A DNA stretch of 64,000 nucleotides from positions 62,001-126,000 of the forward strand of contig JABMLH010000008.1 of assembly GCA_013205085.1 (NCBI GenBank). Reading direction: 5' to 3'. The translations under genes and the position numbers were made by a program. Source of the DNA: Microbacteriaceae bacterium VKM Ac-2854. Lineage in GTDB: Bacteria; Actinomycetota; Actinomycetes; Actinomycetales; Microbacteriaceae. Under the pieces are notes generated by a model, which saw nothing but the letters and a program-made list of their open reading frames with translations, ran no database searches and had not been told where the DNA came from. Shown one piece after another: positions 1 through 64,000 of the stretch; the stretch's first letter is position 1; the number at the start of each line of letters is the position of its first letter.

Positions 1-7
1 GGCCCCC

Positions 8-676
8 GTGATCGCGGTCTCGACCGTGATCTTCGCGCTGCGCCCGCACCCGGAGACCGGCGCGAGCACGGTGTGGATCCCGGCCGTGCGGCGCATCCGC
101 GAGCCGTTCGCCGGACTCTGGGCGCTGCCCGGTGGGCCGCTCGGACCCGACGAGGAGCTCGGCGGCGCCGCGGGTCGCAACCTCCGCGAGACCACGGCAC
201 TGGAGCCCCGCTACTTGGAGCAGCTCTACGCCTTCGGCGGTACCGACCGCTCCCCCGGCAACGTCCGCGTCGTCTCGATCGTCTACTGGGCGCTCGTGCG
301 TAGCGACGAGGCCGAGCGTGCGAGCACCTCCGAGAACGTCACCTGGCTGTGCACCGACGACCTGCCCGAGCTGGCCTTCGATCACAGCCTGATCGTCGAG
401 TACGCCCTGTGGCGGCTGCGCAACAAGATGGAGTACTCGCGCATCGCGCACGCCTTCCTCGGCGAGACCTTCACCCTGGCGCAGCTGCGCGAGGTGCACG
501 AGGCCGTGCTGCAGAAGCCCCTCGACCCGGCGAACTTCCGCCGGATGATCGAGGCCTCCAAGGCCGTCGTCGCGACGGAGCAGCGCGTCACCGGCACCCG
601 GCACCGCCCGCCCCGGTTGTACCGCTACGACGCTTCCGTCGAACTGGTCGACAACGGCCCGCTGCCGACCCCCTAG
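8..676 (+). CDS. nrtR: NrtR-type Nudix-related regulator of NAD synthesis (5' end may lie outside window)
   Basis: The protein has an N-terminal Nudix-like domain (about residues 1-140) and a C-terminal winged-helix part (about 150-215), the NrtR layout. The Nudix box is degenerate: where catalytic members have REUXEEXGU this one reads RNLRETTAL. This fits the NrtR family, which senses ADP-ribose-type ligands and represses NAD genes rather than hydrolysing them. It lies just upstream of nadA-nadB-nadC on the same strand, which supports the role. The readable frame opens with GTG at base 8, so a few N-terminal residues could be missing. I did not find a clear palindromic operator between it and nadA. 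The regulatory role is inferred from family and context. Confidence 0.8.
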   Translation: MIAVSTVIFALRPHPETGASTVWIPAVRRIREPFAGLWALPGGPLGPDEELGGAAGRNLRETTALEPRYLEQLYAFGGTDRSPGNVRVVSIVYWALVRSDEAERASTSENVTWLCTDDLPELAFDHSLIVEYALWRLRNKMEYSRIAHAFLGETFTLAQLREVHEAVLQKPLDPANFRRMIEASKAVVATEQRVTGTRHRPPRLYRYDASVELVDNGPLPTP

Positions 677-724
677 AACGACCGACACCCCGAACCCTCC
701 ACCCCATCCCTTCCGCGTACCGAC

Positions 725-789
725 ACCCTCCACCCGCCCCGCACCCATACCCTCCACCCGCCCCGCACCCATACCCTCCACCCGCCCCG
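725..789. repeat. 24-bp tandem repeat, 2.7 copies, before nadA
   Basis: A C-rich 24-bp unit starting ACCCTCCACCCGCCCC is repeated perfectly at 725-748 and 749-772, followed by a 17-bp partial copy at 773-789. It fills most of the nrtR-nadA gap and ends just before the nadA ribosome binding site. It is not palindromic, so it does not look like a dimer operator. It could be a slippage-prone spacer or a C-rich rut-like stretch in the transcript. Confidence 0.85.
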
Positions 790-802
790 TCCGGAGAACA
801 CC

Positions 803-2101
803 ATGACCTCAGTCGACACCACCCTTCAGCTCATCGCGCGTGGCAGCACGCGCGGATCCAGCTGCAGCCCCGCGCTCGCGAAGGATCCGTGGTCGTTCGA
901 CGCGGGCCTGCCCGCCTACGGGCCGGGCGCCTCCCAGGCCGACCCGATCCCCGCGACCTCGCCGGTACAGGGTCGACTGCCCGAGGAGTACACCCGCGCC
1001 TCCGCCGCGGAGCTGGACCGACGCATCCGCGCGGCGAAGGCGACGCTGGGTGAGAAGGTCGTGCTGCTGGGCCACTTCTACCAGCGCGACGAAGTGGTGC
1101 AGTACGCCGACTTCGTGGGTGACTCGTTCCAGCTCGCCAACGCGGCTATGCAGCGGCCAGAGGCCGAGGCGATCGTGTTCTGCGGCGTGCACTTCATGGC
1201 CGAGACGGCCGACATCCTCTCGCGCGACGACCAGGCGGTGATCCTGCCCAACCTCGCCGCCGGCTGCTCGATGGCCGACATGGCCGACAGCGACTCGGTG
1301 GAGGACGCCTGGGCCGACCTGCTCGACATCTACGGAACCGAGCCGGATGGGGAGGGCCGCGTGCCGGTCATCCCCGTCACCTACATGAACTCCAGCGCTG
1401 CTCTCAAGGCGTTCTGCGGTCGCAACGGCGGCGTGGTCTGCACCTCCTCGAACGCGACGACGGTGCTCGAGGACGCCTTCGCTCGCGGCCAGCGCGTGCT
1501 GTTCTTCCCGGATCAGCACCTCGGCCGCAACACCGCCAAGGCGATGGGCGTGCCGCTGGATCGAATGCCGATGTGGAACCCGCGCAAGCCGCTCGGCGGC
1601 AATGACGAGCAGACCCTGCTCGACGCGCAGGTCATCCTCTGGCACGGCTTCTGCTCGGTGCACAAGCGCTTCACGGTGAAGCAGATCGAGCAGGCCCGCG
1701 CCGACTACCCCGGCGTGCAGGTCATCGTGCACCCCGAGTGCCCGATGGCGGTCGTGGACGCGGCCGACTCCTACGGCTCGACCGACTTCATCGTCAAGGC
1801 GATCAAGGCGGCGCCGGCCGGCAGCACCTTCGCGATCGGCACCGAGATCAACCTGGTGCAGCGCCTCGCCGCCGAGTACCCGCAGCACACCATCTTCTGC
1901 TTGGACGACGTGATCTGCCCCTGCTCCACGATGTACCGCATCCACCCGGGCTACATCGCCTGGGTGCTCGAAGGCCTCGTCGACGGCGTGGTACACAACC
2001 GCATCGAGGTCGACGCCACCGTGCAGGCGGATGCGCGCGTCGCACTGGAGCGGATGCTCGCCGCCGTGCCGCCGAGCTCGGCCCCGATCCAGGCGGCCTG
2101 A
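803..2101 (+). CDS. nadA: Quinolinate synthase NadA
   Basis: It condenses iminoaspartate with dihydroxyacetone phosphate to quinolinate, the second step of de novo NAD synthesis, in the cytoplasm. At 432 aa it is the long NadA form common in actinobacteria. Recognisable motifs include LLGHFYQRDEVVQYADFVGD, AGCSMAD, WHGFCSVHKR, HPECPMAV and CPCSTMYR. The likely [4Fe-4S] ligands are Cys155 (AGCS), Cys284 (GFCSVH) and Cys374 (CPCS), whose spacing matches the family. The ATG is preceded by a GGAG ribosome binding site. NadB starts 2 bp after the stop codon. The NifS-like desulfurase at the end of the operon probably supplies sulfur for the cluster. Confidence 0.96.
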   Translation: MTSVDTTLQLIARGSTRGSSCSPALAKDPWSFDAGLPAYGPGASQADPIPATSPVQGRLPEEYTRASAAELDRRIRAAKATLGEKVVLLGHFYQRDEVVQYADFVGDSFQLANAAMQRPEAEAIVFCGVHFMAETADILSRDDQAVILPNLAAGCSMADMADSDSVEDAWADLLDIYGTEPDGEGRVPVIPVTYMNSSAALKAFCGRNGGVVCTSSNATTVLEDAFARGQRVLFFPDQHLGRNTAKAMGVPLDRMPMWNPRKPLGGNDEQTLLDAQVILWHGFCSVHKRFTVKQIEQARADYPGVQVIVHPECPMAVVDAADSYGSTDFIVKAIKAAPAGSTFAIGTEINLVQRLAAEYPQHTIFCLDDVICPCSTMYRIHPGYIAWVLEGLVDGVVHNRIEVDATVQADARVALERMLAAVPPSSAPIQAA

Positions 2102-2103
2102 GC

Positions 2104-3594
2104 ATGCGCGTCGTCATCGTCGGCAGCGGGGTGTCGGGCCTGGTCACCGCCCTGCTCGCTTCACGCGAACACGAGGTGGTGCTGATCACCAAGACCGAGC
2201 TCGCCGAGAGCAACACCCGCTACGCGCAGGGCGGCATCGCCGCGGCGATGTTCGACGGCGACAGCGTGCGCCTGCACATCGAGGACACGCTGCGCGCCGG
2301 CGCTGGCCTCTGCTCGCGCTCGGCCGTCGAGGTGCTCTGCTCGGAGGGGCCGGCTGCGATCCGGGCACTGCTCGAGTGGGGCGTCGGCTTCGACCGCGAC
2401 GCGGACGGGCTCGCCCACGGGCTGGAAGCGGCGCACTCGCGCGCGCGGATCCTGCACGCGGGTGGCGACGCGACGGGAGCGGCGATCGAGCTCGCCCTGG
2501 TCGCCGCGGTGCGCGCCGCGCCGATCGAGGTGCGCGAGGGTGTACTGCTGACCGACTTGATCGTGCGCGACGGCGCTGTCGTGGGCATCGAGACGCTCGA
2601 CGGCCCCGTGTTCGCCGATGCCGTTGTGCTGGCCACGGGCGGCGCCGGCCAGGTCTTCGCGCACACCAGCAACCCGCTGGTCGCGACAGGCGACGGCCTC
2701 GCGGCAGCGCTGCGGGCCGGTGCGGAGACGGCGGATCTGGAGTTCTACCAGTTCCATCCCACGACGCTCGCACTGCCGGGCAACTTCCTCGTGTCCGAGG
2801 CCGTCCGCGGTGAGGGCGCCGTGCTGCGGGATGCGCAGGGCGAGCGTTTTATGCTCGCCGTGCATCCGGATGCCGAGCTCGCCCCGCGCGATGTGGTCGC
2901 CCGGGCGATCGCGGCCGTGATGCAGCGGCAGAACGGGCTGCCGGTGCACCTCGATGCCCGCGCGATCGATGCCGCGACCCTGGAGCGCCGCTTCCCGACG
3001 ATCTCGGCGGCGTGCCGGGCCAACGGTCTCTCCCTCGCGGACGACCTGATCCCGGTCACGCCCGCCGCGCACTACTGGATGGGCGGCATCGCCACCGATC
3101 TGGACGGGCGCAGCAGCCTGCCCGGGCTCTACGCGGTCGGCGAGGTCGCCTGCACGGGCGTGCACGGCGCGAACCGCTTGGCGTCGAACAGCCTGCTCGA
3201 AGGCGTGGTCTTCGCTCGACGGGTGGCCGACGCGCTCGGCACCGCCTGGACCACGGACGTCCCCGCCGCGCGCGCGGCGACGCGCATCCGTCCGGTCGAA
3301 CTCGATCGCGCCGCACTGCAGGAGCTGATGTGGACCCACGCGGGGCTCGTGCGCGACGGCGCGGCCCTGGACGCCGCGGCGACGACCCTCGCGGAATGGG
3401 CCGACGGCGCCCCCACGGCGTCGACGCGTGCGGCCGTCGAGAACACCGACCTGCTCACCATCGCCCGCGCGATCGTCGCCGCCGCCTCGACGCGCGAGGA
3501 ATCGCGTGGCGCGCACTTCCGCACCGACTTCCCCGAGACCCAGGCGCTCAGCTATCGCGTCGCCGGAACCAGAAAGGTCGCCGTCCCGTGCTGA
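2104..3594 (+). CDS. nadB: L-aspartate oxidase NadB
   Basis: This FAD enzyme oxidises L-aspartate to iminoaspartate for NadA. It has an N-terminal dinucleotide fold (VIVGSGVSGLVTALLA), the flavin and substrate segments TRYAQGGIAAAM and EFYQFHPTTLALPG, the arginine-rich VRGEGAVLRDAQGERF loop, and the C-terminal GLYAVGEVACTGVHGANRL block. At 496 aa it is about normal length, though the C-terminal helical domain is short. The frame stays open far upstream, but ATG 2104, 2 bp after the nadA stop, gives the family N-terminus. NadC starts inside its last codons. Confidence 0.96.
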   Translation: MRVVIVGSGVSGLVTALLASREHEVVLITKTELAESNTRYAQGGIAAAMFDGDSVRLHIEDTLRAGAGLCSRSAVEVLCSEGPAAIRALLEWGVGFDRDADGLAHGLEAAHSRARILHAGGDATGAAIELALVAAVRAAPIEVREGVLLTDLIVRDGAVVGIETLDGPVFADAVVLATGGAGQVFAHTSNPLVATGDGLAAALRAGAETADLEFYQFHPTTLALPGNFLVSEAVRGEGAVLRDAQGERFMLAVHPDAELAPRDVVARAIAAVMQRQNGLPVHLDARAIDAATLERRFPTISAACRANGLSLADDLIPVTPAAHYWMGGIATDLDGRSSLPGLYAVGEVACTGVHGANRLASNSLLEGVVFARRVADALGTAWTTDVPAARAATRIRPVELDRAALQELMWTHAGLVRDGAALDAAATTLAEWADGAPTASTRAAVENTDLLTIARAIVAAASTREESRGAHFRTDFPETQALSYRVAGTRKVAVPC

Positions 3595-4448
3595 CCCGCA
3601 CCACCATCGAACGCATCGTCTCGGCCGCGCTGGAGGAGGATGCGCCGTGGGGCGACATCACCAGCGAGACCCTGATCCCGGCGGATGCGGTCGCCCACGC
3701 CGCCCTGGTCGCCCGTGAGAGCGGGGTGTTCAGCGGCGGATCCGTCTTCGCCGGGGCCATGTTCGCGGCCGACTCGCGCATCCGCGTCACGCTACTCGCG
3801 CAGGACGGCGCGGTCTTCGGCCCCGGAGACGTGCTCGCCGAGGTCGACGGTCCGGCGATCGGCATCCTCCGCGGCGAGCGCGTCGGGCTGAACCTGGTGC
3901 AGCGGATGAGCGGCATCGCGACCCTCACGGCGGAGTACGTTCTCGCCGTCGCCGGCACCTCCGCACGCGTCGTGGACACCCGCAAGACGACGCCCGGGCT
4001 GCGCGCGCTGGAGCGGCACGCGGTGCGCAGCGGCGGAGGGCACAACCACCGCTTCTCGCTCTCCGACGCGGTGCTGGCCAAGGACAATCACCTCGCGATC
4101 CTGACCGCCGGCGGCATGACCGTGACCGAGGCGATCCTCGCCGCCAAGGCGAAGCTGCCGCACACCATGACCGTCGAAGTCGAGGTCGATCGGATCGACC
4201 AGATCGAGCCGGTGCTGGCGGGCGGTGTTGACACGATCATGCTCGACAACTTCACCCTCGATCAGTTGCGGGAGGGGGTGGACCTCGTCGCCGGGCGTGC
4301 CAGGGTCGAGGCGAGCGGCGGGGTGAACCTCGGCACGATCCGCGCCATCGCCGAGACCGGCGTCGACATCATCTCGGTCGGCGCACTCACGCACAGCGTG
4401 CGCTCGCTCGACCTGGGCCTGGACATCGCGGTCGCCGCGGCGCCGTGA
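3588..4448 (+). CDS. nadC: Nicotinate-nucleotide pyrophosphorylase (carboxylating) NadC
   Basis: It converts quinolinate and PRPP to nicotinate mononucleotide with loss of CO2, the last de novo step before the common NAD pathway. The 286-aa product has family motifs RVGLNLVQRMSGIAT, VVDTRKTTPGLR, SGGGHNHRFSLSDAVLAKDN, IMLDNFT and ASGGVNLGTI. The start is GTG at 3588, overlapping the end of nadB by 7 bp and preceded by an AGAAAGG ribosome binding site. The next gene overlaps its stop by 4 bp (GTGA), so translation is probably coupled along the operon. Confidence 0.95.
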   Translation: MLTRTTIERIVSAALEEDAPWGDITSETLIPADAVAHAALVARESGVFSGGSVFAGAMFAADSRIRVTLLAQDGAVFGPGDVLAEVDGPAIGILRGERVGLNLVQRMSGIATLTAEYVLAVAGTSARVVDTRKTTPGLRALERHAVRSGGGHNHRFSLSDAVLAKDNHLAILTAGGMTVTEAILAAKAKLPHTMTVEVEVDRIDQIEPVLAGGVDTIMLDNFTLDQLREGVDLVAGRARVEASGGVNLGTIRAIAETGVDIISVGALTHSVRSLDLGLDIAVAAAP

Positions 4449-5563
4449 TCTACCTCGACCACGCCGCGACCTCACCCGTGCGCCGCGAGGTGCTCGAGGC
4501 GATCTGGCCGTACCTGACCGGCGAGTACGGCAATCCGTCGAGCTCGCACTCACTCGGCGATTCCGCGTCGCGGGCGCTGGCGGATGCTCGTTCGCGCGTC
4601 GCGCGCTGGTTCGGCGCGCGCGCCTCCGAGATCACCTTCACGGGCGGCGGCACCGAGGCGATCAACACCGCGATCAAGGGCATCGCGCTGGCGACGCCGC
4701 GCGGTCGGCACGTGGTGACGACGCCGATCGAGCACGAGGCGACGCTCGAATCCGTCGACTACCTGAAGCGGATGCACGGGTTCGAGGTGTCGTTCGCACC
4801 GGTGGACGCCCAGGGGCGCGTCGATCTGGCGGCACTGTCGGCGCTGCTCCGCCCGGACACGACGCTGGTCTCGGTGCTGGCCGCGAACAACGAGATCGGC
4901 ACGGTGCAGGACACCCGCGCGATCGCCGCACGGTGCGCGCCGCTCGGGATCCCGCTGCATGTGGACGCGGTGCAGGCGGCCGGCTGGCTGGATGTCTCCG
5001 TGGCCGCCCTCGGCGCCGACGCGATCTCGATCTCGGGGCACAAGCTCGGTGCGCCGAAGGGCGTCGGCGCGCTGTACGTCCGCGGACGACTGCCGCTCGA
5101 GCCGCTGCTGCACGGCGGCGGCCAGGAGCGCGGCCGGCGCTCCGGCACCGAGAACGTGGCGTTCGCGGTGGCTCTGGCGGCCGCCGTCGGCTCGGCCGAT
5201 CCGTCGGCCGGCGAGCGGATCTCGGCGCTTCGCGACGCGTTCATCCGCTCCGTTCTCACGGACATTCCGGGTGCGCGACTGACCGGATCGGCCGAGCACC
5301 GCCTCCCGTCGGTCGCGTCGTTCGTCTTCCCCGGACGCAGCGGCGAGTCGATCCTGCTCGCTCTGGAGGAGCGCGGCGTCGTTGTCTCGAGCGGATCCGC
5401 CTGCGCGGCCGGACGGGACGAGCCGTCGCACGTGCTGCTCGCGCTGGGCCTCGCACCCGAGCTGGCCCAGACCGCGGTGCGCTTCTCTTTCGGCGCCGAA
5501 TCCACGGTCGACGACGCCACCGCGGCGGTCGCCGCCCTTCGCGCCGTGCTGTCCGTCGTGTGA
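4445..5563 (+). CDS. NifS/IscS-type cysteine desulfurase of the NAD operon
   Basis: This PLP enzyme takes sulfur from cysteine as an enzyme persulfide. The fold-type I pattern is clear: AATSPVRREVLEA at the N-terminus, the cofactor lysine in SGHKLGAPKG (Lys200), GGGQERGRRSGTEN, and the active cysteine in SSGSACAAG (Cys320). It is 372 aa. It starts with GTG inside the nadC stop, so it is the fourth member of the nadABC operon. A NifS in this position is known from other Gram-positives (Bacillus), where it matures the NadA iron-sulfur cluster. That role is inferred here from context. Confidence 0.92.
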   Translation: MIYLDHAATSPVRREVLEAIWPYLTGEYGNPSSSHSLGDSASRALADARSRVARWFGARASEITFTGGGTEAINTAIKGIALATPRGRHVVTTPIEHEATLESVDYLKRMHGFEVSFAPVDAQGRVDLAALSALLRPDTTLVSVLAANNEIGTVQDTRAIAARCAPLGIPLHVDAVQAAGWLDVSVAALGADAISISGHKLGAPKGVGALYVRGRLPLEPLLHGGGQERGRRSGTENVAFAVALAAAVGSADPSAGERISALRDAFIRSVLTDIPGARLTGSAEHRLPSVASFVFPGRSGESILLALEERGVVVSSGSACAAGRDEPSHVLLALGLAPELAQTAVRFSFGAESTVDDATAAVAALRAVLSVV

Positions 5564-5663
5564 TCGTCCGCGCGCCTCTCGACCGCGCGCGCGGGGTTGG
5601 TAGGAGGCGCACCGTTGAGCAGGAGTTTGGGCGTGGCGGGAATGTCGGTGGTCGGTGAGAGGG

Positions 5664-5715
5664 TTCACAACTAAGGAATGCAGAGCGTAAGCTCGATCCG
5701 TATTCCTAGTAGGAA
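5664..5715 (+). promoter_or_regulatory. Candidate promoter and operator of the MFS exporter
   Basis: A possible -35 (TTCACA, 5664-5669) and -10 (TAAGCT, 5688-5693) are 18 bp apart. At the expected transcription start lies a symmetrical TTCCTA-G-TAGGAA (5703-5715), and an AGGAAT copy at 5674-5679 mirrors its left arm. An inverted repeat over the start site fits a TetR- or MarR-like repressor operator, but no regulator gene is adjacent. The promoter boxes match consensus weakly. Confidence 0.4.
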
Positions 5716-5763
5716 CAACCTCCGCCGTTCCATCGTCCTTCCCCCTGTGAACAGGAGACTCCC

Positions 5764-7254
5764 GTGACCGAGAGCACCATGCCCGACACGCGGCCCGACG
5801 CCGCGGCCGAGTCCGCTCCGCCCGGACCCGACACCAAACTCGACCCGAAGAGCCGCCTCGTCATCAGCCTGCTGCTGGTGTCGGCGTTCGTCGTGATCCT
5901 CAACGAGACGATCATGAGCGTCGCGCTGCCCGACATCATGAACGACCTGAACATCGAGGCGCACGTCGGCCAGTGGCTCTCCACGGCTTTTATGCTGACG
6001 ATGGCCGTGGTGATCCCGATCACCGGCTTCCTGATTCAGCGCTTCCACACCCGCACGCTGTTCGCCGCGGCGATGTCGCTGTTCAGCATCGGCACCCTCG
6101 CGGCAGCGCTCGCGCCCGACTTCTCGCTGCTGCTCGCCGCCCGCGTCGTACAGGCCAGCGGCACGGCGATCATGATGCCGCTACTGATGACCACCGTGAT
6201 GACCCTGGTTCCGCCGTCGGCGCGTGGCCGGATGATGGGCAACATCTCCATCGTGATCTCCGTCGCCCCGGCGATCGGTCCGACCATCTCCGGCATCATC
6301 CTGAACTTCGCCACGTGGCGTTGGATGTTCTGGATCGTGCTGCCGATCGCCGTCGGCGCTCTCATCCTCGGCCTGCGCAAGGTCGAGAACGTCACCGAGC
6401 CGCGCACCATGCCGATCGACGTGCTGTCCGTCATCCTCTCGGTGTTCGGATTCGGCGGCCTGGTCTACGGTCTGAGCACCGTCGGTGAGGGCTCGGCCGC
6501 GGCCATCGCTCCGTGGATCCCGTTCGTCGTCGGCGGCCTCGGCCTGGCCGCCTTCATCCTTCGCCAGCTCTCGCTGCAGAGGAGCGATCGTGCGCTGCTG
6601 GATCTGCGCACCTTCCGCTCCGGCAACTTCACGATCACCATCGTGATGATGGCGGTCAGCATGATGGCGCTGTTCGGCACGGTCATCCTGATCCCGCTGT
6701 ACACCCAGAACGTGCTCGGCCTCGCGCCGCTGACCACGGGCCTGCTGCTGCTGCCGGGCGGCCTGATCATGGGTCTGCTCGCTCCGTTCGTGGGTCGGCT
6801 CTACGACCGCTCGGGCCCGCGGGTGCTGCTGGTGCCGGGATCCATCGTGGTCGCCGGTGCGCTGTGGTCGCTGACGCTGATGAACGAGAACACCGAGCCG
6901 TGGATGATCCTCGCCGCGCACGTGTCGCTCAGCATCGGCCTGGCGCTGGTGTTCACGCCGCTGTTCACGGCCGGGCTGGGCTCGGTGCAGCCGCGGTTCT
7001 ATTCGCACGGCAGCGCCATCATCGGCACGATCCAGCAATTGGGCGGCGCCGCGGGAACGGCGCTCTTCGTCACCGTGATGACGGCGCAGACGATCGCGCT
7101 GCAGGCGCAGGGCGACTCCGTCGTGACGGCGACCGCGGGCGGCATCCACTCCGCGTTCGTCTACGGAGCTTCCATCGCGACCGCGGCGATCGTCGCCGCG
7201 TTCTTCGTCAAGAAGCCCGCCGAGTCCGACGAGCCGCTGCCGGTCGGGCACTGA
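5764..7254 (+). CDS. MFS drug-efflux transporter, DHA2 (14-helix) family
   Basis: A 496-aa integral membrane protein with about 14 hydrophobic helices, as in the EmrB/QacA branch of proton-driven multidrug exporters. The N-terminal helix motif NETIMSVALPDIMNDL and the helix 2-3 region VGQWLSTAFMLTMAVVIPIT are typical of DHA2 members. The hydrophilic N-terminus (about 35 residues) is followed directly by helix 1. The GTG start follows an ACAGGAGA ribosome binding site. It stands alone between the NAD operon and a convergent GNAT gene. The substrate cannot be read from the sequence. Confidence 0.88.
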   Translation: MTESTMPDTRPDAAAESAPPGPDTKLDPKSRLVISLLLVSAFVVILNETIMSVALPDIMNDLNIEAHVGQWLSTAFMLTMAVVIPITGFLIQRFHTRTLFAAAMSLFSIGTLAAALAPDFSLLLAARVVQASGTAIMMPLLMTTVMTLVPPSARGRMMGNISIVISVAPAIGPTISGIILNFATWRWMFWIVLPIAVGALILGLRKVENVTEPRTMPIDVLSVILSVFGFGGLVYGLSTVGEGSAAAIAPWIPFVVGGLGLAAFILRQLSLQRSDRALLDLRTFRSGNFTITIVMMAVSMMALFGTVILIPLYTQNVLGLAPLTTGLLLLPGGLIMGLLAPFVGRLYDRSGPRVLLVPGSIVVAGALWSLTLMNENTEPWMILAAHVSLSIGLALVFTPLFTAGLGSVQPRFYSHGSAIIGTIQQLGGAAGTALFVTVMTAQTIALQAQGDSVVTATAGGIHSAFVYGASIATAAIVAAFFVKKPAESDEPLPVGH

Positions 7255-7265
7255 CGCAGGCCGCT

Positions 7266-7343
7266 GGTTGAGCCTGACGAGCTCAGCTGGATGAGCCTGC
7301 CGGTACCGATCCCACAGCAGGAACGGGCTCGGCAGGCTCAACC
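7266..7343. repeat. Inverted repeat of the GGTTGAGCCTGCC family at a convergent junction
   Basis: GGTTGAGCCTG (7266-7276) pairs with CAGGCTCAACC (7333-7343), and a second internal copy GAGCCTGCCG (7293-7302) pairs with CGGCAGGCTC (7330-7339). The element sits between the stops of two convergent genes and may work as a bidirectional terminator. The same sequence family forms a 50-bp palindrome at 32417-32466, so it is a dispersed repeat. Confidence 0.7.
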
Positions 7344-7380
7344 GCGACGAGCAACGACGTCCTCGTCGCCTCGGCGTCGA

Positions 7381-7827
7381 TCAGTACGGGAGCGCACGCC
7401 ACCATGCGACCTCGCCATCGAGGCGCCCGGTGGCACGGAAGTGCTCGACCTGAGCCGAGCCGGCGAGGGCGTCGGCCAGCTCGAGCGTGGTCGATCGCTT
7501 GAACCCCAGCTTCTGCCAGAACGGCCCGGAGCGACGGCTGAACAACCAAGCCTCACGCGCTCCACGGGCAGCGGCCTCACGAAGCGCCCAGACGGCGAGC
7601 GCCGTCCCCTGCCCGCTTCGGCGGAACGCCGGGTCGACGGCAACACTGCGGATCAGGGCGGCGCGGCCATCGGCCGAGAGTTCGAAGCCCGAGCTTGCGA
7701 TGATGCGGCCTCCGGAGCGCTGCAGCCACAACGCGACCTCTGGTGCGTCGAGGGCGCTGACGGTGAGATCCGCGGCCCGGAGGAACTCCTCCAGTTCGAC
7801 GGCGGTCTCGGTCGTCACGCGCTCCAT
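7381..7827 (-). CDS. GNAT family N-acetyltransferase
   Basis: A 148-aa protein with the acetyl-CoA binding pattern IRSVAVDPAFRRSGQGTAL (motif A) followed by FWQKLGFKR near the C-terminus. It resembles the small GNATs often annotated as ArsN-like arsenic-resistance acetyltransferases, but no other ars gene is nearby, so I do not assign that role. The ATG lies 12 bp after the stop of the coiled-coil gene upstream, so the two are probably co-transcribed. The substrate is unknown. Confidence 0.8.
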   Translation of the reverse strand: MERVTTETAVELEEFLRAADLTVSALDAPEVALWLQRSGGRIIASSGFELSADGRAALIRSVAVDPAFRRSGQGTALAVWALREAAARGAREAWLFSRRSGPFWQKLGFKRSTTLELADALAGSAQVEHFRATGRLDGEVAWWRALPY

Positions 7828-7839
7828 CCGAACGTGCTG

Positions 7840-8187
7840 CTACGCCGTGGCCTCGTCGAGCTTGTCGACGACGATCTCCGTCGCGGCCTTGCGACGGGTG
7901 AAGCGCTCCGCCTCCGCCTCCGCCAGCTTCTTCGCGAGCTTGTCGCGTTCGGCCTTGAGCGAGGCGACGGTGGGCGCATCCAGGCGCGGGTCGATCACCT
8001 CGCTGAACGGACTCTCCGCTCCGGTCTTCGCGTAGACGACGGCGGCGTAGTGCGAAGCGGTGTTGCGCACCTTCGCCTTCGCCGCCTGCACTTTGCTCTT
8101 GCGGGCCTTCGTGTCGGAGACGACGTCGGCGTGCTTCTCCAGGGCCTTGACGAGATCGTGCAGGGCGGAGTCGATCTTCTTGGTCAT
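7840..8187 (-). CDS. Small lysine/alanine-rich coiled-coil protein, unknown function
   Basis: About 115 aa, highly charged and helical, with heptad-like Leu/Ala spacing in SLKAERDKLAKKLAEAEAER and a basic middle (KARKSKVQAAKAKVR). No signal peptide or membrane segment is visible. I do not recognise a named family. The start at 8187 (MTKKIDSALHDL) gives a sensible N-terminus; an in-frame start 30 bp upstream (8217) is possible. It precedes the GNAT gene by 12 bp on the same strand. Confidence 0.6.
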   Translation of the reverse strand: MTKKIDSALHDLVKALEKHADVVSDTKARKSKVQAAKAKVRNTASHYAAVVYAKTGAESPFSEVIDPRLDAPTVASLKAERDKLAKKLAEAEAERFTRRKAATEIVVDKLDEATA

Positions 8188-8363
8188 CCGGTCATTCTGG
8201 ACCACGAAGCCGCACAACGGCCAGTGGATCCTTCCTCAAATCGGCGTCGAGTTCAATCCTCACGATTGGGGACACCCGCGCGCCGTTCACCTGCGGTCCA
8301 CCTGACCTGGGTTCAATAGGGGCCGCGCTGTGTATCGGCACGGCCCGGAACGGAGTACCGCAC

Positions 8364-11300
8364 GTGATCGACCCCGCCGCCGAGACGTCCGCGAGTGGCC
8401 CGTCCGGCACCGGAATCCTCGACCGCTCCGAGTTCGCCGCGACGCCACGCACCCTCATCGACATCCTGCGAGCGACGACGCAGGCGCATCCGGATGCCTC
8501 TGCCCTCGAGGACGCCGCCGGCGCGCTGAGCTACCGCGAGCTGATGGCGCGCGTGATCGCCGCCGCCGCAGAGCTCACCCTCGCCGGCGTGCAGCGCGGC
8601 GACAAGGTCGGGGTGCGGATGCCCAGCGGCTCGCGCGAGCTGTACGTCTCGATCCTCGCCATCCTCGCCGCCGGCGCCGCCTACGTTCCGGTCGACGCCG
8701 ACGACCCGGATGAGCGCGCCGAGCTGGTGTTCGGCGAGGCGAAGGTGCGCGGAGTGATCGTCGGCTCGGGCCGCTACGTCGCGAATGAGAGCGAGAGCGA
8801 GACCCGCCTCTTCACCGGTAAGGTGCCGCACGCCAGCACCGCGTCCATCCCCATCGTCGGCGCGCCCCGCCTCGAGGACGACGCCTGGATCATCTTCACC
8901 TCCGGCTCCACCGGCACCCCGAAGGGCGTCGCGGTCTCGCACCGCTCCGCCGCCGCCTTCGTCGATGCCGAGGCCGGGCTCTTCCTGCAGCGCGAGCCGA
9001 TCGGTCCGGGCGATCGGGTGCTCGCCGGGCTCTCGGTCGCCTTCGACGCGTCCTGCGAGGAGATGTGGCTCGCCTGGCGCAACGGCGCCTGTCTGGTGCC
9101 GGCCCCGCGTTCGCTGGTGCGCAGCGGCATGGACCTCGGCCCCTGGCTGACCACCCACGGCATCACCATCGTCTCGACCGTGCCCACGCTCGCCGCGCTC
9201 TGGCCGGCCGAGTCGCTGGAGAACGTGCGGATGCTGATCTTCGGTGGCGAGGCCTGCCCGCCCGAACTCGGCGAGCGCCTCGCGGTCGACGGCCGTGAGG
9301 TGTGGAACACCTACGGCCCCACCGAGGCGACCGTCGTCGCCTGCGCCGCGCCGCTCGGAGACGGTGGCCCGGTGCGGATCGGTCTGCCGCTGGATGGCTG
9401 GATCCTCGCCGTCGTCGACGCCGCCGGCAATCCTGTCGGGGAAGGCGAGGTCGGCGAGCTGATCATCGGCGGGGTCGGCCTCGCGCGCTATCTCGACCCG
9501 GCGAAGGATGCCGAGAAGTACGCCCCGCACGAGCAGCTCGGCTGGGCGCGGGCCTACCGCAGCGGCGACCTGGTGCGCTTCGAGGCCGAGGGTCTGATCT
9601 TCCAGGGCCGCGCCGACGACCAAGTGAAGGTCGGCGGGCGCCGGATCGAACTCGGTGAGATCGAGTCGGCGCTGCAGGCGCTGCCGGGCGTCTCCGGAGC
9701 TGCGGCCGCCGTCCGCACCACCGGCGCGGGCAACCAGGTGCTCGTCGGCTACCTCGCCGTCGTCGACCAGGCTGCTTTCGACCGTGACGGCGCCCTCGAG
9801 AGCCTGCGCGCCGAGCTGCCCGCCGCGCTCGTGCCGCTGCTCGCGGTGGTGGACGAGTTACCCACCCGAACCTCCGGCAAGGTCGACCGCGCCGCCCTGC
9901 CGTGGCCGCTACCCGGAGCCGCCGGCGACGCCGACGTCGACCTCGACCCGGAGCTGCGACCGCTGGCCGAGGCGTGGCAGTCGGTGCTCGGCGTGACGGT
10001 GACCGGCGAGGACGCCAACTTCTTCGACCTCGGCGGCGGCTCGCTCGCCGCCGCGCAGCTGGTCGCGCGGATCCGCGAGATCGACCCGGAGTTCACCGTG
10101 GCCGACATCTACGCGCATCCGCGGCTCGGCGCGATGGCCGACGCCGTCGCCGCCCGCACCGTCGAGGCCGCCCCCGTCTCCGAACACCGCATCCGTGAGA
10201 CGCCGCGCCGGATGCAGCTGCTGCAGACCCTGCTCGGCGCGCCGCTGATGATCCTGGCCGGCGTGCGCTGGCTCGTGATCGCGCTGACCGCGAGCGCGAT
10301 CCTGCGCCTGCTGCCCGGTTTCGATTTCCTGCCCACCGTGCCGCTGTGGCTGCTGATCGTCGGCCTGCTCGTCTTCGTCACCCCGTTCGGGCGGATGGCG
10401 ATCGCGGTCGTCGGCGCGCGGCTCCTGCTCGGTGGCCTGCGCCCCGGCGACTACCCGCGCGGCGGCTCCGTGCACCTGCGGCTCTGGCTCGCCGAGCAGA
10501 TCGGCCACCAGGTCGGGGCGGTCAGCCTCGCCGGTGCCCCCTGGATCTCGTACTACGCCCGAGCGCTCGGCGCGCGGATCGCGGAGGACGTCGATCTGCA
10601 TTCACTGCCGCCGATCACCGGCATGCTCACCATCGGCCGCGGCGCCTCGATCGAGCCGGAGGTGGACCTCTCCGGCTACTGGATCGACGGCGACCTCGTC
10701 CGCGTCGGGGCGGTGCGGATCGGCGCCGGCAGCACCGTCGGCGCGCGCAGCACCCTGCTCCCCGGCGCCCGGATCGGCAAGCGCGCCGAGATCGAGCCCG
10801 GCTCGGCCGTGTTCGGTCGGGTGCCCTCCGGTCAGCGCTGGGCCGGCTCCCCCGCCGTCCGCGTCGGTAAGGCGCGCGACTGGTGGCCGAAGGAGCGCCC
10901 GGCTCGCGGCACCCGCTGGGTCTGGGCCTACGGCGTCTCGGCCGTCGGGCTGTCGGCGCTGCCGATCGTGGCGTTCGCACTCGGCGGCCTGGTCGTCGTC
11001 GCGGCGATGCGGGATGCGCCGAGCTTCGCGGACGCCGCCTGGCGGGCCTTCGCCGCCGTTGTGCCCGGCGTGCTGATCGCGGGCGTGGTGTTGGCCGGCT
11101 CGATCGTGTTGACCGTGCGGGCGCTCGGCCTCGGCGTGACGGAGGGGGTGCACGCCGTACGCGGCCGGGTCGGCTGGCAGCTGTGGACGACGGAACGCAT
11201 CCTCGACCTCGCGCGCACCCTGCTCTTCCCGCTGTACGCCGGGCTGTTCACCCCGGTCTGGTTGCGGCTGCTCGGCGCCCGCGTCGGCAGCAACGTCGAG

Positions 11301-12329
11301 GCCTCGACCGTGCTGCTGCTGCCGGCGATGACCACGATCCGCGACGGCGCCTTCCTCGCCGACGACACGCTGGTCGCCGGCTACGACCTCGGCGGCGGCT
11401 GGATGCGGGTGGCACGCGCCGAGATCGGCGAGCGCGCCTTCCTGGGCAACTCGGGCATGGCCGCGGCCGGCCACATCGTGCCGACGGGCGGACTCGTCGC
11501 CGTCCTCTCCGCCGCCCCGAAGAAGTCGAAGGCGGGCTCCAGCTGGCTCGGCTCGCCGCCCGTACGCCTGCGCCGTACCGTCGCCGACAGCGACGAGAGC
11601 CGCACCTTCCAGCCGCCCACCCGCCTCCGTATCGCGCGGATGCTCTGGGAGATCGGCCGGATCGTGCCGGTCATCGTCACGTGCGCCCTGGGCCTCGCCG
11701 TGCTGCTGGGGCTGCTCGCCATCACCGCGAGCTGGGGCGTGCTCGCCGCCGCCCTGCTCAGCGGCGTCGTGATGCTGATCGCGGGCGCCGTCGCCGCCGT
11801 GATCTCGACGGCCGCGAAGTGGGCGCTGATCCAGCGGATCCGCGCGGACGAGCATCCGCTCTGGTCCACCTTCGTCTGGCGCAGCGAGGTCGCCGACACC
11901 TTCACCGAGATGCTCGCCGCCCCGTGGTTCGCGCACGCCGCGGCCGGCACCCCGGCACTGGTGTGGTGGCTGCGCAGCCTCGGAGCCACGATCGGCAAGG
12001 GCGTCTGGTGCGACAGCTACTGGCTGCCCGAGGCCGATCTGGTGACTCTGGGCGACGGATCGACGGTGAACCGGGGCTGCGTTGTGCAGACGCACCTGTT
12101 CCATGATCGAATCATGAGCATGGATTCCGTCACGCTCGACCCCGGCGCAACGCTCGGCCCGCACAGCGTCATTCTTCCGGCGGCCCGGATCGGTGCGCAC
12201 GGCACCGTCGGCCCCGCCTCGCTGGTGATGCGCGGCGAGCTGGTGCCCCTGGGCAGCCGCTGGAGCGGCAATCCCATCGGGCCGTGGCGCGAGGTCACGA
12301 CCGCCGACTACCACGCGCCGGTCGCTTAG
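8364..12329 (+). CDS. pls: Pls/PosA-type single-module NRPS (poly(amino acid) synthetase)
   Basis: A 1321-aa protein nearly the size of Streptomyces epsilon-poly-L-lysine synthetase Pls. Order: adenylation domain (about 20-510; IIFTSGSTGTPKG, NTYGPTEAT, YRSGDLVRF, PTRTSGKVDR), carrier domain (about 530-600; FFDLGGGSLAAAQL, Ser560 for phosphopantetheine), then six hydrophobic helices in three pairs (near 625-690, 865-955, 1095-1155) separating three soluble domains rich in hexapeptide beta-helix repeats (IGAGSTVGARSTLLPGARIG). There is no ordinary condensation or thioesterase domain. Specificity residues aligned to GrsA read D228 A229 E232 S271 I292 G294 T316 V324 V325 K506, close to known lysine codes. 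It probably makes a membrane-exported isopeptide homopolymer of lysine or a related diamino acid. The product is inferred. Confidence 0.88.
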   Translation: MIDPAAETSASGPSGTGILDRSEFAATPRTLIDILRATTQAHPDASALEDAAGALSYRELMARVIAAAAELTLAGVQRGDKVGVRMPSGSRELYVSILAILAAGAAYVPVDADDPDERAELVFGEAKVRGVIVGSGRYVANESESETRLFTGKVPHASTASIPIVGAPRLEDDAWIIFTSGSTGTPKGVAVSHRSAAAFVDAEAGLFLQREPIGPGDRVLAGLSVAFDASCEEMWLAWRNGACLVPAPRSLVRSGMDLGPWLTTHGITIVSTVPTLAALWPAESLENVRMLIFGGEACPPELGERLAVDGREVWNTYGPTEATVVACAAPLGDGGPVRIGLPLDGWILAVVDAAGNPVGEGEVGELIIGGVGLARYLDPAKDAEKYAPHEQLGWARAYRSGDLVRFEAEGLIFQGRADDQVKVGGRRIELGEIESALQALPGVSGAAAAVRTTGAGNQVLVGYLAVVDQAAFDRDGALESLRAELPAALVPLLAVVDELPTRTSGKVDRAALPWPLPGAAGDADVDLDPELRPLAEAWQSVLGVTVTGEDANFFDLGGGSLAAAQLVARIREIDPEFTVADIYAHPRLGAMADAVAARTVEAAPVSEHRIRETPRRMQLLQTLLGAPLMILAGVRWLVIALTASAILRLLPGFDFLPTVPLWLLIVGLLVFVTPFGRMAIAVVGARLLLGGLRPGDYPRGGSVHLRLWLAEQIGHQVGAVSLAGAPWISYYARALGARIAEDVDLHSLPPITGMLTIGRGASIEPEVDLSGYWIDGDLVRVGAVRIGAGSTVGARSTLLPGARIGKRAEIEPGSAVFGRVPSGQRWAGSPAVRVGKARDWWPKERPARGTRWVWAYGVSAVGLSALPIVAFALGGLVVVAAMRDAPSFADAAWRAFAAVVPGVLIAGVVLAGSIVLTVRALGLGVTEGVHAVRGRVGWQLWTTERILDLARTLLFPLYAGLFTPVWLRLLGARVGSNVEASTVLLLPAMTTIRDGAFLADDTLVAGYDLGGGWMRVARAEIGERAFLGNSGMAAAGHIVPTGGLVAVLSAAPKKSKAGSSWLGSPPVRLRRTVADSDESRTFQPPTRLRIARMLWEIGRIVPVIVTCALGLAVLLGLLAITASWGVLAAALLSGVVMLIAGAVAAVISTAAKWALIQRIRADEHPLWSTFVWRSEVADTFTEMLAAPWFAHAAAGTPALVWWLRSLGATIGKGVWCDSYWLPEADLVTLGDGSTVNRGCVVQTHLFHDRIMSMDSVTLDPGATLGPHSVILPAARIGAHGTVGPASLVMRGELVPLGSRWSGNPIGPWREVTTADYHAPVA

Positions 12330-13655
12330 GTGGCGAGCCAGGAGACCGTCGGCGCCGAATCCTCTGGAGACCCGTACCTGCCGACCATCGGCAACGGCGG
12401 CTACCGCGTGCAGCAGTACGACCTCGAACTCGACTACCGCGTCGCGAGCAACCGACTCGAGGGCGAGGCGCACCTCTACGCGACGAGCACGCAGGTGCTG
12501 CGTCGCTTCAGCCTCGACCTCTCCGGCCTGCGCGTGTCGAAGGTGCGGGTGAACGGGCAGAAGGGCACCAAATTCCGCCAGAGCGCGCACAAGCTGATCA
12601 TCACCCCCGCGGAGCCGATCCTCGCCGGCGCCACCTTCACCGTCGCGGTGAACTACGCCGGCTCCCCGGCCCCGCGCGGCACGTACTGGGGCGAGCTGGG
12701 CTGGGAGGAGCTGGAGGACGGCGTACTCGTCGCCTCGCAGCCCAACGGCTCCTCGACCTGGTACCCCTGCAACGACTCCCCCGCCGACAAGGCGCGCTAC
12801 CGGATCCGCGTCACCACCGAGGAGCTGTACACCGTCGTCTGCAACGGCGTGCTGATCGAGCACACCCGACGATCCGGGCGGGGCACCTGGCTGTTCGAGC
12901 AGCCGCAGCCCACCGCGAGCTACCTCACGACGGTGCAGATCGGCCGCTACACCCGGTCCGTGCTCCCCGCCGGTGGGATCGACGGCGTGATCGCGTATCC
13001 GATCGTCGCCGAGGCGCGTGTGAAGCAGGACTTCGCGGTCATCGACGCGATGATGCCGTTCTTCGAGGAGCGATTCGGGCCGTATCCGTTCGACCGCTAC
13101 ACGATCGTCGTCACCGCCGACGAGCTCGAGATCCCGCTCGAGGCGCAGGGCATGGCGATCTTCGGCGTGAACCACGCCGACGGCCGCGGCGGATCGGAAC
13201 GGCTCATCGCCCACGAGCTGGCGCACCAGTGGTTCGGCAACAGCGTCGGCATCCCCGAGTGGCGGCACATCTGGCTGAACGAGGGCTTCGCCTGCTACGC
13301 CGAGTGGTTGTGGTCGGAGCAGTCGGGAGGACCGAGCGCCGCCACGCTGGCGCACCGGCACCACCTGGCGCTGCGGTTCAAGGGCAAGGACCTGCTGCTC
13401 AGCGATCCCGGACCCGCCGACATGTTCGACGACCGCGTCTACAAGCGCGGCGCCATCACCGTGCACGCCGTGCGCGTCGCCCTGGGAGACTCCGCTTTCT
13501 TCGCGATGCTGCGCGAGTGGACCCGCAAGCGCCAGTACCGCACCGGCACCACCGAGGAGTTCCGCGCGCACGCGCAGTCGTTCGCGGCAGTCGACCTCAC
13601 GGAGCTCTTCGAGCGCTGGCTCGACTCGGTGTCACTGCCGCCGATCCCGAGCTGA
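12330..13655 (+). CDS. M1 family zinc aminopeptidase, short form, linked to pls
   Basis: The 441-aa product has the gluzincin site HELAHQ (295-299) followed 18 residues later by the third ligand in NEGFACYAEW, and an N-terminal beta-sandwich domain. The usual GAMEN exopeptidase loop is replaced by a variant (EAQGMAIFG). It lacks the large C-terminal helical domain of PepN. The GTG start directly follows the pls stop codon, so translation is probably coupled. In Streptomyces epsilon-polylysine producers a zinc aminopeptidase degrades the polymer, so a trimming or self-protection role is plausible. A general peptidase role is the alternative. No signal peptide is seen. Confidence 0.88.
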   Translation: MASQETVGAESSGDPYLPTIGNGGYRVQQYDLELDYRVASNRLEGEAHLYATSTQVLRRFSLDLSGLRVSKVRVNGQKGTKFRQSAHKLIITPAEPILAGATFTVAVNYAGSPAPRGTYWGELGWEELEDGVLVASQPNGSSTWYPCNDSPADKARYRIRVTTEELYTVVCNGVLIEHTRRSGRGTWLFEQPQPTASYLTTVQIGRYTRSVLPAGGIDGVIAYPIVAEARVKQDFAVIDAMMPFFEERFGPYPFDRYTIVVTADELEIPLEAQGMAIFGVNHADGRGGSERLIAHELAHQWFGNSVGIPEWRHIWLNEGFACYAEWLWSEQSGGPSAATLAHRHHLALRFKGKDLLLSDPGPADMFDDRVYKRGAITVHAVRVALGDSAFFAMLREWTRKRQYRTGTTEEFRAHAQSFAAVDLTELFERWLDSVSLPPIPS

Positions 13656-13680
13656 GTGCGGCTGCGGGGCCGATGCCCTG

Positions 13681-13782
13681 CCGGAAATGCAGGATGAGCG
13701 GCGAAGATCGCGCTCTCATCCGCATGCGCCGCCCTCATTCCCGTCCTGACCCTGCATTTCCGGATCGGCCCTGCATTTCCGG
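13681..13782. repeat. 13-bp inverted repeat with duplicated right arm
   Basis: CCGGAAATGCAGG (13681-13693) has two perfect complementary copies, CCTGCATTTCCGG at 13751-13763 and again at 13770-13782. The left arm can pair with either right arm, giving two alternative large hairpins. It lies between the convergent M1 peptidase and phosphopantetheinyl transferase genes and may terminate both. Confidence 0.75.
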
Positions 13783-13815
13783 AGCGCCTATACGGGAGGC
13801 GCGCGAGCCCGGCCT

Positions 13816-14538
13816 CTAGCCGCCGATCGCCGCCGAGAGGTCGTGTTCACGGCGCCAGCCGAGGGTGACCCCGGAGGTCGCGTCCGAGCCGAGCGCGATG
13901 CTCACCTGAAGCGACGGATGCAGCTTCGGCTCGGCGAGGCGGAACCGGCGCTCGCCCTCCGGCGCGTCGATCCTGGCCTGCGCCCGGCCGTCCCGTTCGT
14001 GGATGCGTACCCGCCGCGGATCGACCGTGAGCCCGCGGCCGTCCGCTTTCAACGCGGCCTCGATCCGGGTCCAGTGCTGCAGGGGATCCGCCGGGCGCCG
14101 CGAATCGCCGAACGGAACGCCCGCGACCTCGACGATCGCCCCGGCGCGATCCGCGGATCCGGCGACCGGCTCGACGTCCACGCCCACGACGCCGTCCCAA
14201 CTCACCGCCGCGACGACGGCGGCGGCGCAGTGCGCGATACTCAGCGACAACCCGTCGATCGCACCGTTCGGCCCGCAGAGCAGGGGCCTCCCGTGCGGGC
14301 CGCCGCATTCGGCGCAGACCGCACTGACGGTGATCGCACTCGCGGTCAGCCCGGTCAGTTCGGCGGCGAGGATCCGCGCCAGCACTCGGCCCACCACGAA
14401 GCGCTCGGCGAGCTGCGGATTCGCGGTGGCGGCGAACCGGGCCCGCTCGACCGGGCTCAGCACCGGCAGCATCTCGACCGGATCGAAGCGCAATTCATCC
14501 AGCGCGAGCCAGCGCACGTGCACTCCGTCGTCACGCAT
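13816..14538 (-). CDS. Sfp-type 4'-phosphopantetheinyl transferase
   Basis: It transfers phosphopantetheine from CoA to the serine of carrier domains. The 240-aa product has the Mg-binding motif GVDVEPV and the downstream signature WTRIEAALKADGRGL (canonical W-x-x-KEA-x-x-K), here with Arg-Ile in place of Lys-Glu spacing. It converges on the pls-M1 gene pair across a palindromic junction and is the obvious activator of the Pls carrier domain (Ser560). The next gene upstream on the same strand is ppk2, 27 bp away. Confidence 0.88.
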   Translation of the reverse strand: MRDDGVHVRWLALDELRFDPVEMLPVLSPVERARFAATANPQLAERFVVGRVLARILAAELTGLTASAITVSAVCAECGGPHGRPLLCGPNGAIDGLSLSIAHCAAAVVAAVSWDGVVGVDVEPVAGSADRAGAIVEVAGVPFGDSRRPADPLQHWTRIEAALKADGRGLTVDPRRVRIHERDGRAQARIDAPEGERRFRLAEPKLHPSLQVSIALGSDATSGVTLGWRREHDLSAAIGG

Positions 14539-14565
14539 CCCCTGCTCCTCCCCCGCGATCGCCGA

Positions 14566-15543
14566 CTACCGTACCGGGTGCTCGCCGCGCTCGAAGACGT
14601 CGGCCGCCGAGCCGACGATGTTCGCGTCGACCAGCCCGGCTCCGAACGGACCGACGATCTCCTCGTCGCGATCGTCGTAGTCGTAGCGGCTGAGCACGAA
14701 GCGCATCGCCTCGAGTCGAGCACGCTTCTTGTCGTTGCTCTTGACCACGGTCCACGGCGCGTCGGCGGTGTCGGTGGCGTCGAACATCGCTTCTTTCGCG
14801 GCCGTGTAGTCGCCCCACTTGTCCAGACTCGCGAGGTCCATCGGCGAGAGCTTCCACTGCCGCACCGGGTCGACGAGGCGGATCGCGAAGCGGGTCTTCT
14901 GCTCCTCCGCCGAGACCGAGAACCAGAGCTTGATCAGGTCGATACCGTCGCCGGCGAGCATGCTCTCGAACAGCGGCGCCTGCCGGATGAACTCCCGGTA
15001 CTGCTCCTCCGTGCAGAAGCCCATCACGCGTTCCACGCCGGCGCGGTTGTACCAGGATCTGTCGAAGAGCACGATCTCGCCCGCCGCCGGCAGGTGCTGC
15101 ACGTAGCGCTGGAAGTACCACTGCGTCGACTCGCGCTCGCTCGGCTTCTCCAACGCCACAACGCGCGCGCCGCGGGGATTGAGGTGCTCGGTGAAGCGCT
15201 TGATGGTGCCGCCCTTACCGGCAGCGTCGCGGCCCTCGAAGACGATCACCAGGCGGCGGCCGTTCTTCTTCACCCAGTTCTGCAGCTTCAGCAGCTCGAT
15301 CTGCAGCAGGCGCTTACCCGCGTCGTACTCGTCACGGTCCATCCGCTCGTCGTACGGGTAGCCCTCGCGCCAGGTGTCCACCGCGGAGCCGTCGCGGCGC
15401 AGCAGCACGGGATCGTCGTCGTCGACGTCGAGCACGGAGAGGCCATCGAGGTTCAACGGGCGACCGCCCGAGAGCACCTCGTCGAGGTCGAGCGGACGAG
15501 ACGGATCGAGGGGGCGGGAGAGGTCGATCGGAGGCGTGGTCAC
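14566..15543 (-). CDS. ppk2: Polyphosphate kinase 2 (PPK2)
   Basis: It phosphorylates nucleotides with polyphosphate as donor. The 325-aa product has Walker A FEGRDAAGKGGTIKRF, the lid/substrate block EKPSERESTQWYFQRYV and Walker B FDRSWYNRAGVERVMGF, all typical of class I PPK2. I chose GTG 15543 because the residues before it in the open frame are low-complexity and unconserved. The N-terminus from 15543 (TTPPIDLSRPLDPSRPLDLD) is itself a short repeat-rich leader of about 45 residues. The gene stands upstream of the phosphopantetheinyl transferase. Confidence 0.93.
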   Translation of the reverse strand: MTTPPIDLSRPLDPSRPLDLDEVLSGGRPLNLDGLSVLDVDDDDPVLLRRDGSAVDTWREGYPYDERMDRDEYDAGKRLLQIELLKLQNWVKKNGRRLVIVFEGRDAAGKGGTIKRFTEHLNPRGARVVALEKPSERESTQWYFQRYVQHLPAAGEIVLFDRSWYNRAGVERVMGFCTEEQYREFIRQAPLFESMLAGDGIDLIKLWFSVSAEEQKTRFAIRLVDPVRQWKLSPMDLASLDKWGDYTAAKEAMFDATDTADAPWTVVKSNDKKRARLEAMRFVLSRYDYDDRDEEIVGPFGAGLVDANIVGSAADVFERGEHPVR

Positions 15544-15663
15544 GGGCCGAGGGTACGGCGACGAGGCATCCGCTCGGTGAACGGACGGTGACGCGGGATC
15601 AGTGCCCGCCCCCTGTCCCGAACGGACGCGGGGTGGCAGCCTGGGTCGATCGGGAGGAGACCC

Positions 15664-16233
15664 ATGAGCATCATCGAGACCGTGCCGGAAGCCGAGGCCA
15701 CCGGAGCCGTCGCCGAGATCTACGCGGGCGACGTGCACGATCAGGGCTTCGTCGCCGCGCACACCAAGGCGCTGGCGCTGAACCCCGAGGTCTACCTCGC
15801 GTGGGAGCAGCTGATCACCGCGATCGCCGGGCCGATGGACAAGCGCCGCTACGAGCTGATCACTCTCGCCGCGGCGAGAGGCGCGCGCTCGCAGCACTGC
15901 CGCCTCGCGCATGCCCGCAAGTCGCTGCGCTATTTCGACGAGGCGCAGTTGACCCGCATCGCCGCCGACTACCGTGACGCCGGGCTGACCGAGGCCGAGG
16001 TCGAGATGATGGCGTTCGCCGAGAGGATCAGCGCGGACGCGGCTTCGATGACGGATGCCGACAGCCTGCGGCTGCGAGCCGTCGGCTTCTCCGATCGCGA
16101 GATCGTGGACATCACGCTGTGCGCCGCCGCCCGCAACTTCTACAGCCGCGCCGTGCAGGCGCTCGCCATCGAGGTCGAGACACCGGTCGAGATCGGCCCC
16201 GACCTCCGATCGGCGCTCGTTCGCGGGCTCTGA
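15664..16233 (+). CDS. Carboxymuconolactone decarboxylase (AhpD-like) family protein
   Basis: A 189-aa helical protein of the AhpD/CMD superfamily with the core E-x11-S-Q-H-C-x3-H in ELITLAAARGARSQHC followed by RLAH. AhpD peroxidases carry C-x-x-C here; this protein has S-x-x-C, so the resolving-cysteine chemistry is altered and the activity is uncertain. The ATG follows a GGGAGGAG ribosome binding site. It is read divergently from ppk2 and stands alone. The substrate is unknown. Confidence 0.82.
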   Translation: MSIIETVPEAEATGAVAEIYAGDVHDQGFVAAHTKALALNPEVYLAWEQLITAIAGPMDKRRYELITLAAARGARSQHCRLAHARKSLRYFDEAQLTRIAADYRDAGLTEAEVEMMAFAERISADAASMTDADSLRLRAVGFSDREIVDITLCAAARNFYSRAVQALAIEVETPVEIGPDLRSALVRGL

Positions 16234-16280
16234 GCGCCCTCTGAGGCGGGCTCTGAGCGCGCTCTGGGGCGGGCTCTGCG
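16223..16280. repeat. 23-bp tandem repeat overlapping the AhpD-like gene end
   Basis: GCGGGCTC begins units at 16223, 16246 and 16269, a 23-bp period with about two and a half copies. The first unit includes the last codons and stop of the preceding gene, so duplication spread from the coding end into the gap. Confidence 0.7.
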
Positions 16281-16328
16281 CGGGCGAAAGCGGGGTATCT
16301 CTGAGAATCGCCTGGTGCTACGTTCAGC

Positions 16329-16378
16329 ACATCTTCACAATGACCCGCCTCCTACCGCGGGCCACATCTCACAATGAC
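16329..16378. repeat. Direct repeat before the secreted protein gene
   Basis: ACATCTTCACAATGAC (16329-16344) recurs as ACATCTCACAATGAC (16364-16378), 35 bp apart, in the 5' region of the secreted protein gene. The two copies could be regulator half-sites or a small duplication. I cannot place promoter boxes with confidence. Confidence 0.5.
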
Positions 16379-16393
16379 GTCGAGGAGTGCACC

Positions 16394-16897
16394 GTGAAAC
16401 TCAGCCGCCGCGCCCGCAGCATCGCCACCATCGTCGCCGTCGGAGCCTTCGCCTTCGCCGCCGCGACCCCCGCCCTCGCCGACCACAACGCCGGCGCGAA
16501 TCTCGACGACTTCGCCCTGATCGGCGACATCGGCAACGATCAGAGCTGCTACTACGGGGCCCTGCTCTCCGGCAGTCCGGACCTGGATCTCGTCACGAGC
16601 GACTACGTGTACAAGCGCACCGGGTCCTCGCTGACTCTGATCTGCTACTTCTCGGGGATCCCCTCGTTCGTCCCTGCTGGTGAGTTCGGCGTGAAGGGCG
16701 ACTGGTACGCCCCGAAGACGCCGAAGCGCTACGTCGAGCAGAGCAAGTGCCTCCCGCCCGGAACCGATTCGGCGGGCGAGGAGATCCCGGATGGCAATGG
16801 CGGATATCAGGGCGTCGACGCCGCGGACGCGAACACCGTCTTCTACAAGAGCACGATGGTGATGGTCTGCCACTGGCCCGATGACCCGACGCGGTGA
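16394..16897 (+). CDS. Secreted protein of unknown function
   Basis: The 167-aa product has a clear Sec signal peptide: basic MKLSRRARS, a hydrophobic core, and cleavage after ATPALA near residue 29. The mature part of about 138 aa contains four cysteines (QSCYYG, LICYFSG, SKCLPPG, MVCHWP), enough for two disulfides, and several Tyr/Trp. No catalytic motif is recognised. GTG 16394 was chosen because it gives the signal peptide directly. The following small gene may start in its stop codon region. Confidence 0.8.
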   Translation: MKLSRRARSIATIVAVGAFAFAAATPALADHNAGANLDDFALIGDIGNDQSCYYGALLSGSPDLDLVTSDYVYKRTGSSLTLICYFSGIPSFVPAGEFGVKGDWYAPKTPKRYVEQSKCLPPGTDSAGEEIPDGNGGYQGVDAADANTVFYKSTMVMVCHWPDDPTR

Positions 16898-17004
16898 TCC
16901 GGGCCGGTCCGGCGTCCGACGCACCGAAGGCGAGCGATCCTCCATCGGAGTCGCCCCTGGAAACGGCGCGTGCGGGCGATCGCGCCCCCTTTAGGGTGGA
17001 GAGC

Positions 17005-17214
17005 GTGCCTCAGCGGAAGAGTGTCCCGGCGTTGCTCGACCTCCTCGAAGTTCTCGAGGAACCAGGCCCTTTCGACCGCGGATTCGCACGCCATCTGATC
17101 GATCAGATCGAGGCGCTGCTCACCGTGCTCGGCGCCTCGCGTCGAGGTGGCGCCGTGGACGAGCGGCTCGCCGCGGTCACGGCGGACGAATCGGCTCCGG
17201 GCGTATCCCTGTAG
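17005..17214 (+). CDS. Small hypothetical protein (69 aa)
   Basis: A short open frame beginning GTG 17005 behind a good AGGGTGGAG ribosome binding site. The product PQRKSVPALLDLLEVLEEPG... is amphipathic and helical in its first half. An in-frame GTG at 16894, overlapping the stop of the secreted protein gene, would add 37 residues but has a weaker site. I do not recognise the family. It may be real because of the ribosome binding site and amphipathic pattern, but support is limited. Confidence 0.45.
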   Translation: MPQRKSVPALLDLLEVLEEPGPFDRGFARHLIDQIEALLTVLGASRRGGAVDERLAAVTADESAPGVSL

Positions 17215-17255
17215 TTGCCGGTGTCGGAGGTCGGGTTGCCGATGTCGGAGGTCGG
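17214..17255. repeat. 21-bp tandem duplication before the DUF2277 gene
   Basis: GTTGCCGGTGTCGGAGGTCG at 17214 is followed immediately by a copy at 17235 with one substitution. The second copy ends just before the TAACCT -10 candidate of the next gene. Confidence 0.75.
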
Positions 17256-17270
17256 GTTTAACCTCTCCGC

Positions 17271-17543
17271 ATGTGCCGAAACATCCACGTCCTCCACAAC
17301 TTCGAGCCCGCCGCCACCGACGACGAGGTGCACGCCGCTGCGTTGCAGTACGTGCGCAAGGTCAGCGGCTCCACCAAGCCCTCGAAGGCGAATGAGGCGG
17401 CTTTCGAGCACGCCGTCGCCGAGATCGCACACATCACCCGGCATCTGCTCGAAGATCTGGTGACCACCGCGCCGCCGAAGGATCGCGACGAGGAGGCGGC
17501 GAAGGCTCGCGAGCGCTCCGCCAAGCGCTTCGCCACCGCGTAG
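17271..17543 (+). CDS. DUF2277 family protein
   Basis: The 90-aa product starts MCRNIHVLHNFEPAAT, the hallmark N-terminus of DUF2277, with conserved VRKVSGSTKPSKANEAAF in the middle. The function is unknown; members are small cytoplasmic proteins. A -10-like TAACCT (17259-17264) ends 6 bp before the ATG and no Shine-Dalgarno is visible, so the mRNA may be leaderless. Its last 110 bp overlap the 3' end of the convergent DUF2182 gene. Confidence 0.85.
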   Translation: MCRNIHVLHNFEPAATDDEVHAAALQYVRKVSGSTKPSKANEAAFEHAVAEIAHITRHLLEDLVTTAPPKDRDEEAAKARERSAKRFATA

Positions 17544-18192
17544 CCAGACGTCGCGGCGGCCGGAGGTATCGCGCCGGTACCAGGCGTGCGGCGGCGAGCA
17601 TCGCCGTCACCGCGAGCATCGCCAGCGCACCGGTGTGCATCAGCACCGCCATCGCCAGCATCGCGGGCGCGCAGGAGCCGACGCAGTACGCGCCGTGCTG
17701 CAGGCCGAAGCGGATGTCCGCGCGGGTCGCGCCCATCCCGCTCGCAGGCAGAGGCACCGTCCGATGGCAGCCGCCCCGCATCCGGCGATGCCACGGCGTG
17801 AAGGGCCAGAGGACGGCGATGACCACTACGGCGGCGAGGGCGGAGCGGATGGTTCCGGCGAGACTCAGAGCCACCGCACCGAACACCAGCCACACCGTGA
17901 GGTAGCCGAGGAGGAACTCCGCCATCGCGCGGCCGCGGCGCCGCCGAAGGCTGTTGCGACCGACGTGTCGCACCGCGGGCAGCGCGATGGGCACCATCAT
18001 CGCGACACACATCAGGCTCCAGTGCGGCAGACCGACGAGCACGTCGGCGGTCGGAGTGGCGCCGTGCGCGTGCGTCGCAACCGGCAGCGCCCCGTGGGAT
18101 GCCGGCCCGGCGAGCAGGAGCGGCCACGCGGCTGCGGCCACCAGGGCCGCCGGCCACTCCGGATGCACCCGGAGCGCGCGCCGCAGGCTCAT
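17434..18192 (-). CDS. DUF2182 predicted metal-binding membrane protein
   Basis: The 252-aa product has about six hydrophobic segments and the DUF2182 features PHWSLMCVAMMVPIALPAVR, a Cys/His pair (GGCHR) and LQHGAYCVGSCAPAMLAM. Cys, His and Met residues in the helices suggest metal handling. The arginine- and proline-rich tail (about 45 residues) is encoded antisense to the DUF2277 gene and may be unconserved. Its ATG shares one base with the stop of the tyrosinase gene (TGATG), so the two are coupled. I infer a copper-delivery or membrane-partner role for the tyrosinase. This has not been shown. Confidence 0.78.
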   Translation of the reverse strand: MSLRRALRVHPEWPAALVAAAAWPLLLAGPASHGALPVATHAHGATPTADVLVGLPHWSLMCVAMMVPIALPAVRHVGRNSLRRRRGRAMAEFLLGYLTVWLVFGAVALSLAGTIRSALAAVVVIAVLWPFTPWHRRMRGGCHRTVPLPASGMGATRADIRFGLQHGAYCVGSCAPAMLAMAVLMHTGALAMLAVTAMLAAARLVPARYLRPPRRLATRWRSAWRSAREPSPPPRRDPSAARWSPDLRADAG

Positions 18193-19637
18193 CAGCCGAA
18201 GGTGACGCTGACCCGGCCGATGCGGACGGGCGGGGTCCGCGACTCGGCTTCGTCCGCCTCGTCGGACTCACTGAGTCCGTCGTCGGGTGGGAGCAGCCCG
18301 AGTGGGCGGAACGAGACCTCGACCGACTCCATCGTTCGGGCGCCGACCACATCGGTCACATCGAACGTGCGCCGCATCCCGTGCGGTCCGTCGCCGTGAC
18401 TCTCGTCGTTCACGTGCTCGATGCCGAAGAACGACACCGTGCCCAGATAGTGCTCGGCATCGCCCGCACCGATACGGAGGTAGACCTCGTAGCCGACCGA
18501 CGGATTACGCTCCGCCTCGATGTCCTCGAGATTGACGTAGATCCGAGCGGGCGCCGCATCGGCCTCGCCACGGCTCACCGGAGCCTCCACCGTCACCGCC
18601 ACGGTCGCCGCGTCTCCGCTCAGCTCGACGGGGTCGGTGGAGGAGCCGGCCAGTTCGGGTTCGGTGTCGCCGGCCGGAGTCATCTCGTCGTTCTCCATCG
18701 GGGTGTCGTTGGTCGGCGGCAGGCTGTCGTAGCGGTAGCCGAGCTGGCTGCCGATGTGGAGTACATCCGCGGGGGTCATCGTCACGCGGACCCCGGTGTC
18801 GTTGTGCAGTACGAAGGACGCACCGGTCCAGGCCGCGTCCGTCGGATTGGAGCGACCGGCCTGGGTGAGCCACTGCTCCCAGAGCCGGTCGATGTTGCAG
18901 TGGTGCAACCAGAAGATCGGGTCGCTCGCGGCGCGGTTCGGGTCGCCCATCCAGCCACCGAGGAGCGAGTGCACGATGTTGTGCGGCGTGAACTCCAGGT
19001 CTCCCGCGGCGCCGAAGAAGTGCTGCGGTGTGGTCTTGCCGCCGCCGAATCCCGGCGCCGGTGGCGGTGTGAAGCCGGTGTCGTTCAGGGCGGCCGACGG
19101 ATCCACGGCCGCGGCCGGCAGCTGACCGCCCGCGTTCGCGCTCGGCTGACGTTGCGCCACGAAGAGCGGATTCGCAACGTCGGCGTCTGCAGGGTCGTCC
19201 TTCGGCAGGAAGCGCTGACGGAACTCGGGCGGCAGGGCGCGCTGACCGGGGTCGGCGTAGTTCCAGTACGGCAGAGCCCAATCGGCGGGGCCGCCCTGCG
19301 CCAGCACTTCGGCGCGCACGATCCGCTCGAAGTGGTGCAGGTACATCCGATGCCAGGGCAGGAAGAACCAGCTGCCGTGCTGGCACTGGTTCCAGTCGGG
19401 ATCCGGGGCGGGTGCGTTCGTGCCGTGCACGGCGCTGAGGTAGGTCCAACCGCGCGGATCGGTGTCGGGGCGCTGCTGCAGCCCCGCGATCGCGCGGGCA
19501 TAGGCGAGCACGATCGGATGCCACGGTCCGGCCAAGGTGCCGACGTCGCGACGGATCAGCAGCTCGGGTTCGGGGTTCGGTTCGGGTTCGGGGTTCTCGC
19601 CGTATTCGCCGTACTCGCCGTATTCGCTTTGCACCAT
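18192..19637 (-). CDS. Tyrosinase / polyphenol oxidase-like type 3 copper protein
   Basis: It oxidises phenols or catechols with a binuclear copper centre. Copper A histidines lie in SAVHG and WHRMYLHHFER; copper B histidines in FTPHNIVHS and DPIFWLHHCNIDRLWEQW. The catalytic domain covers about residues 30-285. A C-terminal beta-rich region (about 300-460), like the middle domain of plant polyphenol oxidases, may shield the active site. The N-terminus carries GEYGEYGEYG and acidic Pro-Glu repeats made by short DNA repeats. No signal peptide is seen. It is coupled to the downstream DUF2182 gene. No MelC1-type caddie gene is present. The 481-aa size is larger than Streptomyces MelC2. Confidence 0.9.
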   Translation of the reverse strand: MVQSEYGEYGEYGENPEPEPNPEPELLIRRDVGTLAGPWHPIVLAYARAIAGLQQRPDTDPRGWTYLSAVHGTNAPAPDPDWNQCQHGSWFFLPWHRMYLHHFERIVRAEVLAQGGPADWALPYWNYADPGQRALPPEFRQRFLPKDDPADADVANPLFVAQRQPSANAGGQLPAAAVDPSAALNDTGFTPPPAPGFGGGKTTPQHFFGAAGDLEFTPHNIVHSLLGGWMGDPNRAASDPIFWLHHCNIDRLWEQWLTQAGRSNPTDAAWTGASFVLHNDTGVRVTMTPADVLHIGSQLGYRYDSLPPTNDTPMENDEMTPAGDTEPELAGSSTDPVELSGDAATVAVTVEAPVSRGEADAAPARIYVNLEDIEAERNPSVGYEVYLRIGAGDAEHYLGTVSFFGIEHVNDESHGDGPHGMRRTFDVTDVVGARTMESVEVSFRPLGLLPPDDGLSESDEADEAESRTPPVRIGRVSVTFG

Positions 19638-19717
19638 GATCGTCCTCCTCGTCGAAGACGCGCCACGTCGACGCTGTGGCCGACGCTACGCGCATGCCGG
19701 CCGCTGACGCATGAGGG

Positions 19718-21157
19718 CTAGCCCTGATCGACGGCCCGTGCGGAGACGGCGGGCTCGGGCGCTGCAGTCGAGCCTGATTCGTTCTGCTCAGGTGCGTCCG
19801 GAACGGAGTCTCCCGCCACCGTGCCCGCCGGTCTCGCGGCGAACTCGGCCGACACCCGCCGGTACGACTTCGAGAGGAATGCCAGGGCGGCGACGACGAT
19901 CATCACGGCGCCCGCGATGAGGAAGACGAAGGCGACGCCGCGCATGTTCCCCTCGCCGAGCAGCCACCCGAACTGTCGGGCTCCGGCGGGCGAATCGATC
20001 GCCGGCACGATCACGAACTCCGCCAACGGCGCGATCAGGAAGGCGGTGATGGGAGCCGCGGCGGACTCGAGCGCCTGAGCCGCGCCGAACACGCGCCCCT
20101 GCGTCTCGAACGGCACCACCCGCTGGATGACGGTCTGCTCCGCGGCCTCGACGATCGGCACGAGCGCCATGTACAGCAGGATGCCCGCGGCGTAGAGCCA
20201 CCACCACTCGCGCAACGCGAAGATCGAGCCGAGCAGCCCCATCGCCCCGACCGCGAGCAGCAGCGTGCGGATGGGGTTCGCGCCCAGACCCGTCTTCGAG
20301 ATCACGATGCCGCCGATGATGAAGCCGGACGAGCAGATGCCGAGCACGATCCCCCATACCTCGACGCCGTACATCTCGATGCCGTACGGATCCATCAGGG
20401 CCATGTACACGCCACCGATGAGGTTGTTGAAGGTCGAGAACACGATCAACGCGAACAGACCCGGCACCGCGCGGATCGCCTTCGCGCTGCCGGAGAAGTC
20501 GACCAGCGGCGCCTTCTCGGCGACCTTCGGCTTCTCCTCCGGAATCCGAACGAACACGAGGTGCGCCAGCGCGACCGCCGTCACCACGATCGCGATCAAC
20601 AGGGTGCCGCCCATGCCGAGGAAACCGATCGACAGGCCGCTGAACACACTCGTGACCAGGAAGCCGATGCCCTGCACCGCCCCGACCAGCCCGTTCGCGT
20701 TGGCGTGCTTCTCGACGGGGACCAGCAACGTCACCGTCGTCGACAACGCGATGTTGCGGAGGTTCTCCACCACCGCCCCCGCGAGGATCACGCCGCTGAA
20801 CAGCCAGAACCACGGGCCGCCGAGGCTGAGCAGGTCGGCCTCCGGCAGCGCCAGGTACATCCCGCCGGCGAAGACGAACGCACCGAGCGTCGCCAGGCTG
20901 GAGTAGAGCATCGCCTGTTTCTTGCGGTGCCGGTCGACGATGGTGCCGAAGAGCATCCCGAACGCTGCGACCAGCAGCATGTATGCGCCGCCGATGATGC
21001 CCGTGGCCAGCAGCGAGCGGGTCTCGAGGTAGACCCAGAAGGTCAGCGCGAACCAGAGATAGCTCGTCGTCACGTTCGCGACGAGGGTGTTGCCGAGCAC
21101 GTTCGCGAACCGACGCATCGCCGTGCGATCGTCGGTCGGGGTCTCTGTCACCGTCAT
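19718..21157 (-). CDS. MFS transporter (DHA3/EntS-like efflux type)
   Basis: A 479-aa, 12-helix major facilitator with the loop motif GTIVDRHRKKQ between helices 2 and 3 and a long hydrophilic C-terminus. The pattern (NTLVANVTTSYLWFALTFWV at helix 1) resembles the macrolide/siderophore exporter branch. The ATG at 21157 is preceded by a strong GGAGGAG ribosome binding site, so I prefer it over the upstream frame start. Substrate unknown. It ends 80 bp upstream of the tyrosinase start, on the same strand. Confidence 0.87.
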   Translation of the reverse strand: MTVTETPTDDRTAMRRFANVLGNTLVANVTTSYLWFALTFWVYLETRSLLATGIIGGAYMLLVAAFGMLFGTIVDRHRKKQAMLYSSLATLGAFVFAGGMYLALPEADLLSLGGPWFWLFSGVILAGAVVENLRNIALSTTVTLLVPVEKHANANGLVGAVQGIGFLVTSVFSGLSIGFLGMGGTLLIAIVVTAVALAHLVFVRIPEEKPKVAEKAPLVDFSGSAKAIRAVPGLFALIVFSTFNNLIGGVYMALMDPYGIEMYGVEVWGIVLGICSSGFIIGGIVISKTGLGANPIRTLLLAVGAMGLLGSIFALREWWWLYAAGILLYMALVPIVEAAEQTVIQRVVPFETQGRVFGAAQALESAAAPITAFLIAPLAEFVIVPAIDSPAGARQFGWLLGEGNMRGVAFVFLIAGAVMIVVAALAFLSKSYRRVSAEFAARPAGTVAGDSVPDAPEQNESGSTAAPEPAVSARAVDQG

Positions 21158-21279
21158 GCTGAACTCCTCCACAGGTTCGCCTGCTTCGAGGATACGAGCG
21201 ACCACCGACATCGGATACGTGGGCGGTGCGATCCGACAACGAGTTCGCTCGAGCGAACGGCGCGGCGATCAGAGCCGGC

Positions 21280-21642
21280 TCAGCGCGCCCAGGCCGCCAA
21301 AGCCGCCGCGATATCAGGCACCGACGTTGACCCCGTTGCCACCGCGATGACCAGGTCATAGGCCGCGTCGTCCGGCGCGTCGAGCTCGACCCCGTTCATC
21401 CCGTAGAACACCACCACTCCCAGCCAACCGAGCCGCTTGTTCCCGTCGACCAGAGGGTGATTCCGAACCAGTGACTCGAGAAGAGCGGCCGCCTTCTGGT
21501 GAATCGACGGATAGGCGTCGTGACCGAGGACCGTGACCTGCGGGCGGTAGGCCGCCGCATCGAGGAGTCCGAGATCGCGAACCGGCATCACTCCGAGGTC
21601 GCGAGCAAGAGCGAGGATGTCCTCGACATCGAGGTACCGCAT
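21280..21642 (-). CDS. Doc-type (Fic fold) toxin of a toxin-antitoxin pair
   Basis: A 120-aa protein with the Doc signature H-x-L-x-D-G-N-K-R (HPLVDGNKRLGW), close to the canonical HxFx(D/E)(A/G)NKR of toxins that phosphorylate elongation factor Tu. The N-terminus (MRYLDVEDILALARDL) and GHDAYPSIHQKAAALLESL also match Doc proteins. It starts 6 bp after the stop of a small ribbon-helix-helix gene, the usual antitoxin-first layout. The phosphotransfer activity is inferred from the family. Confidence 0.88.
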   Translation of the reverse strand: MRYLDVEDILALARDLGVMPVRDLGLLDAAAYRPQVTVLGHDAYPSIHQKAAALLESLVRNHPLVDGNKRLGWLGVVVFYGMNGVELDAPDDAAYDLVIAVATGSTSVPDIAAALAAWAR

Positions 21643-21648
21643 CCGCCG

Positions 21649-21852
21649 CTACTCCCCGAGGCGCTTGAGCAGATCCGCGTACCGCGCGCGACCCTTCTCC
21701 GAGAGCCGCGCAACATCGGACTGGTGCAACCGCCTGTCCGCGGCCTCCACGATCGCGCGCACGGTCGCTTCTTGCTTGCTGATGCCCTGCGCATCGGCGA
21801 GCGCCGAGAGCGTCTTCTCCTGCTCGTCCGTCAGTCGTAAGGTCATCGCCAT
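21649..21852 (-). CDS. Ribbon-helix-helix antitoxin
   Basis: The 67-aa product MAMTLRLTDEQEKTLSAL... has an N-terminal beta strand and two helices of the RHH/CopG type and a charged C-terminal helix that could wrap the Doc partner. Classical Phd antitoxins have a different fold, so this is an RHH-Doc combination. A -10-like TATCAT (21864-21859, minus strand) ends 6 bp before the first ATG, suggesting a leaderless mRNA. A second ATG lies two codons downstream. Confidence 0.85.
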   Translation of the reverse strand: MAMTLRLTDEQEKTLSALADAQGISKQEATVRAIVEAADRRLHQSDVARLSEKGRARYADLLKRLGE

Positions 21853-21858
21853 GCGCTT

Positions 21859-21877
21859 ATGATACCGCCGTGATACC
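21859..21877 (-). promoter_or_regulatory. Promoter and direct-repeat operator of the toxin-antitoxin operon
   Basis: On the minus strand GGTATCA occurs twice (21877-21871 and 21866-21860), spaced 11 bp, one helical turn. The second copy overlaps a -10-like TATCAT. A TGACG element further upstream could be the -35. Short direct repeats over the -10 fit autoregulation by an RHH antitoxin. Confidence 0.5.
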
Positions 21878-22084
21878 AGCTACGTCATCTGGTCGGACGA
21901 GAGTCCAGCTCGAACCGAGCCGCCGTGACGATCTGCCCAGATCGACGACAACGACGAGAGAGACGCCCTCTCCACCAACGAACGCGCAGCCCGCTCGGCA
22001 CCGACGACCTTCGATTCACTAATGGAGGTCGTGCCCGTAACTCACCGTCGTCCGCCCTCGTCGCAGCTCGACGACGGCGACGGA

Positions 22085-23158
22085 TCACACGTTGAAGCGG
22101 AACTCCACCACGTCGCCGTCCTGCATCACGTAATCCTTGCCCTCGATCCGGGCCTTGCCCTTGGCGCGAGCCTCCGCGATCGAGCCGGTCTCCACCAGGT
22201 CGTCGAAGCCGATGATCTCGGCCTTGATGAAACCCTTTTGGAAGTCGGTGTGGATGACGCCGGCCGCCTGCGGAGCCGTCCAACCCTTGCCGATCGTCCA
22301 GGCGCGCGACTCCTTCGGGCCGGCGGTGAGGTAGGTCTGCAGGCCCAGCGTGTCGAAGCCGATGCGAGCGAGCTGGTCCAGGCCCGACTCGGTCTGACCG
22401 GTCGATTCCAGCAGCTCGGCCGCCTCCTCGGGGTCGAGATCGATCAGCTCCGACTCGATCTTCGCGTCCAGGAAGACCGCCTGCGCGGGAGCGACCAGAG
22501 CGGCGAGTTCAGCCTTGCGGCCCTCGTCGGTCAGCACGGACTCGTCCACGTTGAAGACGTAGATGAAGGGCTTCGCGGTGAGCAGGCCCAGTTCCTTGAT
22601 CGGCGCGAGGTCGATCGAGGAGGCGGAGAGCGGCTTGCCGGTGTCGAGCCAGGCGCGCGCCTGCTTGGCGGTCTCGAGCACGATCGGCTCGAGCTTCTTG
22701 CCCTTGATCTCCTTCTCGAAGCGCGGTTCCGCCTTCTCGAGGGTCTGCAGATCGGCGAGCACGAGCTCGGTGTTGATCGTCTCCATGTCGCTGGAGGGGT
22801 CGACCTTGCCGTCTACGTGCACGACGTCGGAGTCGATGAATCCGCGGATGACCTGCGCGATGGCGTCGGCCTCACGGATGTTCGCGAGGAACTTGTTGCC
22901 CAGGCCCTCACCCTCGGACGCGCCGCGGACGATGCCGGCGATGTCGACGAAGGAGACGGGGGCGGGCAGGATGCGCTCGCTGCTGAAGATCTCGGCGAGC
23001 TTCGCGAGCCGCGGGTCGGGCAGGTTCACGACGCCGACGTTCGGTTCGATCGTGGCGAACGGGTAGTTCGCTGCGAGGACGTTGTTCTTGGTCAACGCGT
23101 TGAAGAGCGTCGACTTGCCGACGTTGGGAAGACCGACGATTGCGATAGTGAGAGCCAC
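22085..23158 (-). CDS. ychF: Ribosome-associated ATPase/GTPase YchF (OLA1 family)
   Basis: The 357-aa product has the P-loop GLPNVGKSTLFNAL, switch region FATIEPNVGVV, DIAGIVRGASEGEGLG and the specificity segment in FNVDES, and a C-terminal TGS domain (about 275-357, ending VMQDGDVVEFRFNV). YchF prefers ATP and binds ribosomes, with a role in stress and redox control. The start is GTG, with a -10-like TAGAAT (23172-23167) 8 bp before it and no clear ribosome binding site, so it may be leaderless. It is divergent from the exonuclease gene. Confidence 0.96.
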   Translation of the reverse strand: MALTIAIVGLPNVGKSTLFNALTKNNVLAANYPFATIEPNVGVVNLPDPRLAKLAEIFSSERILPAPVSFVDIAGIVRGASEGEGLGNKFLANIREADAIAQVIRGFIDSDVVHVDGKVDPSSDMETINTELVLADLQTLEKAEPRFEKEIKGKKLEPIVLETAKQARAWLDTGKPLSASSIDLAPIKELGLLTAKPFIYVFNVDESVLTDEGRKAELAALVAPAQAVFLDAKIESELIDLDPEEAAELLESTGQTESGLDQLARIGFDTLGLQTYLTAGPKESRAWTIGKGWTAPQAAGVIHTDFQKGFIKAEIIGFDDLVETGSIAEARAKGKARIEGKDYVMQDGDVVEFRFNV

Positions 23159-23227
23159 GGGCAGCCATTCTACGGTGCGACCGCGTCACTACCGTTCGGT
23201 GTCGGAGGTGCGTGAGAGGGTGAATCC

Positions 23228-23812
23228 GTGCCCATCGACTTCACCGCCATCGACTTCGAGACCGCCAACTCCCACGGGGCGTCGGCCTGTTCCGTCGGAC
23301 TCATCAAGGTCCGCGACGGCCGTGTGGTCGACCGGGCGGGCTGGTTCATCCGCCCGCCCTACGGCTACGACGACTTCCTGGAGTGGAACACGCGCATCCA
23401 CGGCATCCGCAAAGAAGACGTGTCGAACGCGCTCGGCTGGGCCGAACAGTTGGGAGCACTGATGGCTTTCGCCGACGGCGACCACCTGGTCGCGCACAAC
23501 GCCGGCTTCGACATGAGCGTGATCAAGGCCGCCAGTGCCGCCGTCGAGATCGACTGCCCGGAATACGAGTACCTCTGCTCGCTGCAGCTCGCCCGCAAGA
23601 CCTACACCCTCGACTCCTACCGGCTGCCGGTCGTTGCGATGGCCGCGGGCTTCGAAGACTTCAAGCACCACGACGCGTCCGCCGACGCCGAGGCGTGCGC
23701 CGCGATCGTGGTGCACGCGGCGAAGCGCTACGGCGTGACGAGCATGGCCGAACTCGGCGAGGCGGCGGGCATCGCGATCAAGCGGCTCGCTCCGGCCCTC
23801 GCGACGCGCTGA
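23228..23812 (+). CDS. DEDDh-family 3'-5' exonuclease
   Basis: A 194-aa DnaQ/ExoIII-type nuclease. ExoI motif FTAIDFETAN holds Asp and Glu, ExoII is VAHNAGFDMSV, and ExoIII is HHDASADAEACA with the catalytic His-Asp pair. It corresponds to the stand-alone exonuclease domain proteins of actinobacteria rather than the polymerase III epsilon subunit. The GTG start follows a GAGAGGG ribosome binding site. It is divergent from ychF. Substrate (DNA or RNA) not determined. Confidence 0.88.
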   Translation: MPIDFTAIDFETANSHGASACSVGLIKVRDGRVVDRAGWFIRPPYGYDDFLEWNTRIHGIRKEDVSNALGWAEQLGALMAFADGDHLVAHNAGFDMSVIKAASAAVEIDCPEYEYLCSLQLARKTYTLDSYRLPVVAMAAGFEDFKHHDASADAEACAAIVVHAAKRYGVTSMAELGEAAGIAIKRLAPALATR

Positions 23813-23843
23813 CCCACGAGCGAACATAGTTCTACCGTGGTGA

Positions 23844-23859
23844 TATTGTCCTCACAATA
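23844..23859. promoter_or_regulatory. IolR-type operator before the gntR/iolR gene
   Basis: A 16-bp inverted repeat TATTGT-CCTC-ACAATA with core TGTCCTCACA (23847-23856), 48 bp before the regulator ATG. Matching cores lie before the tautomerase, iolC and iolE, so it is probably an autoregulatory site. Confidence 0.7.
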
Positions 23860-23906
23860 AGTCGCCGCTCTCAGCGACGACGGCGCGAGTGAACAATGGA
23901 GTCCCG

Positions 23907-24668
23907 ATGGCAGAAAAAGAGAGTCTTCTCCCGAACAGTCTCTTTATGGATCTCGATCGCTCCGGGCCGATCCCGCTGTACTTCCAGGTCTCCAACCGGA
24001 TCGAATCCGCGATCAGCGACGGCACCCTCGCTCCCGGCGCACGCCTGGAGAACGAGATCTCGCTCGGCGAACGACTCGGCCTCTCACGGCCGACGGTGCG
24101 GCGCGCCATCCAGGAACTCGTCGACAAGGGCCTTCTGGTGCGCCGACGCGGCATCGGAACCCAGGTCGTGCACGGGCAGGTCACCCGGAAAGTCGAACTG
24201 ACCAGCCTGTTCGACGACCTCGCCCGCGATCACAAGGTGCCCTCGACTCACCTGCTCGAATTCGAAACGATCGAAGCGGATGCGCGCAGCGCGGAGAAGC
24301 TGTCGGTCGCGCTGGGCAGCCCCGTGCTCCGGGTGCGCCGCGTCCGGCTCGCTGACGACGTGCCGGTCGCCGTGATGGAGAACTTCCTGCCGGCGGAGTT
24401 CACCGACCTCGATCGTGATCAGCTCGTCGACCACGGCCTCTACCAGATGCTGCGCGGCCGCGGGGTGACGATGCGGGTCGCCCGACAGCAGATCGGCGCC
24501 CGCCGCGCGAGCGCAGAGGAGTCGAAGCTGCTGGAGATCGACAAGGGAGGCCCGGTGCTCACGATGGACCGAACCGCGTACGACAACTCCGGCCGCGCGA
24601 TCGAGTACGGCCACCACTGCTATCGCCCGGACCTGTACTCCTTCGAGATCACCCTCGTCGACAAGTAG
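23907..24668 (+). CDS. iolR: GntR/UTRA (HutC-type) regulator, probable IolR
   Basis: The N-terminal winged helix (about 15-85) carries ENEISLGERLGLSRPTVRRA, the GntR recognition helix. The C-terminal UTRA ligand domain (about 100-250) ends YGHHCYRPDLYSFEI. GntR regulators of this class bind a small metabolite and release DNA. It lies about 2.7 kb from the end of the iol operon, and a palindrome in its own promoter shares its core with sites before iolC, iolE and a tautomerase. I therefore assign it as the inositol repressor; the assignment is by context. ATG 23907 follows a GGAG site 5 bp away. Length 253 aa. Confidence 0.82.
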   Translation: MAEKESLLPNSLFMDLDRSGPIPLYFQVSNRIESAISDGTLAPGARLENEISLGERLGLSRPTVRRAIQELVDKGLLVRRRGIGTQVVHGQVTRKVELTSLFDDLARDHKVPSTHLLEFETIEADARSAEKLSVALGSPVLRVRRVRLADDVPVAVMENFLPAEFTDLDRDQLVDHGLYQMLRGRGVTMRVARQQIGARRASAEESKLLEIDKGGPVLTMDRTAYDNSGRAIEYGHHCYRPDLYSFEITLVDK

Positions 24669-24682
24669 CCGCGCGCCTGTGA

Positions 24683-24720
24683 ACGCCGCGCGCGCCCACC
24701 TGGATGAGCACGCGCGGCGT
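24683..24720. terminator. Bidirectional hairpin between iolR and the tautomerase gene
   Basis: ACGCCGCGCG (24683-24692) and CGCGCGGCGT (24711-24720) form a perfect 10-bp stem with an 18-nt loop between two convergent stops. There is no U-tract, as is common in high-GC actinobacteria. Confidence 0.6.
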
Positions 24721-24739
24721 CAAGAGGCGCGCAGACGGG

Positions 24740-25159
24740 TCAGACGAGCACCGGCTGCTTCGGCACGGCGAGTTCGCCGGTCATGTACTGGGCGACACCG
24801 AAGCCGAACGACCAGTCCTGCGGACCGTTCTCGACGTAGCCGATGAAGACGTTGTTGCTGGCGACGCCGACTCCTTCGAGACCCGCGGCGATGCGCGCGT
24901 AGAGCTTCTGCTTGATCTCGTCGGTGCGGCCGCGCTGCGTGAAGATGTGCACGACGACCACGTCGTCGTCCTCGCGCTCGAAGCCGAGTCCGGCGTCCTC
25001 GGCGATGATCTCACCGGCGTCGTGCTGCGTGATGATCTGGAAGCGGTCGCGCGGCGGGATGCCGTAGGTCTCGACGATGGCCTCGTGGATCGCGTCGGCG
25101 ATGCCGCGCACGGCCTCCTTGGTGCGGCCACGGGTGAGTTCGATACGAACGAGAGGCAC
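24740..25159 (-). CDS. Tautomerase family protein, likely in the IolR regulon
   Basis: A 139-aa member of the 4-oxalocrotonate tautomerase superfamily: the chain begins MPLVRIEL, so Pro1 would be the N-terminal catalytic base after Met removal. It is longer than 4-OT (about 62 aa), resembling the fused or trimeric larger tautomerases. The reading GKIADAIHEAIVETYGIPPRDRFQ-type helix fits. It is convergent with iolR, and an IolR-like site lies 47-56 bp before its start, so it may act on an enol/keto intermediate of inositol breakdown. That substrate is inferred only from regulation. Confidence 0.85.
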   Translation of the reverse strand: MPLVRIELTRGRTKEAVRGIADAIHEAIVETYGIPPRDRFQIITQHDAGEIIAEDAGLGFEREDDDVVVVHIFTQRGRTDEIKQKLYARIAAGLEGVGVASNNVFIGYVENGPQDWSFGFGVAQYMTGELAVPKQPVLV

Positions 25160-25205
25160 GATTGTTCTCCTTGGGATGTCGACGTCTCGGCGCCGAAAGC
25201 TAGTT

Positions 25206-25226
25206 TGTCCTTACATACTAACAAAG
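25206..25226 (-). promoter_or_regulatory. Tautomerase promoter with IolR-type operator
   Basis: TGTCCTTACA lies at 25206-25215 (plus-strand reading). On the minus strand a -35-like TTGTTA (25226-25221) and a -10-like TAGCTT lie 16 bp apart, with the operator core inside the spacer. That position suits repression. The box matches are moderate. Confidence 0.55.
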
Positions 25227-25303
25227 AACGGCGCAGCCGGAAAGAGCTGCGCTGTGCCGGAGGAGGACACTGGAGGACGACGCCGGCGCCGAGCACGCGC
25301 CGC

Positions 25304-26152
25304 TCAGCGCGCGTGGGTGGAACCGAACCAGAACGTGAAGATGCGCCAGAAGTTCCGGTTGCCGTAGGAGGAGCACGCGTCGCCCTCGCCGTACAGATTG
25401 GCCAGCGCGGCCGCATTCGGTTGGTACGGCGTGTAGTAGTAGAGCCCGGCGGTGGCTGCGTTCTCGATCAGCACCGGCGCAGAGCCACACGCCGCATCCG
25501 GCGAGAACTGGATCGCGCTGGACTGGCCGACCGGATACCAGTCGAAGCTGCTCTCGGGATTCGCGTACCGCTGGAACTGCCACGCGGCTCCGTAGACCTG
25601 GCCGAAGAATCCGAAGTAATCGGTGTCGCAATCGGCGGTGTCCGGACAGCCGTATCCGGTCGCGCTGCGGTACTGACGCTCACCCGGCTCGGCATCCGCC
25701 ACGAGGGACTGCTCCTTCTGCAACAGCGCGAGCAGCACGCCTTGATGGACACCGCAGGCGACCCCGACGGCGGCGATGATCTCGGCAGCGCTCTGCTGCT
25801 CGGAACCGTGATACGCCGCGCACTCGTCGTCGGCCGCGACGTCGCCGGTGTCTTCGCGATAGTCGCGGAGGCAGGGCACGTCCACCCCCGCACACTCCGG
25901 CACCCGCTCGTCCAGGAACGCCTGCACCGCGATCGGCCCGATCGCGTCGCCGTCGAAGAAGACGGCGTCCGAGATGATGTCTCCCGCCTCGAAGTCGGCG
26001 GCATCCGCCGGCGGCACGAACTCGGTGTACAGGTTCACGGTCGCGAAGGTCGGCGGCTGCGGCGCCGCCATCCGATCGAGCACCGCGGCTCCCGCGCTCG
26101 TCGCGAGCACCAGGACGCTCACACCGGCAGCGAGCCACGCCCGGCGGCTCAC
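25304..26152 (-). CDS. Exported protein with lytic-transglycosylase-like features
   Basis: About 282 aa from GTG 26152: a basic start (SRRAW), a hydrophobic signal/anchor segment (LAAGVSVLVLATSAGAA), then an extracellular part. The core EQQSAAEIIAAVGVACGVHQ, LLALLQKEQSLVAD and YFGFFGQVYGAAWQFQRY looks like a lysozyme/transglycosylase-type helical fold with a possible catalytic Glu in LLQKEQSL. Several cysteines (DVPCLRD, DECAAYH, GYGCPDTADCD, DACSSYG) suggest disulfides. The GTG overlaps the stop of a RidA remnant by 4 bp. The family is seen as secreted actinobacterial proteins; enzymatic activity is a guess. Confidence 0.72.
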   Translation of the reverse strand: MSRRAWLAAGVSVLVLATSAGAAVLDRMAAPQPPTFATVNLYTEFVPPADAADFEAGDIISDAVFFDGDAIGPIAVQAFLDERVPECAGVDVPCLRDYREDTGDVAADDECAAYHGSEQQSAAEIIAAVGVACGVHQGVLLALLQKEQSLVADAEPGERQYRSATGYGCPDTADCDTDYFGFFGQVYGAAWQFQRYANPESSFDWYPVGQSSAIQFSPDAACGSAPVLIENAATAGLYYYTPYQPNAAALANLYGEGDACSSYGNRNFWRIFTFWFGSTHAR

Positions 26153-26226
26153 GGCTGCCCGAGCACGGCGACGGCTTCGATCTCGACGAGTTGCCCGGAC
26201 CGGACGAAGGTGGCGCTGTTCCCCAT
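26149..26226 (-). pseudogene. RidA (YjgF) C-terminal remnant
   Basis: A 25-codon minus-strand frame reads MGNSATFVRSGQLVEIEAVA ending VLGQP. ATFVRSGQLVEIEAVAVL is the characteristic last strand and helix of RidA enamine/imine deaminases, but the first 100 or so residues are absent upstream. Its TGA overlaps the GTG of the exported protein (GTGA), so an intact ridA probably once led that operon. The stretch upstream to 26433 shows no other recognisable gene. Confidence 0.6.
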
Positions 26227-26433
26227 CCTCCGACCGTAGCCGAGTGCACCGACACCGAAGGATCCGGGCGGCCTGACGCGATGGTGGAGTTCGCTCGAAT
26301 TGCCGCCCCGAACAATCTGTTGTCCCTGCGGACTGGATCGGCGCCCGGCTTCGACGTGCGCAGCGTCGACTGATGTCGGTCAGCTCGACCAGCACGGCCC
26401 CCTCCGATCAGCGGGCGGCGGCGGACGACGAAC

Positions 26434-26488
26434 GAGGGGCCGCCACTCCCCCTGCGTGCCGCGCATGAACGGGAGTGGACGGCCCCTC
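26434..26488. terminator. Hairpin terminator of the iol operon
   Basis: The left arm at 26434-26450 (GAGGGGCCGCCACTCCC) pairs with 26471-26488 with a single-base bulge. It lies 19 bp past the stop of the last iol gene on the minus strand. No U-tract. Confidence 0.65.
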
Positions 26489-26506
26489 GCAGGCCTTGTC
26501 TGGAGC

Positions 26507-27388
26507 TTAGGGGGTGGTGGCCCCGGCGATCAGCTTCTGGATGGTGTCCAGCTGGTAACGGGACGTCTCCTCCGCCGTCTCGTCCTCGGCGAAGACGTTC
26601 GAGACGAGAATGGACTGCTCGCGCTCGAAGAAGCCGTTCGACGCCAGCGCGGCGAAGTAGCCCTCCCAGTTCACGTCGCCGTCACCGATCTTCAGGTGCT
26701 GGTGCACCCGCGCGGAGTTGCCGGGCGGGTTGGAGATGTACCGCAGGCCGTGTGAGCGGTGGTGATCGTAGGAGTCCGCGGCGAAGGCCGCGCCGAGCTT
26801 CGGGCCCGCCGCCGCGATGATCTCCGCCATATTGCCGCCGAGATGGAAGGCGTGCGAACCGACGTAGACGAAGCCGATGTTCTTCGAGTTGATGCCACGC
26901 AGCACGCGCAGCGCCTCCAGCCCGTCCTCGACGAAGTCATCGGGGTGCGGGTCGAAGTTCATCGTGACGCCTTCGCGCTCGATGATCGGAACGAGTTCCT
27001 CCATCGACCGGTAGAACGAGTTCTCCGAGTCTTCGGCGAGCTCGGGTCGACCGCTGAACTCGGTGTTGATCACGGTCACACCGAGCTCCACGGCGATCTC
27101 GATCACGCGCTTCGCGTGGCTCACCGCGTACTGCCGCAGCGACTCATCCGGCGACGACCAGCGCAGCACCGGCTGCAGCGCGCAGATGCCGATACCGGCG
27201 TCCGACACCGCCTTCTTCAAGCCCTGCACCGACTCATCGTCGGCCCGCGCTCGGCGGTGGAACGGGATGAAATCGGGATGCGGGGTGAGCTGCATCCACT
27301 CGTAGCCGAGGTCCGCGACCACGCTCGGGAACTCCAGGAAGGAGTGCGAGTGGTGGAACGGAGTGGGATCGAGGGCGATTTTGACCAT
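26507..27388 (-). CDS. iolH: IolH-like sugar phosphate isomerase/epimerase
   Basis: A 293-aa TIM-barrel protein of the AP endonuclease 2/xylose isomerase-like family. Metal-site style residues are seen in NTEFSGRPE, NFDPHPDDFVEDG, YVGSHAFHLGGN and HQHLKIGDGDVNW. It is the last gene of the iol operon, 8 bp downstream of iolG, the position of iolH in C. glutamicum. The exact reaction of IolH is not settled; it is thought to act on inositol-pathway sugars or epimerise intermediates. A terminator-like hairpin follows. Confidence 0.85.
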   Translation of the reverse strand: MVKIALDPTPFHHSHSFLEFPSVVADLGYEWMQLTPHPDFIPFHRRARADDESVQGLKKAVSDAGIGICALQPVLRWSSPDESLRQYAVSHAKRVIEIAVELGVTVINTEFSGRPELAEDSENSFYRSMEELVPIIEREGVTMNFDPHPDDFVEDGLEALRVLRGINSKNIGFVYVGSHAFHLGGNMAEIIAAAGPKLGAAFAADSYDHHRSHGLRYISNPPGNSARVHQHLKIGDGDVNWEGYFAALASNGFFEREQSILVSNVFAEDETAEETSRYQLDTIQKLIAGATTP

Positions 27389-27396
27389 GTTCGGCT

Positions 27397-28413
27397 CTAG
27401 CTGTAGAAGTCGGGCTTGGTGATGTATTCGATGGACTCGAGGGTGCCGTCGGTGATCGCCTTGACCCCGGCCGCGGAAGCCGTCGTGGCGAGGTAGCCTT
27501 CCCAGGCCGACGGCCCACCGATCGAGCCGGCGAGAGCAGCGTCGACCCACGCCTGGAACTCGGCGTCGTAGGCGGCGCCGAAGCGTTCCTTGAAGGACGG
27601 GTTCTCGGCCTGGCTGATCTGGCCGTCGAAGCGCTGCACGATGCCGCGGGTCGCGCCGATGTTCGCGATGCCCTGCTCGAACACGGCCTCGGTGGTGACC
27701 TCGTAGCCGAAGCGCACGTTCACGTTCATCTCGACGTCGGCGAGGATGCCCGACTCCGTGTAGAGCAGCGCCAGGATCGGGTCGTTGAAGCCCGCGGCGT
27801 TGAGGGAGTTGCGCTTGAGGTTCTTGACCTCGATGCCGACGATCTTCTCGCCGGTGAGGAAGTTGACGATGTCGATCTCGTGCACGACCGAGTCGGAGAT
27901 CAGCATGAAGTTCTTGTAGCTGTCCGGCACGGAGGCGTTGCGGTGGCGGTGGTGCGTACCCAGCAGCCCGCCGAGCGAACCGGAGTCGATCAGCTGCTTC
28001 AGCTGGATGTACTCGTCGTCGAAGCGGCGCATGAAGCCGACCTGGATGTAGGGACGGTCGAGCTTCTGCTCGGCCTCCAACACCTGCAGGGCCTCGTCGA
28101 CGCTCTCCGTGAGCGGCTTCTCGCACAGGATGGCGAGCTTCGCCTCGAGAGCGGGCAGCAGGACCGGCACGTGGTACGGGCCCGGCGTCGCGATGACGAC
28201 GGCGTCGATGAGGTCGCGGTCGATCGCCTCCTCGATGGTGGCGACGCCGACCGAGCCGGGCGCGAGGGCCGCAGCCGCGTTGGCACGCTCCTCGAAGGGT
28301 TCGACGATCGCGGTGACGGTCGCGTTCGAGATCTTCTGGGTGATGCGACGCACGTGGTCGGCGCCCATCATGCCCGCGCCGACGACGGCGACGCGCAGGT
28401 TCTCGGTGCTCAT
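27397..28413 (-). CDS. iolG: Inositol 2-dehydrogenase (Gfo/Idh/MocA family)
   Basis: It oxidises myo-inositol to 2-keto-myo-inositol with NAD, the first catabolic step. The 338-aa product has the Rossmann motif AVVGAGMMGADHVRR, the EKP motif (CEKPLTESVDEA) with catalytic Lys, and the downstream HEIDIVNFLTGE His-Asp pair. The AAAGGAG ribosome binding site precedes the ATG. It lies after iolE across a 107-bp gap that holds a palindromic repeat, and before iolH. Cluster position fits IolG. Paralogues acting on other inositols cannot be excluded. Confidence 0.9.
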   Translation of the reverse strand: MSTENLRVAVVGAGMMGADHVRRITQKISNATVTAIVEPFEERANAAAALAPGSVGVATIEEAIDRDLIDAVVIATPGPYHVPVLLPALEAKLAILCEKPLTESVDEALQVLEAEQKLDRPYIQVGFMRRFDDEYIQLKQLIDSGSLGGLLGTHHRHRNASVPDSYKNFMLISDSVVHEIDIVNFLTGEKIVGIEVKNLKRNSLNAAGFNDPILALLYTESGILADVEMNVNVRFGYEVTTEAVFEQGIANIGATRGIVQRFDGQISQAENPSFKERFGAAYDAEFQAWVDAALAGSIGGPSAWEGYLATTASAAGVKAITDGTLESIEYITKPDFYS

Positions 28414-28454
28414 TGCGGTGTTTCTCCTTTGAAAGTTGCGGTGTCCTGCAGGGG

Positions 28455-28496
28455 GTTGTCACTCCGTCCCGCCGAGTCGCGGGACGCAGTGACAAC
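28455..28496. repeat. Palindromic repeat, GTTGTCACTCCGTCCC family
   Basis: An 18-bp arm (GTTGTCACTCCGTCCCGC, 28455-28472) pairs with 28479-28496 with one mismatch. A sister copy lies at 49780-49820. Inside the iol operon it could act as a processing or attenuation hairpin between iolE and iolG. Confidence 0.75.
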
Positions 28497-28520
28497 TGCC
28501 TGCTGAAGAGGAAAAGAGGG

Positions 28521-29459
28521 TCAGTTGACGCGGGCCATCTTCGTGCAGCCGAAGATGTGCTTGAAGGTGCGGTCCGCGATCGGCCCGGGAACGTCGATGT
28601 CGCAGCCGTACATGTCCTGCTCGACGATCGCGAAGATGTCCGGATCGATCTTGGCGACGGCCTCGATGATCGGCGCGAACTCGGGGATGCCCCCGGGCGG
28701 CTCGGTCATCACGCCGCGGGTGACCGCCTCGGCGAAGGGCAGGTCGTTCTTGAGGGCGTCGGCCAGGATGTCGGGCTGCACCTGCTTGAGGTGGAGGTAG
28801 CCGATACGGTCCGGGTACGCCTCGATCAGCTTGACGTTGTCGCCCAGGTAGTACGCGAGGTGACCGGTGTCGAGGCAGAGGTTGGTGAACGCCGTGTCGG
28901 TCTCAGCGAGGAAGCGCTCGACCTCCTTGTAGGTGCCGATGTGGCTGTCCGCGTGCGAGTGGAACTGCTGCTTCATGCCGAATTCCTCCAGCAGAGCCTT
29001 GCCCAGCTGGTCGTGACCCTTGGCGAGCTTCGTCCACTGCTCGTCGCTCAGCGTGCGCGGCTCCAGAACCTCGGACGTGGCGTCGGAACGCCAGAGGTCG
29101 GGGATCACCACGAGGTGCTCGGCACCGAGCTTCGAGGCCAGGCCCGCCACGTCCAAGGCCTGGTCCCACGCGCGCTTCCACTGGTCGTCGCCCTTGTGGA
29201 ATCCGGTGAACACCGTGCCGGCCGAGAGCTTGAGGTTGCGCTTGCCGAGCTCGTCCTGCAGCTGGTTCGGGTCGGTCGGCAAGTAGCCGAACGGGCCCAG
29301 CTCGATCCACTCGTAGCCGGCGGCGACGACCTCGTCGAGGAACCGCTCCCACGGCACCTGATTCGGATCGTTCGGGAACCAGACACCCCAGGAATCGGGG
29401 GCGGTGCCGATGCGGAGGCCCTGCTTGGTGGCCACGGCGGGCTGCTCGGTGATGCTCAT
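28521..29459 (-). CDS. iolE: Inosose dehydratase-type TIM-barrel protein IolE
   Basis: It dehydrates 2-keto-myo-inositol to a trihydroxycyclohexanedione. The 312-aa product has the actinobacterial IolE N-terminus GTAPDSWGVWFPND and then AGYEWIELGPFGYLPTDP, with metal-ligand candidates in QQFHSHADSHIGT, LCLDTGHLAYY and IVEQDMYGCD. A GAAGGA ribosome binding site precedes the ATG. It follows iolD with a 56-bp gap that contains an IolR-like operator, so it may have its own promoter. Confidence 0.87.
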   Translation of the reverse strand: MSITEQPAVATKQGLRIGTAPDSWGVWFPNDPNQVPWERFLDEVVAAGYEWIELGPFGYLPTDPNQLQDELGKRNLKLSAGTVFTGFHKGDDQWKRAWDQALDVAGLASKLGAEHLVVIPDLWRSDATSEVLEPRTLSDEQWTKLAKGHDQLGKALLEEFGMKQQFHSHADSHIGTYKEVERFLAETDTAFTNLCLDTGHLAYYLGDNVKLIEAYPDRIGYLHLKQVQPDILADALKNDLPFAEAVTRGVMTEPPGGIPEFAPIIEAVAKIDPDIFAIVEQDMYGCDIDVPGPIADRTFKHIFGCTKMARVN

Positions 29460-29488
29460 TGAACTACGGTGTCCTTCGGTCCGGGAGT

Positions 29489-29503
29489 TTTGTTACGACA
29501 ATA
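29489..29503. promoter_or_regulatory. IolR-type site before iolE
   Basis: TTGT-TACG-ACAA (29490-29501); read on the minus strand it is TATTGTCGTAACAA, sharing TATTGTC and ACAA with the site before iolR. It lies in the only AT-rich gap inside the operon, 31 bp before iolE. It may mark an internal regulated promoter. Confidence 0.6.
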
Positions 29504-29515
29504 CAACTAAATGGT

Positions 29516-31414
29516 TCAGCCGAGAAGCGGACGCTGGAGCTTCTGCTCCTCGACGTACGCCTCGCGAGCGATGCGGGTGGAATCGATGGTCGAGACCTCC
29601 GCGACGGGGACGTCCCACCAGCCCTCGCCGTCGGGCGCGTACAGCAGCGGGTCGCTGTTGATGTGGATCAGCGTGGTGGTGTCCGAGGCCTTCGCGACGG
29701 CCATCGCCTTCTTCAGGCCCGCGATCGAATCCGGCCCCGGCTCGATCTCGATGGTGTCGACGCCGTAGCTGCGCGCGTTGGCAGCGAGGTCGATCGGCAG
29801 CACCTTCTCGCCCTGGAAGCTGCCCTGCTCGTCCTGGTAGCGGTACCAGGTGCCGAACCGCTCGGAACCGACCGTCTCGGAGAGGTGGCCGATCGAGGCA
29901 TACCCGTGATTCTGGATGAGCACAACGATGATCTTGATGCCCTCGGCTACTGCGGTCACCAGCTCGGTGTGCAGCATCAGGTAGGAGCCGTCGCCGACCA
30001 TCACGATCGCGTCGCGGTCGGGAGCCGCCCGGCGAACCCCCATGCCGCCGGCGATCTCGTAGCCCATGCAGGAGAAGGCGTACTCGACGTGGTAACCCAG
30101 GCTGTCGCGCACGCGCCAGAGCTTGTGCAGATCACCCGGCAACGACCCGGCCGCCTGGATGATCACGTCGCGTGGGTCCGAGGAGGACTGCACGGCGTCG
30201 ATGATCTCGGTCTGGCCGGGGAGGGCCAGACCGGAGGGCTCGAACGCCTTGTCGACCGCCGCATCCCAGGTCGCCTGCTCGTTCGTCGACGTCGCCGCCC
30301 AGTCGGGCGAGACGGCGTAGCCCGCCAGCGCCGGCAGTAGCGCGGTCAGCGCCTCACGCGCATCCGCGATGATCGGCAGCTGCGAACCGTGCTTGTACGC
30401 GTCGAACGAGGCGACGTTGATGTTGACGAAGGTGACGTCCGGGTTCTGGAACGCCGTGCGGCTCCCGGTGGTGAAGTCGGAGTACCGCGTGCCGATGCCG
30501 ATCACGACGTCGGCCTGCGCCGCGAGGCGGTTCGCCGCCGTGGTACCGGTCGCGCCGATGCCGCCGAGGTACTGCGGGTGGTCCCAGACGAGGGAGCCGC
30601 CGCCGGCCTGCGAGGTGCCGACCGGGATTCCGGTGGCCTCGACGAGCGCCTTCAACGCGTCCTCGGCGCCCGAGTAGATCACGCCACCGCCGGCGACGAT
30701 GATCGGGTTCTTCGCCGCCTTGATCGCTGCCACCGCACGGGCCAGGGGGCCCGCCTCCGGCAGCGGACGACGGATGTGCCATTCGCGCGGGGCGAGGAAC
30801 TCGACGGGAACGTCGATGGTCTCCGCCTGGACGTCCTCCGGAAGCGCGATCGTCACGGCGCCGGTCTCAGCCGGGTCGGTCAGCACGCGCATGGCGGCGA
30901 GAGCGATCGAGAACAGCTTCTCGGGACGGTCGACCCGGTCGAAGAATCGCGACAGCGGCCGGAAGGCGTCGCTGACCTGGATGCTGGTGTCGTGCGGCAG
31001 CTCGATCTGCTGCAGCACCGGGTCGGAGACCCGGGTGGCGAAGGTGTCGCTGGGCAGCAGCAGCGCGGGCATCCGGTTCGTGGTCGCGAGCGCGGCGCCG
31101 GTGAGCATGTTGGCGGCGCCCGGACCGACGGAGGCGGCGCTGGCGAAGGTCGCGCGGCGGCGGCGCATCCGGGCGTAGCCGACGGACTGGTGCACCATCG
31201 CCTGCTCGTTGCGGGCCTGGTGGTACGGCATCAGTCCGGGCTGCTCGGCCTCGATCTGCTTCAGAGCCTGGCCGATACCGGCGACATTGCCGTGTCCGAA
31301 GATGCCGAAGGTGCCGGCGATGGTGCGCTCGCGGATGTCGCCGTCGACGGTCCACTGGTTCGCGAGGAATTCGATCAGCGCCTGGCTGACGGTCATCCGC
31401 CTGGTGGTGGTCAT
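29516..31414 (-). CDS. iolD: 3D-(3,5/4)-trihydroxycyclohexane-1,2-dione acylhydrolase IolD
   Basis: This ThDP enzyme opens the ring of the cyclic dione to 5-deoxyglucuronate. The 632-aa product shows the three ThDP-enzyme domains: N-terminal PYR domain with GTFGIFGHGNVAGIGQAL and the catalytic-Glu region, a central domain with AAKNPIIVAGGGVIYSG, and a C-terminal PP domain with MVGDGSYLMLHTELVTAV and a metal-binding NHGYASIG segment. An AAGGA site precedes the ATG, 13 bp after the iolB stop. Confidence 0.94.
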   Translation of the reverse strand: MTTTRRMTVSQALIEFLANQWTVDGDIRERTIAGTFGIFGHGNVAGIGQALKQIEAEQPGLMPYHQARNEQAMVHQSVGYARMRRRRATFASAASVGPGAANMLTGAALATTNRMPALLLPSDTFATRVSDPVLQQIELPHDTSIQVSDAFRPLSRFFDRVDRPEKLFSIALAAMRVLTDPAETGAVTIALPEDVQAETIDVPVEFLAPREWHIRRPLPEAGPLARAVAAIKAAKNPIIVAGGGVIYSGAEDALKALVEATGIPVGTSQAGGGSLVWDHPQYLGGIGATGTTAANRLAAQADVVIGIGTRYSDFTTGSRTAFQNPDVTFVNINVASFDAYKHGSQLPIIADAREALTALLPALAGYAVSPDWAATSTNEQATWDAAVDKAFEPSGLALPGQTEIIDAVQSSSDPRDVIIQAAGSLPGDLHKLWRVRDSLGYHVEYAFSCMGYEIAGGMGVRRAAPDRDAIVMVGDGSYLMLHTELVTAVAEGIKIIVVLIQNHGYASIGHLSETVGSERFGTWYRYQDEQGSFQGEKVLPIDLAANARSYGVDTIEIEPGPDSIAGLKKAMAVAKASDTTTLIHINSDPLLYAPDGEGWWDVPVAEVSTIDSTRIAREAYVEEQKLQRPLLG

Positions 31415-31427
31415 GTCTCGTTGTTCC

Positions 31428-32330
31428 TTACTTCGAGGCCGTGTACGGCAGTCGGGAGTCGAATTCCTGGCCTTCCCAGGTTCCGCGGATCCAACCGTGG
31501 GCCGGGTCGTCGGAGATGTGCCAGACGCGATCCGGGTCGGGACCGGCCATAACGTTGAGGTAGTACAGGTCGTAGCCGGGGGCCGCGACGCAGGGGCCGT
31601 GCCAGCCGTAGGGCAGCAGGGCGATGTCCCCCGTGCGCACCTCGGCGAGGATGTCGATCTCGCCGGCGCTCGAGGAGTACGTGCGCAGGAAGCCGAACGG
31701 GTCGGCCTGCGGCGGAGCGTGGACCCCTTTCGAGACGGCCGTCTCGAAGTAGTAGATCTCTTCCAGGCGGGACTCCTCGCCGGGAATCAGTTCGTCGTGC
31801 TTGTGCGGCGGGTAACTCGACCAGTTCTCGGCCGGCGTGATGACCTCGCACACGATGAACTTGTCGGCCGCGAGCGCCTGCGGGGTGCCGAAGTTGTGCA
31901 CCTGGCGACTGGAGCGACCGGAACCGCGCAGTTCGACGGGAACCTCGGACTTGGCGATGTAGCGACTCGGGTGCACCTCGGATGCGGGCGCCTCGGCGAC
32001 GGCGACCCGGCCGGCCCCCGAGATGGTCGCGCTCGACGTGCTCCCGAGGTACAGGGCATCGCTCGGGCCGTCGAAGACCGATTCCCGACCCTCCAGCAGG
32101 GTGGTCTCCGACGGGCCCGAGCTCTGGTGCCGGACCGTGAACGATCCGGCCAGCGGCACGATGAGGCGTTCGACGCCGTCCGCCGGCAGCGGCAGCTCGT
32201 CACCCGGGCGGATGTCCGCCACCCGGATTCCGGTGTGCTGCCAGCCGGGGATGCTGTCATCGACGACGGATTCCCATCCGTCGCGGGCGAGTTCCCCTTG
32301 CGGGAACACCCACTCATTGCGCCGTTGCAT
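31428..32330 (-). CDS. iolB: 5-deoxy-glucuronate isomerase IolB
   Basis: It isomerises 5-deoxyglucuronate to 2-deoxy-5-keto-gluconate. The 300-aa bicupin has metal-site residues in SSYPPHKHDELIPGEESRLE and LPYGWHGPCVAAPGYDLYYL, and conserved N-terminal WVFPQGELARDGW. The ATG follows a GGAGAG site. It is separated from mmsA upstream by 143 bp containing two palindromes. Confidence 0.94.
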   Translation of the reverse strand: MQRRNEWVFPQGELARDGWESVVDDSIPGWQHTGIRVADIRPGDELPLPADGVERLIVPLAGSFTVRHQSSGPSETTLLEGRESVFDGPSDALYLGSTSSATISGAGRVAVAEAPASEVHPSRYIAKSEVPVELRGSGRSSRQVHNFGTPQALAADKFIVCEVITPAENWSSYPPHKHDELIPGEESRLEEIYYFETAVSKGVHAPPQADPFGFLRTYSSSAGEIDILAEVRTGDIALLPYGWHGPCVAAPGYDLYYLNVMAGPDPDRVWHISDDPAHGWIRGTWEGQEFDSRLPYTASK

Positions 32331-32382
32331 TAAGGGCTCTCCTTCGTGGTGCGGTTTGCCTAGATCATGGGGTGCTGTCTCC

Positions 32383-32411
32383 AGCGGGTTGTCATTTCAA
32401 CCCGCTGAAAT
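32383..32411. repeat. Hairpin with two exclusive pairings between mmsA and iolB
   Basis: AGCGGGTTG (32383-32391) pairs with CAACCCGCT (32398-32406). Alternatively ATTTCA (32394-32399) pairs with TGAAAT (32406-32411). The GGGTTGTCA start recalls the GTTGTCACTCCGTCCC repeats, so this may be an eroded member of that family. Confidence 0.5.
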
Positions 32412-32416
32412 GGGCC

Positions 32417-32466
32417 TGGTTTCGGCAGGCTCAACCAGCGGCCGCTGGTTGAGCTTGCCGAAACCA
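32417..32466. repeat. 50-bp near-perfect palindrome, GGTTGAGC family
   Basis: Two 25-bp arms meet at CCGG-like centre GCGGCCGC; only one position (C/T) breaks symmetry. The arm contains GGTTTCGGCAGGCTCAACC. Related copies form the inverted repeat at 7266-7343. It lies inside the iol operon between mmsA and iolB, just past the mmsA stop, and could dampen or process the transcript. Confidence 0.85.
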
Positions 32467-32473
32467 CTTCGGC

Positions 32474-33982
32474 TCAGTTCTGCGGGAAGCCGAGGTTGAT
32501 GCCGCCGTGGCTGGGGTCGAGCCAGCGGGAGGTGATGGCTTTCTGCTGGGTGAAGAAGCGCACGCCTTCCGCGCCGTGGGCTTTGGTGTCGCCGAACAGT
32601 GACGACTTCCAGCCGCCGAAGGAGAACGTCGCGACGGGCACGGGGATGGGCACGTTGATGCCGATCATGCCGACCTGGATCTCGTTCTGGAAGCGGCGGG
32701 CGGCGCCGCCGTCGTTGGTGAAGATCGCGGTGCCGTTCCCGAACGCACCGTTGTTGATCAGGGCGACGCCCTCCTCGTACGAGGCGACCCGCACGATCGA
32801 CAGCACCGGTCCGAAGATCTCCTCGGTGTAGACGCGGGAGGTGATCGGCACGTCATCGATCAGGGTCGGGCCGAGCCAGAACCCGTTCGGGTCACCGTCG
32901 ACCTCGATGCCGCGACCGTCGATGACGACCTTCGCACCATCGGCTTCCGCGATGTCGATGTAGGACGCGACCTTGTCGCGGTGCACCTTCGTGACCAGCG
33001 GTCCCATGTCGCAGCCGCGACGACCATCCCCGATCCGCAAGGTGGCGGCGCGGTCCTGGATCTTCGTGATCAGTTCATCCGCGACGGGCTCGACCGCGAC
33101 GACCACCGAGATCGCCATGCAGCGCTCACCCGCGGACCCGAAGCCCGCGTTGATCGCGGAGTCCGCGACCAGGTCCAGGTCCGCATCCGGCAGCACCAGC
33201 ATGTGGTTCTTCGCCCCACCCAACGCCTGCACCCGCTTGCCGTGCTGGGTGCCGGTCTCGTACACGTACTGCGCGATCGGCGTGGATCCCACGAAACTGA
33301 TCGACTGCACGTCGGGGCTGGTCAGCAGCCCGTCCACGGCCTGCTTGTCACCGTTGAGCACCGTGAACACACCGTCGGGCAGCCCGGCTTCCTTCCACAG
33401 CTTCGCGAGCCAGATCGCGGCGGTCGGGTCCTTCTCCGACGGCTTGAGCACCACCGTGTTACCCGCGGCGATCGCGATGGGGAAGAACCACATCGGCACC
33501 ATCGCCGGGAAGTTGAACGGGCTGATGATGCCCACCACACCCAGGGGCTGCTTCGTCGAGTACACGTCGACACCGGTGGACACCTGCTCGGAGTACTCGC
33601 CCTTGAGGTGGTGCGCGAGCCCGGTCGCGAACTCCACGACCTCCTGCCCGCGAGTGATCTCACCCAGAGCGTCGGAGACGACCTTGCCGTGCTCGGACGT
33701 GATGATCTCGGCCAACTCGCCCTTCTTCGCCTCCAACAGCTCCCGGAACCGGAACAAGATCTGCTGACGCTTCGCGAGCGACAGATCCCGCCACGCGGGG
33801 AACGCGGCCTTCGCCGACGCGATCGCCGCAGCGATCTCCGCGTCATCAGCGAGCGCGACCTCCTTCGTCGCGACCCCGAGAGCCGGGTCGTAGACCGGGG
33901 CGGTCCGGCCGGAGGTCGAGGGGACCTCCCTGCCATCGATCCAATGCGGGACGACAGCGAGAGCAGTGGTGGTGTCGGACAT
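32474..33982 (-). CDS. mmsA: CoA-acylating methylmalonate-semialdehyde dehydrogenase (IolA/MmsA)
   Basis: It converts malonate semialdehyde to acetyl-CoA and CO2, the last inositol step, and can also act on methylmalonate semialdehyde. The 502-aa aldehyde dehydrogenase has PFNFPAMVPMWFFPIA, SFVGSTPIAQYVYE, the catalytic Cys in GSAGERCMAISVV and the C-terminal FSFGGWKSSLFGD. The ATG at 33982 follows AGGAAAAGTAGGAAAA. The open frame before it is not conserved. Position between the aldolase and iolB matches iolA in C. glutamicum. Confidence 0.93.
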   Translation of the reverse strand: MSDTTTALAVVPHWIDGREVPSTSGRTAPVYDPALGVATKEVALADDAEIAAAIASAKAAFPAWRDLSLAKRQQILFRFRELLEAKKGELAEIITSEHGKVVSDALGEITRGQEVVEFATGLAHHLKGEYSEQVSTGVDVYSTKQPLGVVGIISPFNFPAMVPMWFFPIAIAAGNTVVLKPSEKDPTAAIWLAKLWKEAGLPDGVFTVLNGDKQAVDGLLTSPDVQSISFVGSTPIAQYVYETGTQHGKRVQALGGAKNHMLVLPDADLDLVADSAINAGFGSAGERCMAISVVVAVEPVADELITKIQDRAATLRIGDGRRGCDMGPLVTKVHRDKVASYIDIAEADGAKVVIDGRGIEVDGDPNGFWLGPTLIDDVPITSRVYTEEIFGPVLSIVRVASYEEGVALINNGAFGNGTAIFTNDGGAARRFQNEIQVGMIGINVPIPVPVATFSFGGWKSSLFGDTKAHGAEGVRFFTQQKAITSRWLDPSHGGINLGFPQN

Positions 33983-34059
33983 TTTTCCTACTTTTCCTTT
34001 TCCGGAGGGGGTGGAGGTTCGTGCACGAGCGTCAACCATGACGCTCGCAGATCAGAGGG

Positions 34060-34965
34060 TTACTTGTGAACCAGTGCCGAGGCGATGTCCACCGCGCCGG
34101 CGACATCGCCGTCGGCGGGATAGAGCAGGGTCCGACCGACGACGAGGCCGCGCACGCCGGGCAGCGCCAGCGCATCACCCCACGAGGCGTAGGTCTCGTC
34201 GGGGCTTCCAGCGGGGTCGCCTCCCAACAACAGCGTGGGCAGCGTGGTGGCGGCCATCACTCGCTCCATCTCGGGCACGACCGGCAGCTTCAGCCAGGAG
34301 TACGCCGAGGAGTTGCCCAGGCCCGCGGTGATCGCGATCGAGGTGATCACGGCCTCCGGGGAGAGATCGTTCTTGATGGCTCCGTCGACCCACTCGCTCA
34401 TAAAGGGCTCGAGCATGATCGGCACCTTCGCGGCCGCCGCGGCGTCCACCGCGCGGGCGGTGGCCTCGATGGTCGCGGCAGTGCCCGGGTCCTTCAGGTT
34501 CACGCGGATGAGCAGCTTCGCGAAATCGATGTTCGACGCGACCAGATTCGGCACGTCGTAACCGGTGAAGCGGTCGTCCATCTCGAACGAGGCACCCCGG
34601 AGGCCACCACGGTTCATCGAACCGACGACGATCTTGCCCTCGAGAGCCCCCAGCAGCGCGAGGTCCTCGATGATGTCGGGCGTGCCCAGCACGCCGTCGA
34701 CTCCCGGGCGTCCGAGAGCGATCACCAAGCGCTCGAGCAGTTCGTAGCGATCGGCCATGGCGTACGGCTCGTTGCGGACGCCGAGGGCACCACGGGCCGG
34801 GTGGTCGGCGGCGACGATCATCAGGCGACCGTCCTCGGCCAGCAGCGGACGACGGGCGCGATCGCGCACGCGCGGCAGGATGGTGTCCGGCGCGGTGGTG
34901 CGGATCTCACGCAGCGTCTCGAAGTCGAGCGCCGGAGCGGTCAGGGTGGGCTCAGACAGCGACAT
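34060..34965 (-). CDS. Cgl0159-type (beta/alpha)8 aldolase-like protein of the iol operon
   Basis: A 301-aa class I aldolase-like barrel with MIVAADHPARGALGVR, VVGSMNRGGLRG, KLLIRVNLKDPGT, IMLEPFMSEWVDG and LLLGGDPAGSPDETY. It replaces IolJ in position: it lies directly after iolC (14-bp overlap) and would cleave 2-deoxy-5-keto-gluconate 6-phosphate to dihydroxyacetone phosphate and malonate semialdehyde. C. glutamicum has a homologue (cg0198) in the same place. The exact reaction is inferred from the pathway gap. Confidence 0.85.
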   Translation of the reverse strand: MSLSEPTLTAPALDFETLREIRTTAPDTILPRVRDRARRPLLAEDGRLMIVAADHPARGALGVRNEPYAMADRYELLERLVIALGRPGVDGVLGTPDIIEDLALLGALEGKIVVGSMNRGGLRGASFEMDDRFTGYDVPNLVASNIDFAKLLIRVNLKDPGTAATIEATARAVDAAAAAKVPIMLEPFMSEWVDGAIKNDLSPEAVITSIAITAGLGNSSAYSWLKLPVVPEMERVMAATTLPTLLLGGDPAGSPDETYASWGDALALPGVRGLVVGRTLLYPADGDVAGAVDIASALVHK

Positions 34966-35923
34966 TCTCGATGCTCCTCACGATGTCGGCGACCTCGGCC
35001 GTGGATGGCATTGCGGTCGAGCATTCACGGCGGCTGGCGACGATCGCGCCGGCCACGTTGGCGAAACGGAGGACTTCTTCGAGCGACCAGTCCTGGAGCA
35101 GCCCGTAGCTCAGGGCCCCGCCGAAGCTGTCGCCGGCGCCCAACCCGTTGACCACGTCGACGAAGTACGGCGCGACCTCGACGGTCTCGTCCTTCGTCTT
35201 GGCGAGGACACCCTTGGGACCCTGCTTCACGATGGCGAGCTCGATACCCCGATCCAGCAGCGCGTCAGCCGCGCGGTGCGGGTCGGTCTCGCCGACGGCG
35301 ATCTCGCACTCTTCTCGGTTGCCGACCGCAACGGTGACGTATTCGAGCGCGCGCGACACCTCGCGGCTGGCGATCTCGGGCGACTTCCAGAACATCGGCC
35401 GGTAGTCGAGGTCGAGGATGGTCAGCGGCTTGCGTCCCCGGGCCTGCCAGGCGGTGTGGTGCGCGGTGCGGCTCGGATCCTCCGAGAGTCCGGTCACCGT
35501 GGACCAGTAGATCTTGGCGCGGGCGATCGAGTCGAGGTCGAGCTCGTTCACGTTGATCACCAGGTCGGGGGCCTTGGGAGCGCGGTAGAAGTAGAGGGGG
35601 AAATCGTCCGGCGGGAAGATCTCGCAGAACGTCACCGGGGTGTTCAACCCCTCCACGGTGCGCACGAACTCTGCGGAGACACCGAGGCGCTCCATCTCGC
35701 GGACCACGTAGCGACCGAACGGGTCGTTACCCGTGCGGGTGATGATCGCCGACTTCAGGCCGTGCTTGGCAGCGGCGACCGTGACGTTCGCGGCGCTCCC
35801 GCCGAGGTACTTTCCGAAGGTCTCGACGTCCTCGAGACCGAGGCCGTCCTGCAGCGGGTAGATGTCGACGCCGGAACGACCGATCGTGATGATGTCGTAG
35901 GGCGCGGTTGTCTGCTCGGTCAT
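34952..35923 (-). CDS. iolC: 5-dehydro-2-deoxygluconokinase IolC (PfkB family)
   Basis: It phosphorylates 2-deoxy-5-keto-gluconate. The 323-aa PfkB kinase has GKYLGGSAANVTVAAAKHG and the anion-hole/base motif NGLGAGDSFGGALSYGLL near the C-terminus. ATG 35923 (MTEQTTAPYD) gives the family N-terminus; a longer frame to 35998 is not needed. It is the first gene of the eight-gene iol run and its stop overlaps the aldolase start. An IolR-type palindrome lies about 95 bp upstream. Confidence 0.93.
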   Translation of the reverse strand: MTEQTTAPYDIITIGRSGVDIYPLQDGLGLEDVETFGKYLGGSAANVTVAAAKHGLKSAIITRTGNDPFGRYVVREMERLGVSAEFVRTVEGLNTPVTFCEIFPPDDFPLYFYRAPKAPDLVINVNELDLDSIARAKIYWSTVTGLSEDPSRTAHHTAWQARGRKPLTILDLDYRPMFWKSPEIASREVSRALEYVTVAVGNREECEIAVGETDPHRAADALLDRGIELAIVKQGPKGVLAKTKDETVEVAPYFVDVVNGLGAGDSFGGALSYGLLQDWSLEEVLRFANVAGAIVASRRECSTAMPSTAEVADIVRSIENVAV

Positions 35924-36016
35924 ACTTCGCTGTACAACTTTCTGGTCGAAAGGTTGGGCGGGCGGATCGTGTCTCATCCTGCCCGCCGCCACTGACATTC
36001 GAGTGGCTGCGACTTA

Positions 36017-36036
36017 ATGTCAGGACATATTGACAA
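36017..36036 (-). promoter_or_regulatory. IolR-type operator and promoter region of the iol operon
   Basis: ATGTC-AG-GACAT (36017-36028); on the minus strand its core is TGTCCTGACA (36027-36018), differing from the iolR site only at one base. A TTGTCA (36036-36031) next to it could be the -35. I could not place a convincing -10. Confidence 0.65.
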
Positions 36037-36136
36037 CGCCACTCTACTCGGATTCGCGCGGCTCGCAAGTCCGGATCCGAAGCGCGCCGCGCGCGGCCTC
36101 GCATTCGATGTCGGTGGCTCATGGTGGGATGCAGGC

Positions 36137-37381
36137 ATGGATGGAATCTTCTTCGTCGGACTGCTGATCGGGCTCCTCATCGGCGTGGTGACGACCGCGC
36201 TGTGGGCCCGCGGGCGACGCGCGCCCGATGCGGCGCTCGCGCTCGAACTCGCCACGGCCGAGGCCACGGTGCGCGGTCTGCGTGAGCAGCACGAGACCGT
36301 CGCCGAGCACCACCGAGAGCAGGTCGGCGCGGCCCACGAGCAGATCCGGGAACTCCAGGAGCAGCTGCGCACCGTCGCGGAGCGCGAGCGGCACGACGCG
36401 CGCATCCTGCAGACGCTGTCTCCCGTCGCGGAGTCGCTGCGAACCATGCAGTCGGCGGTGACGCGACTGGAGACGGAGCGCGCTCACCAGTTCGGAGCGA
36501 TCACCGAGCAGCTGGAGGGTCAGCGACTCGCGGGCGAGAAGTTGCGCGACACCACGGAGTCGCTCGCCTCCGCGCTGCGCTCCAACAGCACCCGCGGCGT
36601 GTGGGGCGAGACGCAGCTGCGCAACGTGGTCGAGGCGGCGGGGCTCACCCAGCGAGTCGACTTCGACGTGCAGTTCGGGCTCGAGACGGAAGCCGGCCGC
36701 GGGCGGGCGGACATGGTGGTCCGGTTGCCGGGAGGCAAGGCCATCGCGGTCGACGCGAAGGTACCCTTCGACGCCTACCTGGAGGCCAGCGCGATCTCGG
36801 CCGGCGCGAGTGCGGAGGAGCAGGCGCGTCGCCGTGCGCTGCTGCAGGCGCACGTGAAGGCCGTGCGCGGCCACATCGATGCGCTCGCCGGTCGCGCCTA
36901 CTGGAACGGCCTGCCCGCCAGCCCCGAATTCGTCGTCGCATTCGTGCCGAGCGAGCCACTGCTCGCGAGCGCGCTCGAGGCCGACCCCTCTCTGATGGAG
37001 TACGCCTTCCGCAAACGGGTCGCGCTGGCCTCACCGGTCACGCTGTGGGCGGTACTGAAAACGGTCGCCTACACCTGGCAGCAGGACGTCCTCACCGATG
37101 ACGCCAAGCGCCTCTTCGATCTCGGCAAGACGCTGTACCAGCGCCTGGCGACTCTCGCCGACCACGCCGAGGGCTTACGCCGCTCGATCGAGCGCACCGT
37201 CGACTCCTACAACTCCTTCGCGGCCTCCTTGGAGGGCCGCGTGCTCGTGACCGCGCGTCAACTCGACGGCCTCGACGAGTCGCGCATCGTCGGCACCGCC
37301 ACCCCGATCGACTCCACCCCACGCAAACTGACCGCCGTCGAGTTCACGGAAGAGGCGGAGCGGATCCGCGCCCGCGCCTGA
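36137..37381 (+). CDS. rmuC: DNA recombination protein RmuC
   Basis: The 414-aa product starts with a membrane anchor (MDGIFFVGLLIGLLIGVVTT), then a coiled coil (about 30-140) and the RmuC nuclease-like domain (about 165-385) with STRGVWGETQLRNVVEAAGL, AVDAKVPFDAYLEA and PASPEFVVAFVPSEP. RmuC limits inversions at repeats. ATG 36137 was chosen because the anchor starts there; the frame upstream is open but unlike the family. The gene is divergent from iolC. Confidence 0.9.
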   Translation: MDGIFFVGLLIGLLIGVVTTALWARGRRAPDAALALELATAEATVRGLREQHETVAEHHREQVGAAHEQIRELQEQLRTVAERERHDARILQTLSPVAESLRTMQSAVTRLETERAHQFGAITEQLEGQRLAGEKLRDTTESLASALRSNSTRGVWGETQLRNVVEAAGLTQRVDFDVQFGLETEAGRGRADMVVRLPGGKAIAVDAKVPFDAYLEASAISAGASAEEQARRRALLQAHVKAVRGHIDALAGRAYWNGLPASPEFVVAFVPSEPLLASALEADPSLMEYAFRKRVALASPVTLWAVLKTVAYTWQQDVLTDDAKRLFDLGKTLYQRLATLADHAEGLRRSIERTVDSYNSFAASLEGRVLVTARQLDGLDESRIVGTATPIDSTPRKLTAVEFTEEAERIRARA

Positions 37382-37593
37382 CGGTAAGCCCCCGTGGTCA
37401 TCACGCGTCCCCCACGGCCTCGAGACGGACGCAACACGACCACCCGCGACGCGAGGGCCCGGCCGGGCTTCCTGAAGTTCCGCGCAGGCTATCCCCCGTT
37501 CGGCCAGGGGGTCGACACGGAACGAGCGGCGGGTTTACGGTGCCTGCGTCGGCCCGCCTTGCCGACCTCCCCGAGTGCAAAGGAGCACTTACC

Positions 37594-38754
37594 GTGAAAC
37601 GACTCATCCCGAAGAGAGGTGGTCTGCTCGCGGTGTGTGCCGCGACCGCCGCGCTCGCTCTGGCCACGCCGGCAACGGCGGCGCCGAACCCGCTCTCCTA
37701 CGTCTCCGTGACCGATCGCGCGAGCACGCTGTTCTCTCCGCTCAGCTTCGCTGTCGACGGCGCAGGCAACTCCTACGTCGCACAGAACTTCATCGGGCAG
37801 TTGACGAAGATCGCCCCGAACGGTGCGCAATCGCCCGTGGCGAGTTCGTCCGTTCCCGGCGGCGAGATCGGCGCGGTCACCTATCGCGACGGCACTCTCT
37901 ACTACGCCGACAACGACCAGCCGAACGGCGTCGCGCACCTGATCAAGCTGCCGCTCGGCGGTACCCCGAGCGTGCTCGCCGACCTCGGTGCCTACGAAGC
38001 GAGCGCCAACCCCGACCAGGTGAACACCTACGGGTTCATCGGGTTGCCGGATGACTGCGCCGCCCAGGTCGACCCGAGCGTCGCCGGGCCGGCGAGCTAC
38101 AGCGGCGTCGTCGATCCGCATCCGTACGGATCGACGGTTACGGCGGATGGCGTCTACGTCGCCGACGCCGGTGCGAATGCCGTGCTGAAGGTCAGCAACA
38201 GCGGGGTCGTGTCCACGGTCGCGGTGCTGCCGCCGACCGCACCCGTCACCGTGACCGCGGAGTTGGCCGCGCAGTTCGGCTTCCCGGCCTGCAGCGCCGG
38301 TTACGACTACGCATTCGAGCCGGTGCCGACGGATGTGGAGGTCGGCCCTGGTGGCTGGCTCTACGTGACGTCGTTGCCGGGCGGCCCGGAGGACGCCAGC
38401 CTCGGCGCCCGCGGATCGGTCTACAAGATCAACCCCGCGAACGGTGAGATCCGCACCGTCGCCACCGGATTCGTCAGCGCGACGAACCTGGCGGTGGACC
38501 GCACGACGGGCATCGTGCTCGTGACGGAGCTGTTCGGCGGAACCGACGGTACCGGCCGCGTCTCAGCCGTGCTGCCGTGGTCGTCGAAGCCGGTCGCCGC
38601 GTTGCCGGTGACGTCGCCGGCCGCGATCGAACTGCGCGGTGGCAAGGTCTACGTCACCCGCAATGCGTTCGGACCGGCCGGCCCGGCACCGACGGGCGTG
38701 CTCACCGTGGTGCAGCTCAGCGGCGCGAGCAAGCTGCTCGACGGGGTCGGCTAG
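37594..38754 (+). CDS. Secreted ScyD/ScyE-family beta-propeller protein
   Basis: The 386-aa product has a signal peptide (MKRLIPKRGGLLAVCAATAA to ATPATAA) and repeated blades such as PLSFAVDGAGNSYVAQ, PYGSTVTADGVYVADAGANA and PTDVEVGPGGWLYVTSLPGG, as in NHL/ScyD-type propellers. In cyanobacteria ScyD/E names come from scytonemin clusters; in actinobacteria the role is unknown. GTG 37594 follows AAAGGAG. It is monocistronic, followed by a strong hairpin. Confidence 0.85.
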   Translation: MKRLIPKRGGLLAVCAATAALALATPATAAPNPLSYVSVTDRASTLFSPLSFAVDGAGNSYVAQNFIGQLTKIAPNGAQSPVASSSVPGGEIGAVTYRDGTLYYADNDQPNGVAHLIKLPLGGTPSVLADLGAYEASANPDQVNTYGFIGLPDDCAAQVDPSVAGPASYSGVVDPHPYGSTVTADGVYVADAGANAVLKVSNSGVVSTVAVLPPTAPVTVTAELAAQFGFPACSAGYDYAFEPVPTDVEVGPGGWLYVTSLPGGPEDASLGARGSVYKINPANGEIRTVATGFVSATNLAVDRTTGIVLVTELFGGTDGTGRVSAVLPWSSKPVAALPVTSPAAIELRGGKVYVTRNAFGPAGPAPTGVLTVVQLSGASKLLDGVG

Positions 38755-38768
38755 CCGCACAGGATCCC

Positions 38769-38799
38769 GCCCGCCCCGATCTGTGCAATCGGGGCGGGC
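38769..38799. terminator. Strong hairpin after the propeller gene
   Basis: GCCCGCCCCGAT (38769-38780) and ATCGGGGCGGGC (38788-38799) form a perfect 12-bp stem with a 7-nt loop, 14 bp past the stop. Confidence 0.75.
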
Positions 38800-38900
38800 C
38801 GGGTGCGCCTACCGGGACCGTCATCCCTCGCGGCGGCGCCAGCCGACGTCACCCCGCGCGCCCAACCTCGGAATGCGACCACCTCCGCACAAGCGCTATC

Positions 38901-38928
38901 CGGAAAAACGCGTTTCAGCGTTTTTCCG
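38901..38928. terminator. A/T-tract hairpin at the convergent junction
   Basis: CGGAAAAACGC (38901-38911) pairs with GCGTTTTTCCG (38918-38928) around a 6-nt loop. The internal A5/T5 runs resemble bidirectional intrinsic terminators. Confidence 0.65.
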
Positions 38929-38981
38929 TGCGCGAACGCAACCGGCTCTACAACACCGTCACCGTCGCAAAGCCGACCGCC

Positions 38982-39014
38982 GGCTTCTCGACGAGCGCAG
39001 CGAGGAGAGAAGCC
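38982..39014 (-). terminator. Hairpin after glpX
   Basis: GGCTTCTC (38982-38989) and GAGAAGCC (39007-39014) lie 6 bp past the glpX stop on the minus strand. Confidence 0.5.
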
Positions 39015-39020
39015 CAGACA

Positions 39021-40019
39021 TCACAACCACTTCTCGGCGAGGTGGGATGCCGTGACGCGACGGATGGTGCCCGAGCGCGAGCGCAGCACGATGCTCTCGG
39101 TCGTGATGATGTGACCCTCCTTGCGGACGCCGCGGACGAGACCGCCGTTGGTGACGCCGGTCGCGACGAAGTAGGTGTTGTCGCTGTTCACCAGATCGTT
39201 CGCGTGCAGCACGCGGTCCAGGTCGTGGCCGGCGGCGATCGCGCGTTCGCGCTCCTCGTCGTCCTTGGGCCGCAGGATGCCCTGGATCACGCCGCCGAGG
39301 GCCTTGATCGCGCAGGCGGTGATGATGCCCTCCGGGGTGCCCCCGGTGCCGACGCACATGTCGATCCGCGAGTCGTGGCGTGCCGCGTTGATACCACCGG
39401 CGACGTCGCCGTCCAGCAGCAGTCGGGTGCCGGCGCCGGCCTCGCGGATGTCCTCGATCAGCTGTGCGTGCCGCGGCCGGTCGAGCACAGCGATGCGCAT
39501 TTCGTCCACCGGCTTGCGCTTCGCTCGCGCCAGCGCGCGGATGTTCTCTCCGATGGGCTTGCGGATGTCGATGATGCCGACGCCTTCCGGCCCGGTCACG
39601 ATCTTGTCCATGTAGAACACGGCGCTCGGGTCGAACATCGCGCCGCGGTCGGTGACGGCGATCATGGAGAGAGCATCCTGGCGACCGGCGGCGGTCAGCG
39701 AGGTGCCATCGATGGGGTCCACCGCGATGTCGGCGGCCGGGCCGTTGCCGTTTCCGACGTGCTCGCCGTTGAACAGCATGGGCGCGTTGTCCTTCTCGCC
39801 CTCGCCGATCACGATCACGCCGTCGAAGTTGACGGTGCCGAGGAAGGTGCGCATCGCGTCGACGGCAGCACCGTCGGCGTCGTTCTTGCGGCCCTTGCCG
39901 ATGAACGGAACGGCGCGGATCGCGGCGGCTTCGGTCGCGCGGACCAACTCCATGCCGAGGTTGCGGTCGGGGTGCAGGTAGAGCGATTCGGTGTCGGGTG
40001 AGGTGTCGACCGTTGTCAT
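39021..40019 (-). CDS. glpX: Class II fructose-1,6-bisphosphatase GlpX
   Basis: This gluconeogenic enzyme removes the 1-phosphate of fructose 1,6-bisphosphate. The 332-aa product has VIGEGEKDNAPMLFNGEHVG, DIAVDPIDGTSL (metal site) and GTGGTPEGIITACAIKALGG. ATG 40019 follows GAAGGAA; the frame is open further upstream without family similarity. It is divergent from fba, the aldolase that makes its substrate in gluconeogenesis. Confidence 0.95.
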   Translation of the reverse strand: MTTVDTSPDTESLYLHPDRNLGMELVRATEAAAIRAVPFIGKGRKNDADGAAVDAMRTFLGTVNFDGVIVIGEGEKDNAPMLFNGEHVGNGNGPAADIAVDPIDGTSLTAAGRQDALSMIAVTDRGAMFDPSAVFYMDKIVTGPEGVGIIDIRKPIGENIRALARAKRKPVDEMRIAVLDRPRHAQLIEDIREAGAGTRLLLDGDVAGGINAARHDSRIDMCVGTGGTPEGIITACAIKALGGVIQGILRPKDDEERERAIAAGHDLDRVLHANDLVNSDNTYFVATGVTNGGLVRGVRKEGHIITTESIVLRSRSGTIRRVTASHLAEKWL

Positions 40020-40190
40020 GAACGAGTTCCTTCGCGGTAGGTAGTACTGACGTCTCTGTCGCAGGACCAGCCGAGAGCCGGCGGATCCCCATCCCACCGT
40101 CGACTTTACCGGTGGTGCCCACTCGCGCGGAGGCACGTATGCGCAGCCGGGTCGGCGCACATCCGTCCAAGGCCCCGGTCAGCTCGGCGG

Positions 40191-40217
40191 TTCGGAACGA
40201 GGCGTCCTCGCTAGACT
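40191..40217 (+). promoter_or_regulatory. Candidate fba promoter
   Basis: TAGACT (40212-40217) is a good actinobacterial -10. A weak TTCGGA (40191-40196) lies 15 bp upstream. The start would lie about 60 bp before the fba ATG. Confidence 0.4.
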
Positions 40218-40281
40218 TTCCCCCGGCTTCTGTCCACACCCTCTCGAGGCCGACGAACGGCCCCCTGTCAAAGGAGATGTC

Positions 40282-41307
<1,026 letters not shown>

Positions 41308-41317
41308 TCGCCACCTC

Positions 41318-41836
41318 GTGACGGATTCACACGACCAGTCGGGCGCCGCGCGCGCGAAACCGCAGTACGGCGAGTACGCGCCGCCCGGCTGGTCGTGGAC
41401 CCCACCGGTGGACGAGCCGGCCGCGGCGGAGGAACCGCGCACGCCTGAGCCCGCCCCGGTTCCGGCGCTCGCGCATCCGGTGGACCGCGCGATCACGATC
41501 GCGCTGCTGTTGCTCGGCGCGTTCTTCGCGCTGTCGGCGCTGTTCGATTCCTCCGGCTTCGCGACGATGCTGCAGCAGCAGTACACGGCTCAGGGCATCG
41601 GCGAGTACGGCTCGCCCGAACTCGCCCGCAACCTCGGTGTCGCCTCCGGAGTGGGTCAGACGCTGATCGTCGCGGTCGCCACGTGGCTCGCGATCCGCCG
41701 GATCCGTGTGGGCAAACGGGCCGTGCTGGTGCCGATCCTCGGCATCGTCGCGACGGCTCTGTTCTCCCTGGTGATCGCCGCCGTCGCCATCCTCGGTGAC
41801 CCGACCTTCTCCGAGTACGTCGCGCGGATGAGCTAG
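41318..41836 (+). CDS. Small membrane protein, unknown function
   Basis: The 172-aa product has a Pro/Glu-rich cytoplasmic N-terminus with PQYGEYAPPGWSWTPP (about 55 residues), then three hydrophobic segments (AITIALLLLGAFFALSALF, GVGQTLIVAVATWLAI, VLVPILGIVATALFSLVIAA). The sequence resembles a Microbacteriaceae-specific membrane family I cannot name with certainty. It starts with GTG 10 bp after fba and is probably co-transcribed. Confidence 0.75.
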   Translation: MTDSHDQSGAARAKPQYGEYAPPGWSWTPPVDEPAAAEEPRTPEPAPVPALAHPVDRAITIALLLLGAFFALSALFDSSGFATMLQQQYTAQGIGEYGSPELARNLGVASGVGQTLIVAVATWLAIRRIRVGKRAVLVPILGIVATALFSLVIAAVAILGDPTFSEYVARMS

Positions 41837-41896
41837 GCCGTGTTGAACACGTTTCCGCGTGCTCGCGACGGCAGCCACTTGTTCAACACACCCTAG
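41833..41896. terminator. Inverted repeat at the convergent membrane protein/ispH junction
   Basis: GTGTTGAACA (41840-41849) pairs with TGTTCAACAC (41880-41889), and CTAGG/CCTAG (41833-41837, 41892-41896) extend the stem outward. It begins within the stop codon of the left gene and ends 4 bp before the ispH stop. Confidence 0.6.
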
Positions 41897-41900
41897 GCGC

Positions 41901-42986
41901 TCACGCGCCCTTCACCCCGATCTCGCTCAGCGACGGGCGGCGGCCGCCGATCGCCCGCGCGTCGGTTCTGCCGTCCACGTTGCGGCGCAGCTCCTTCGGC
42001 AGCGAGAACATCAGGTCCTCCTCCGCCGTCTTGACCTCGTCGACGTGTCCGTAACCGGCTCCCGCGAGGTCGGCGAGCAGTTCGCGCACGAGCACCTCCG
42101 GCACCGAGGCGCCGCTGGTCACACCGACGGTCTCGACGCCGTCGAGCCACTCCTGCTTGACCTCGCTGGCGTAATCGACGCGATAGGCGGCCTTCGCGCC
42201 GTACTCCAAGGCGACCTCGACCAGGCGCACCGAGTTCGAGGAGTTCGCGGAACCGACCACGATCACGAGGTCCGCATCCTCCGCGACCTTCTTAATCGCG
42301 ACCTGGCGGTTCTGGGTGGCGTAGCAGATGTCATCGCTCGGCGGATCCTGCAGGTTCGGGAACCGCTCGCGCAGCCGTCGCACCGTGTCCATCGTCTCGT
42401 CGACCGACAGCGTGGTCTGTGAGAGCCACACCACCTTGTCCGGATCCTTGACGTGGATGTTCGGCACGTCGTCGGGGCTGTTCACCAGGGTCACGTGCTC
42501 GGGCGCCTCGCCGGCGGTGCCCTCGACCTCTTCGTGACCCTCGTGGCCGATCAGTAGGATCTCGTAGTCGTCGCGCGCGAATCGCACGGCCTCGCGATGC
42601 ACCTTCGTCACGAGCGGACAGGTCGCGTCGATCGCCTGCAGGCCGCGATCCGCCGCTTCCTTCACAACGGCGGGCGAGACGCCATGCGCGCTGAAGACGA
42701 CGTGCGCGCCCTCCGGGACCTCGTCGACCTCGTCCACGAAGATCGCGCCCTGGCTCTCGAGCGTGGAGACGACGTGCACGTTGTGCACGATCTGCTTGCG
42801 CACGTACACCGGCGATCCGTAATGCTCCAGCGCCTTCTCGACCGCGACGACGGCGCGATCGACGCCGGCGCAGTACCCGCGCGGGGCGGCGAGGAGGACG
42901 CGCTTGGGCCCGGCGACGGGGTTGTCCTGCAGGGCGGCGGCGCGAGGCATCCGCGGCATCGACAGGCTGACGGATTCGGTGCTCAC
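41901..42986 (-). CDS. ispH: 4-hydroxy-3-methylbut-2-enyl diphosphate reductase IspH
   Basis: The last enzyme of the MEP pathway, giving IPP and DMAPP. The 361-aa product carries the three cluster cysteines in [24 protein letters not shown] and [11 protein letters not shown], plus [12 protein letters not shown] 42986 is preceded at 7 bp by a -10-like TAGAAT (42999-42994), so the mRNA may start at the GTG. The longer open frame is not conserved. Divergent from xseA. Confidence 0.95.
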
Positions 42987-43068
42987 CCGCCCGATTCTAC
43001 GGTGCGGAACCGGGGCGGCAGCCGGGTGCGCGCACTCGGTGTCGGAGCCATCCCGTAGCGTTGCAGCC

Positions 43069-44304
43069 ATGACCGATTCCCCACCCAGCTTCGAGAACCC
43101 GTGGCCGGTCGGCCTGCTCTCCTCGAAGATCAAGGGCTGGATCGATCGACTCGGCACCGCCTGGGTCGAGGGCGAGATCACCCAGTGGGGCGTCTCGGGC
43201 GGCAACGTCTACGGCAAGCTGAAAGACCTCAACGCCGACGCGACGATCGGCTTCCAGATCTGGTCCTCCGTCCGGGCGAAGATCCCCGCGGACCTCAAAC
43301 AGGGCGCGCACGTGATCGCCCTGGTGAAGCCGAACTACTGGGTCAAGGGCGGCAGCCTCACGATGCAGGTGTTCGAGATGCGGCACGTCGGCATCGGCGA
43401 CCTGTTGGAGCGGATCGAGCGGCTGCGCCGCCAGCTCGCGAGCGAGGGGCTGTTCGAAGCGTCCCGCAAACAGCGTCTGCCCTTCCTGCCGCACTGCATC
43501 GGCCTGGTCACCGGCAAGGACAGCGACGCCGAGAAGGATGTGCTGCGCAACGCGCAGCTGCGCTGGCCGGCCGTGAACTTCCGGGTCGTGCACGCGGCGG
43601 TGCAGGGCGAGCGCACCGTGAGCGAGGTCTCCTCCGCGATCCGTCGCCTCGACGCGGATCCCGAGGTCGACGTCATCATCGTCGCGCGCGGCGGCGGCGA
43701 CTTCCAGAACCTGCTCGGCTTCAGCGACGAGTCCCTCGTTCGCCTCGTCGCGGCGTGCTCGACCCCCGTGGTGAGTGCCATCGGGCACGAGGCCGACCGG
43801 CCGATCCTCGACGAGGTCGCCGATCTTCGCGCCTCCACGCCGACCGATGCGGCCAAGCGGGTCGTGCCCGACGTCTCCGACGAGCTGCTGCGGGTGCAGC
43901 AGGCGCGATTGCGGATGAACTCCCGCGTCACCTCGCTGGTCGGTCACGAGATCGAGCGCGTCGCTCAGCTGCGCTCGCGCCCGGTCCTCGCCCAGCCGCG
44001 CGTGCTGATCGACGCGCGCGCCGAGGAGTTGACCCGCTGGGTCGCGCGCGGCGCTGAGCTGGTCGACCGCGCGATCGAGCGCGCCCACCACGAGACCCAG
44101 CGGTTGCACACGCAGCTGACGGCGCTCTCGCCGCAGCACACCCTCGATCGCGGTTACGCGATCGTGCAGTCCTCCGCCGGCCACGTCGTCCGCTCCCCCG
44201 CGGACGCCCCGGCGGGCGACGCCCTGGTGCTCACCCTCGCGACGGGTGCGGTCGGGGCGACCTCGACAGGCATCACCGAGGACCCCGCGGGGCGAATGGA
44301 CTGA
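43069..44304 (+). CDS. xseA: Exodeoxyribonuclease VII large subunit
   Basis: It degrades single-stranded DNA with XseB. The 411-aa product has the OB domain (about 10-110; [20 protein letters not shown]) and the catalytic core with [57 protein letters not shown] and TPTDAAK, then a long coiled coil and the terminal [16 protein letters not shown] (43056-43061) 7 bp before the ATG suggests a leaderless start. The family normally sits next to xseB; here an unrelated gene intervenes. Confidence 0.95.
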
Positions 44305-44317
44305 GTACTCTCAGTCC

Positions 44318-44833
44318 ATGACGGATCTTCACGTCCTCCGCGACGCCGACGGCGAGCTGCCGCCGCGCCGCTTCACGATCGTGCACGACGACTATCACGC
44401 GGAGCACGTCGGGCGGACCGCTGACGGCTTCGCCTTCTTCATCACCACGCCGTTCGAATGGGCTGTCGGCGGTAGCAACGGACGAGAGTACGTCGCGCGC
44501 TACCTGTTCGAAGCCGACGGGTCACTCCGAGACGCGACCGTCGTGGAGATCGCGCCGCGGCCGGCCGATCTTCCGCTGCCCGGCAACGTCTACGCGTCCG
44601 GGGACCAGGCGGCAGTGATCGAGCAGCTTCTCGGCGAGATCGCGCCCTATGAACTCGGCGACATCGAGATCCAGCCGTTCCGTTTCGATCGCGACGGCAC
44701 CGAGTTCGGCATGGTGCTCCAGGGCCCGCTCGAAGGCACACCGGACGAGGAGTGGTACTGGTACGTGTGTCTCCAACCCGGCGACTTCATGGCGTTCCAC
44801 GCACCATGGGACGACGGCGACTACGACACCTGA
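44318..44833 (+). CDS. Hypothetical acidic protein between xseA and xseB
   Basis: A 171-aa soluble, acidic protein ([40 protein letters not shown]) with no recognised motif. A TACTCT (44306-44311) lies 6 bp before the ATG with no ribosome binding site, so it may have a leaderless promoter of its own. It is inserted between the two exonuclease VII subunit genes. Confidence 0.65.
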
Positions 44834-44878
44834 CCCGGGCATCCGCTCGCGGGGCCACTGGATGTCGGCGCCCTCTTC

Positions 44879-44892
44879 TAGAATCGACGTTA
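44879..44892 (+). promoter_or_regulatory. Leaderless-type promoter of xseB
   Basis: TAGAAT (44879-44884) ends 7 bp before the xseB ATG, placing transcription start on or beside the A. No -35 of quality and no Shine-Dalgarno are seen. Confidence 0.55.
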
Positions 44893-45122
44893 TGCCCCAC
44901 ACCTCCCCGGAGATCGCCGAGCTCAGCTACGAGCAGGCGCGCGACGAGCTCGTCCGCGTCGTCGCCGAGCTGGAGCAAGGCTCCGCCACGCTGGAGCACT
45001 CGCTCGCGTTGTGGGAGCGCGGCGAGGCCCTCGCCGCCCGCTGCGAGGAATGGCTGATCGGCGCGAAGGCCCGGCTGGAGGCCGCGCGCTCCGGCGCCGC
45101 GACCCGGGGGTCGCATGAGTAA
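44892..45122 (+). CDS. xseB: Exodeoxyribonuclease VII small subunit
   Basis: The 76-aa product has the family pattern [20 protein letters not shown] and [20 protein letters not shown], a two-helix coiled coil that binds XseA. Length is typical. Its stop overlaps the next gene by 8 bp. Confidence 0.95.
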
Positions 45123-45759
45123 GGCGACCAAACCGCCGCGTGTCGTCGCCGAGCTCGGCCGCCCGGAGACGCCGGAGGAGACCGCCGCCCGCAAAGCCGA
45201 GAACTCGCGGCTGTACCGGCAGCGCAAGACCATCAACAACCTGGTCTTCTCGCTGTTGACCACGGTGGGACTCGCGCTAGTGATCTTCCTGATGGTGCCG
45301 CAGGGCTCGAACACCGCCGACAACTCGGTCGACTTCGCCGCCGTCGCCGAGCAGGCGCAGCTGGGCACGCCCGAGACCCTCGTGGTGCCGACGCTGCCGG
45401 CCGATTGGACCTCGAACGCCGCCGAGCTGCGCACGAGCGATGGCGTCTCGTCCTGGTACATCGGCCTGCTCACCCCGAAGGACGGCTACATCGGCCTGAG
45501 TCAGGGGCTGGACGCGAACGAGGACTGGACGGCCGCGCAGCTGGATTCCAAGACGGCGACGGGCGTCACCACGGTCGACGGAACGCAATGGACCGTCTAC
45601 GACCACCGAGACTCCGCGCGTTCGACGGGCAACGTCGCCTACGCCATGGCCGCCACGGTGGGCCGAAGCACCTACCTCGTCTACGGCACCGCAGACGAGG
45701 ACGAGATCATGACCGTCGTCGAGGCGATCACCCCGCAGTTGGGTCTGGAGGAGCAGTGA
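45115..45759 (+). CDS. DUF4245 membrane-anchored protein
   Basis: The 214-aa product has a basic cytoplasmic N-terminus (about 40 residues), one membrane segment ([19 protein letters not shown]) and an extracytoplasmic domain ([36 protein letters not shown]), the DUF4245 layout. The function is unknown. In actinobacteria it commonly neighbours xseB. It overlaps xseB and the carbonic anhydrase gene, so the three are translated from one mRNA. Confidence 0.87.
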
Positions 45760-46505
45760 CCGAATCGAACTCGATCCCCGTACCGCGTGAGGTGCGTCCG
45801 CCCTCGTGGGTCTGGAAGGAGATGCTGCGCGGCAACCAACGCTTCGTCGCCGGCGAGCCTCGGCACCCGCGCCAGGACGTGGAGCGCCGCAGCGAGCTCG
45901 CCTCGCAGCAGCGTCCGCTCGCGGCGCTGTTCGGCTGCAGCGACTCCCGCCTCGCCGCGGAGATCATCTTCGACCTCGGCCTCGGCGACCTCTTCGTGGT
46001 CCGCAACGCGGGCCAGGTGATCGCGGACTCGATCATCGGCTCACTGGAGTACGCCGTCGCGGTGCTGGGCGTCAAGCTCATCCTCGTTCTCGGCCACGAC
46101 GAATGCGGCGCGGTCAAGGCCGCGATCGACTCTCAGGCGCCCGGCGCCGCTCGGCTCCCGCCGCACATCGAGCACCTGATCGAACCGATCATCCCTGCCG
46201 TCCGCCAGGTCGCCGGCGCCGGCCCGACCGGTCGCATCCAGGTCGACCCCGCCATGATCGATGCGCTCGACGTGGGCAAGGAGCACCTGCGCGACACCGT
46301 GGCCGGGCTGATGCAGCGTTCGCCGCTGATCGCCGACGCCGTCGCCTCCGGCGAACTCGCCGTGATCGGCGCCAACTACCAGCTGCACGATGGCACCGTG
46401 GTGTCGGATGTTGTGCTCGGCATCGACCCGCCGCAGCTGACCCCGTACCGGTCCGAACGTGACCGGCACCTCGAGACGCTCGCCCCGCCCGCCGCGGCCG
46501 AGTAA
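45756..46505 (+). CDS. Beta-class carbonic anhydrase
   Basis: It interconverts CO2 and bicarbonate. The 249-aa product has the zinc ligands in GCSDSR (Cys and Asp-Arg dyad) and GHDECGAV (His-x-x-Cys), and VVRNAGQVI. The GTG overlaps the DUF4245 stop (GTGA). The C-terminal extension (about 25 residues after VLGIDPPQL) is unconserved. FumC follows after about 45 bp. Confidence 0.93.
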
Positions 46506-46551
46506 CGCAACCAACAGCCAGAAGAACAACACAGTGAAGGACGATCACAGC

Positions 46552-47970
46552 GTGGTGGAAACCTCCGAGACCAAGACCGACCAGGGCCTCTGGCGCATCG
46601 AGCACGACACGATGGGCGAGGTCCGCGTGCCGAAGGATGCCCTCTACGCGGCGCAGACGCAGCGCGCGGTCGAGAACTTCCCGATCTCCGGCGCCGGCCT
46701 GGAGTCGGCGCAGATCGCCGCACTCGCCCGGATCAAGAAGGCGGCGGCGTTGACCAACGCCGAACTCGGAGTCCTGGCCGAGGACATCGCCGAGGCGATC
46801 GCCGACGCGGCCGACAAGGTCGCCTCCGGCGCCTACGACGAGCACTTCCCGATCGACGTGTACCAGACCGGCTCCGGAACCTCTTCGAACATGAACATGA
46901 ACGAGGTGCTCGGCTCGCTGGCGACCACCGCGCTCGGCCGCACCGTGCATCCGAACGACCACGTCAACGCCTCGCAGTCGTCGAACGACGTCTTCCCGAC
47001 CTCGGTGCACGTCGCCGTGACGGGCGCGCTGATCACCTCGCTGATCCCCGCACTCGAGCACCTCGCCGAGGCGCTGGAGGAGAAGGCGGCCCTCTGGTCC
47101 GAGGTCGTCAAGTCGGGTCGCACGCACCTGATGGATGCCACGCCGGTGACCCTCGGCCAGGAGTTCGGCGGCTACGCGGCGCAGATCCGCCTCGGTATCG
47201 AGCGGGTGCAGTCGACGCTGACGCGCGTCGCCGAGGTTCCGCTCGGCGGCACCGCCGTCGGCACCGGGATCAACACGCCCAAGGGCTTCCCGCAGAAGGT
47301 GATCGCCCGCCTCGCGGCGGAGACCGGCCTGCCGATCACCGAGGCGCGCAACCACTTCGAAGCCCAGGGCGCCCGCGACTCGCTCGTCGAGGCGTCCGGC
47401 GCGCTGCGCGTGCTGGCCGTCAGCCTGACCAAGATCAACAACGACCTGCGCTGGATGGGTTCCGGACCGAACACGGGGCTCGGCGAGTTGCGCATCCCGG
47501 ACCTGCAGCCGGGCTCCTCGATCATGCCCGGCAAGGTGAACCCGGTGATCCCGGAGGCCGTGCTGATGGTCTCCGCGCGCGTGATCGGCAACGACGCGAC
47601 GATCGCCTGGGCCGGCGCCTCGGGAGCGTTCGAGCTGAACGTCGCGATCCCGGTGATGGGCACCGCGCTGCTGGAGTCGATCCGTCTGCTCGCCGCCTCC
47701 GCGGTGCTGCTGGCCGACAAGACGGTGAAGGGCCTGGAGGCCGACGAGGCCCGCGCCCGCGCGCTGGCCGAGTCGAGTCCGTCGATCGTGACTCCGCTGA
47801 ACAAGGTCATCGGCTACGAGGCCGCCGCGAAGGTCGCCAAGAACAGCGTCGCCAAGGGCATCACCGTGCGCGAATCGGTCGTCGACCTCGGCTTCGTCGA
47901 ACGCGGCGAGGTCACCGAGGAGCAGCTCGACACGCTCCTCGACGTGATGTCCATGACGCACCCCGGCTAG
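46552..47970 (+). CDS. fumC: Class II fumarate hydratase
   Basis: It hydrates fumarate to malate in the TCA cycle. The 472-aa product has [27 protein letters not shown], the signature [15 protein letters not shown] and [20 protein letters not shown] 46552 has an AAGGA about 10 bp upstream; the earlier in-frame GTG 46534 would add six residues. Stop is followed by a nested hairpin. Confidence 0.96.
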
Positions 47971-47986
47971 GTACGGCCCACCTCCC

Positions 47987-48045
47987 GCGAGATGCCTCTT
48001 GTGTACGCCCGTCCCGGCGTGTCGCGTACAGAAGAGGCATCTCGC
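47987..48045. terminator. Nested hairpin between fumC and prepilin peptidase
   Basis: A perfect 14-bp outer stem (GCGAGATGCCTCTT, 47987-48000, with 48032-48045) and an inner 7-bp stem (TGTACGC 48002-48008 with GCGTACA 48024-48030). Bidirectional terminator by position. GCGAGATGC is shared with the 54.4-kb palindrome array. Confidence 0.75.
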
Positions 48046-48049
48046 AGGG

Positions 48050-48544
48050 TCAGTGGATGGCCGCGACGGCGAGCCAGTAACCGGCCAGCAGGTACGGGCC
48101 GAACGGGATGTCGCCGCGGCGGCCGGCGAGCAGCAGCACCACGGCGACGGCGCCGCCGAGCAGGAACGGCAGCACGAGGCCCAGGATGAGCGGCGCACCG
48201 CCGAGCGTCGCGAGCGAGAGCGCGAGGGCGCCCGCGAGCTTCACATCGCCCATCCCCAGACCGCCGATCACGTGCAGCAGGGCGAAGACCGCGAGCGCTC
48301 CCCCGCACGCGATGAGGGGAAGCAACCGCTCCGAGGAGGCCAAGAGGCCCGCGAAGCCGATCGGGTACGCGGGCAGCACCACCGTGTTCGGCAAGCGATG
48401 CTCGCGAACATCCGTGTCGACCAGCGGAGCGGTCACGCCCGCAAGGTAGAGCGCGAGCGGCAACTCCGCCGTCACGCCGAAACGCAGTGCGGCGATCGCG
48501 GCCAAGAGAGCGCCGATGGTGACGTAGGTGGAGCGTGCGAGCAT
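48050..48544 (-). CDS. Short A24 prepilin peptidase (TadV/CpaA-like)
   Basis: A 164-aa membrane protein with the two catalytic aspartates in VDTDVREHRLPN and GGLGMGDVKLAG (GxGD). It lacks the N-terminal methyltransferase domain of PilD. About six helices. It is isolated here; no pilus gene is adjacent, so its pilin substrate must be encoded elsewhere. Confidence 0.87.
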   Translation of the reverse strand: MLARSTYVTIGALLAAIAALRFGVTAELPLALYLAGVTAPLVDTDVREHRLPNTVVLPAYPIGFAGLLASSERLLPLIACGGALAVFALLHVIGGLGMGDVKLAGALALSLATLGGAPLILGLVLPFLLGGAVAVVLLLAGRRGDIPFGPYLLAGYWLAVAAIH

Positions 48545-48594
48545 CCGCCGACGGTAGCCGGATCCGACTCCCGGCCGCAGAAGTTATCCACAGG

Positions 48595-49743
48595 CTATTG
48601 CGTCATCGGTCCCAGCCAGGCGTTCGCGAACGTCGAGTGCGCGGATTCGTCGTCGGAGGGGTCGAACAACCCGGCCAGCACGTCGCGGTACAGCCGCGAC
48701 AGCTCGTTCGCGTTCGAGTACGCGGAACCGCCCGCCACCCGGACCGCCTTCTGCACGATACTGAGCGCCGCCTCCGTGCTGCGGATTTTTACGCCGACCA
48801 GCTTCGGGAACCAGGCCGCGCCGTGATCCGCGAGCGCGTCCACATCCGCCGCGACCGAGAAGATCTGCGGGTAGAGTCCGTCCAGCTCGATCGCCGCGTC
48901 CGCCACGCGCCAGCGGATGTCCGGGTCGTCGGCGTAGGAACGGCCGCCGAACTTCAGCGAGGTGCGTCGGCGCGCGGCCTCGACTGCCAGCGTCAGCGCC
49001 CGCTCGGCGAGCCCGGTGTACACCGCGCCGAGCAGCACCTCGAAGTTCGCGAAGATCGCGAAGACCAGCGGATCCGCACTCGGCCCGACCGGCAGGGAGC
49101 GGAAGACCCGGCTCGCCGGGGCGACGACGCCATCGAGCACCGTGGTGTTCGACTGCGAGGCTCGCATGCCGAGGGTGTCCCAGTCCTCGCGGACCGACCA
49201 ACCGGGAGTGTCGCGATCGATGAACGCGTGCACCAAGCGGGGTTCGCCCGGATCGCTGTCGTCGCGACCGAAGACGCCCAGGCGGGTCCAGGCGGGCGAG
49301 AGCGAGGTGAAGATCTTGGTGCCGGTGAAGCGGTATCCGCCGTCGTCCAGGGGCTCGGCGGCGGTGCGCGAGTCGAACAGCACCAGATCGTTGCCGGCCT
49401 CACTGTTGCCGAAGGCGAACAGCTCCCCCGCAACCGCATCGTCCAACACCCACGCCAGCGAATCGTCGCCGCGGTCGGCGAGAGTCTTCGCCACGCCGGT
49501 CCAGACCAGGTGCATGTTGATCGCGAGCGCGGTCGCCGGCGCCGCGCCGGCCAGGCGCATCTGCTCTCGCGCGACCTCCTCCAGCCCGAAGCCGAGCCCG
49601 CCGCGTTCGACCGGCGCGAACATCCGCAGGTAGCCCGCCTCGCGCAACTCGGCGAGGTCGTCGTGGAAGAAGCTGTTCGACGCGTCGTACCCGGCCGCGC
49701 GGGCGCGGATCCGCTCGATCAGCTCGTCGCTGAGGATGCTCAT
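48595..49743 (-). CDS. Acyl-CoA dehydrogenase family flavoprotein
   Basis: The 382-aa product has FAPVERGGLGFGLEEVA, the FAD-binding segment NSEAGNDL..., TGTKIFTSLSPAWTRLGVFG and the C-terminal helical domain (SIVQKAVRVAGGSAYSNANE). The catalytic Glu of classical dehydrogenases is not obvious, and the sequence resembles the flavin-reductase-dependent oxidase branch (SfnB/DszC-like). The substrate is unknown. Confidence 0.82.
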   Translation of the reverse strand: MSILSDELIERIRARAAGYDASNSFFHDDLAELREAGYLRMFAPVERGGLGFGLEEVAREQMRLAGAAPATALAINMHLVWTGVAKTLADRGDDSLAWVLDDAVAGELFAFGNSEAGNDLVLFDSRTAAEPLDDGGYRFTGTKIFTSLSPAWTRLGVFGRDDSDPGEPRLVHAFIDRDTPGWSVREDWDTLGMRASQSNTTVLDGVVAPASRVFRSLPVGPSADPLVFAIFANFEVLLGAVYTGLAERALTLAVEAARRRTSLKFGGRSYADDPDIRWRVADAAIELDGLYPQIFSVAADVDALADHGAAWFPKLVGVKIRSTEAALSIVQKAVRVAGGSAYSNANELSRLYRDVLAGLFDPSDDESAHSTFANAWLGPMTQ

Positions 49744-49779
49744 GCGACCAGCTTAGGCAGCCCGACATCACCAGAGGGG

Positions 49780-49820
49780 GTTGTCCCTCCGTCCCACCCA
49801 GAGCGGGACGGAGTGACAAC
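49780..49820. repeat. Second copy of the GTTGTC...GTCCC palindrome
   Basis: GTTGTCCCTCCGTCCCAC (49780-49797) faces GCGGGACGGAGTGACAAC (49803-49820). Its right arm is nearly identical to that of the copy at 28455-28496. It lies between the acyl-CoA dehydrogenase start and the phoH stop. Confidence 0.75.
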
Positions 49821-49839
49821 CCCCTGACGAGCCGACGCG

Positions 49840-51198
49840 CTACGCGAGCTCGTTCGACTCCAGCATCTCCGTGACCAGGGCCGCGATCGCCGAGCGCTCG
49901 GAACGCGTCAGGGTGACGTGGGCGAAGAGCGGGTGGCCCTTCAGCGTCTCGATCACCGAGGCGACACCGTCGTGACGGCCGACGCGCAGGTTGTCACGCT
50001 GAGCGACGTCGTGGGTGAGCACAACGCGCGAATTCTGTCCGACCCGGGATAGCACCGTCAGCAGCACATTGCGTTCCAGCGACTGCGCCTCGTCCACGAT
50101 CACGAACGCGTCGTGCAGCGAACGTCCGCGGATGTGGGTCAGCGGCAGCACCTCGAGCATCCCGCGCTCGATCACCTCGTCCAGTACGTTCTGCGAGACC
50201 AGCGCGCCGAGCGTGTCGAACACGGCCTGCGCCCACGGGTTCATCTTCTCCGCCGCGTCACCCGGCAGGAAGCCGAGGTCCTGGCCACCCACCGCGTACA
50301 GGGGGCGGAACACCATGATCTTCTTGTGCTGGCGCTTCTCCAGCACCGCTTCCAGGCCGGCGCAGAGCGCGAGGGCGGACTTGCCGGTTCCGGCGCGCCC
50401 GCCGAGCGAGACGATGCCGACCTCCTGATCGAGCAGCAGGTCGATCGCCAGGCGCTGCTCAGCCGAGCGACCGTGCAGGCCGAAGACGTCGCGATCGCCG
50501 CGCACCAGCACGACCTCGCGCTTGCCGGTGACCCTGGCCAGCGCGGAGCCGCGGTCGGAGTGCACGACCAGGCCTGTGTTGATCGGGATGTCGGCGACCG
50601 CATCCGTCGTCAGCCGCTCGCGATCGTAGAGTTCGCTCATCGCGCTCGCGGAGAGGGTGATGTCGTCCATCCCGGTCCAACCGCTGTCGACGGCCAGCTC
50701 GGCGAGGTACTCCTCGGCCGGGATGCCGATCGAGGCGGCCTTGACGCGCATCGGCATGTCCTTCGAGACGACGACGACCTCGGCGCCCTCGGCCTTCAGG
50801 TTCATCGCGACCGCGAGGATCCGCGCGTCGTTGTCGCCCATCTGCATACCCGACGGCAGCACCGACATGTTCGAGTGGTTGAGCTCGACGCGCAGCGAGC
50901 CGCCCTCGCCGACCGCGACCGGGAAGTCGAGCCGTTCGTGCTTGATCCGCAGCTCATCCAGGTTGCGCAGCGCCTGGCGTGCGAAGTACCCGATCTCGGG
51001 ATCGTTGCGCTTGCCTTCGAGCTCGCTGATCACCACGACCGGGAGCACAACGGCGTGCTCCGCGAAGCGGAACATGGCCTTCGGGTCCGACAGCAGCACC
51101 GAGGTGTCCAGCACGTAGGTGCGTTGGAGCTGTGCGGCCGGATTCGACGACGCGTGCCCGGTGTGACGGTGCACACCTGCGTTGAGCTGCGAATCCAT
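49840..51198 (-). CDS. PIN-PhoH fusion ATPase (PhoH2/YlaK type)
   Basis: A 452-aa protein with an N-terminal PIN ribonuclease-like domain (about 25-190; [35 protein letters not shown]) and a C-terminal PhoH ATPase (about 230-440; Walker [14 protein letters not shown], Walker [12 protein letters not shown]). PhoH2 proteins unwind and cleave RNA. ATG 51198 (MDSQLNAG) has a CAGAGG site; the extension to 51258 is not needed. Monocistronic. Confidence 0.9.
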
Positions 51199-51534
51199 AG
51201 CCTCTGGAACTGTCACGACGACTCTCCACACCCCGGGGCGGAACCGCACCCGGCTCAATCAATCATCCGTGACGGCCGGTCGGTGCGAGTCGCACCGCGC
51301 ATCCCCTTTCGGAATGCGCGATATCGGGCCGTACTTATGTGGCCGTCCCGATCAGGCGCTGTGCCTGATGTGTAGAACATAACCCGTCGAATGACAGCCG
51401 TGTGTTTCAATCTGGGGCTTGCGTGTAACCACTGTGTGAACAGAGCCTGAAGATCCCCGCGAGGGACCCGCCCCGCGCGCGAGGGCGCCCCGGCCTGCGG
51501 CGCCCTCGCGCGCTGCCGGGGTCCCTCGCAGGGG
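51199..51534. other. Gene-free region between phoH and the aminotransferase gene
   Basis: About 336 bp with no supportable gene. It holds the phoH promoter region, with an AT-rich stretch near 51365-51425 (for example TATGTT on the minus strand), and a nested terminator at 51455-51530. Two short inverted repeats are near 51279-51330 but I cannot assign a function. Confidence 0.5.
51455..51530. terminator. Large nested hairpin after the aminotransferase gene
   Basis: Inner stem: perfect 15 bp (GCGCGCGAGGGCGCC, 51475-51489, with 51499-51513). Outer stem: GCGAGGGACCC (51459-51469) with GGGTCCCTCGC (51519-51529). It lies just past the stop at 51535 on the minus strand. Confidence 0.75.
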
Positions 51535-52680
51535 TCAGTACGTGATGCCGGAGGTGGCGGAGGTGAGGGCGGCGCGCAGAGCGGCGATCGTGTCGTCGCT
51601 GGTGGAGGCATGCGCGCTGAAGCGGACGGTGCCGGGACGGATGCGTGCGGTGACGCCGTGGTTGATCAGGCTGGCCGTGAGCGGGGTCATCTCCTCCGAC
51701 TCCGGCCGGACGACCACGATGCCGGCGCGCTCGGCCGCGTCACGCGAGCTGACTACCGCGAGTCCGAACTCGTCCATCACGTCGATGATCGCCTCGACCC
51801 GGTCGGCGACCGCCGCGTTGATCGTCGGCACGCCGACCGCCGCGACCTCCTCCATCGCTGCGGCCATCCGCGCCTGCGCGATCGTGTCGGGATTGGTGAT
51901 GCTGAACGCGGCGGCGGCGCGCACCGGGTCCGACACCGCATCCCAGGGCTCCGGAACGGCGGTGCCGGTGTAGCCCGAGAAAACGGGAGTCAGGTGCGCC
52001 AGCGCGCGCTCACTCAGCGCGAGAAAGCCCGTGCCCCAGCCTGCGCGGAGCCACTTCTGCCCGCCGGTGACGACCACGTCGGCCAGCTCGTAGGGCGCAT
52101 CGACGATGCCGAAACCCTGGATCGCATCCACGATCAGCAGGCGATCGTCGATCACCTGGCGGATGCCCTCCAGATCGGCGAGATAGCCGGTACGCGAGTC
52201 GACCAGGCTGACCGCCACGGCGACGGTGCTCGAGGTGAGTTGTGCGCGGATCTCCGCCGGCGTCACCCGCCCGTGCTCGGTTCGCAACCACTGCGGCTGC
52301 ACCACGCCGAGGGCCTGCTCGGCGCGCACCGCCGGGAAGGTCACGCTCGGGAACTCCCCCGGCGACAGCAGCACCCCGCCGGTGATCCCGAACATCGCGT
52401 GCATCAGACCAGTGGAGGTGTTCGGCTGGAACACGATCTGGTCGGCGGGGATGCGGGTCAGCGCCGACGCAGCGGAGCGCAGCCGCGCATCCTGCCGGAA
52501 CAACTCGTCGAGGCTGCCGTGCCGGGCGCGGCTGAGCAACTCCGTCGCGAGGTTCTGCTCCTCGATCGCCGCGGCGCCCATCGGCCCGACGCGGGCGAAG
52601 TCGAGGTAGCCCGTCTCCTCGCTGAAGCCGTCGATGTAGCTCTGGAGGCTCGGAGCGAGCCCGGTGTCGATGTCGCTCAA
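51535..52680 (-). CDS. Class V aminotransferase/cysteine desulfurase-like PLP enzyme
   Basis: The 381-aa fold-type I enzyme has QNTSTGLMHAMFGI-type PLP phosphate site, VDAIQGFGIVDAP (Asp for pyridine N) and the cofactor Lys in VVTGGQKWLRAGWGTGFLAL. It lacks the mobile-loop cysteine of NifS/SufS, so a transaminase or lyase role is more likely. I chose TTG 52680 because GGAAGG lies 7 bp upstream and no ATG/GTG gives a family-like N-terminus. It is 34 bp downstream of uppS on the same strand. Confidence 0.85.
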   Translation of the reverse strand: MSDIDTGLAPSLQSYIDGFSEETGYLDFARVGPMGAAAIEEQNLATELLSRARHGSLDELFRQDARLRSAASALTRIPADQIVFQPNTSTGLMHAMFGITGGVLLSPGEFPSVTFPAVRAEQALGVVQPQWLRTEHGRVTPAEIRAQLTSSTVAVAVSLVDSRTGYLADLEGIRQVIDDRLLIVDAIQGFGIVDAPYELADVVVTGGQKWLRAGWGTGFLALSERALAHLTPVFSGYTGTAVPEPWDAVSDPVRAAAAFSITNPDTIAQARMAAAMEEVAAVGVPTINAAVADRVEAIIDVMDEFGLAVVSSRDAAERAGIVVVRPESEEMTPLTASLINHGVTARIRPGTVRFSAHASTSDDTIAALRAALTSATSGITY

Positions 52681-52714
52681 GGCGGCCCTTCCGGTCGTCG
52701 TGCGGATGCGTGCG

Positions 52715-53500
52715 TCAGCTGCCGTAGCGACGGTGCCGGCGGGCGTAGTCGCGCAGGGCGCGGAGGAAGTCGACTTCGCGGATATCGGGACCGAGCGCTT
52801 CCATGAAATAGAATTCGCTGTGCGCGCTCTGCCAGAGCATGAAGTCGGAGAGGCGCTGTTCACCCGAGGTGCGGATCACCAGGTCCGGATCGGGCTGGCC
52901 GCTGGTGTACAGGTGCTCGCCGATCAGCTCAGGAGTGAGCAGTTCGGAGACCTCCTCCAGCGAGCTGCCGAGTTTGCCGTGCTCCGCGAGGATGCTGCGC
53001 ATCGCATCCGCGATCTCGTGCCGCCCGCCGTAGCCGACGGCAAGATTGATGTGCAGGCCCGTGTTCTCGGCCGTGCGTTCCTCGGCGCCGTCGAGAGCGG
53101 CGATCAACGCGGCGGGCAGCCCGTTGTCGCTGCCGACGTGCTGCACCCGCCAGTTCGGGTAGTGCGAGAGCTCCTCGGCGAGATCGGCGATGATCTCGAC
53201 CAGCTCACTGAGCTCAGCACTGTCGCGAGCCTTGAGATTGTCTTGTGAGAGCAGGTAGAGCGTGACGTGCTTGACGCCGAGTTCGTCGCACCAGACCAGG
53301 AACTCCTGCATCTTGGCGGCGCCGGCGCGGTGACCGTGCGCGGCCGTCTCGTACGCCCGCTGCTTCGCCCATCGACGGTTGCCGTCGATGATCATCGCGA
53401 CGTGTTCCGGCAGGCCCTCCGGCTGCAGACTGGCGCGCAATCGCTTCTGATAGAGCCCGTAGAGGAGGTCTCTCCCATCGGGCAGTCTCCGCTTCGGCAC
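52715..53500 (-). CDS. uppS: Isoprenyl transferase (undecaprenyl diphosphate synthase family)
   Basis: It extends prenyl diphosphates with IPP to make cis-polyprenyl carrier lipid for cell-wall synthesis. The 261-aa product has HVAMIIDGNRRWAKQR (catalytic Asp), LYLLSQDNLKARDSAEL, INLAVGYGGRHEI and PDLVIRTSGEQRLSDFMLWQ. GTG start. Actinobacteria often have two paralogues with different chain lengths, so the exact product length is open. Confidence 0.95.
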   Translation of the reverse strand: MPKRRLPDGRDLLYGLYQKRLRASLQPEGLPEHVAMIIDGNRRWAKQRAYETAAHGHRAGAAKMQEFLVWCDELGVKHVTLYLLSQDNLKARDSAELSELVEIIADLAEELSHYPNWRVQHVGSDNGLPAALIAALDGAEERTAENTGLHINLAVGYGGRHEIADAMRSILAEHGKLGSSLEEVSELLTPELIGEHLYTSGQPDPDLVIRTSGEQRLSDFMLWQSAHSEFYFMEALGPDIREVDFLRALRDYARRHRRYGS

Positions 53501-53595
53501 ACGGCTACGGTAGTCGATCCAGGCGGATGCGGTCGCCCAGCTCGCACGCGGCCTACATTCGGCGCCCGGAATACTGCGCGCCGTATCCTTACCGC

Positions 53596-54357
53596 ATGAG
53601 CGCCGGAGCGAATCACACCAACGGCACGTCGGTCGGCGACTCCCTGACCACCGGCGGCGTCGATCTGCCCAACATCCCGCTCGTCGAAGACGCGATCGAG
53701 CACCCGCCTGCAGAGGTGAAACCGACCTGGCGCGGCTGGATCCACGCCGGCACCTTCCCGCTCGCGATCGCCGCCGGAATCGTCCTGATCTGTCTCGCCC
53801 AGGGCGCCCCGGCCAAGTGGGCCGCCGCGGTGTTCATGACGACCTCGCTGCTCCTTTTCGGCAACTCGGCGCTCTACCACCGCTTCGACTGGAAGCCGCG
53901 CACCCGGATCATCCTCAAGCGGATCGATCACGCCAATATCTTCCTGCTGATCGCCGGCACCTACACACCCCTCGCCGTGCTGGCGCTGCCACCGGCGCAG
54001 GGCACGCTGCTGCTCTGGCTGGTGTGGTCCGGCGCGCTGCTCGGGATCGGGTTCCGCGTGTTCTGGATCCACGCTCCGCGCTGGCTCTACGTGCCGCTGT
54101 ACCTGCTGCTCGGGTACGCATCCCTGATCTACATCGTGCCGCTGTTCGACGCGAACGTGGCGATGATGGTTCTCGTGCTCGTGGGCGGCGTCTGCTACAC
54201 GATCGGCGCGGTGGTCTACGGCTTCAAGCGGCCGAATCCGTTCCCGGGTCGTTTCGGCTTCCATGAGATCTTCCACGCCTTAACGCTCGTCGCGTTCCTG
54301 TGCCACTGGACGGCTGCGCTACTGATCTCGTTGGCGCCCGCGTACAACGGCGGCTGA
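53596..54357 (+). CDS. Hemolysin III / PAQR family membrane protein (TrhA-like)
   Basis: A 253-aa protein with seven hydrophobic helices after a hydrophilic N-terminus of about 45 residues. PAQR motifs: GNSALYHRF, KRIDHANIFLLIAGTYTP and the C-terminal HEIFHALTLVAFLCHW, whose His residues form the zinc site. The haemolysin name is historic; bacterial members affect membrane-lipid homeostasis. TATCCT (53584-53589) ends 6 bp before the ATG, suggesting a leaderless mRNA. Confidence 0.9.
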   Translation: MSAGANHTNGTSVGDSLTTGGVDLPNIPLVEDAIEHPPAEVKPTWRGWIHAGTFPLAIAAGIVLICLAQGAPAKWAAAVFMTTSLLLFGNSALYHRFDWKPRTRIILKRIDHANIFLLIAGTYTPLAVLALPPAQGTLLLWLVWSGALLGIGFRVFWIHAPRWLYVPLYLLLGYASLIYIVPLFDANVAMMVLVLVGGVCYTIGAVVYGFKRPNPFPGRFGFHEIFHALTLVAFLCHWTAALLISLAPAYNGG

Positions 54358-54390
54358 TCGGAGGCGCCGTCGACGCGGACCCCGGAGTGT

Positions 54391-54630
54391 CCGCGAAATT
54401 TCGCGAGATTCGCTGTTTCGGCGGCGGGCGCCGGCCGAGATGCGCCTGTACGGACGAGATGCCAGGCCGCGGCTGGGCACTTCGTCCGTGGCACTGCATC
54501 TCGCGAAATTTCGCGAGATGCGGTGTTTCGGCGGCGGGCGGCGATCGAGATGCGAGCCTGCGGACGAGGTCCTCGGCCGCGGCGCGCCATCTCGTCCGCA
54601 GCATCGAATCTCGCGATATTTCGCGGAGTG
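54391..54630. repeat. 110-bp tandem array with three AT-centred palindromes
   Basis: Two full units (54391-54500, 54501-54610) and a third beginning align without gaps at a 110-bp period, about 85 of 110 positions identical. Each starts with CGCGAAATTTCGCG (54392-54405; 54502-54515; variant CGCGATATTTCGCG 54612-54625). In copy 2 the palindrome is perfect over 26 bp (54496-54521). Each unit also holds a second inverted repeat: CGGACGA with TCGTCCG. It fills the gap between two convergent genes. Function unknown. Confidence 0.9.
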
Positions 54631-54676
54631 TGCGGGATGCCGTGGGAGGCGGGAGGCGGGAGGCCGGGGGCGGGCG

Positions 54677-54937
54677 CTACTTCGGGGCGGGGTCCTGCTC
54701 GCGAAGTTCCTCGGCGAGGCGTTCCTGGGCCTGGGCGCGGTAGGTGGTGCGGCGGACGCGGCGGACCATGTCGAGCGCGAGGAGCACGGCGGCGGCGGCG
54801 ATGACGAACATCACCAGGAAGCCGATCAGGCCCGGCGTGACCGTGTCCTCGTTGAAGTCCGCGGGAGTAGGTGACGGTGCGGGCGTGTTCACCGCGAGGT
54901 GGACGTAGGCGGCGGTGGCGAGGCTGGCGAAGCTCAT
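54677..54937 (-). CDS. Small single-pass membrane protein coupled to mca
   Basis: The 86-aa product has a short N-terminal hydrophobic/extracellular part with a Pro-rich linker (NTPAPSPTPADFNED), one membrane segment (GLIGFLVMFVIAAAAVLLAL) and a basic then acidic cytoplasmic tail (RVRRTTYRAQAQERLAEELR). Its ATG overlaps the mca stop by 4 bp, so it is translated with mca. I do not recognise a function. Confidence 0.78.
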   Translation of the reverse strand: MSFASLATAAYVHLAVNTPAPSPTPADFNEDTVTPGLIGFLVMFVIAAAAVLLALDMVRRVRRTTYRAQAQERLAEELREQDPAPK

Positions 54938-55836
54938 GCGGACTCTTTCGAAGCGGGGTCGGGCTCGACGCCCGCGAACAGATCGGTCTCGGGCAGGGTC
55001 GTCTCGACCCGGGATTCGATCAACTGGAAGTCGTCCGTCGGCCACGCCACCTTGAGCATGTCGTGCGGGAAGAAGAAGAACGGGCTGTCGGGCGCCACCT
55101 GACTCGCGTGCGAGCGCAACGCCTCGTCGCGCGGTGTGAAGAACTCCGAGATGTCGATCCGCGTGGTCGCGGGCGACGGGCCGTCGTCCATCCAGCTGCG
55201 CATGTTCTCGAACATCTCCAGGCGCGGGTCGCTCGGATCCGCGTCCTGCAGGTACTGGCGGATCGCGCGCATCCGCTCGCCGGTGAACACGCGGTCGTAG
55301 TAGAGCTTCGCCACCGACCACGGCTCGCCGAGCTCGGGGTACCGCGATGCGTCCGCCGCATCGCGGAACGCCGCGACGGCCACCTCGTGCGCCCGGATGT
55401 GGTCGGGGTGCGGGTAGCCGCCCTTCTCGTCGTAGCTGACGATGACGTGCGGGCGGAAGCGGCGGACCAGGCGCACCAGCGGAGCGGCCGCGGTCGCGAG
55501 CGGGATGCCGGCGAAGGAGTCGGAGGCGACCGAGCCGTCCTCGTTCATCCCGGAATCGGCGTAGCCGAGCCAGGCGTGCTGGATGCCCAGCGCCCGCTGC
55601 GCTCCGGCCATCTCGATGCGGCGCAGTCCGCCGATATCGCGCTCGGCGTGTGCGCGCGCCTCAAGCGCCTCGTTGAGGATGGAGCCCTGCTCGCCGCCGG
55701 TGCAGGAGACCACCATGGCCTCGGCGCCGCGAGCGACGTAGGCCGCGAGCGTAGCGGCACCCTTACTCGACTCATCGTCGGGATGCGCATGCACGGCGAG
55801 CAGGCGGAAGCCCTGCGCGGATGCGACGTTCGTCAC
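54934..55836 (-). CDS. mca: Mycothiol S-conjugate amidase Mca
   Basis: It cleaves mycothiol conjugates of electrophiles so they can be exported as mercapturic acids. The 300-aa LmbE/PIG-L fold protein has the zinc motif AVHAHPDDESSKGA and YPHPDHIRAHEVA, and GGEQGSILN. Length is that of Mca rather than the biosynthetic MshB, although the two are paralogues. GTG start. Presence of Mca indicates a mycothiol-using actinobacterium. Confidence 0.92.
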   Translation of the reverse strand: MTNVASAQGFRLLAVHAHPDDESSKGAATLAAYVARGAEAMVVSCTGGEQGSILNEALEARAHAERDIGGLRRIEMAGAQRALGIQHAWLGYADSGMNEDGSVASDSFAGIPLATAAAPLVRLVRRFRPHVIVSYDEKGGYPHPDHIRAHEVAVAAFRDAADASRYPELGEPWSVAKLYYDRVFTGERMRAIRQYLQDADPSDPRLEMFENMRSWMDDGPSPATTRIDISEFFTPRDEALRSHASQVAPDSPFFFFPHDMLKVAWPTDDFQLIESRVETTLPETDLFAGVEPDPASKESA

Positions 55837-55938
55837 GGTGTCGTCTCATTTCTTCGGCGCGATAATGGAGTGTCGCCCATGGCCTTCGGGCCGGCGACTT
55901 CCGTATCCGTCCAGAGTACGCAACCTTCGAGGAGTTCC

Positions 55939-56406
55939 GTGGCCGTCGATCCGCACGCGCCCGCCGTCGTTCACCCGGACGCCGACGCGACCACGGTCGA
56001 CCCCGCGCCGACGCCGCCCGCGTTGGCCGCGCGGTACGGACGCACGCCGCGGACGCGACGCCAGAACCGCTGGATCTTCGGCGCCGTCGCCGCCGCCTTC
56101 GTGCTGGTCTTCGCGGCCTGGGTCAGCTGGGCCGCCTTCGACGGCGACAACGGAGACCTGAGCACGACGGACATCGCGCACACCGTCATCGACGACCGCA
56201 CCGTCTCGGTCACCTTCTTGGTCGTCGCGCCGACGGACGCCCCGTACAGCTGCGCCATCCAGGCGTTGAACGAACGCTCCGCGGTCGTCGGCTGGAAGGT
56301 CGTCGAGTATCCGGCGATCCCCGTGCAATCGCAGCAGTACACCGAGACGCTGCGCACCACCGAGCTGGCGACGACAGGTTTGATTTACCGCTGCTGGCTC
56401 TCGTAA
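55939..56406 (+). CDS. DUF4307 membrane protein
   Basis: The 155-aa product has a disordered N-terminus (about 45 residues), a membrane segment (WIFGAVAAAFVLVFAAWVSW) and an extracytoplasmic beta domain with a Cys pair (YSCAIQALNERSAVVGWKVV and YRCWLS), the DUF4307 pattern. GTG 55939 follows GAGGAG. It is divergent from mca and just upstream of greA. The function is unknown. Confidence 0.87.
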   Translation: MAVDPHAPAVVHPDADATTVDPAPTPPALAARYGRTPRTRRQNRWIFGAVAAAFVLVFAAWVSWAAFDGDNGDLSTTDIAHTVIDDRTVSVTFLVVAPTDAPYSCAIQALNERSAVVGWKVVEYPAIPVQSQQYTETLRTTELATTGLIYRCWLS

Positions 56407-56503
56407 GGTTGGGGGATGCCCTGGCGGACTCGTCGGGGCTCTGTCTTTGGTGCCGCGGACGGATCGGATGCATCCGCCGCGGCGACAACGTGAGGAGACC
56501 CCC

Positions 56504-56995
56504 ATGGCACAAGAGCCACAGGTCACCTGGATGACCCAGGAATCGTTCGATCGCCTCCAGGCCGAGTTGACGGAGCTGTCGACCAACGGTCGGGTGGAGA
56601 TCGCCAAGCGCATCGAGGTCGCGCGCGAAGAGGGCGACCTCAAGGAGAACGGCGGATACCACGCCGCGAAGGACGAGCAGGGCAAGATCGAGGCCCGCAT
56701 CCGACAGCTCACGGCGCTGCTGCGCGACGCCGAGATCGGCGTGCCGCCGGAGAGCCACGGCGTCGTCGAGGCCGGCACCGTGATCACCGCGACGATCGCG
56801 GGCGACGACAGCACCTTCCTGCTCGGCAACCGCGAGATGGCGGGCGAGAGCGACCTCGACGTCTACAGCCCGCAGAGCCCGCTCGGTGCCGCGATCATGG
56901 GCCTCAAGGTCGGCGACGCAACGGAGTTCACCGCGCCCAACGGCCGCACCATCAAGGTCGCCGTCAAAGCCGTCGACACCTGGAACGGCAAGTAG
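56504..56995 (+). CDS. greA: Transcript cleavage factor GreA
   Basis: It rescues backtracked RNA polymerase. The 163-aa product has an N-terminal coiled coil with the acidic tip REEGDLKENGGYHAAKDEQG and a C-terminal FKBP-like domain (about 85-160, SPLGAAIMGLKVGD). ATG follows TGAGGAGA. The MTQ start and length are typical of actinobacterial GreA. It is next to mca/DUF4307, as in other actinobacteria. Confidence 0.96.
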   Translation: MAQEPQVTWMTQESFDRLQAELTELSTNGRVEIAKRIEVAREEGDLKENGGYHAAKDEQGKIEARIRQLTALLRDAEIGVPPESHGVVEAGTVITATIAGDDSTFLLGNREMAGESDLDVYSPQSPLGAAIMGLKVGDATEFTAPNGRTIKVAVKAVDTWNGK

Positions 56996-57181
56996 GGCCC
57001 ACTCCGAGACCGTGCCATCGGCTCTGCTTGGCCCGGCTGCTCTCCGCGCAACTGGCGCAAGGACGCTCGCACGTCCGTGCCCGTTCCAAACCCTGCTTTG
57101 ACGCCTGCACGCGGGGATGTCCGATTCCCTTTGCGAATCGCGCCTGGGTGCGGTGAGAACACCCGCCGAGCGACCCGGCGA

Positions 57182-57213
57182 CCGTCGCGACGCTCGAAGC
57201 GTCGTCGCGACGG
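57182..57213. terminator. Hairpin downstream of greA
   Basis: CCGTCGCGACG (57182-57192) and CGTCGCGACGG (57203-57213) form a perfect 11-bp stem, loop 10 nt. The stretch 57000-57249 holds no other feature I can support. Confidence 0.6.
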
Positions 57214-57249
57214 CCTCAGGCGATCAGCGGGCGACGTATGCTGCGACTC

Positions 57250-57498
57250 TCAGTCGAGACGCGAACCGCCGATTCTTCGCGCGAGCATTGCTGCGAGACC
57301 CGAGACGATCAGTAGTAACGCGATTCCGGCTACGACGAAGCTCGCACTCGTATCGTCGGTATTCGCTAATCCGGATTCATCCACTTCCACGCCACGGATC
57401 GCATTCTGAACGTAGTCAGCCACGAGTAGAACTATCCCCGCCGCGATCAGCGCCCATGCCACCGCCGAGCGCACCCATCCCTTGCGACGTTCTGTCAC
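57250..57498 (-). CDS. Small two-helix membrane protein
   Basis: About 82 aa from GTG 57498 (or 99 aa from TTG 57549). Two hydrophobic segments (SAVAWALIAAGIVLLVADYV, ASFVVAGIALLLIVSGLAAM) flank a short acidic loop (EVDESGLANTDDTS). The DNA here is less GC-rich than its neighbours, which could indicate acquired sequence. Family not recognised. Confidence 0.6.
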   Translation of the reverse strand: MTERRKGWVRSAVAWALIAAGIVLLVADYVQNAIRGVEVDESGLANTDDTSASFVVAGIALLLIVSGLAAMLARRIGGSRLD

Positions 57499-57584
57499 CC
57501 GAATACCACTTCTCGGCCTAGTTGCATCGGTTCGAGATGTAGTCGCCAAGTGACGCTCGAAGCCCCCCTTCAGCGCACCGTCCC

Positions 57585-58826
57585 TCAGTCCGTCGCGATC
57601 CGCGGCTCGTAGCCCGCGTCGCGCAGCACCTGCAGGACGTGCTCCGCGTGCTGCGGGCCGCGGGTCTCGATGCTGACCTCGAGTTCGACCTCGCTGATCA
57701 GCAGGCCACGGCCGTGTCGGGTGTGCAGCACCTCGACCACGTTCGCGTTCGCCTCGGCGATGAGCTCGGCGATCTTGGCGAGCTGGCCCGGGCGGTCGGG
57801 CAGACCGATGCTGAGCTTCATGTAGCGTTCCGACGCCGCGAGGCCCCGGCTGATCACGCGCTCCATCATCAGCGGGTCGATGTTTCCGCCGGAGAGGATG
57901 ACGGCGGTGCGCCCGGACTCGGTGACCTTGCCCGTGAGGATCGCGGCGACGCCGACGGCGCCGGCCGGCTCGACCACGAGCTTCGCGCGTTCGAGCAGCA
58001 CCAGCATCGCGCGGGCAGTGTCGTCGTCCTCGACCGTGATCACCTCGTCGACGATCTCGCGGATCATCTCGAAGTTCAGCGTGCCCGGCTTGGCGACCGC
58101 GATGCCGTCGGCGATCGTCGGGGTGATCGAGATCGCGGTCGGCTCCCCCTGGGCCAGCGAGATCGGATACGGAGCGGCGTTCGCCGCTTGCACACCGATC
58201 ACTCGCAGGGTGCGACCGCGCGTCGCGGCCTGCTGCTTCATCGCGCTCGCCACGCCGGCGATCAGCCCACCGCCGCCGATCGGGATCACCACGGTGTCGA
58301 TATCGGGTGCCTGCTCCAGCATCTCCAGGCCCAGCGTGCCCTGCCCGGTGATCACGTCGACGTGGTCGTACGGCGGCACGAAGACGGCGCCGGTGCGCTC
58401 GGCGAACTCCTGCGCCGCGGCGAGGGATTCGTTGAAGATGTGCCCGCGCAGCACGACGTCCGCGCCGTAGTCGCGCGTCGCCTCCAGCTTCGGCAGGGCG
58501 ACACCGATCGGCATGAAGATGGTGGCCTTGATGCCCAGTTCACGCGCGGCGTAGGCGACGCCCTGCGCGTGGTTGCCGGCCGAGGCGGCCACGACTCCGC
58601 GCCGGCGTTCCTCCTCCGTGAGCCGGGTCATCCGGAAGTACGCACCGCGGATCTTGTAGGAACCGGTGCGCTGCAGGTTCTCGCACTTGAGGTAGACGGG
58701 CGAGCCGAGCACCTTGGCGAGGAAGTTCGACGTCTCCATCGGCGTGTAGGCCGCGGCGCGCGACACCGTTTCGCGGGCGGCCTGGAACTCGGCGAGGGTG
58801 GGGCCGACGGCGTGGCTAGTCTGCAC
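57585..58826 (-). CDS. ilvA: Threonine ammonia-lyase (threonine dehydratase)
   Basis: A PLP enzyme that deaminates threonine to 2-oxobutyrate. The 413-aa product has the PLP Lys in RTGSYKIRGAYFRM, SAGNHAQGVAYAARELG, the phosphate-binding PIGGGGLIAGVAS and a single C-terminal ACT-like domain (about 330-410; SIGLPDRPGQLAKIAELIAE). The one-domain form resembles catabolic or feedback-relaxed enzymes. GTG start with GGAGAAGAG site; it overlaps the stop of the AI-2E gene by 11 bp. Confidence 0.93.
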   Translation of the reverse strand: MQTSHAVGPTLAEFQAARETVSRAAAYTPMETSNFLAKVLGSPVYLKCENLQRTGSYKIRGAYFRMTRLTEEERRRGVVAASAGNHAQGVAYAARELGIKATIFMPIGVALPKLEATRDYGADVVLRGHIFNESLAAAQEFAERTGAVFVPPYDHVDVITGQGTLGLEMLEQAPDIDTVVIPIGGGGLIAGVASAMKQQAATRGRTLRVIGVQAANAAPYPISLAQGEPTAISITPTIADGIAVAKPGTLNFEMIREIVDEVITVEDDDTARAMLVLLERAKLVVEPAGAVGVAAILTGKVTESGRTAVILSGGNIDPLMMERVISRGLAASERYMKLSIGLPDRPGQLAKIAELIAEANANVVEVLHTRHGRGLLISEVELEVSIETRGPQHAEHVLQVLRDAGYEPRIATD

Positions 58827-60027
58827 TTTTCTCTTCTCCTGGAACGAGGGCGGCGCTCTCGGGCGAACGCCATGAGCCCCCGGCGACGTATTTGATCATG
58901 ACGTTGAGGGTGGCCACGAAGGGCACGGCGAAGAACGCCCCCGCGATGCCGGCGATGATGGATCCGCCGGCGACGGCGAGCACCACGGCGAGCGGATGCA
59001 CCTTCACGGCCGTGCCCATCACGAGCGGCTGCAGGATATGGCCTTCGATCTGTTGCACCGCGAGGACGACGATCAGCATGATCAGGGCGATGAACGGGCC
59101 GTTGTAGACCAGCGCGATGAAGACGGCGAGCGCACCGGTCACCACGGCACCGATGACGGGCACGAACGAACCGAGGAAGACGAGCACGCCGATCGGGATC
59201 GCGAGCGGCACACCGAGAAGCGCGGCGCCCAGGCTGATGCCGACCGCGTCGACGAAGGCGACCAGGATCTGCACCCGCACGAAGTTGCTCAGCGTGTTCC
59301 AGCCCGCCTTGCCTGCTCCGTCGATCGCGGGGCGGGCGTTGCGCGGGAAGATCCGCACCACCCACGACCAGATGCCGCGGCCGTCGATCAGGATGAAAAG
59401 GGTCGAGAACAGCACCAACAGCACACCGGTGAGGAGATGACCGATCGTCGAGCCGACGCTGAGCGCGCCGCTGACGATCGCGCTGGTGTCCTGCTGCACC
59501 GCTGCCAGAGCCTGCTGGGCATAGGCGTTGATCTGATCCTCGGTGAGGTGCAGCGGAGAGGTGAGCAGCCACTGCTTCAGCTCGCCGTACGACTCGACCG
59601 TCTTGGTACTGAGGTCGCCGTAGCCCTGGTAGACCTGCGTCACAACGAGGAAGAGAAGGCCGCCGATGATGGCGATCATGCCGAGTTCCGACACGGCGAT
59701 CGCGAGCCATTTGGGCCAGCGGTGCCGCTGCAGGAAGTTCGAGAACGGCACCAGCAGGGCCGCGATGATCACCGCGACGAAGAGCGGGATGACCAGCAGG
59801 CGCAACTGAATGACCAGGAAGATCAGCACGGCCGCGGCCGCTGCGACCGCGAGGATGCGCCAGGACCACGCCCCGGCGATCCGCATCCCGTTCGTAACGA
59901 AATCAGCGTCACGACGCGGATCCGCCGGCTTCGGGGCGGTGTCGACGAGCGGCTCGGGCGTCGAGGGCGCGACGACCGGGCGCGGTTGTACTCGCGCTCG
60001 CGGACGGCGGCCGAATCTCATCTGCAT
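58816..60027 (-). CDS. AI-2E family transporter
   Basis: A 403-aa membrane protein with about eight helices, a Pro-rich cytoplasmic N-terminus (about 45 residues), a large loop region (about 130-220) and the conserved GVPLAIPIGVLVFLGSFVPV and VQQIEGHILQPLVMG segments. Members export signals or ions; the substrate is not known here. It overlaps ilvA. A 153-bp gap to the ABC operon upstream shows no gene. Confidence 0.88.
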   Translation of the reverse strand: MQMRFGRRPRARVQPRPVVAPSTPEPLVDTAPKPADPRRDADFVTNGMRIAGAWSWRILAVAAAAAVLIFLVIQLRLLVIPLFVAVIIAALLVPFSNFLQRHRWPKWLAIAVSELGMIAIIGGLLFLVVTQVYQGYGDLSTKTVESYGELKQWLLTSPLHLTEDQINAYAQQALAAVQQDTSAIVSGALSVGSTIGHLLTGVLLVLFSTLFILIDGRGIWSWVVRIFPRNARPAIDGAGKAGWNTLSNFVRVQILVAFVDAVGISLGAALLGVPLAIPIGVLVFLGSFVPVIGAVVTGALAVFIALVYNGPFIALIMLIVVLAVQQIEGHILQPLVMGTAVKVHPLAVVLAVAGGSIIAGIAGAFFAVPFVATLNVMIKYVAGGSWRSPESAALVPGEEKSAD

Positions 60028-60180
60028 AGCCTAAGCCTGCTCACATTCCCTGCGCGGAATCCGAGCGATCGGATGCACGAACGCACTGTTGACGCAGCCT
60101 GGCGGAACCACCTCCGGCGACGGCTCGGTTTCGGCGGGCTGCACCCGCGAGACGGCGAGCTCGCCCAGCGGAGGACCCGC

Positions 60181-61236
60181 TCACTCCGACCGCACCGCGA
60201 CCGGACGCCCGCGGAAGACGATCGCCGTCCCGTCGCCCGGTTGCGGGTTCGTGCCGACCTCGTGCTGTACGGCGACGAGGCTCTCGTCCGCCAACCGCAC
60301 GGTCGTGCGCCGCAACGAGCCGAGGAAGCTGGTGGCCACGACCGTCGCCGCGATGCCCTCTTCCGCGAAGGCGATGTCCTCCGGGCGCACCAACACGGTC
60401 GCCGCGCCCGGCGTCGCGGTGGGGTCGATCAACGGCAGCCGCGCGCCGTGCAGTTCGACGAAGCCGCCGGCGACCACCCCGCTCAAGGCGTTCGACAGCC
60501 CCACGAAGGTCGCCACGAAGGAACTCGCGGGCCGGGTGTACAACTCCTCCGGCGTACCGATCTGCTCGATCGCGCCCTGACTCATCACGGCCACCCGGTC
60601 GGCGACGGCGAGCGCCTCCTCCTGGTCGTGCGTGACGAAGAGCGTGGTGATGCCCAGCTCGGTCTGGATGCGGCGGATCTCGTCGCGCAGTTGCACGCGC
60701 ACCTTCGCATCCAGCGCCGAGAGCGGCTCGTCCAGCAACAGCACCCGCGGCCGAGTGACCAGCGCGCGGGCCAGCGCGACGCGCTGCTGCTGCCCGCCGG
60801 AGAGCTGGTGCGCGAAGCGGTCGCCGAAGTGGCCGAGGCCGACCAACTCCAACGCCTCCACCGCGCGTTCGCGACGCTCCGCCGGGGCGACCTTGCGCAT
60901 CCGCAGCCCGAACTCGACGTTCTCGCGCGTGGTCATGTGCGGGAAGAGCGAGTACGACTGGAACACCATGCCGATGTCGCGCTTGTTCACCGGAACGTCC
61001 GCCACATCCGCGCCGTCGATGGTGATCCGCCCGGACGTGATCGACTCGAGTCCGGCGAGCGAGCGCAGCGCCGTGGTCTTGCCGCAGCCGGACGGGCCGA
61101 GCAGTGCGATGAACTCCCCCGGCGCCACGTCGAGGCTGACGCCGCCGAGAGCGCGGGACGAGCCGTAATCCTTCACGACATCGATCAGCTGGACGCGGGC
61201 GCCCTCGGACGCGAGGGAGGGTGCGGGTACGGTCAC
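60181..61236 (-). CDS. ABC importer ATPase (PotA/FbpC-like)
   Basis: The 351-aa ATPase has Walker A LLGPSGCGKTTALR, Q-loop VFQSYSLFPHMTT, signature LSGGQQQRVALARAL, Walker B VLLLDEPLSALD and H-loop VTHDQEEA, plus a C-terminal TOBE domain (about 265-350). It is the last gene of a four-gene importer: binding protein, two permeases, ATPase. GTG start overlaps the stop of the second permease by 4 bp. Spermidine, iron or phosphonate-type substrates share this layout; the substrate is open. Confidence 0.92.
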   Translation of the reverse strand: MTVPAPSLASEGARVQLIDVVKDYGSSRALGGVSLDVAPGEFIALLGPSGCGKTTALRSLAGLESITSGRITIDGADVADVPVNKRDIGMVFQSYSLFPHMTTRENVEFGLRMRKVAPAERRERAVEALELVGLGHFGDRFAHQLSGGQQQRVALARALVTRPRVLLLDEPLSALDAKVRVQLRDEIRRIQTELGITTLFVTHDQEEALAVADRVAVMSQGAIEQIGTPEELYTRPASSFVATFVGLSNALSGVVAGGFVELHGARLPLIDPTATPGAATVLVRPEDIAFAEEGIAATVVATSFLGSLRRTTVRLADESLVAVQHEVGTNPQPGDGTAIVFRGRPVAVRSE

Positions 61237-62057
61237 GACGCGGTGCCCTTTCGAGAGGTGCGGCGGCCGATCCTGGAGATGCGGCCGATCAGCAGGAGCA
61301 GCAGGAAGCCGAAGGCGAGAGCCAGCAGCGAGAAGATGACGGCGACGAAGGAGTCGGTCTTGGCGATCTGCACCACGCCCGTCTGCAGGTTGTTGCGGTT
61401 CAGCAGCGAGGCGATGGTGAACTCACCGAGCACGACCGCCACCGAGATGAAGGACGCGGCGAGGATGCCTCGGCGCAGGTTCGGCAGGATCACCCGGAAC
61501 AGCACACTGCCCCAACCGGCGCCGAGCGAGCGCGCGGCCTCGCCCAAGGTGATCACGTCGACGCCGGCGAGATTGGCTGCGATCGCGCGGTACGCGTACG
61601 GCAGCACGGTGATGCCGTACGCGAAGGCGAGGGTCCACGGCGAGGAGCCGAAGACGCGCGAGACGATCTGGTAGACCGGCGCGAGGCCGACGACCAGCAC
61701 GATCGCCGGGACCGTGATCGGGATCAGGCAGATGAACTCCAGGACGCGACGCAGCTTGGGGAAGCTCGTGGTGACCAGGATCATCGTCGGCAGCAGGATC
61801 ACCAGCACGATCGCGACGGTGACCACCGCGAGCACCAGGGAGTTGCCGACGCCCTGGAACAACACGGCGTACTTGCGCTTGTTGGCCGGGTCGAGGATGG
61901 CCGTCCAGTGATGGAAGTCGTAGCCCCCGTCGAGGCCGGCACGAAGCGTGAACTCGACCATCGACAGGATCGGGATCGCGAAGACCACACCGACGATGCC
62001 GAGGATGAGCCAGCGCGAGAGGCGGGACGGCTCGGCGCCCAGCCGCGGCGCGCTCAT
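61233..62057 (-). CDS. ABC importer permease (second)
   Basis: A 274-aa, six-helix inner-membrane permease with the EAA loop GEAARSLGAGWGSVLFRVIL contacting the ATPase. The ATG at 62057 lies inside the second of two 27-bp direct copies of the permease junction. The stretch between the upstream stop (62140) and this start (83 bp) is the duplicated segment, not conserved protein. It is coupled to the ATPase. Confidence 0.88.
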   Translation of the reverse strand: MSAPRLGAEPSRLSRWLILGIVGVVFAIPILSMVEFTLRAGLDGGYDFHHWTAILDPANKRKYAVLFQGVGNSLVLAVVTVAIVLVILLPTMILVTTSFPKLRRVLEFICLIPITVPAIVLVVGLAPVYQIVSRVFGSSPWTLAFAYGITVLPYAYRAIAANLAGVDVITLGEAARSLGAGWGSVLFRVILPNLRRGILAASFISVAVVLGEFTIASLLNRNNLQTGVVQIAKTDSFVAVIFSLLALAFGFLLLLLIGRISRIGRRTSRKGTAS

Positions 62058-62160
62058 CGCTGCCACCGTTCGGTGCTGGAAAGGGCCACGGCGGCGCTCT
62101 TCGCGCACGCCGGGACGAGGGAGCATGCCCGACGCGCGCTCATCGCTGCCACCGTTCGGT
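62048..62160. repeat. 27-bp direct repeat at the permease-permease junction
   Basis: 62048-62074 and 62134-62160 are identical (27 bp, period 86 bp). Both copies contain CCGTTCGGT-type codons for ...ERWQR followed by the ATGA overlap. The upstream copy ends the first permease; the downstream copy starts the second. Confidence 0.85.
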
Positions 62161-63033
62161 TCGGCTCTGCAGCAGCGAATACCCGTACATCAGCACCACC
62201 ATCACGATCACCATGCCGAGCGCGAGCGCGCCGGCCATGTTCTCGCGGCCCAGCACCGTCTCGCTGACCAGCGCGGCGCGGATCTGCAGGGGCACGATCT
62301 GCGAGCCCTGGCTGATCAGCGCGGCGGCGGTCGCGTACGACGAGAAGGCGTTCGCGAAGAGCAGCAGGAGGGAGCCGAAGAACGACGGGGCGAGGATCGG
62401 GAAGGCGATCCGCAGCCAGAAGGTACCGCGCGAGCCGCCGAGCACCGCATTGGCCTCGGCCCACTGCGGCTTCAGCCCTTCGAGCGCCGGCATGAAGGTG
62501 ATCACCATCAGCGGCACCTGGAAGTAGATGTACGGCAGCAGCAGCCCGGGCACCTGGTAGAGCCAGACGCCGTCGGCGAAGATGTCGACGCCGATGCTCT
62601 TCAGCCACAGCGTGACGATGCCCTGGATGCCGATCGAGGCGATGAAGGCGAAGGCCAGCATCACACCGCCGAACTGGGCGAGCACGCTCGAGGCCGAATC
62701 GACGAACGACCGCAGCGGTCCGTCGGCCCGGGTGCCCAGCAGCGCGTAGCAGACCAGCGCTCCGACAACGGCGCCGACGACGGCCGTGACCGCGGAGACC
62801 CAGAACGAGGAGACGAAGGTGCCCAGCACCGCCGGCGCGAAGAGGCCGGCGATGTTGTCGAACGTGAAGGCTCCGGCCTTCGTGAAGAACCCGGTCGCCA
62901 CCGCCAGCACCGTCGGGATGGCGAGGAACAGCAGCACGTACGCCGCGAACGGGGTGAGGCCCAGGTAGGCCATCACCCCGCGCGGCCGGTGCCGAGGCTT
63001 CACAGCCCCGGCACCGGATCCGACGATCGTCAC
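62140..63033 (-). CDS. ABC importer permease (first)
   Basis: A 297-aa, six-helix permease with the EAA loop AEANAVLGGSRGTFWLRIAF. Starts with GTG 63033 inside the stop of the binding-protein gene (GTGA); a longer frame to 63051 is possible. It ends ...ERWQR within a 27-bp repeat shared with the next gene. Paired with the 61233-62057 permease as a heterodimer. Confidence 0.88.
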   Translation of the reverse strand: MTIVGSGAGAVKPRHRPRGVMAYLGLTPFAAYVLLFLAIPTVLAVATGFFTKAGAFTFDNIAGLFAPAVLGTFVSSFWVSAVTAVVGAVVGALVCYALLGTRADGPLRSFVDSASSVLAQFGGVMLAFAFIASIGIQGIVTLWLKSIGVDIFADGVWLYQVPGLLLPYIYFQVPLMVITFMPALEGLKPQWAEANAVLGGSRGTFWLRIAFPILAPSFFGSLLLLFANAFSSYATAAALISQGSQIVPLQIRAALVSETVLGRENMAGALALGMVIVMVVLMYGYSLLQSRTERWQR

Positions 63034-64000
63034 TGGATCGCCGCAGCCCACTTCTCGGCGAGCAGCGCGGAGGCGGCGGTGGTCTGCGCATCCGTGAACT
63101 GCACGAGGTCCTCCGGCGCCGCGCCGACCGCGTCGAGAGCGACCTCATCGACCGTGCCGGCATCCGTCATCGCCGCGAGGCGGACGGGGTAGGCCCCGGC
63201 GGCGAGGTAGAGGTTCTGCGCGGTGTCGGAGTAGATGAACTCCTGCCACAGGCGCGCGGCCGCGGGGTGCGGGGCGTCCGCGTTCACGGCCTGGTTGTAG
63301 TAGCTGCCGACGGCGACGCCGGGGAGCACGGTGGTCTTCCACTTGCGGGTGTCGGCGTTCGTGGTCGCCGCGGCGAGGTTGTTGTAGCTCCAGTCGAAGA
63401 CGACGGGGGTCTCGCCGGAGGCGATCGTCGCGTCGGTCGGGTCGACCGGAAGGAAGTTGCCGGCGGCGTTGAGCTTCTGGAAGAAGTCGATGCCCGGCTG
63501 GATGTCGTCGGCGGAGCCGCCGCTCTGCAGAGCCGCGAGCTGTACCGCGGCCGCGGCGGCACCGGCCTGGGTCGGGTCGCCGTTGATGGCGACCTTGCCC
63601 TTGTAGTCGGCGCCGAGGAGGTCGTCCAGCGTCCTGGGCGCGTCAACCGCGTCGGGGTCGTAGCCGATCGACATCAGGCCCGTGTAGTCGTTCACCCAGA
63701 GGCCGGTGGCCTCCTTGTTCTCGGCCGGGATGTCGTCCCAGGTCTCGACCTGGTACGGAGCGAAGACATCCGTGTTCGCCAGCGCCACGGCGGGGCCGAG
63801 GTCGAAGACGTCGGGAGCGGTGTCCTGGCCGGCGAGGTTCTTCGCGGCGCTGATCTCCTCCGCGGAGGAGACATCGGGGTTGGCCGAGTTGACGGTGATG
63901 CCGTACTCGTCCTCGAAGGCCTGGATGATCTGGCCGTAGTTGGCCCAGGTGTCCGGCAGGGCGATGACGTTGAGTTCGCCCTCGGCCTTGGCCGCCTCGA
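63030..64000 (-). CDS. ABC importer substrate-binding protein, 5' end outside window
   Basis: About 323 residues of the mature protein are present, from EAAKAEGELNVIALPDTWAN to the C-terminus EKWAAAIQ; the signal peptide lies beyond the right edge. Features: AFEDEYGITVNSANPDVSSA, DVFDLGPAVA, NDYTGLMSIGYDP and VGSYYNQAVN, as in the iron/polyamine/phosphonate (SBP_bac_6/8-like) class. It is the first gene of the importer operon in the window. Substrate not assigned. Confidence 0.87.
   Translation of the reverse strand, partial: EAAKAEGELNVIALPDTWANYGQIIQAFEDEYGITVNSANPDVSSAEEISAAKNLAGQDTAPDVFDLGPAVALANTDVFAPYQVETWDDIPAENKEATGLWVNDYTGLMSIGYDPDAVDAPRTLDDLLGADYKGKVAINGDPTQAGAAAAAVQLAALQSGGSADDIQPGIDFFQKLNAAGNFLPVDPTDATIASGETPVVFDWSYNNLAAATTNADTRKWKTTVLPGVAVGSYYNQAVNADAPHPAAARLWQEFIYSDTAQNLYLAAGAYPVRLAAMTDAGTVDEVALDAVGAAPEDLVQFTDAQTTAASALLAEKWAAAIQ

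Follow-up and report, generated by a model that had tools for sequence, protein, structure and literature searches.

A Microbacteriaceae pls locus that probably makes epsilon-poly-L-lysine, with a coupled M1 peptidase and a neighboring phosphopantetheinyl transferase

The best explanation of the locus as a whole, which comprises a Pls-type synthetase, an M1 peptidase and an Sfp-type transferase, is that it makes the antimicrobial polymer epsilon-poly-L-lysine, a reading to which we assign a probability of roughly 90%. The locus lies in a stretch of 64,000 nucleotides (hereafter, the window) and contains the following features:

8364..12329, + strand: pls, putative epsilon-poly-L-lysine synthetase of 1321 aa, organized as A-T-C1-C2-C3 with three membrane helix pairs (TIGR02353; best PDB match 7WEW)
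8400..9917, + strand: adenylation (A) domain of Pls, residues ~13–518, code DAESIGTVVK (65% identity to 7WEW)
9963..10148, + strand: carrier (thiolation, T) domain of Pls, residues 534–595 (PF00550, E 2.2e-12)
10176..12326, + strand: membrane polymerization domain of Pls, residues 605–1321, three helix pairs and left-handed beta-helix repeats C1–C3 (AlphaFold2 model; hhalign)
12087..12110, + strand: C3 motif QTHLFHDR with H1244, residues 1242–1249, proposed catalytic loop (motif in 23/23 sequences; H1244 in 101/101)
12330..13655, + strand: two-domain M1 zinc aminopeptidase, PldII-like, 441 aa, without a visible export signal (Peptidase_M1)
13816..14538, − strand: Sfp-type 4'-phosphopantetheinyl transferase, 240 aa, convergent (PF01648, weak)

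In the proposed mechanism, L-lysine would be activated with ATP by the A domain and loaded onto the carrier domain, which requires a phosphopantetheine arm that the neighboring Sfp-type transferase could supply. The membrane domain, with its three fused acyltransferase-like repeats and three helix pairs, would link the lysine carboxyl to the next epsilon-amine and pass the growing chain out of the cell, and the M1 peptidase would remove lysines from the polymer. The product, its isopeptide linkage and the activity of PldII are established in other species, according to the papers cited here. From the genes described above we infer that the source strain is probably a producer, that the transferase serves Pls and, by analogy with PldII, that the M1 peptidase would act on epsilon-polylysine.

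The three ORFs on which an earlier note had based its proposal (8364–12329 on the plus strand, 1321 aa; 12330–13655 on the plus strand, 441 aa; 13816–14538 on the minus strand, 240 aa) were all recovered, as was the A-T-membrane architecture that it had given to the first. Residues 620–1305 of the window Pls score 713.6 bits against TIGR02353, the Pls/PosA family model (cut-off 423.1), the amino-acid adenylation domain model gives 338.4 bits (cut-off 317.4), and Pfam identifies a carrier domain and hexapeptide repeats. The window Pls is a complete Pls/PosA-family protein, with A and T domains followed by a membrane domain of ~700 residues that exceeds the curated cut-off. Its closest PDB match (E 1.5e-189) is 7WEW, deposited as epsilon-poly-L-lysine synthase, whose source species we take to be Streptomyces albulus; the two A domains share 65% identity over 492 columns. 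A route to the polymer without a classical condensation domain, also put forward earlier, is well supported by the sequence, and the known Pls works in that way. No Rfam family matched anywhere in the window at gathering thresholds, and a sigma-70-type scan of positions 7200–8450 returned neither a promoter-like nor a terminator-like site.

The likely monomer is L-lysine, as judged from the specificity code. The ten code positions, which were located by motif and alignment, are occupied in the window Pls by D228, A229, E232, S271, I292, G294, T316, V324, V325 and K506 (DAESIGTVVK), the same residues that the earlier note had read. Identical extraction from 7WEW gave DAESIGTVVK, equal to the window at 10/10 positions, and from an Acinetobacter baumannii locus, which served as a control of the method, DMEHNGTVSK, which matches the PosA code given in PMC10522769 (in the part cited). 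DAESIGTVVK was present in 126/126 close Pls relatives besides the window (100 + 18 + 8), namely in all 80 named loci and all 20 family-level genome regions, in 18/20 wider regions (in the remaining two, the synthetase lacks a same-frame A domain) and in 8 plasmid-borne loci; the named loci are the best 80 of at least 594 confirmed and were chosen by identity (≥60%), so uniformity among them is expected for that clade and does not amount to a family-wide sample. The plasmid loci were drawn from 17 of 60 matching plasmid records, in which nine distant synthetases had other codes: DMEHNGTVSK, DMEHNGTVTK, DFECLSAVTK (2), DLEDIGTVVK (2), DLEDIGSVVK and DFEYLGTVTK (2), their types being assigned from code and neighbors and not from product. 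The identity of the pocket to that of 7WEW and of all close relatives, with the nine distant ones differing, makes lysine the likely monomer. This comparison with characterized synthetases had been suggested earlier as a check, and it separates the window from PosA: DMEHNGTVSK, the PosA-type pocket with Met as its second residue, is absent from the window Pls.

The synthetase might instead use ornithine, diaminobutyrate or beta-lysine and yield a different cationic homopolymer, which we regard as very improbable. Polymers of this sort are indeed made by the family, and every code that was read, lysine types included, has Asp at position 1 and Glu at position 3. However, position 2 of the window code is Ala, as in lysine enzymes, whereas this position is Met in ornithine types and Phe in PDAB/PDAP types, and neither a diaminobutyrate transaminase nor an aspartate kinase is among the identified window neighbors, unlike at the L205 locus, which has them. 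Of the products that had been offered earlier, epsilon-polylysine therefore stands, while 'a close diamino-acid homopolymer' becomes unlikely because all ten pocket positions equal those of a characterized lysine enzyme. The case for lysine is thereby firmer than the earlier note had put it.

The polymerizing domain of the putative polylysine synthetase was modeled with AlphaFold2 (residues 605–1321), and the best model reached a pLDDT of 86.0 (69–74 for the other four models) and a pTM of 0.87. It consists of helix pairs and beta-rich repeats and resembles the model of PosA, for which the cited part of PMC10522769 describes the same elements. The window Pls thus has the family trait of three membrane helix pairs around three left-handed beta-helix repeats. 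Repeats C1, C2 and C3 are mutually homologous (hhalign profiles, probability 97–99%); the VIA-align ranges fall mostly in C1, and absent matches elsewhere are uninformative. The C3 motif QTH[LV][FY]xDR occurs in 23/23 sequences with a C domain. H1244 is invariant over 20 diverse sequences, including those with lysine-, ornithine- and diaminobutyrate-type codes, and is conserved in 101/101 sequences (the window and 100 relatives), across which profile alignment places Tyr1007 as its counterpart in C2 (Tyr in 101/101) and a variable residue in C1 (Y 57, H 22, W 18, T 3), the named loci in all three counts being the best 80 of at least 594. In the window Pls both counterparts are Tyr (Y772 in C1 and Y1007 in C2), which, together with the invariance of H1244, suggests that the C3 repeat is the sole condensation site; the His at the C1 position in 22 of the 101 sequences disfavors a strictly single site. 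Hexapeptide acyltransferases employ a histidine in a similar manner, and by analogy H1244 is proposed to be the base that activates the epsilon-amine, with model confidence low at positions 643–646 of the model, which form part of the H1244 loop. To our knowledge, the condensation chemistry of Pls is unsolved, and H1244 offers a single mutable residue in the polymerase.

Two further observations concern this domain. Residue 1247 is His in 14 lysine-code enzymes (QTH[LV]FHDR) and Glu in all nine enzymes of other types (QTHL[FY]EDR), so it could mark the substrate class. Loci L185 (G255:C5) and L190 (G223:C1) contain a second TIGR02353 synthetase of 919 and 860 residues, respectively, made up of the membrane domain without a same-frame adenylation domain.

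The peptidase gene is closely tied to pls. Its product matches Peptidase_M1 (96.3 bits) and the corresponding N-terminal domain (52.6 bits), and its GTG start directly abuts the TAG stop of pls; that it begins at this stop codon had been pointed out earlier. The His/Glu/His of HExxH and the downstream Glu are invariant in 101/101 sequences (the window and 100 relatives, with named loci limited to the best 80 of at least 594), and the same holds for Glu271, placed by hand alignment at the position of the GAMEN-motif glutamate. Mapping of the reported PldII active-site Glu281 onto window Glu271 failed, the corresponding Glu of a Streptomyces copy being residue 297. An M1 gene lies downstream of pls on the same strand in 80/80 named loci (the best 80 of at least 594) and 20/20 family regions, and the Pls and M1 matches are at most 160 bases apart in 75 of these 80 and in all 20, and 604–2206 bases apart in the remaining five. 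Conservation of homologous clusters together with the peptidase, a point raised earlier, was thus found in 100/100 close relatives. M1 is also downstream of all 18 A-domain-containing synthetases in the wider set. Among the plasmid loci, it adjoins pls in 5/8 with a lysine code and 0/9 with other codes (flanks of 4–5 kb); the lysine-code plasmid pls genes at L213, L215 and L217 have no M1 within 4–5 kb, so M1 is not obligatory for pls. Pairwise distances of Pls and M1 are correlated (r 0.87 over 101 pairs, the named loci again the best 80 of at least 594; at most 0.07 in 999 shuffles), much of which is expected from shared descent. By its uniform pocket (127 sequences, named loci from the best 80 of at least 594) and its frequent peptidase partner, the lysine clade is readily recognized.

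On a different account, M1 is a general aminopeptidase that merely accompanies pls and is no depolymerase. M1 enzymes are broad, and three of the eight lysine-code plasmid pls genes have no M1. We nevertheless consider this account unlikely, as M1 is downstream in 118/118 A-domain-containing genome-collection loci (named loci: best 80 of at least 594), and all nine genomes without a complete pls lack a close M1 copy, with best matches of 27–31% (G012 and G013 are among these nine, with pls interrupted by a contig end). Moreover, the Streptomyces PldII degrades epsilon-polylysine; the cited part of PMC9223678 describes it, in S. albulus, as an aminopeptidase translationally coupled to pls. The source genome contains a second M1 (36% identity), set aside as a candidate, which lies among genes of sugar-metabolism type and away from any synthetase. 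Two plasmid contexts may be recorded here. In L217, a Mycobacterium intracellulare plasmid without an M1 within 4 kb of pls, the lysine-code pls has a large NRPS gene as well as PE/PPE/WXG100 genes in its vicinity, and in the Rhodococcus plasmids L209 and L210 (DFEYLGTVTK) genes for a BPL-N protein and a heparan-alpha-glucosaminide N-acetyltransferase-type protein lie downstream, a gene context for which we know of no product.

The site of action of the peptidase, which we favor as a partner of Pls acting on its polymer, was judged by the hydropathy of up to 60 residues preceding the M1 domain, with start codons assumed. An export-like segment was found in only 2 of 122 M1 relatives, Streptomyces L202 and L204, whose segments have a twin-arginine look and best 15-residue means of 1.94 and 1.36. 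By the same measure the other 120 have no export signal, none exceeding 1.17 (three were shorter than scoring requires), and the window M1, in which 15 residues precede the aligned domain start, has no hydrophobic export segment. In L202, the M1 gene is 1404 bases long and overlaps pls by 4 bases, which corresponds to the published S. albulus layout. PldII is described as located outside the membrane in the cited part of PMC9223678. Because no export signal is visible by hydropathy, the window M1 may act in the cytosol, and extracellular trimming is less likely. The earlier note's view of the peptidase as a partner of Pls is borne out (100/100 relatives). The window M1 shares only ~40% identity with the two Streptomyces copies that have export signals, so its activity on epsilon-polylysine is presumed. 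Tentatively, and with somewhat less than even odds, we propose that in most actinobacteria the Pls-coupled peptidase is cytosolic and removes or recycles intracellular epsilon-polylysine, shielding the producer's own nucleic acids and membranes, that PldII of S. albulus, the exported enzyme from which the present view derives, is a derived exception, and that the polymerizing domain is a fused pseudo-trimer with H1244 of the third repeat at its one working site. The absence of a visible export signal raises the question of how the peptidase protects the cell.

The convergent Sfp-type transferase that had been reported at 13816–14538 on the minus strand was found there, with a weak match to PF01648 (ACPS; 26.5 bits versus a cut-off of 25) and a HetI-type match of 31.7 bits, far under the cut-off of 370, and it has relatives beside pls in the family. 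By tblastn, a convergent transferase lies within 4 kb of M1 in 25/80 named loci (the best 80 of at least 594) and 19/20 family regions. A profile of 46 sequences, built partly from the loci searched so that its counts lean upward, finds a transferase anywhere in the locus in 21/25 named Microbacteriaceae loci and 15/55 other named loci (together the best 80 of at least 594), 19/20 family regions and 3/20 wider regions. The transferase is a common Microbacteriaceae neighbor of pls and not a universal one. It may serve more than Pls, because the source genome also has an NRPS/PKS locus with carrier domains and two further ACPS-superfamily matches, and it is not exclusive to Pls, since the gene is retained in a genome of the genus without pls (G001). 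A tblastn match at L177 13636–14202 was dropped as a transferase, having no Pfam match. In the Rhizobium and Sphingomonas plasmids L207 and L211 (DLEDIGTVVK and DMEHNGTVTK), a phosphopantetheinyl transferase gene is directly downstream of the synthetase gene on the same strand.

In the search of relatives, the family cut-off was passed by 38 of 99 genomes, namely the source genome, 11/14 of its genus, 15/45 of other genera of the family and 11/39 elsewhere in the order. Of the three genus members that fell short of it, G012 and G013 have pls truncated at a contig end, with its N-terminal part present, and are for this reason not counted as absences. In a sample of the phylum, 15/296 genomes matched at E ≤1e-60, and 14 of these exceeded the cut-off. 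The surroundings of the locus in the window are as follows:

5764..7254, + strand: DHA2-type MFS exporter, upstream of pls (conserved genus neighbor)
7381–7827, − strand: GNAT acetyltransferase between MFS and pls
7840–8217, − strand: 125-residue protein between MFS and pls (no Pfam match)
14566–15912, − strand: PPK2 polyphosphate kinase, adjoining the transferase (kept in 10/11 other genus loci)

The system could be larger, with the upstream MFS protein contributing export and the downstream PPK2 counter-ion or ATP supply, a possibility that we consider quite unlikely. MFS is near pls in 11/11 and PPK2 in 10/11 of the other genus loci with a complete pls, and PPK2 (73–81% identity) is also near pls at L109 and L132, outside the genus. 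However, in G001 (L176) the MFS and transferase genes are 56 bases apart with neither pls nor M1 between them, an arrangement which indicates that pls and M1 come and go as a unit, leaving MFS and the transferase in place, so MFS is probably outside the system. In addition, no MFS neighbor above 60% identity was found outside the genus, and conservation of an order that includes nadC and iscS suggests ordinary synteny. MFS and PPK2 were therefore rejected as the most likely composition, PPK2 being mostly a genus-level neighbor. The 125-residue protein has relatives near pls at L036, L044, L115 and L131, and no relative of the GNAT protein was found in a search of 106 loci. Positions 18192–19637 (− strand) of the window encode a tyrosinase with a C-terminal DUF7868.

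The smaller system, i.e. synthetase and peptidase with a transferase nearby, is known and common in Microbacteriaceae. The earlier note had called such a product undescribed for the family, a claim that fails at the level of gene clusters because Microbacteriaceae clusters have already been described and the peptidase is downstream in 100/100 relatives (named loci: best 80 of at least 594). In the parts cited, PMC12067966 gives epsilon-polylysine clusters of Agrococcus and Microbacterium, with Leifsonia displayed beside them, PMC10628120 also contains Microbacteriaceae clusters, and PMC8117764 lists Microbacterium among Pls carriers. Pls genes of Microbacterium, Arthrobacter and other coryneforms are described, in part of this literature, as having pockets identical or highly similar to that of Pls. 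For Corynebacterium variabile, the relevant part of PMC8117764 states that its Pls, with highly similar pockets, makes epsilon-polylysine in Streptomyces coelicolor and that C. variabile itself gave none in culture. In the literature searched, we found no polymer isolated from a Microbacteriaceae strain. With this locus, a further genus of the Microbacteriaceae joins the probable producers of epsilon-polylysine, and the choice of monomer narrows to lysine.

Among known systems, the two-domain M1 structures 6A8Z and 6IFF, presumably of the Deinococcus radiodurans M1 zinc metalloprotease, are of similar size and are the best PDB matches of the window M1, but are distant in sequence. PosA, the delta-poly-L-ornithine synthetase (PMC10522769, in the part cited), shares the TIGR02353 family, whereas the A. 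baumannii locus with the PosA code differs in that code, in its A and C domains (36% and 29% identity) and in having no M1 within 4 kb. The pls-pldII pair of S. albulus is similar in domain order, in the 7WEW code, and in an M1 gene that follows immediately at tight spacing; it differs in the 65% identity of the A domain and in PldII, which lies outside the membrane according to the cited part of PMC9223678, the window M1 being without the N-terminal export signal of L202 and L204. C. variabile (PMC8117764) has the same kind of synthetase with the same peptidase partner, and the Microbacteriaceae clusters of PMC12067966 and PMC10628120 have the same kind of synthetase in the same bacterial family; by the descriptions cited, no essential difference from these was found. 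Set beside them, the genus of the window has the convergent transferase at a fixed place.
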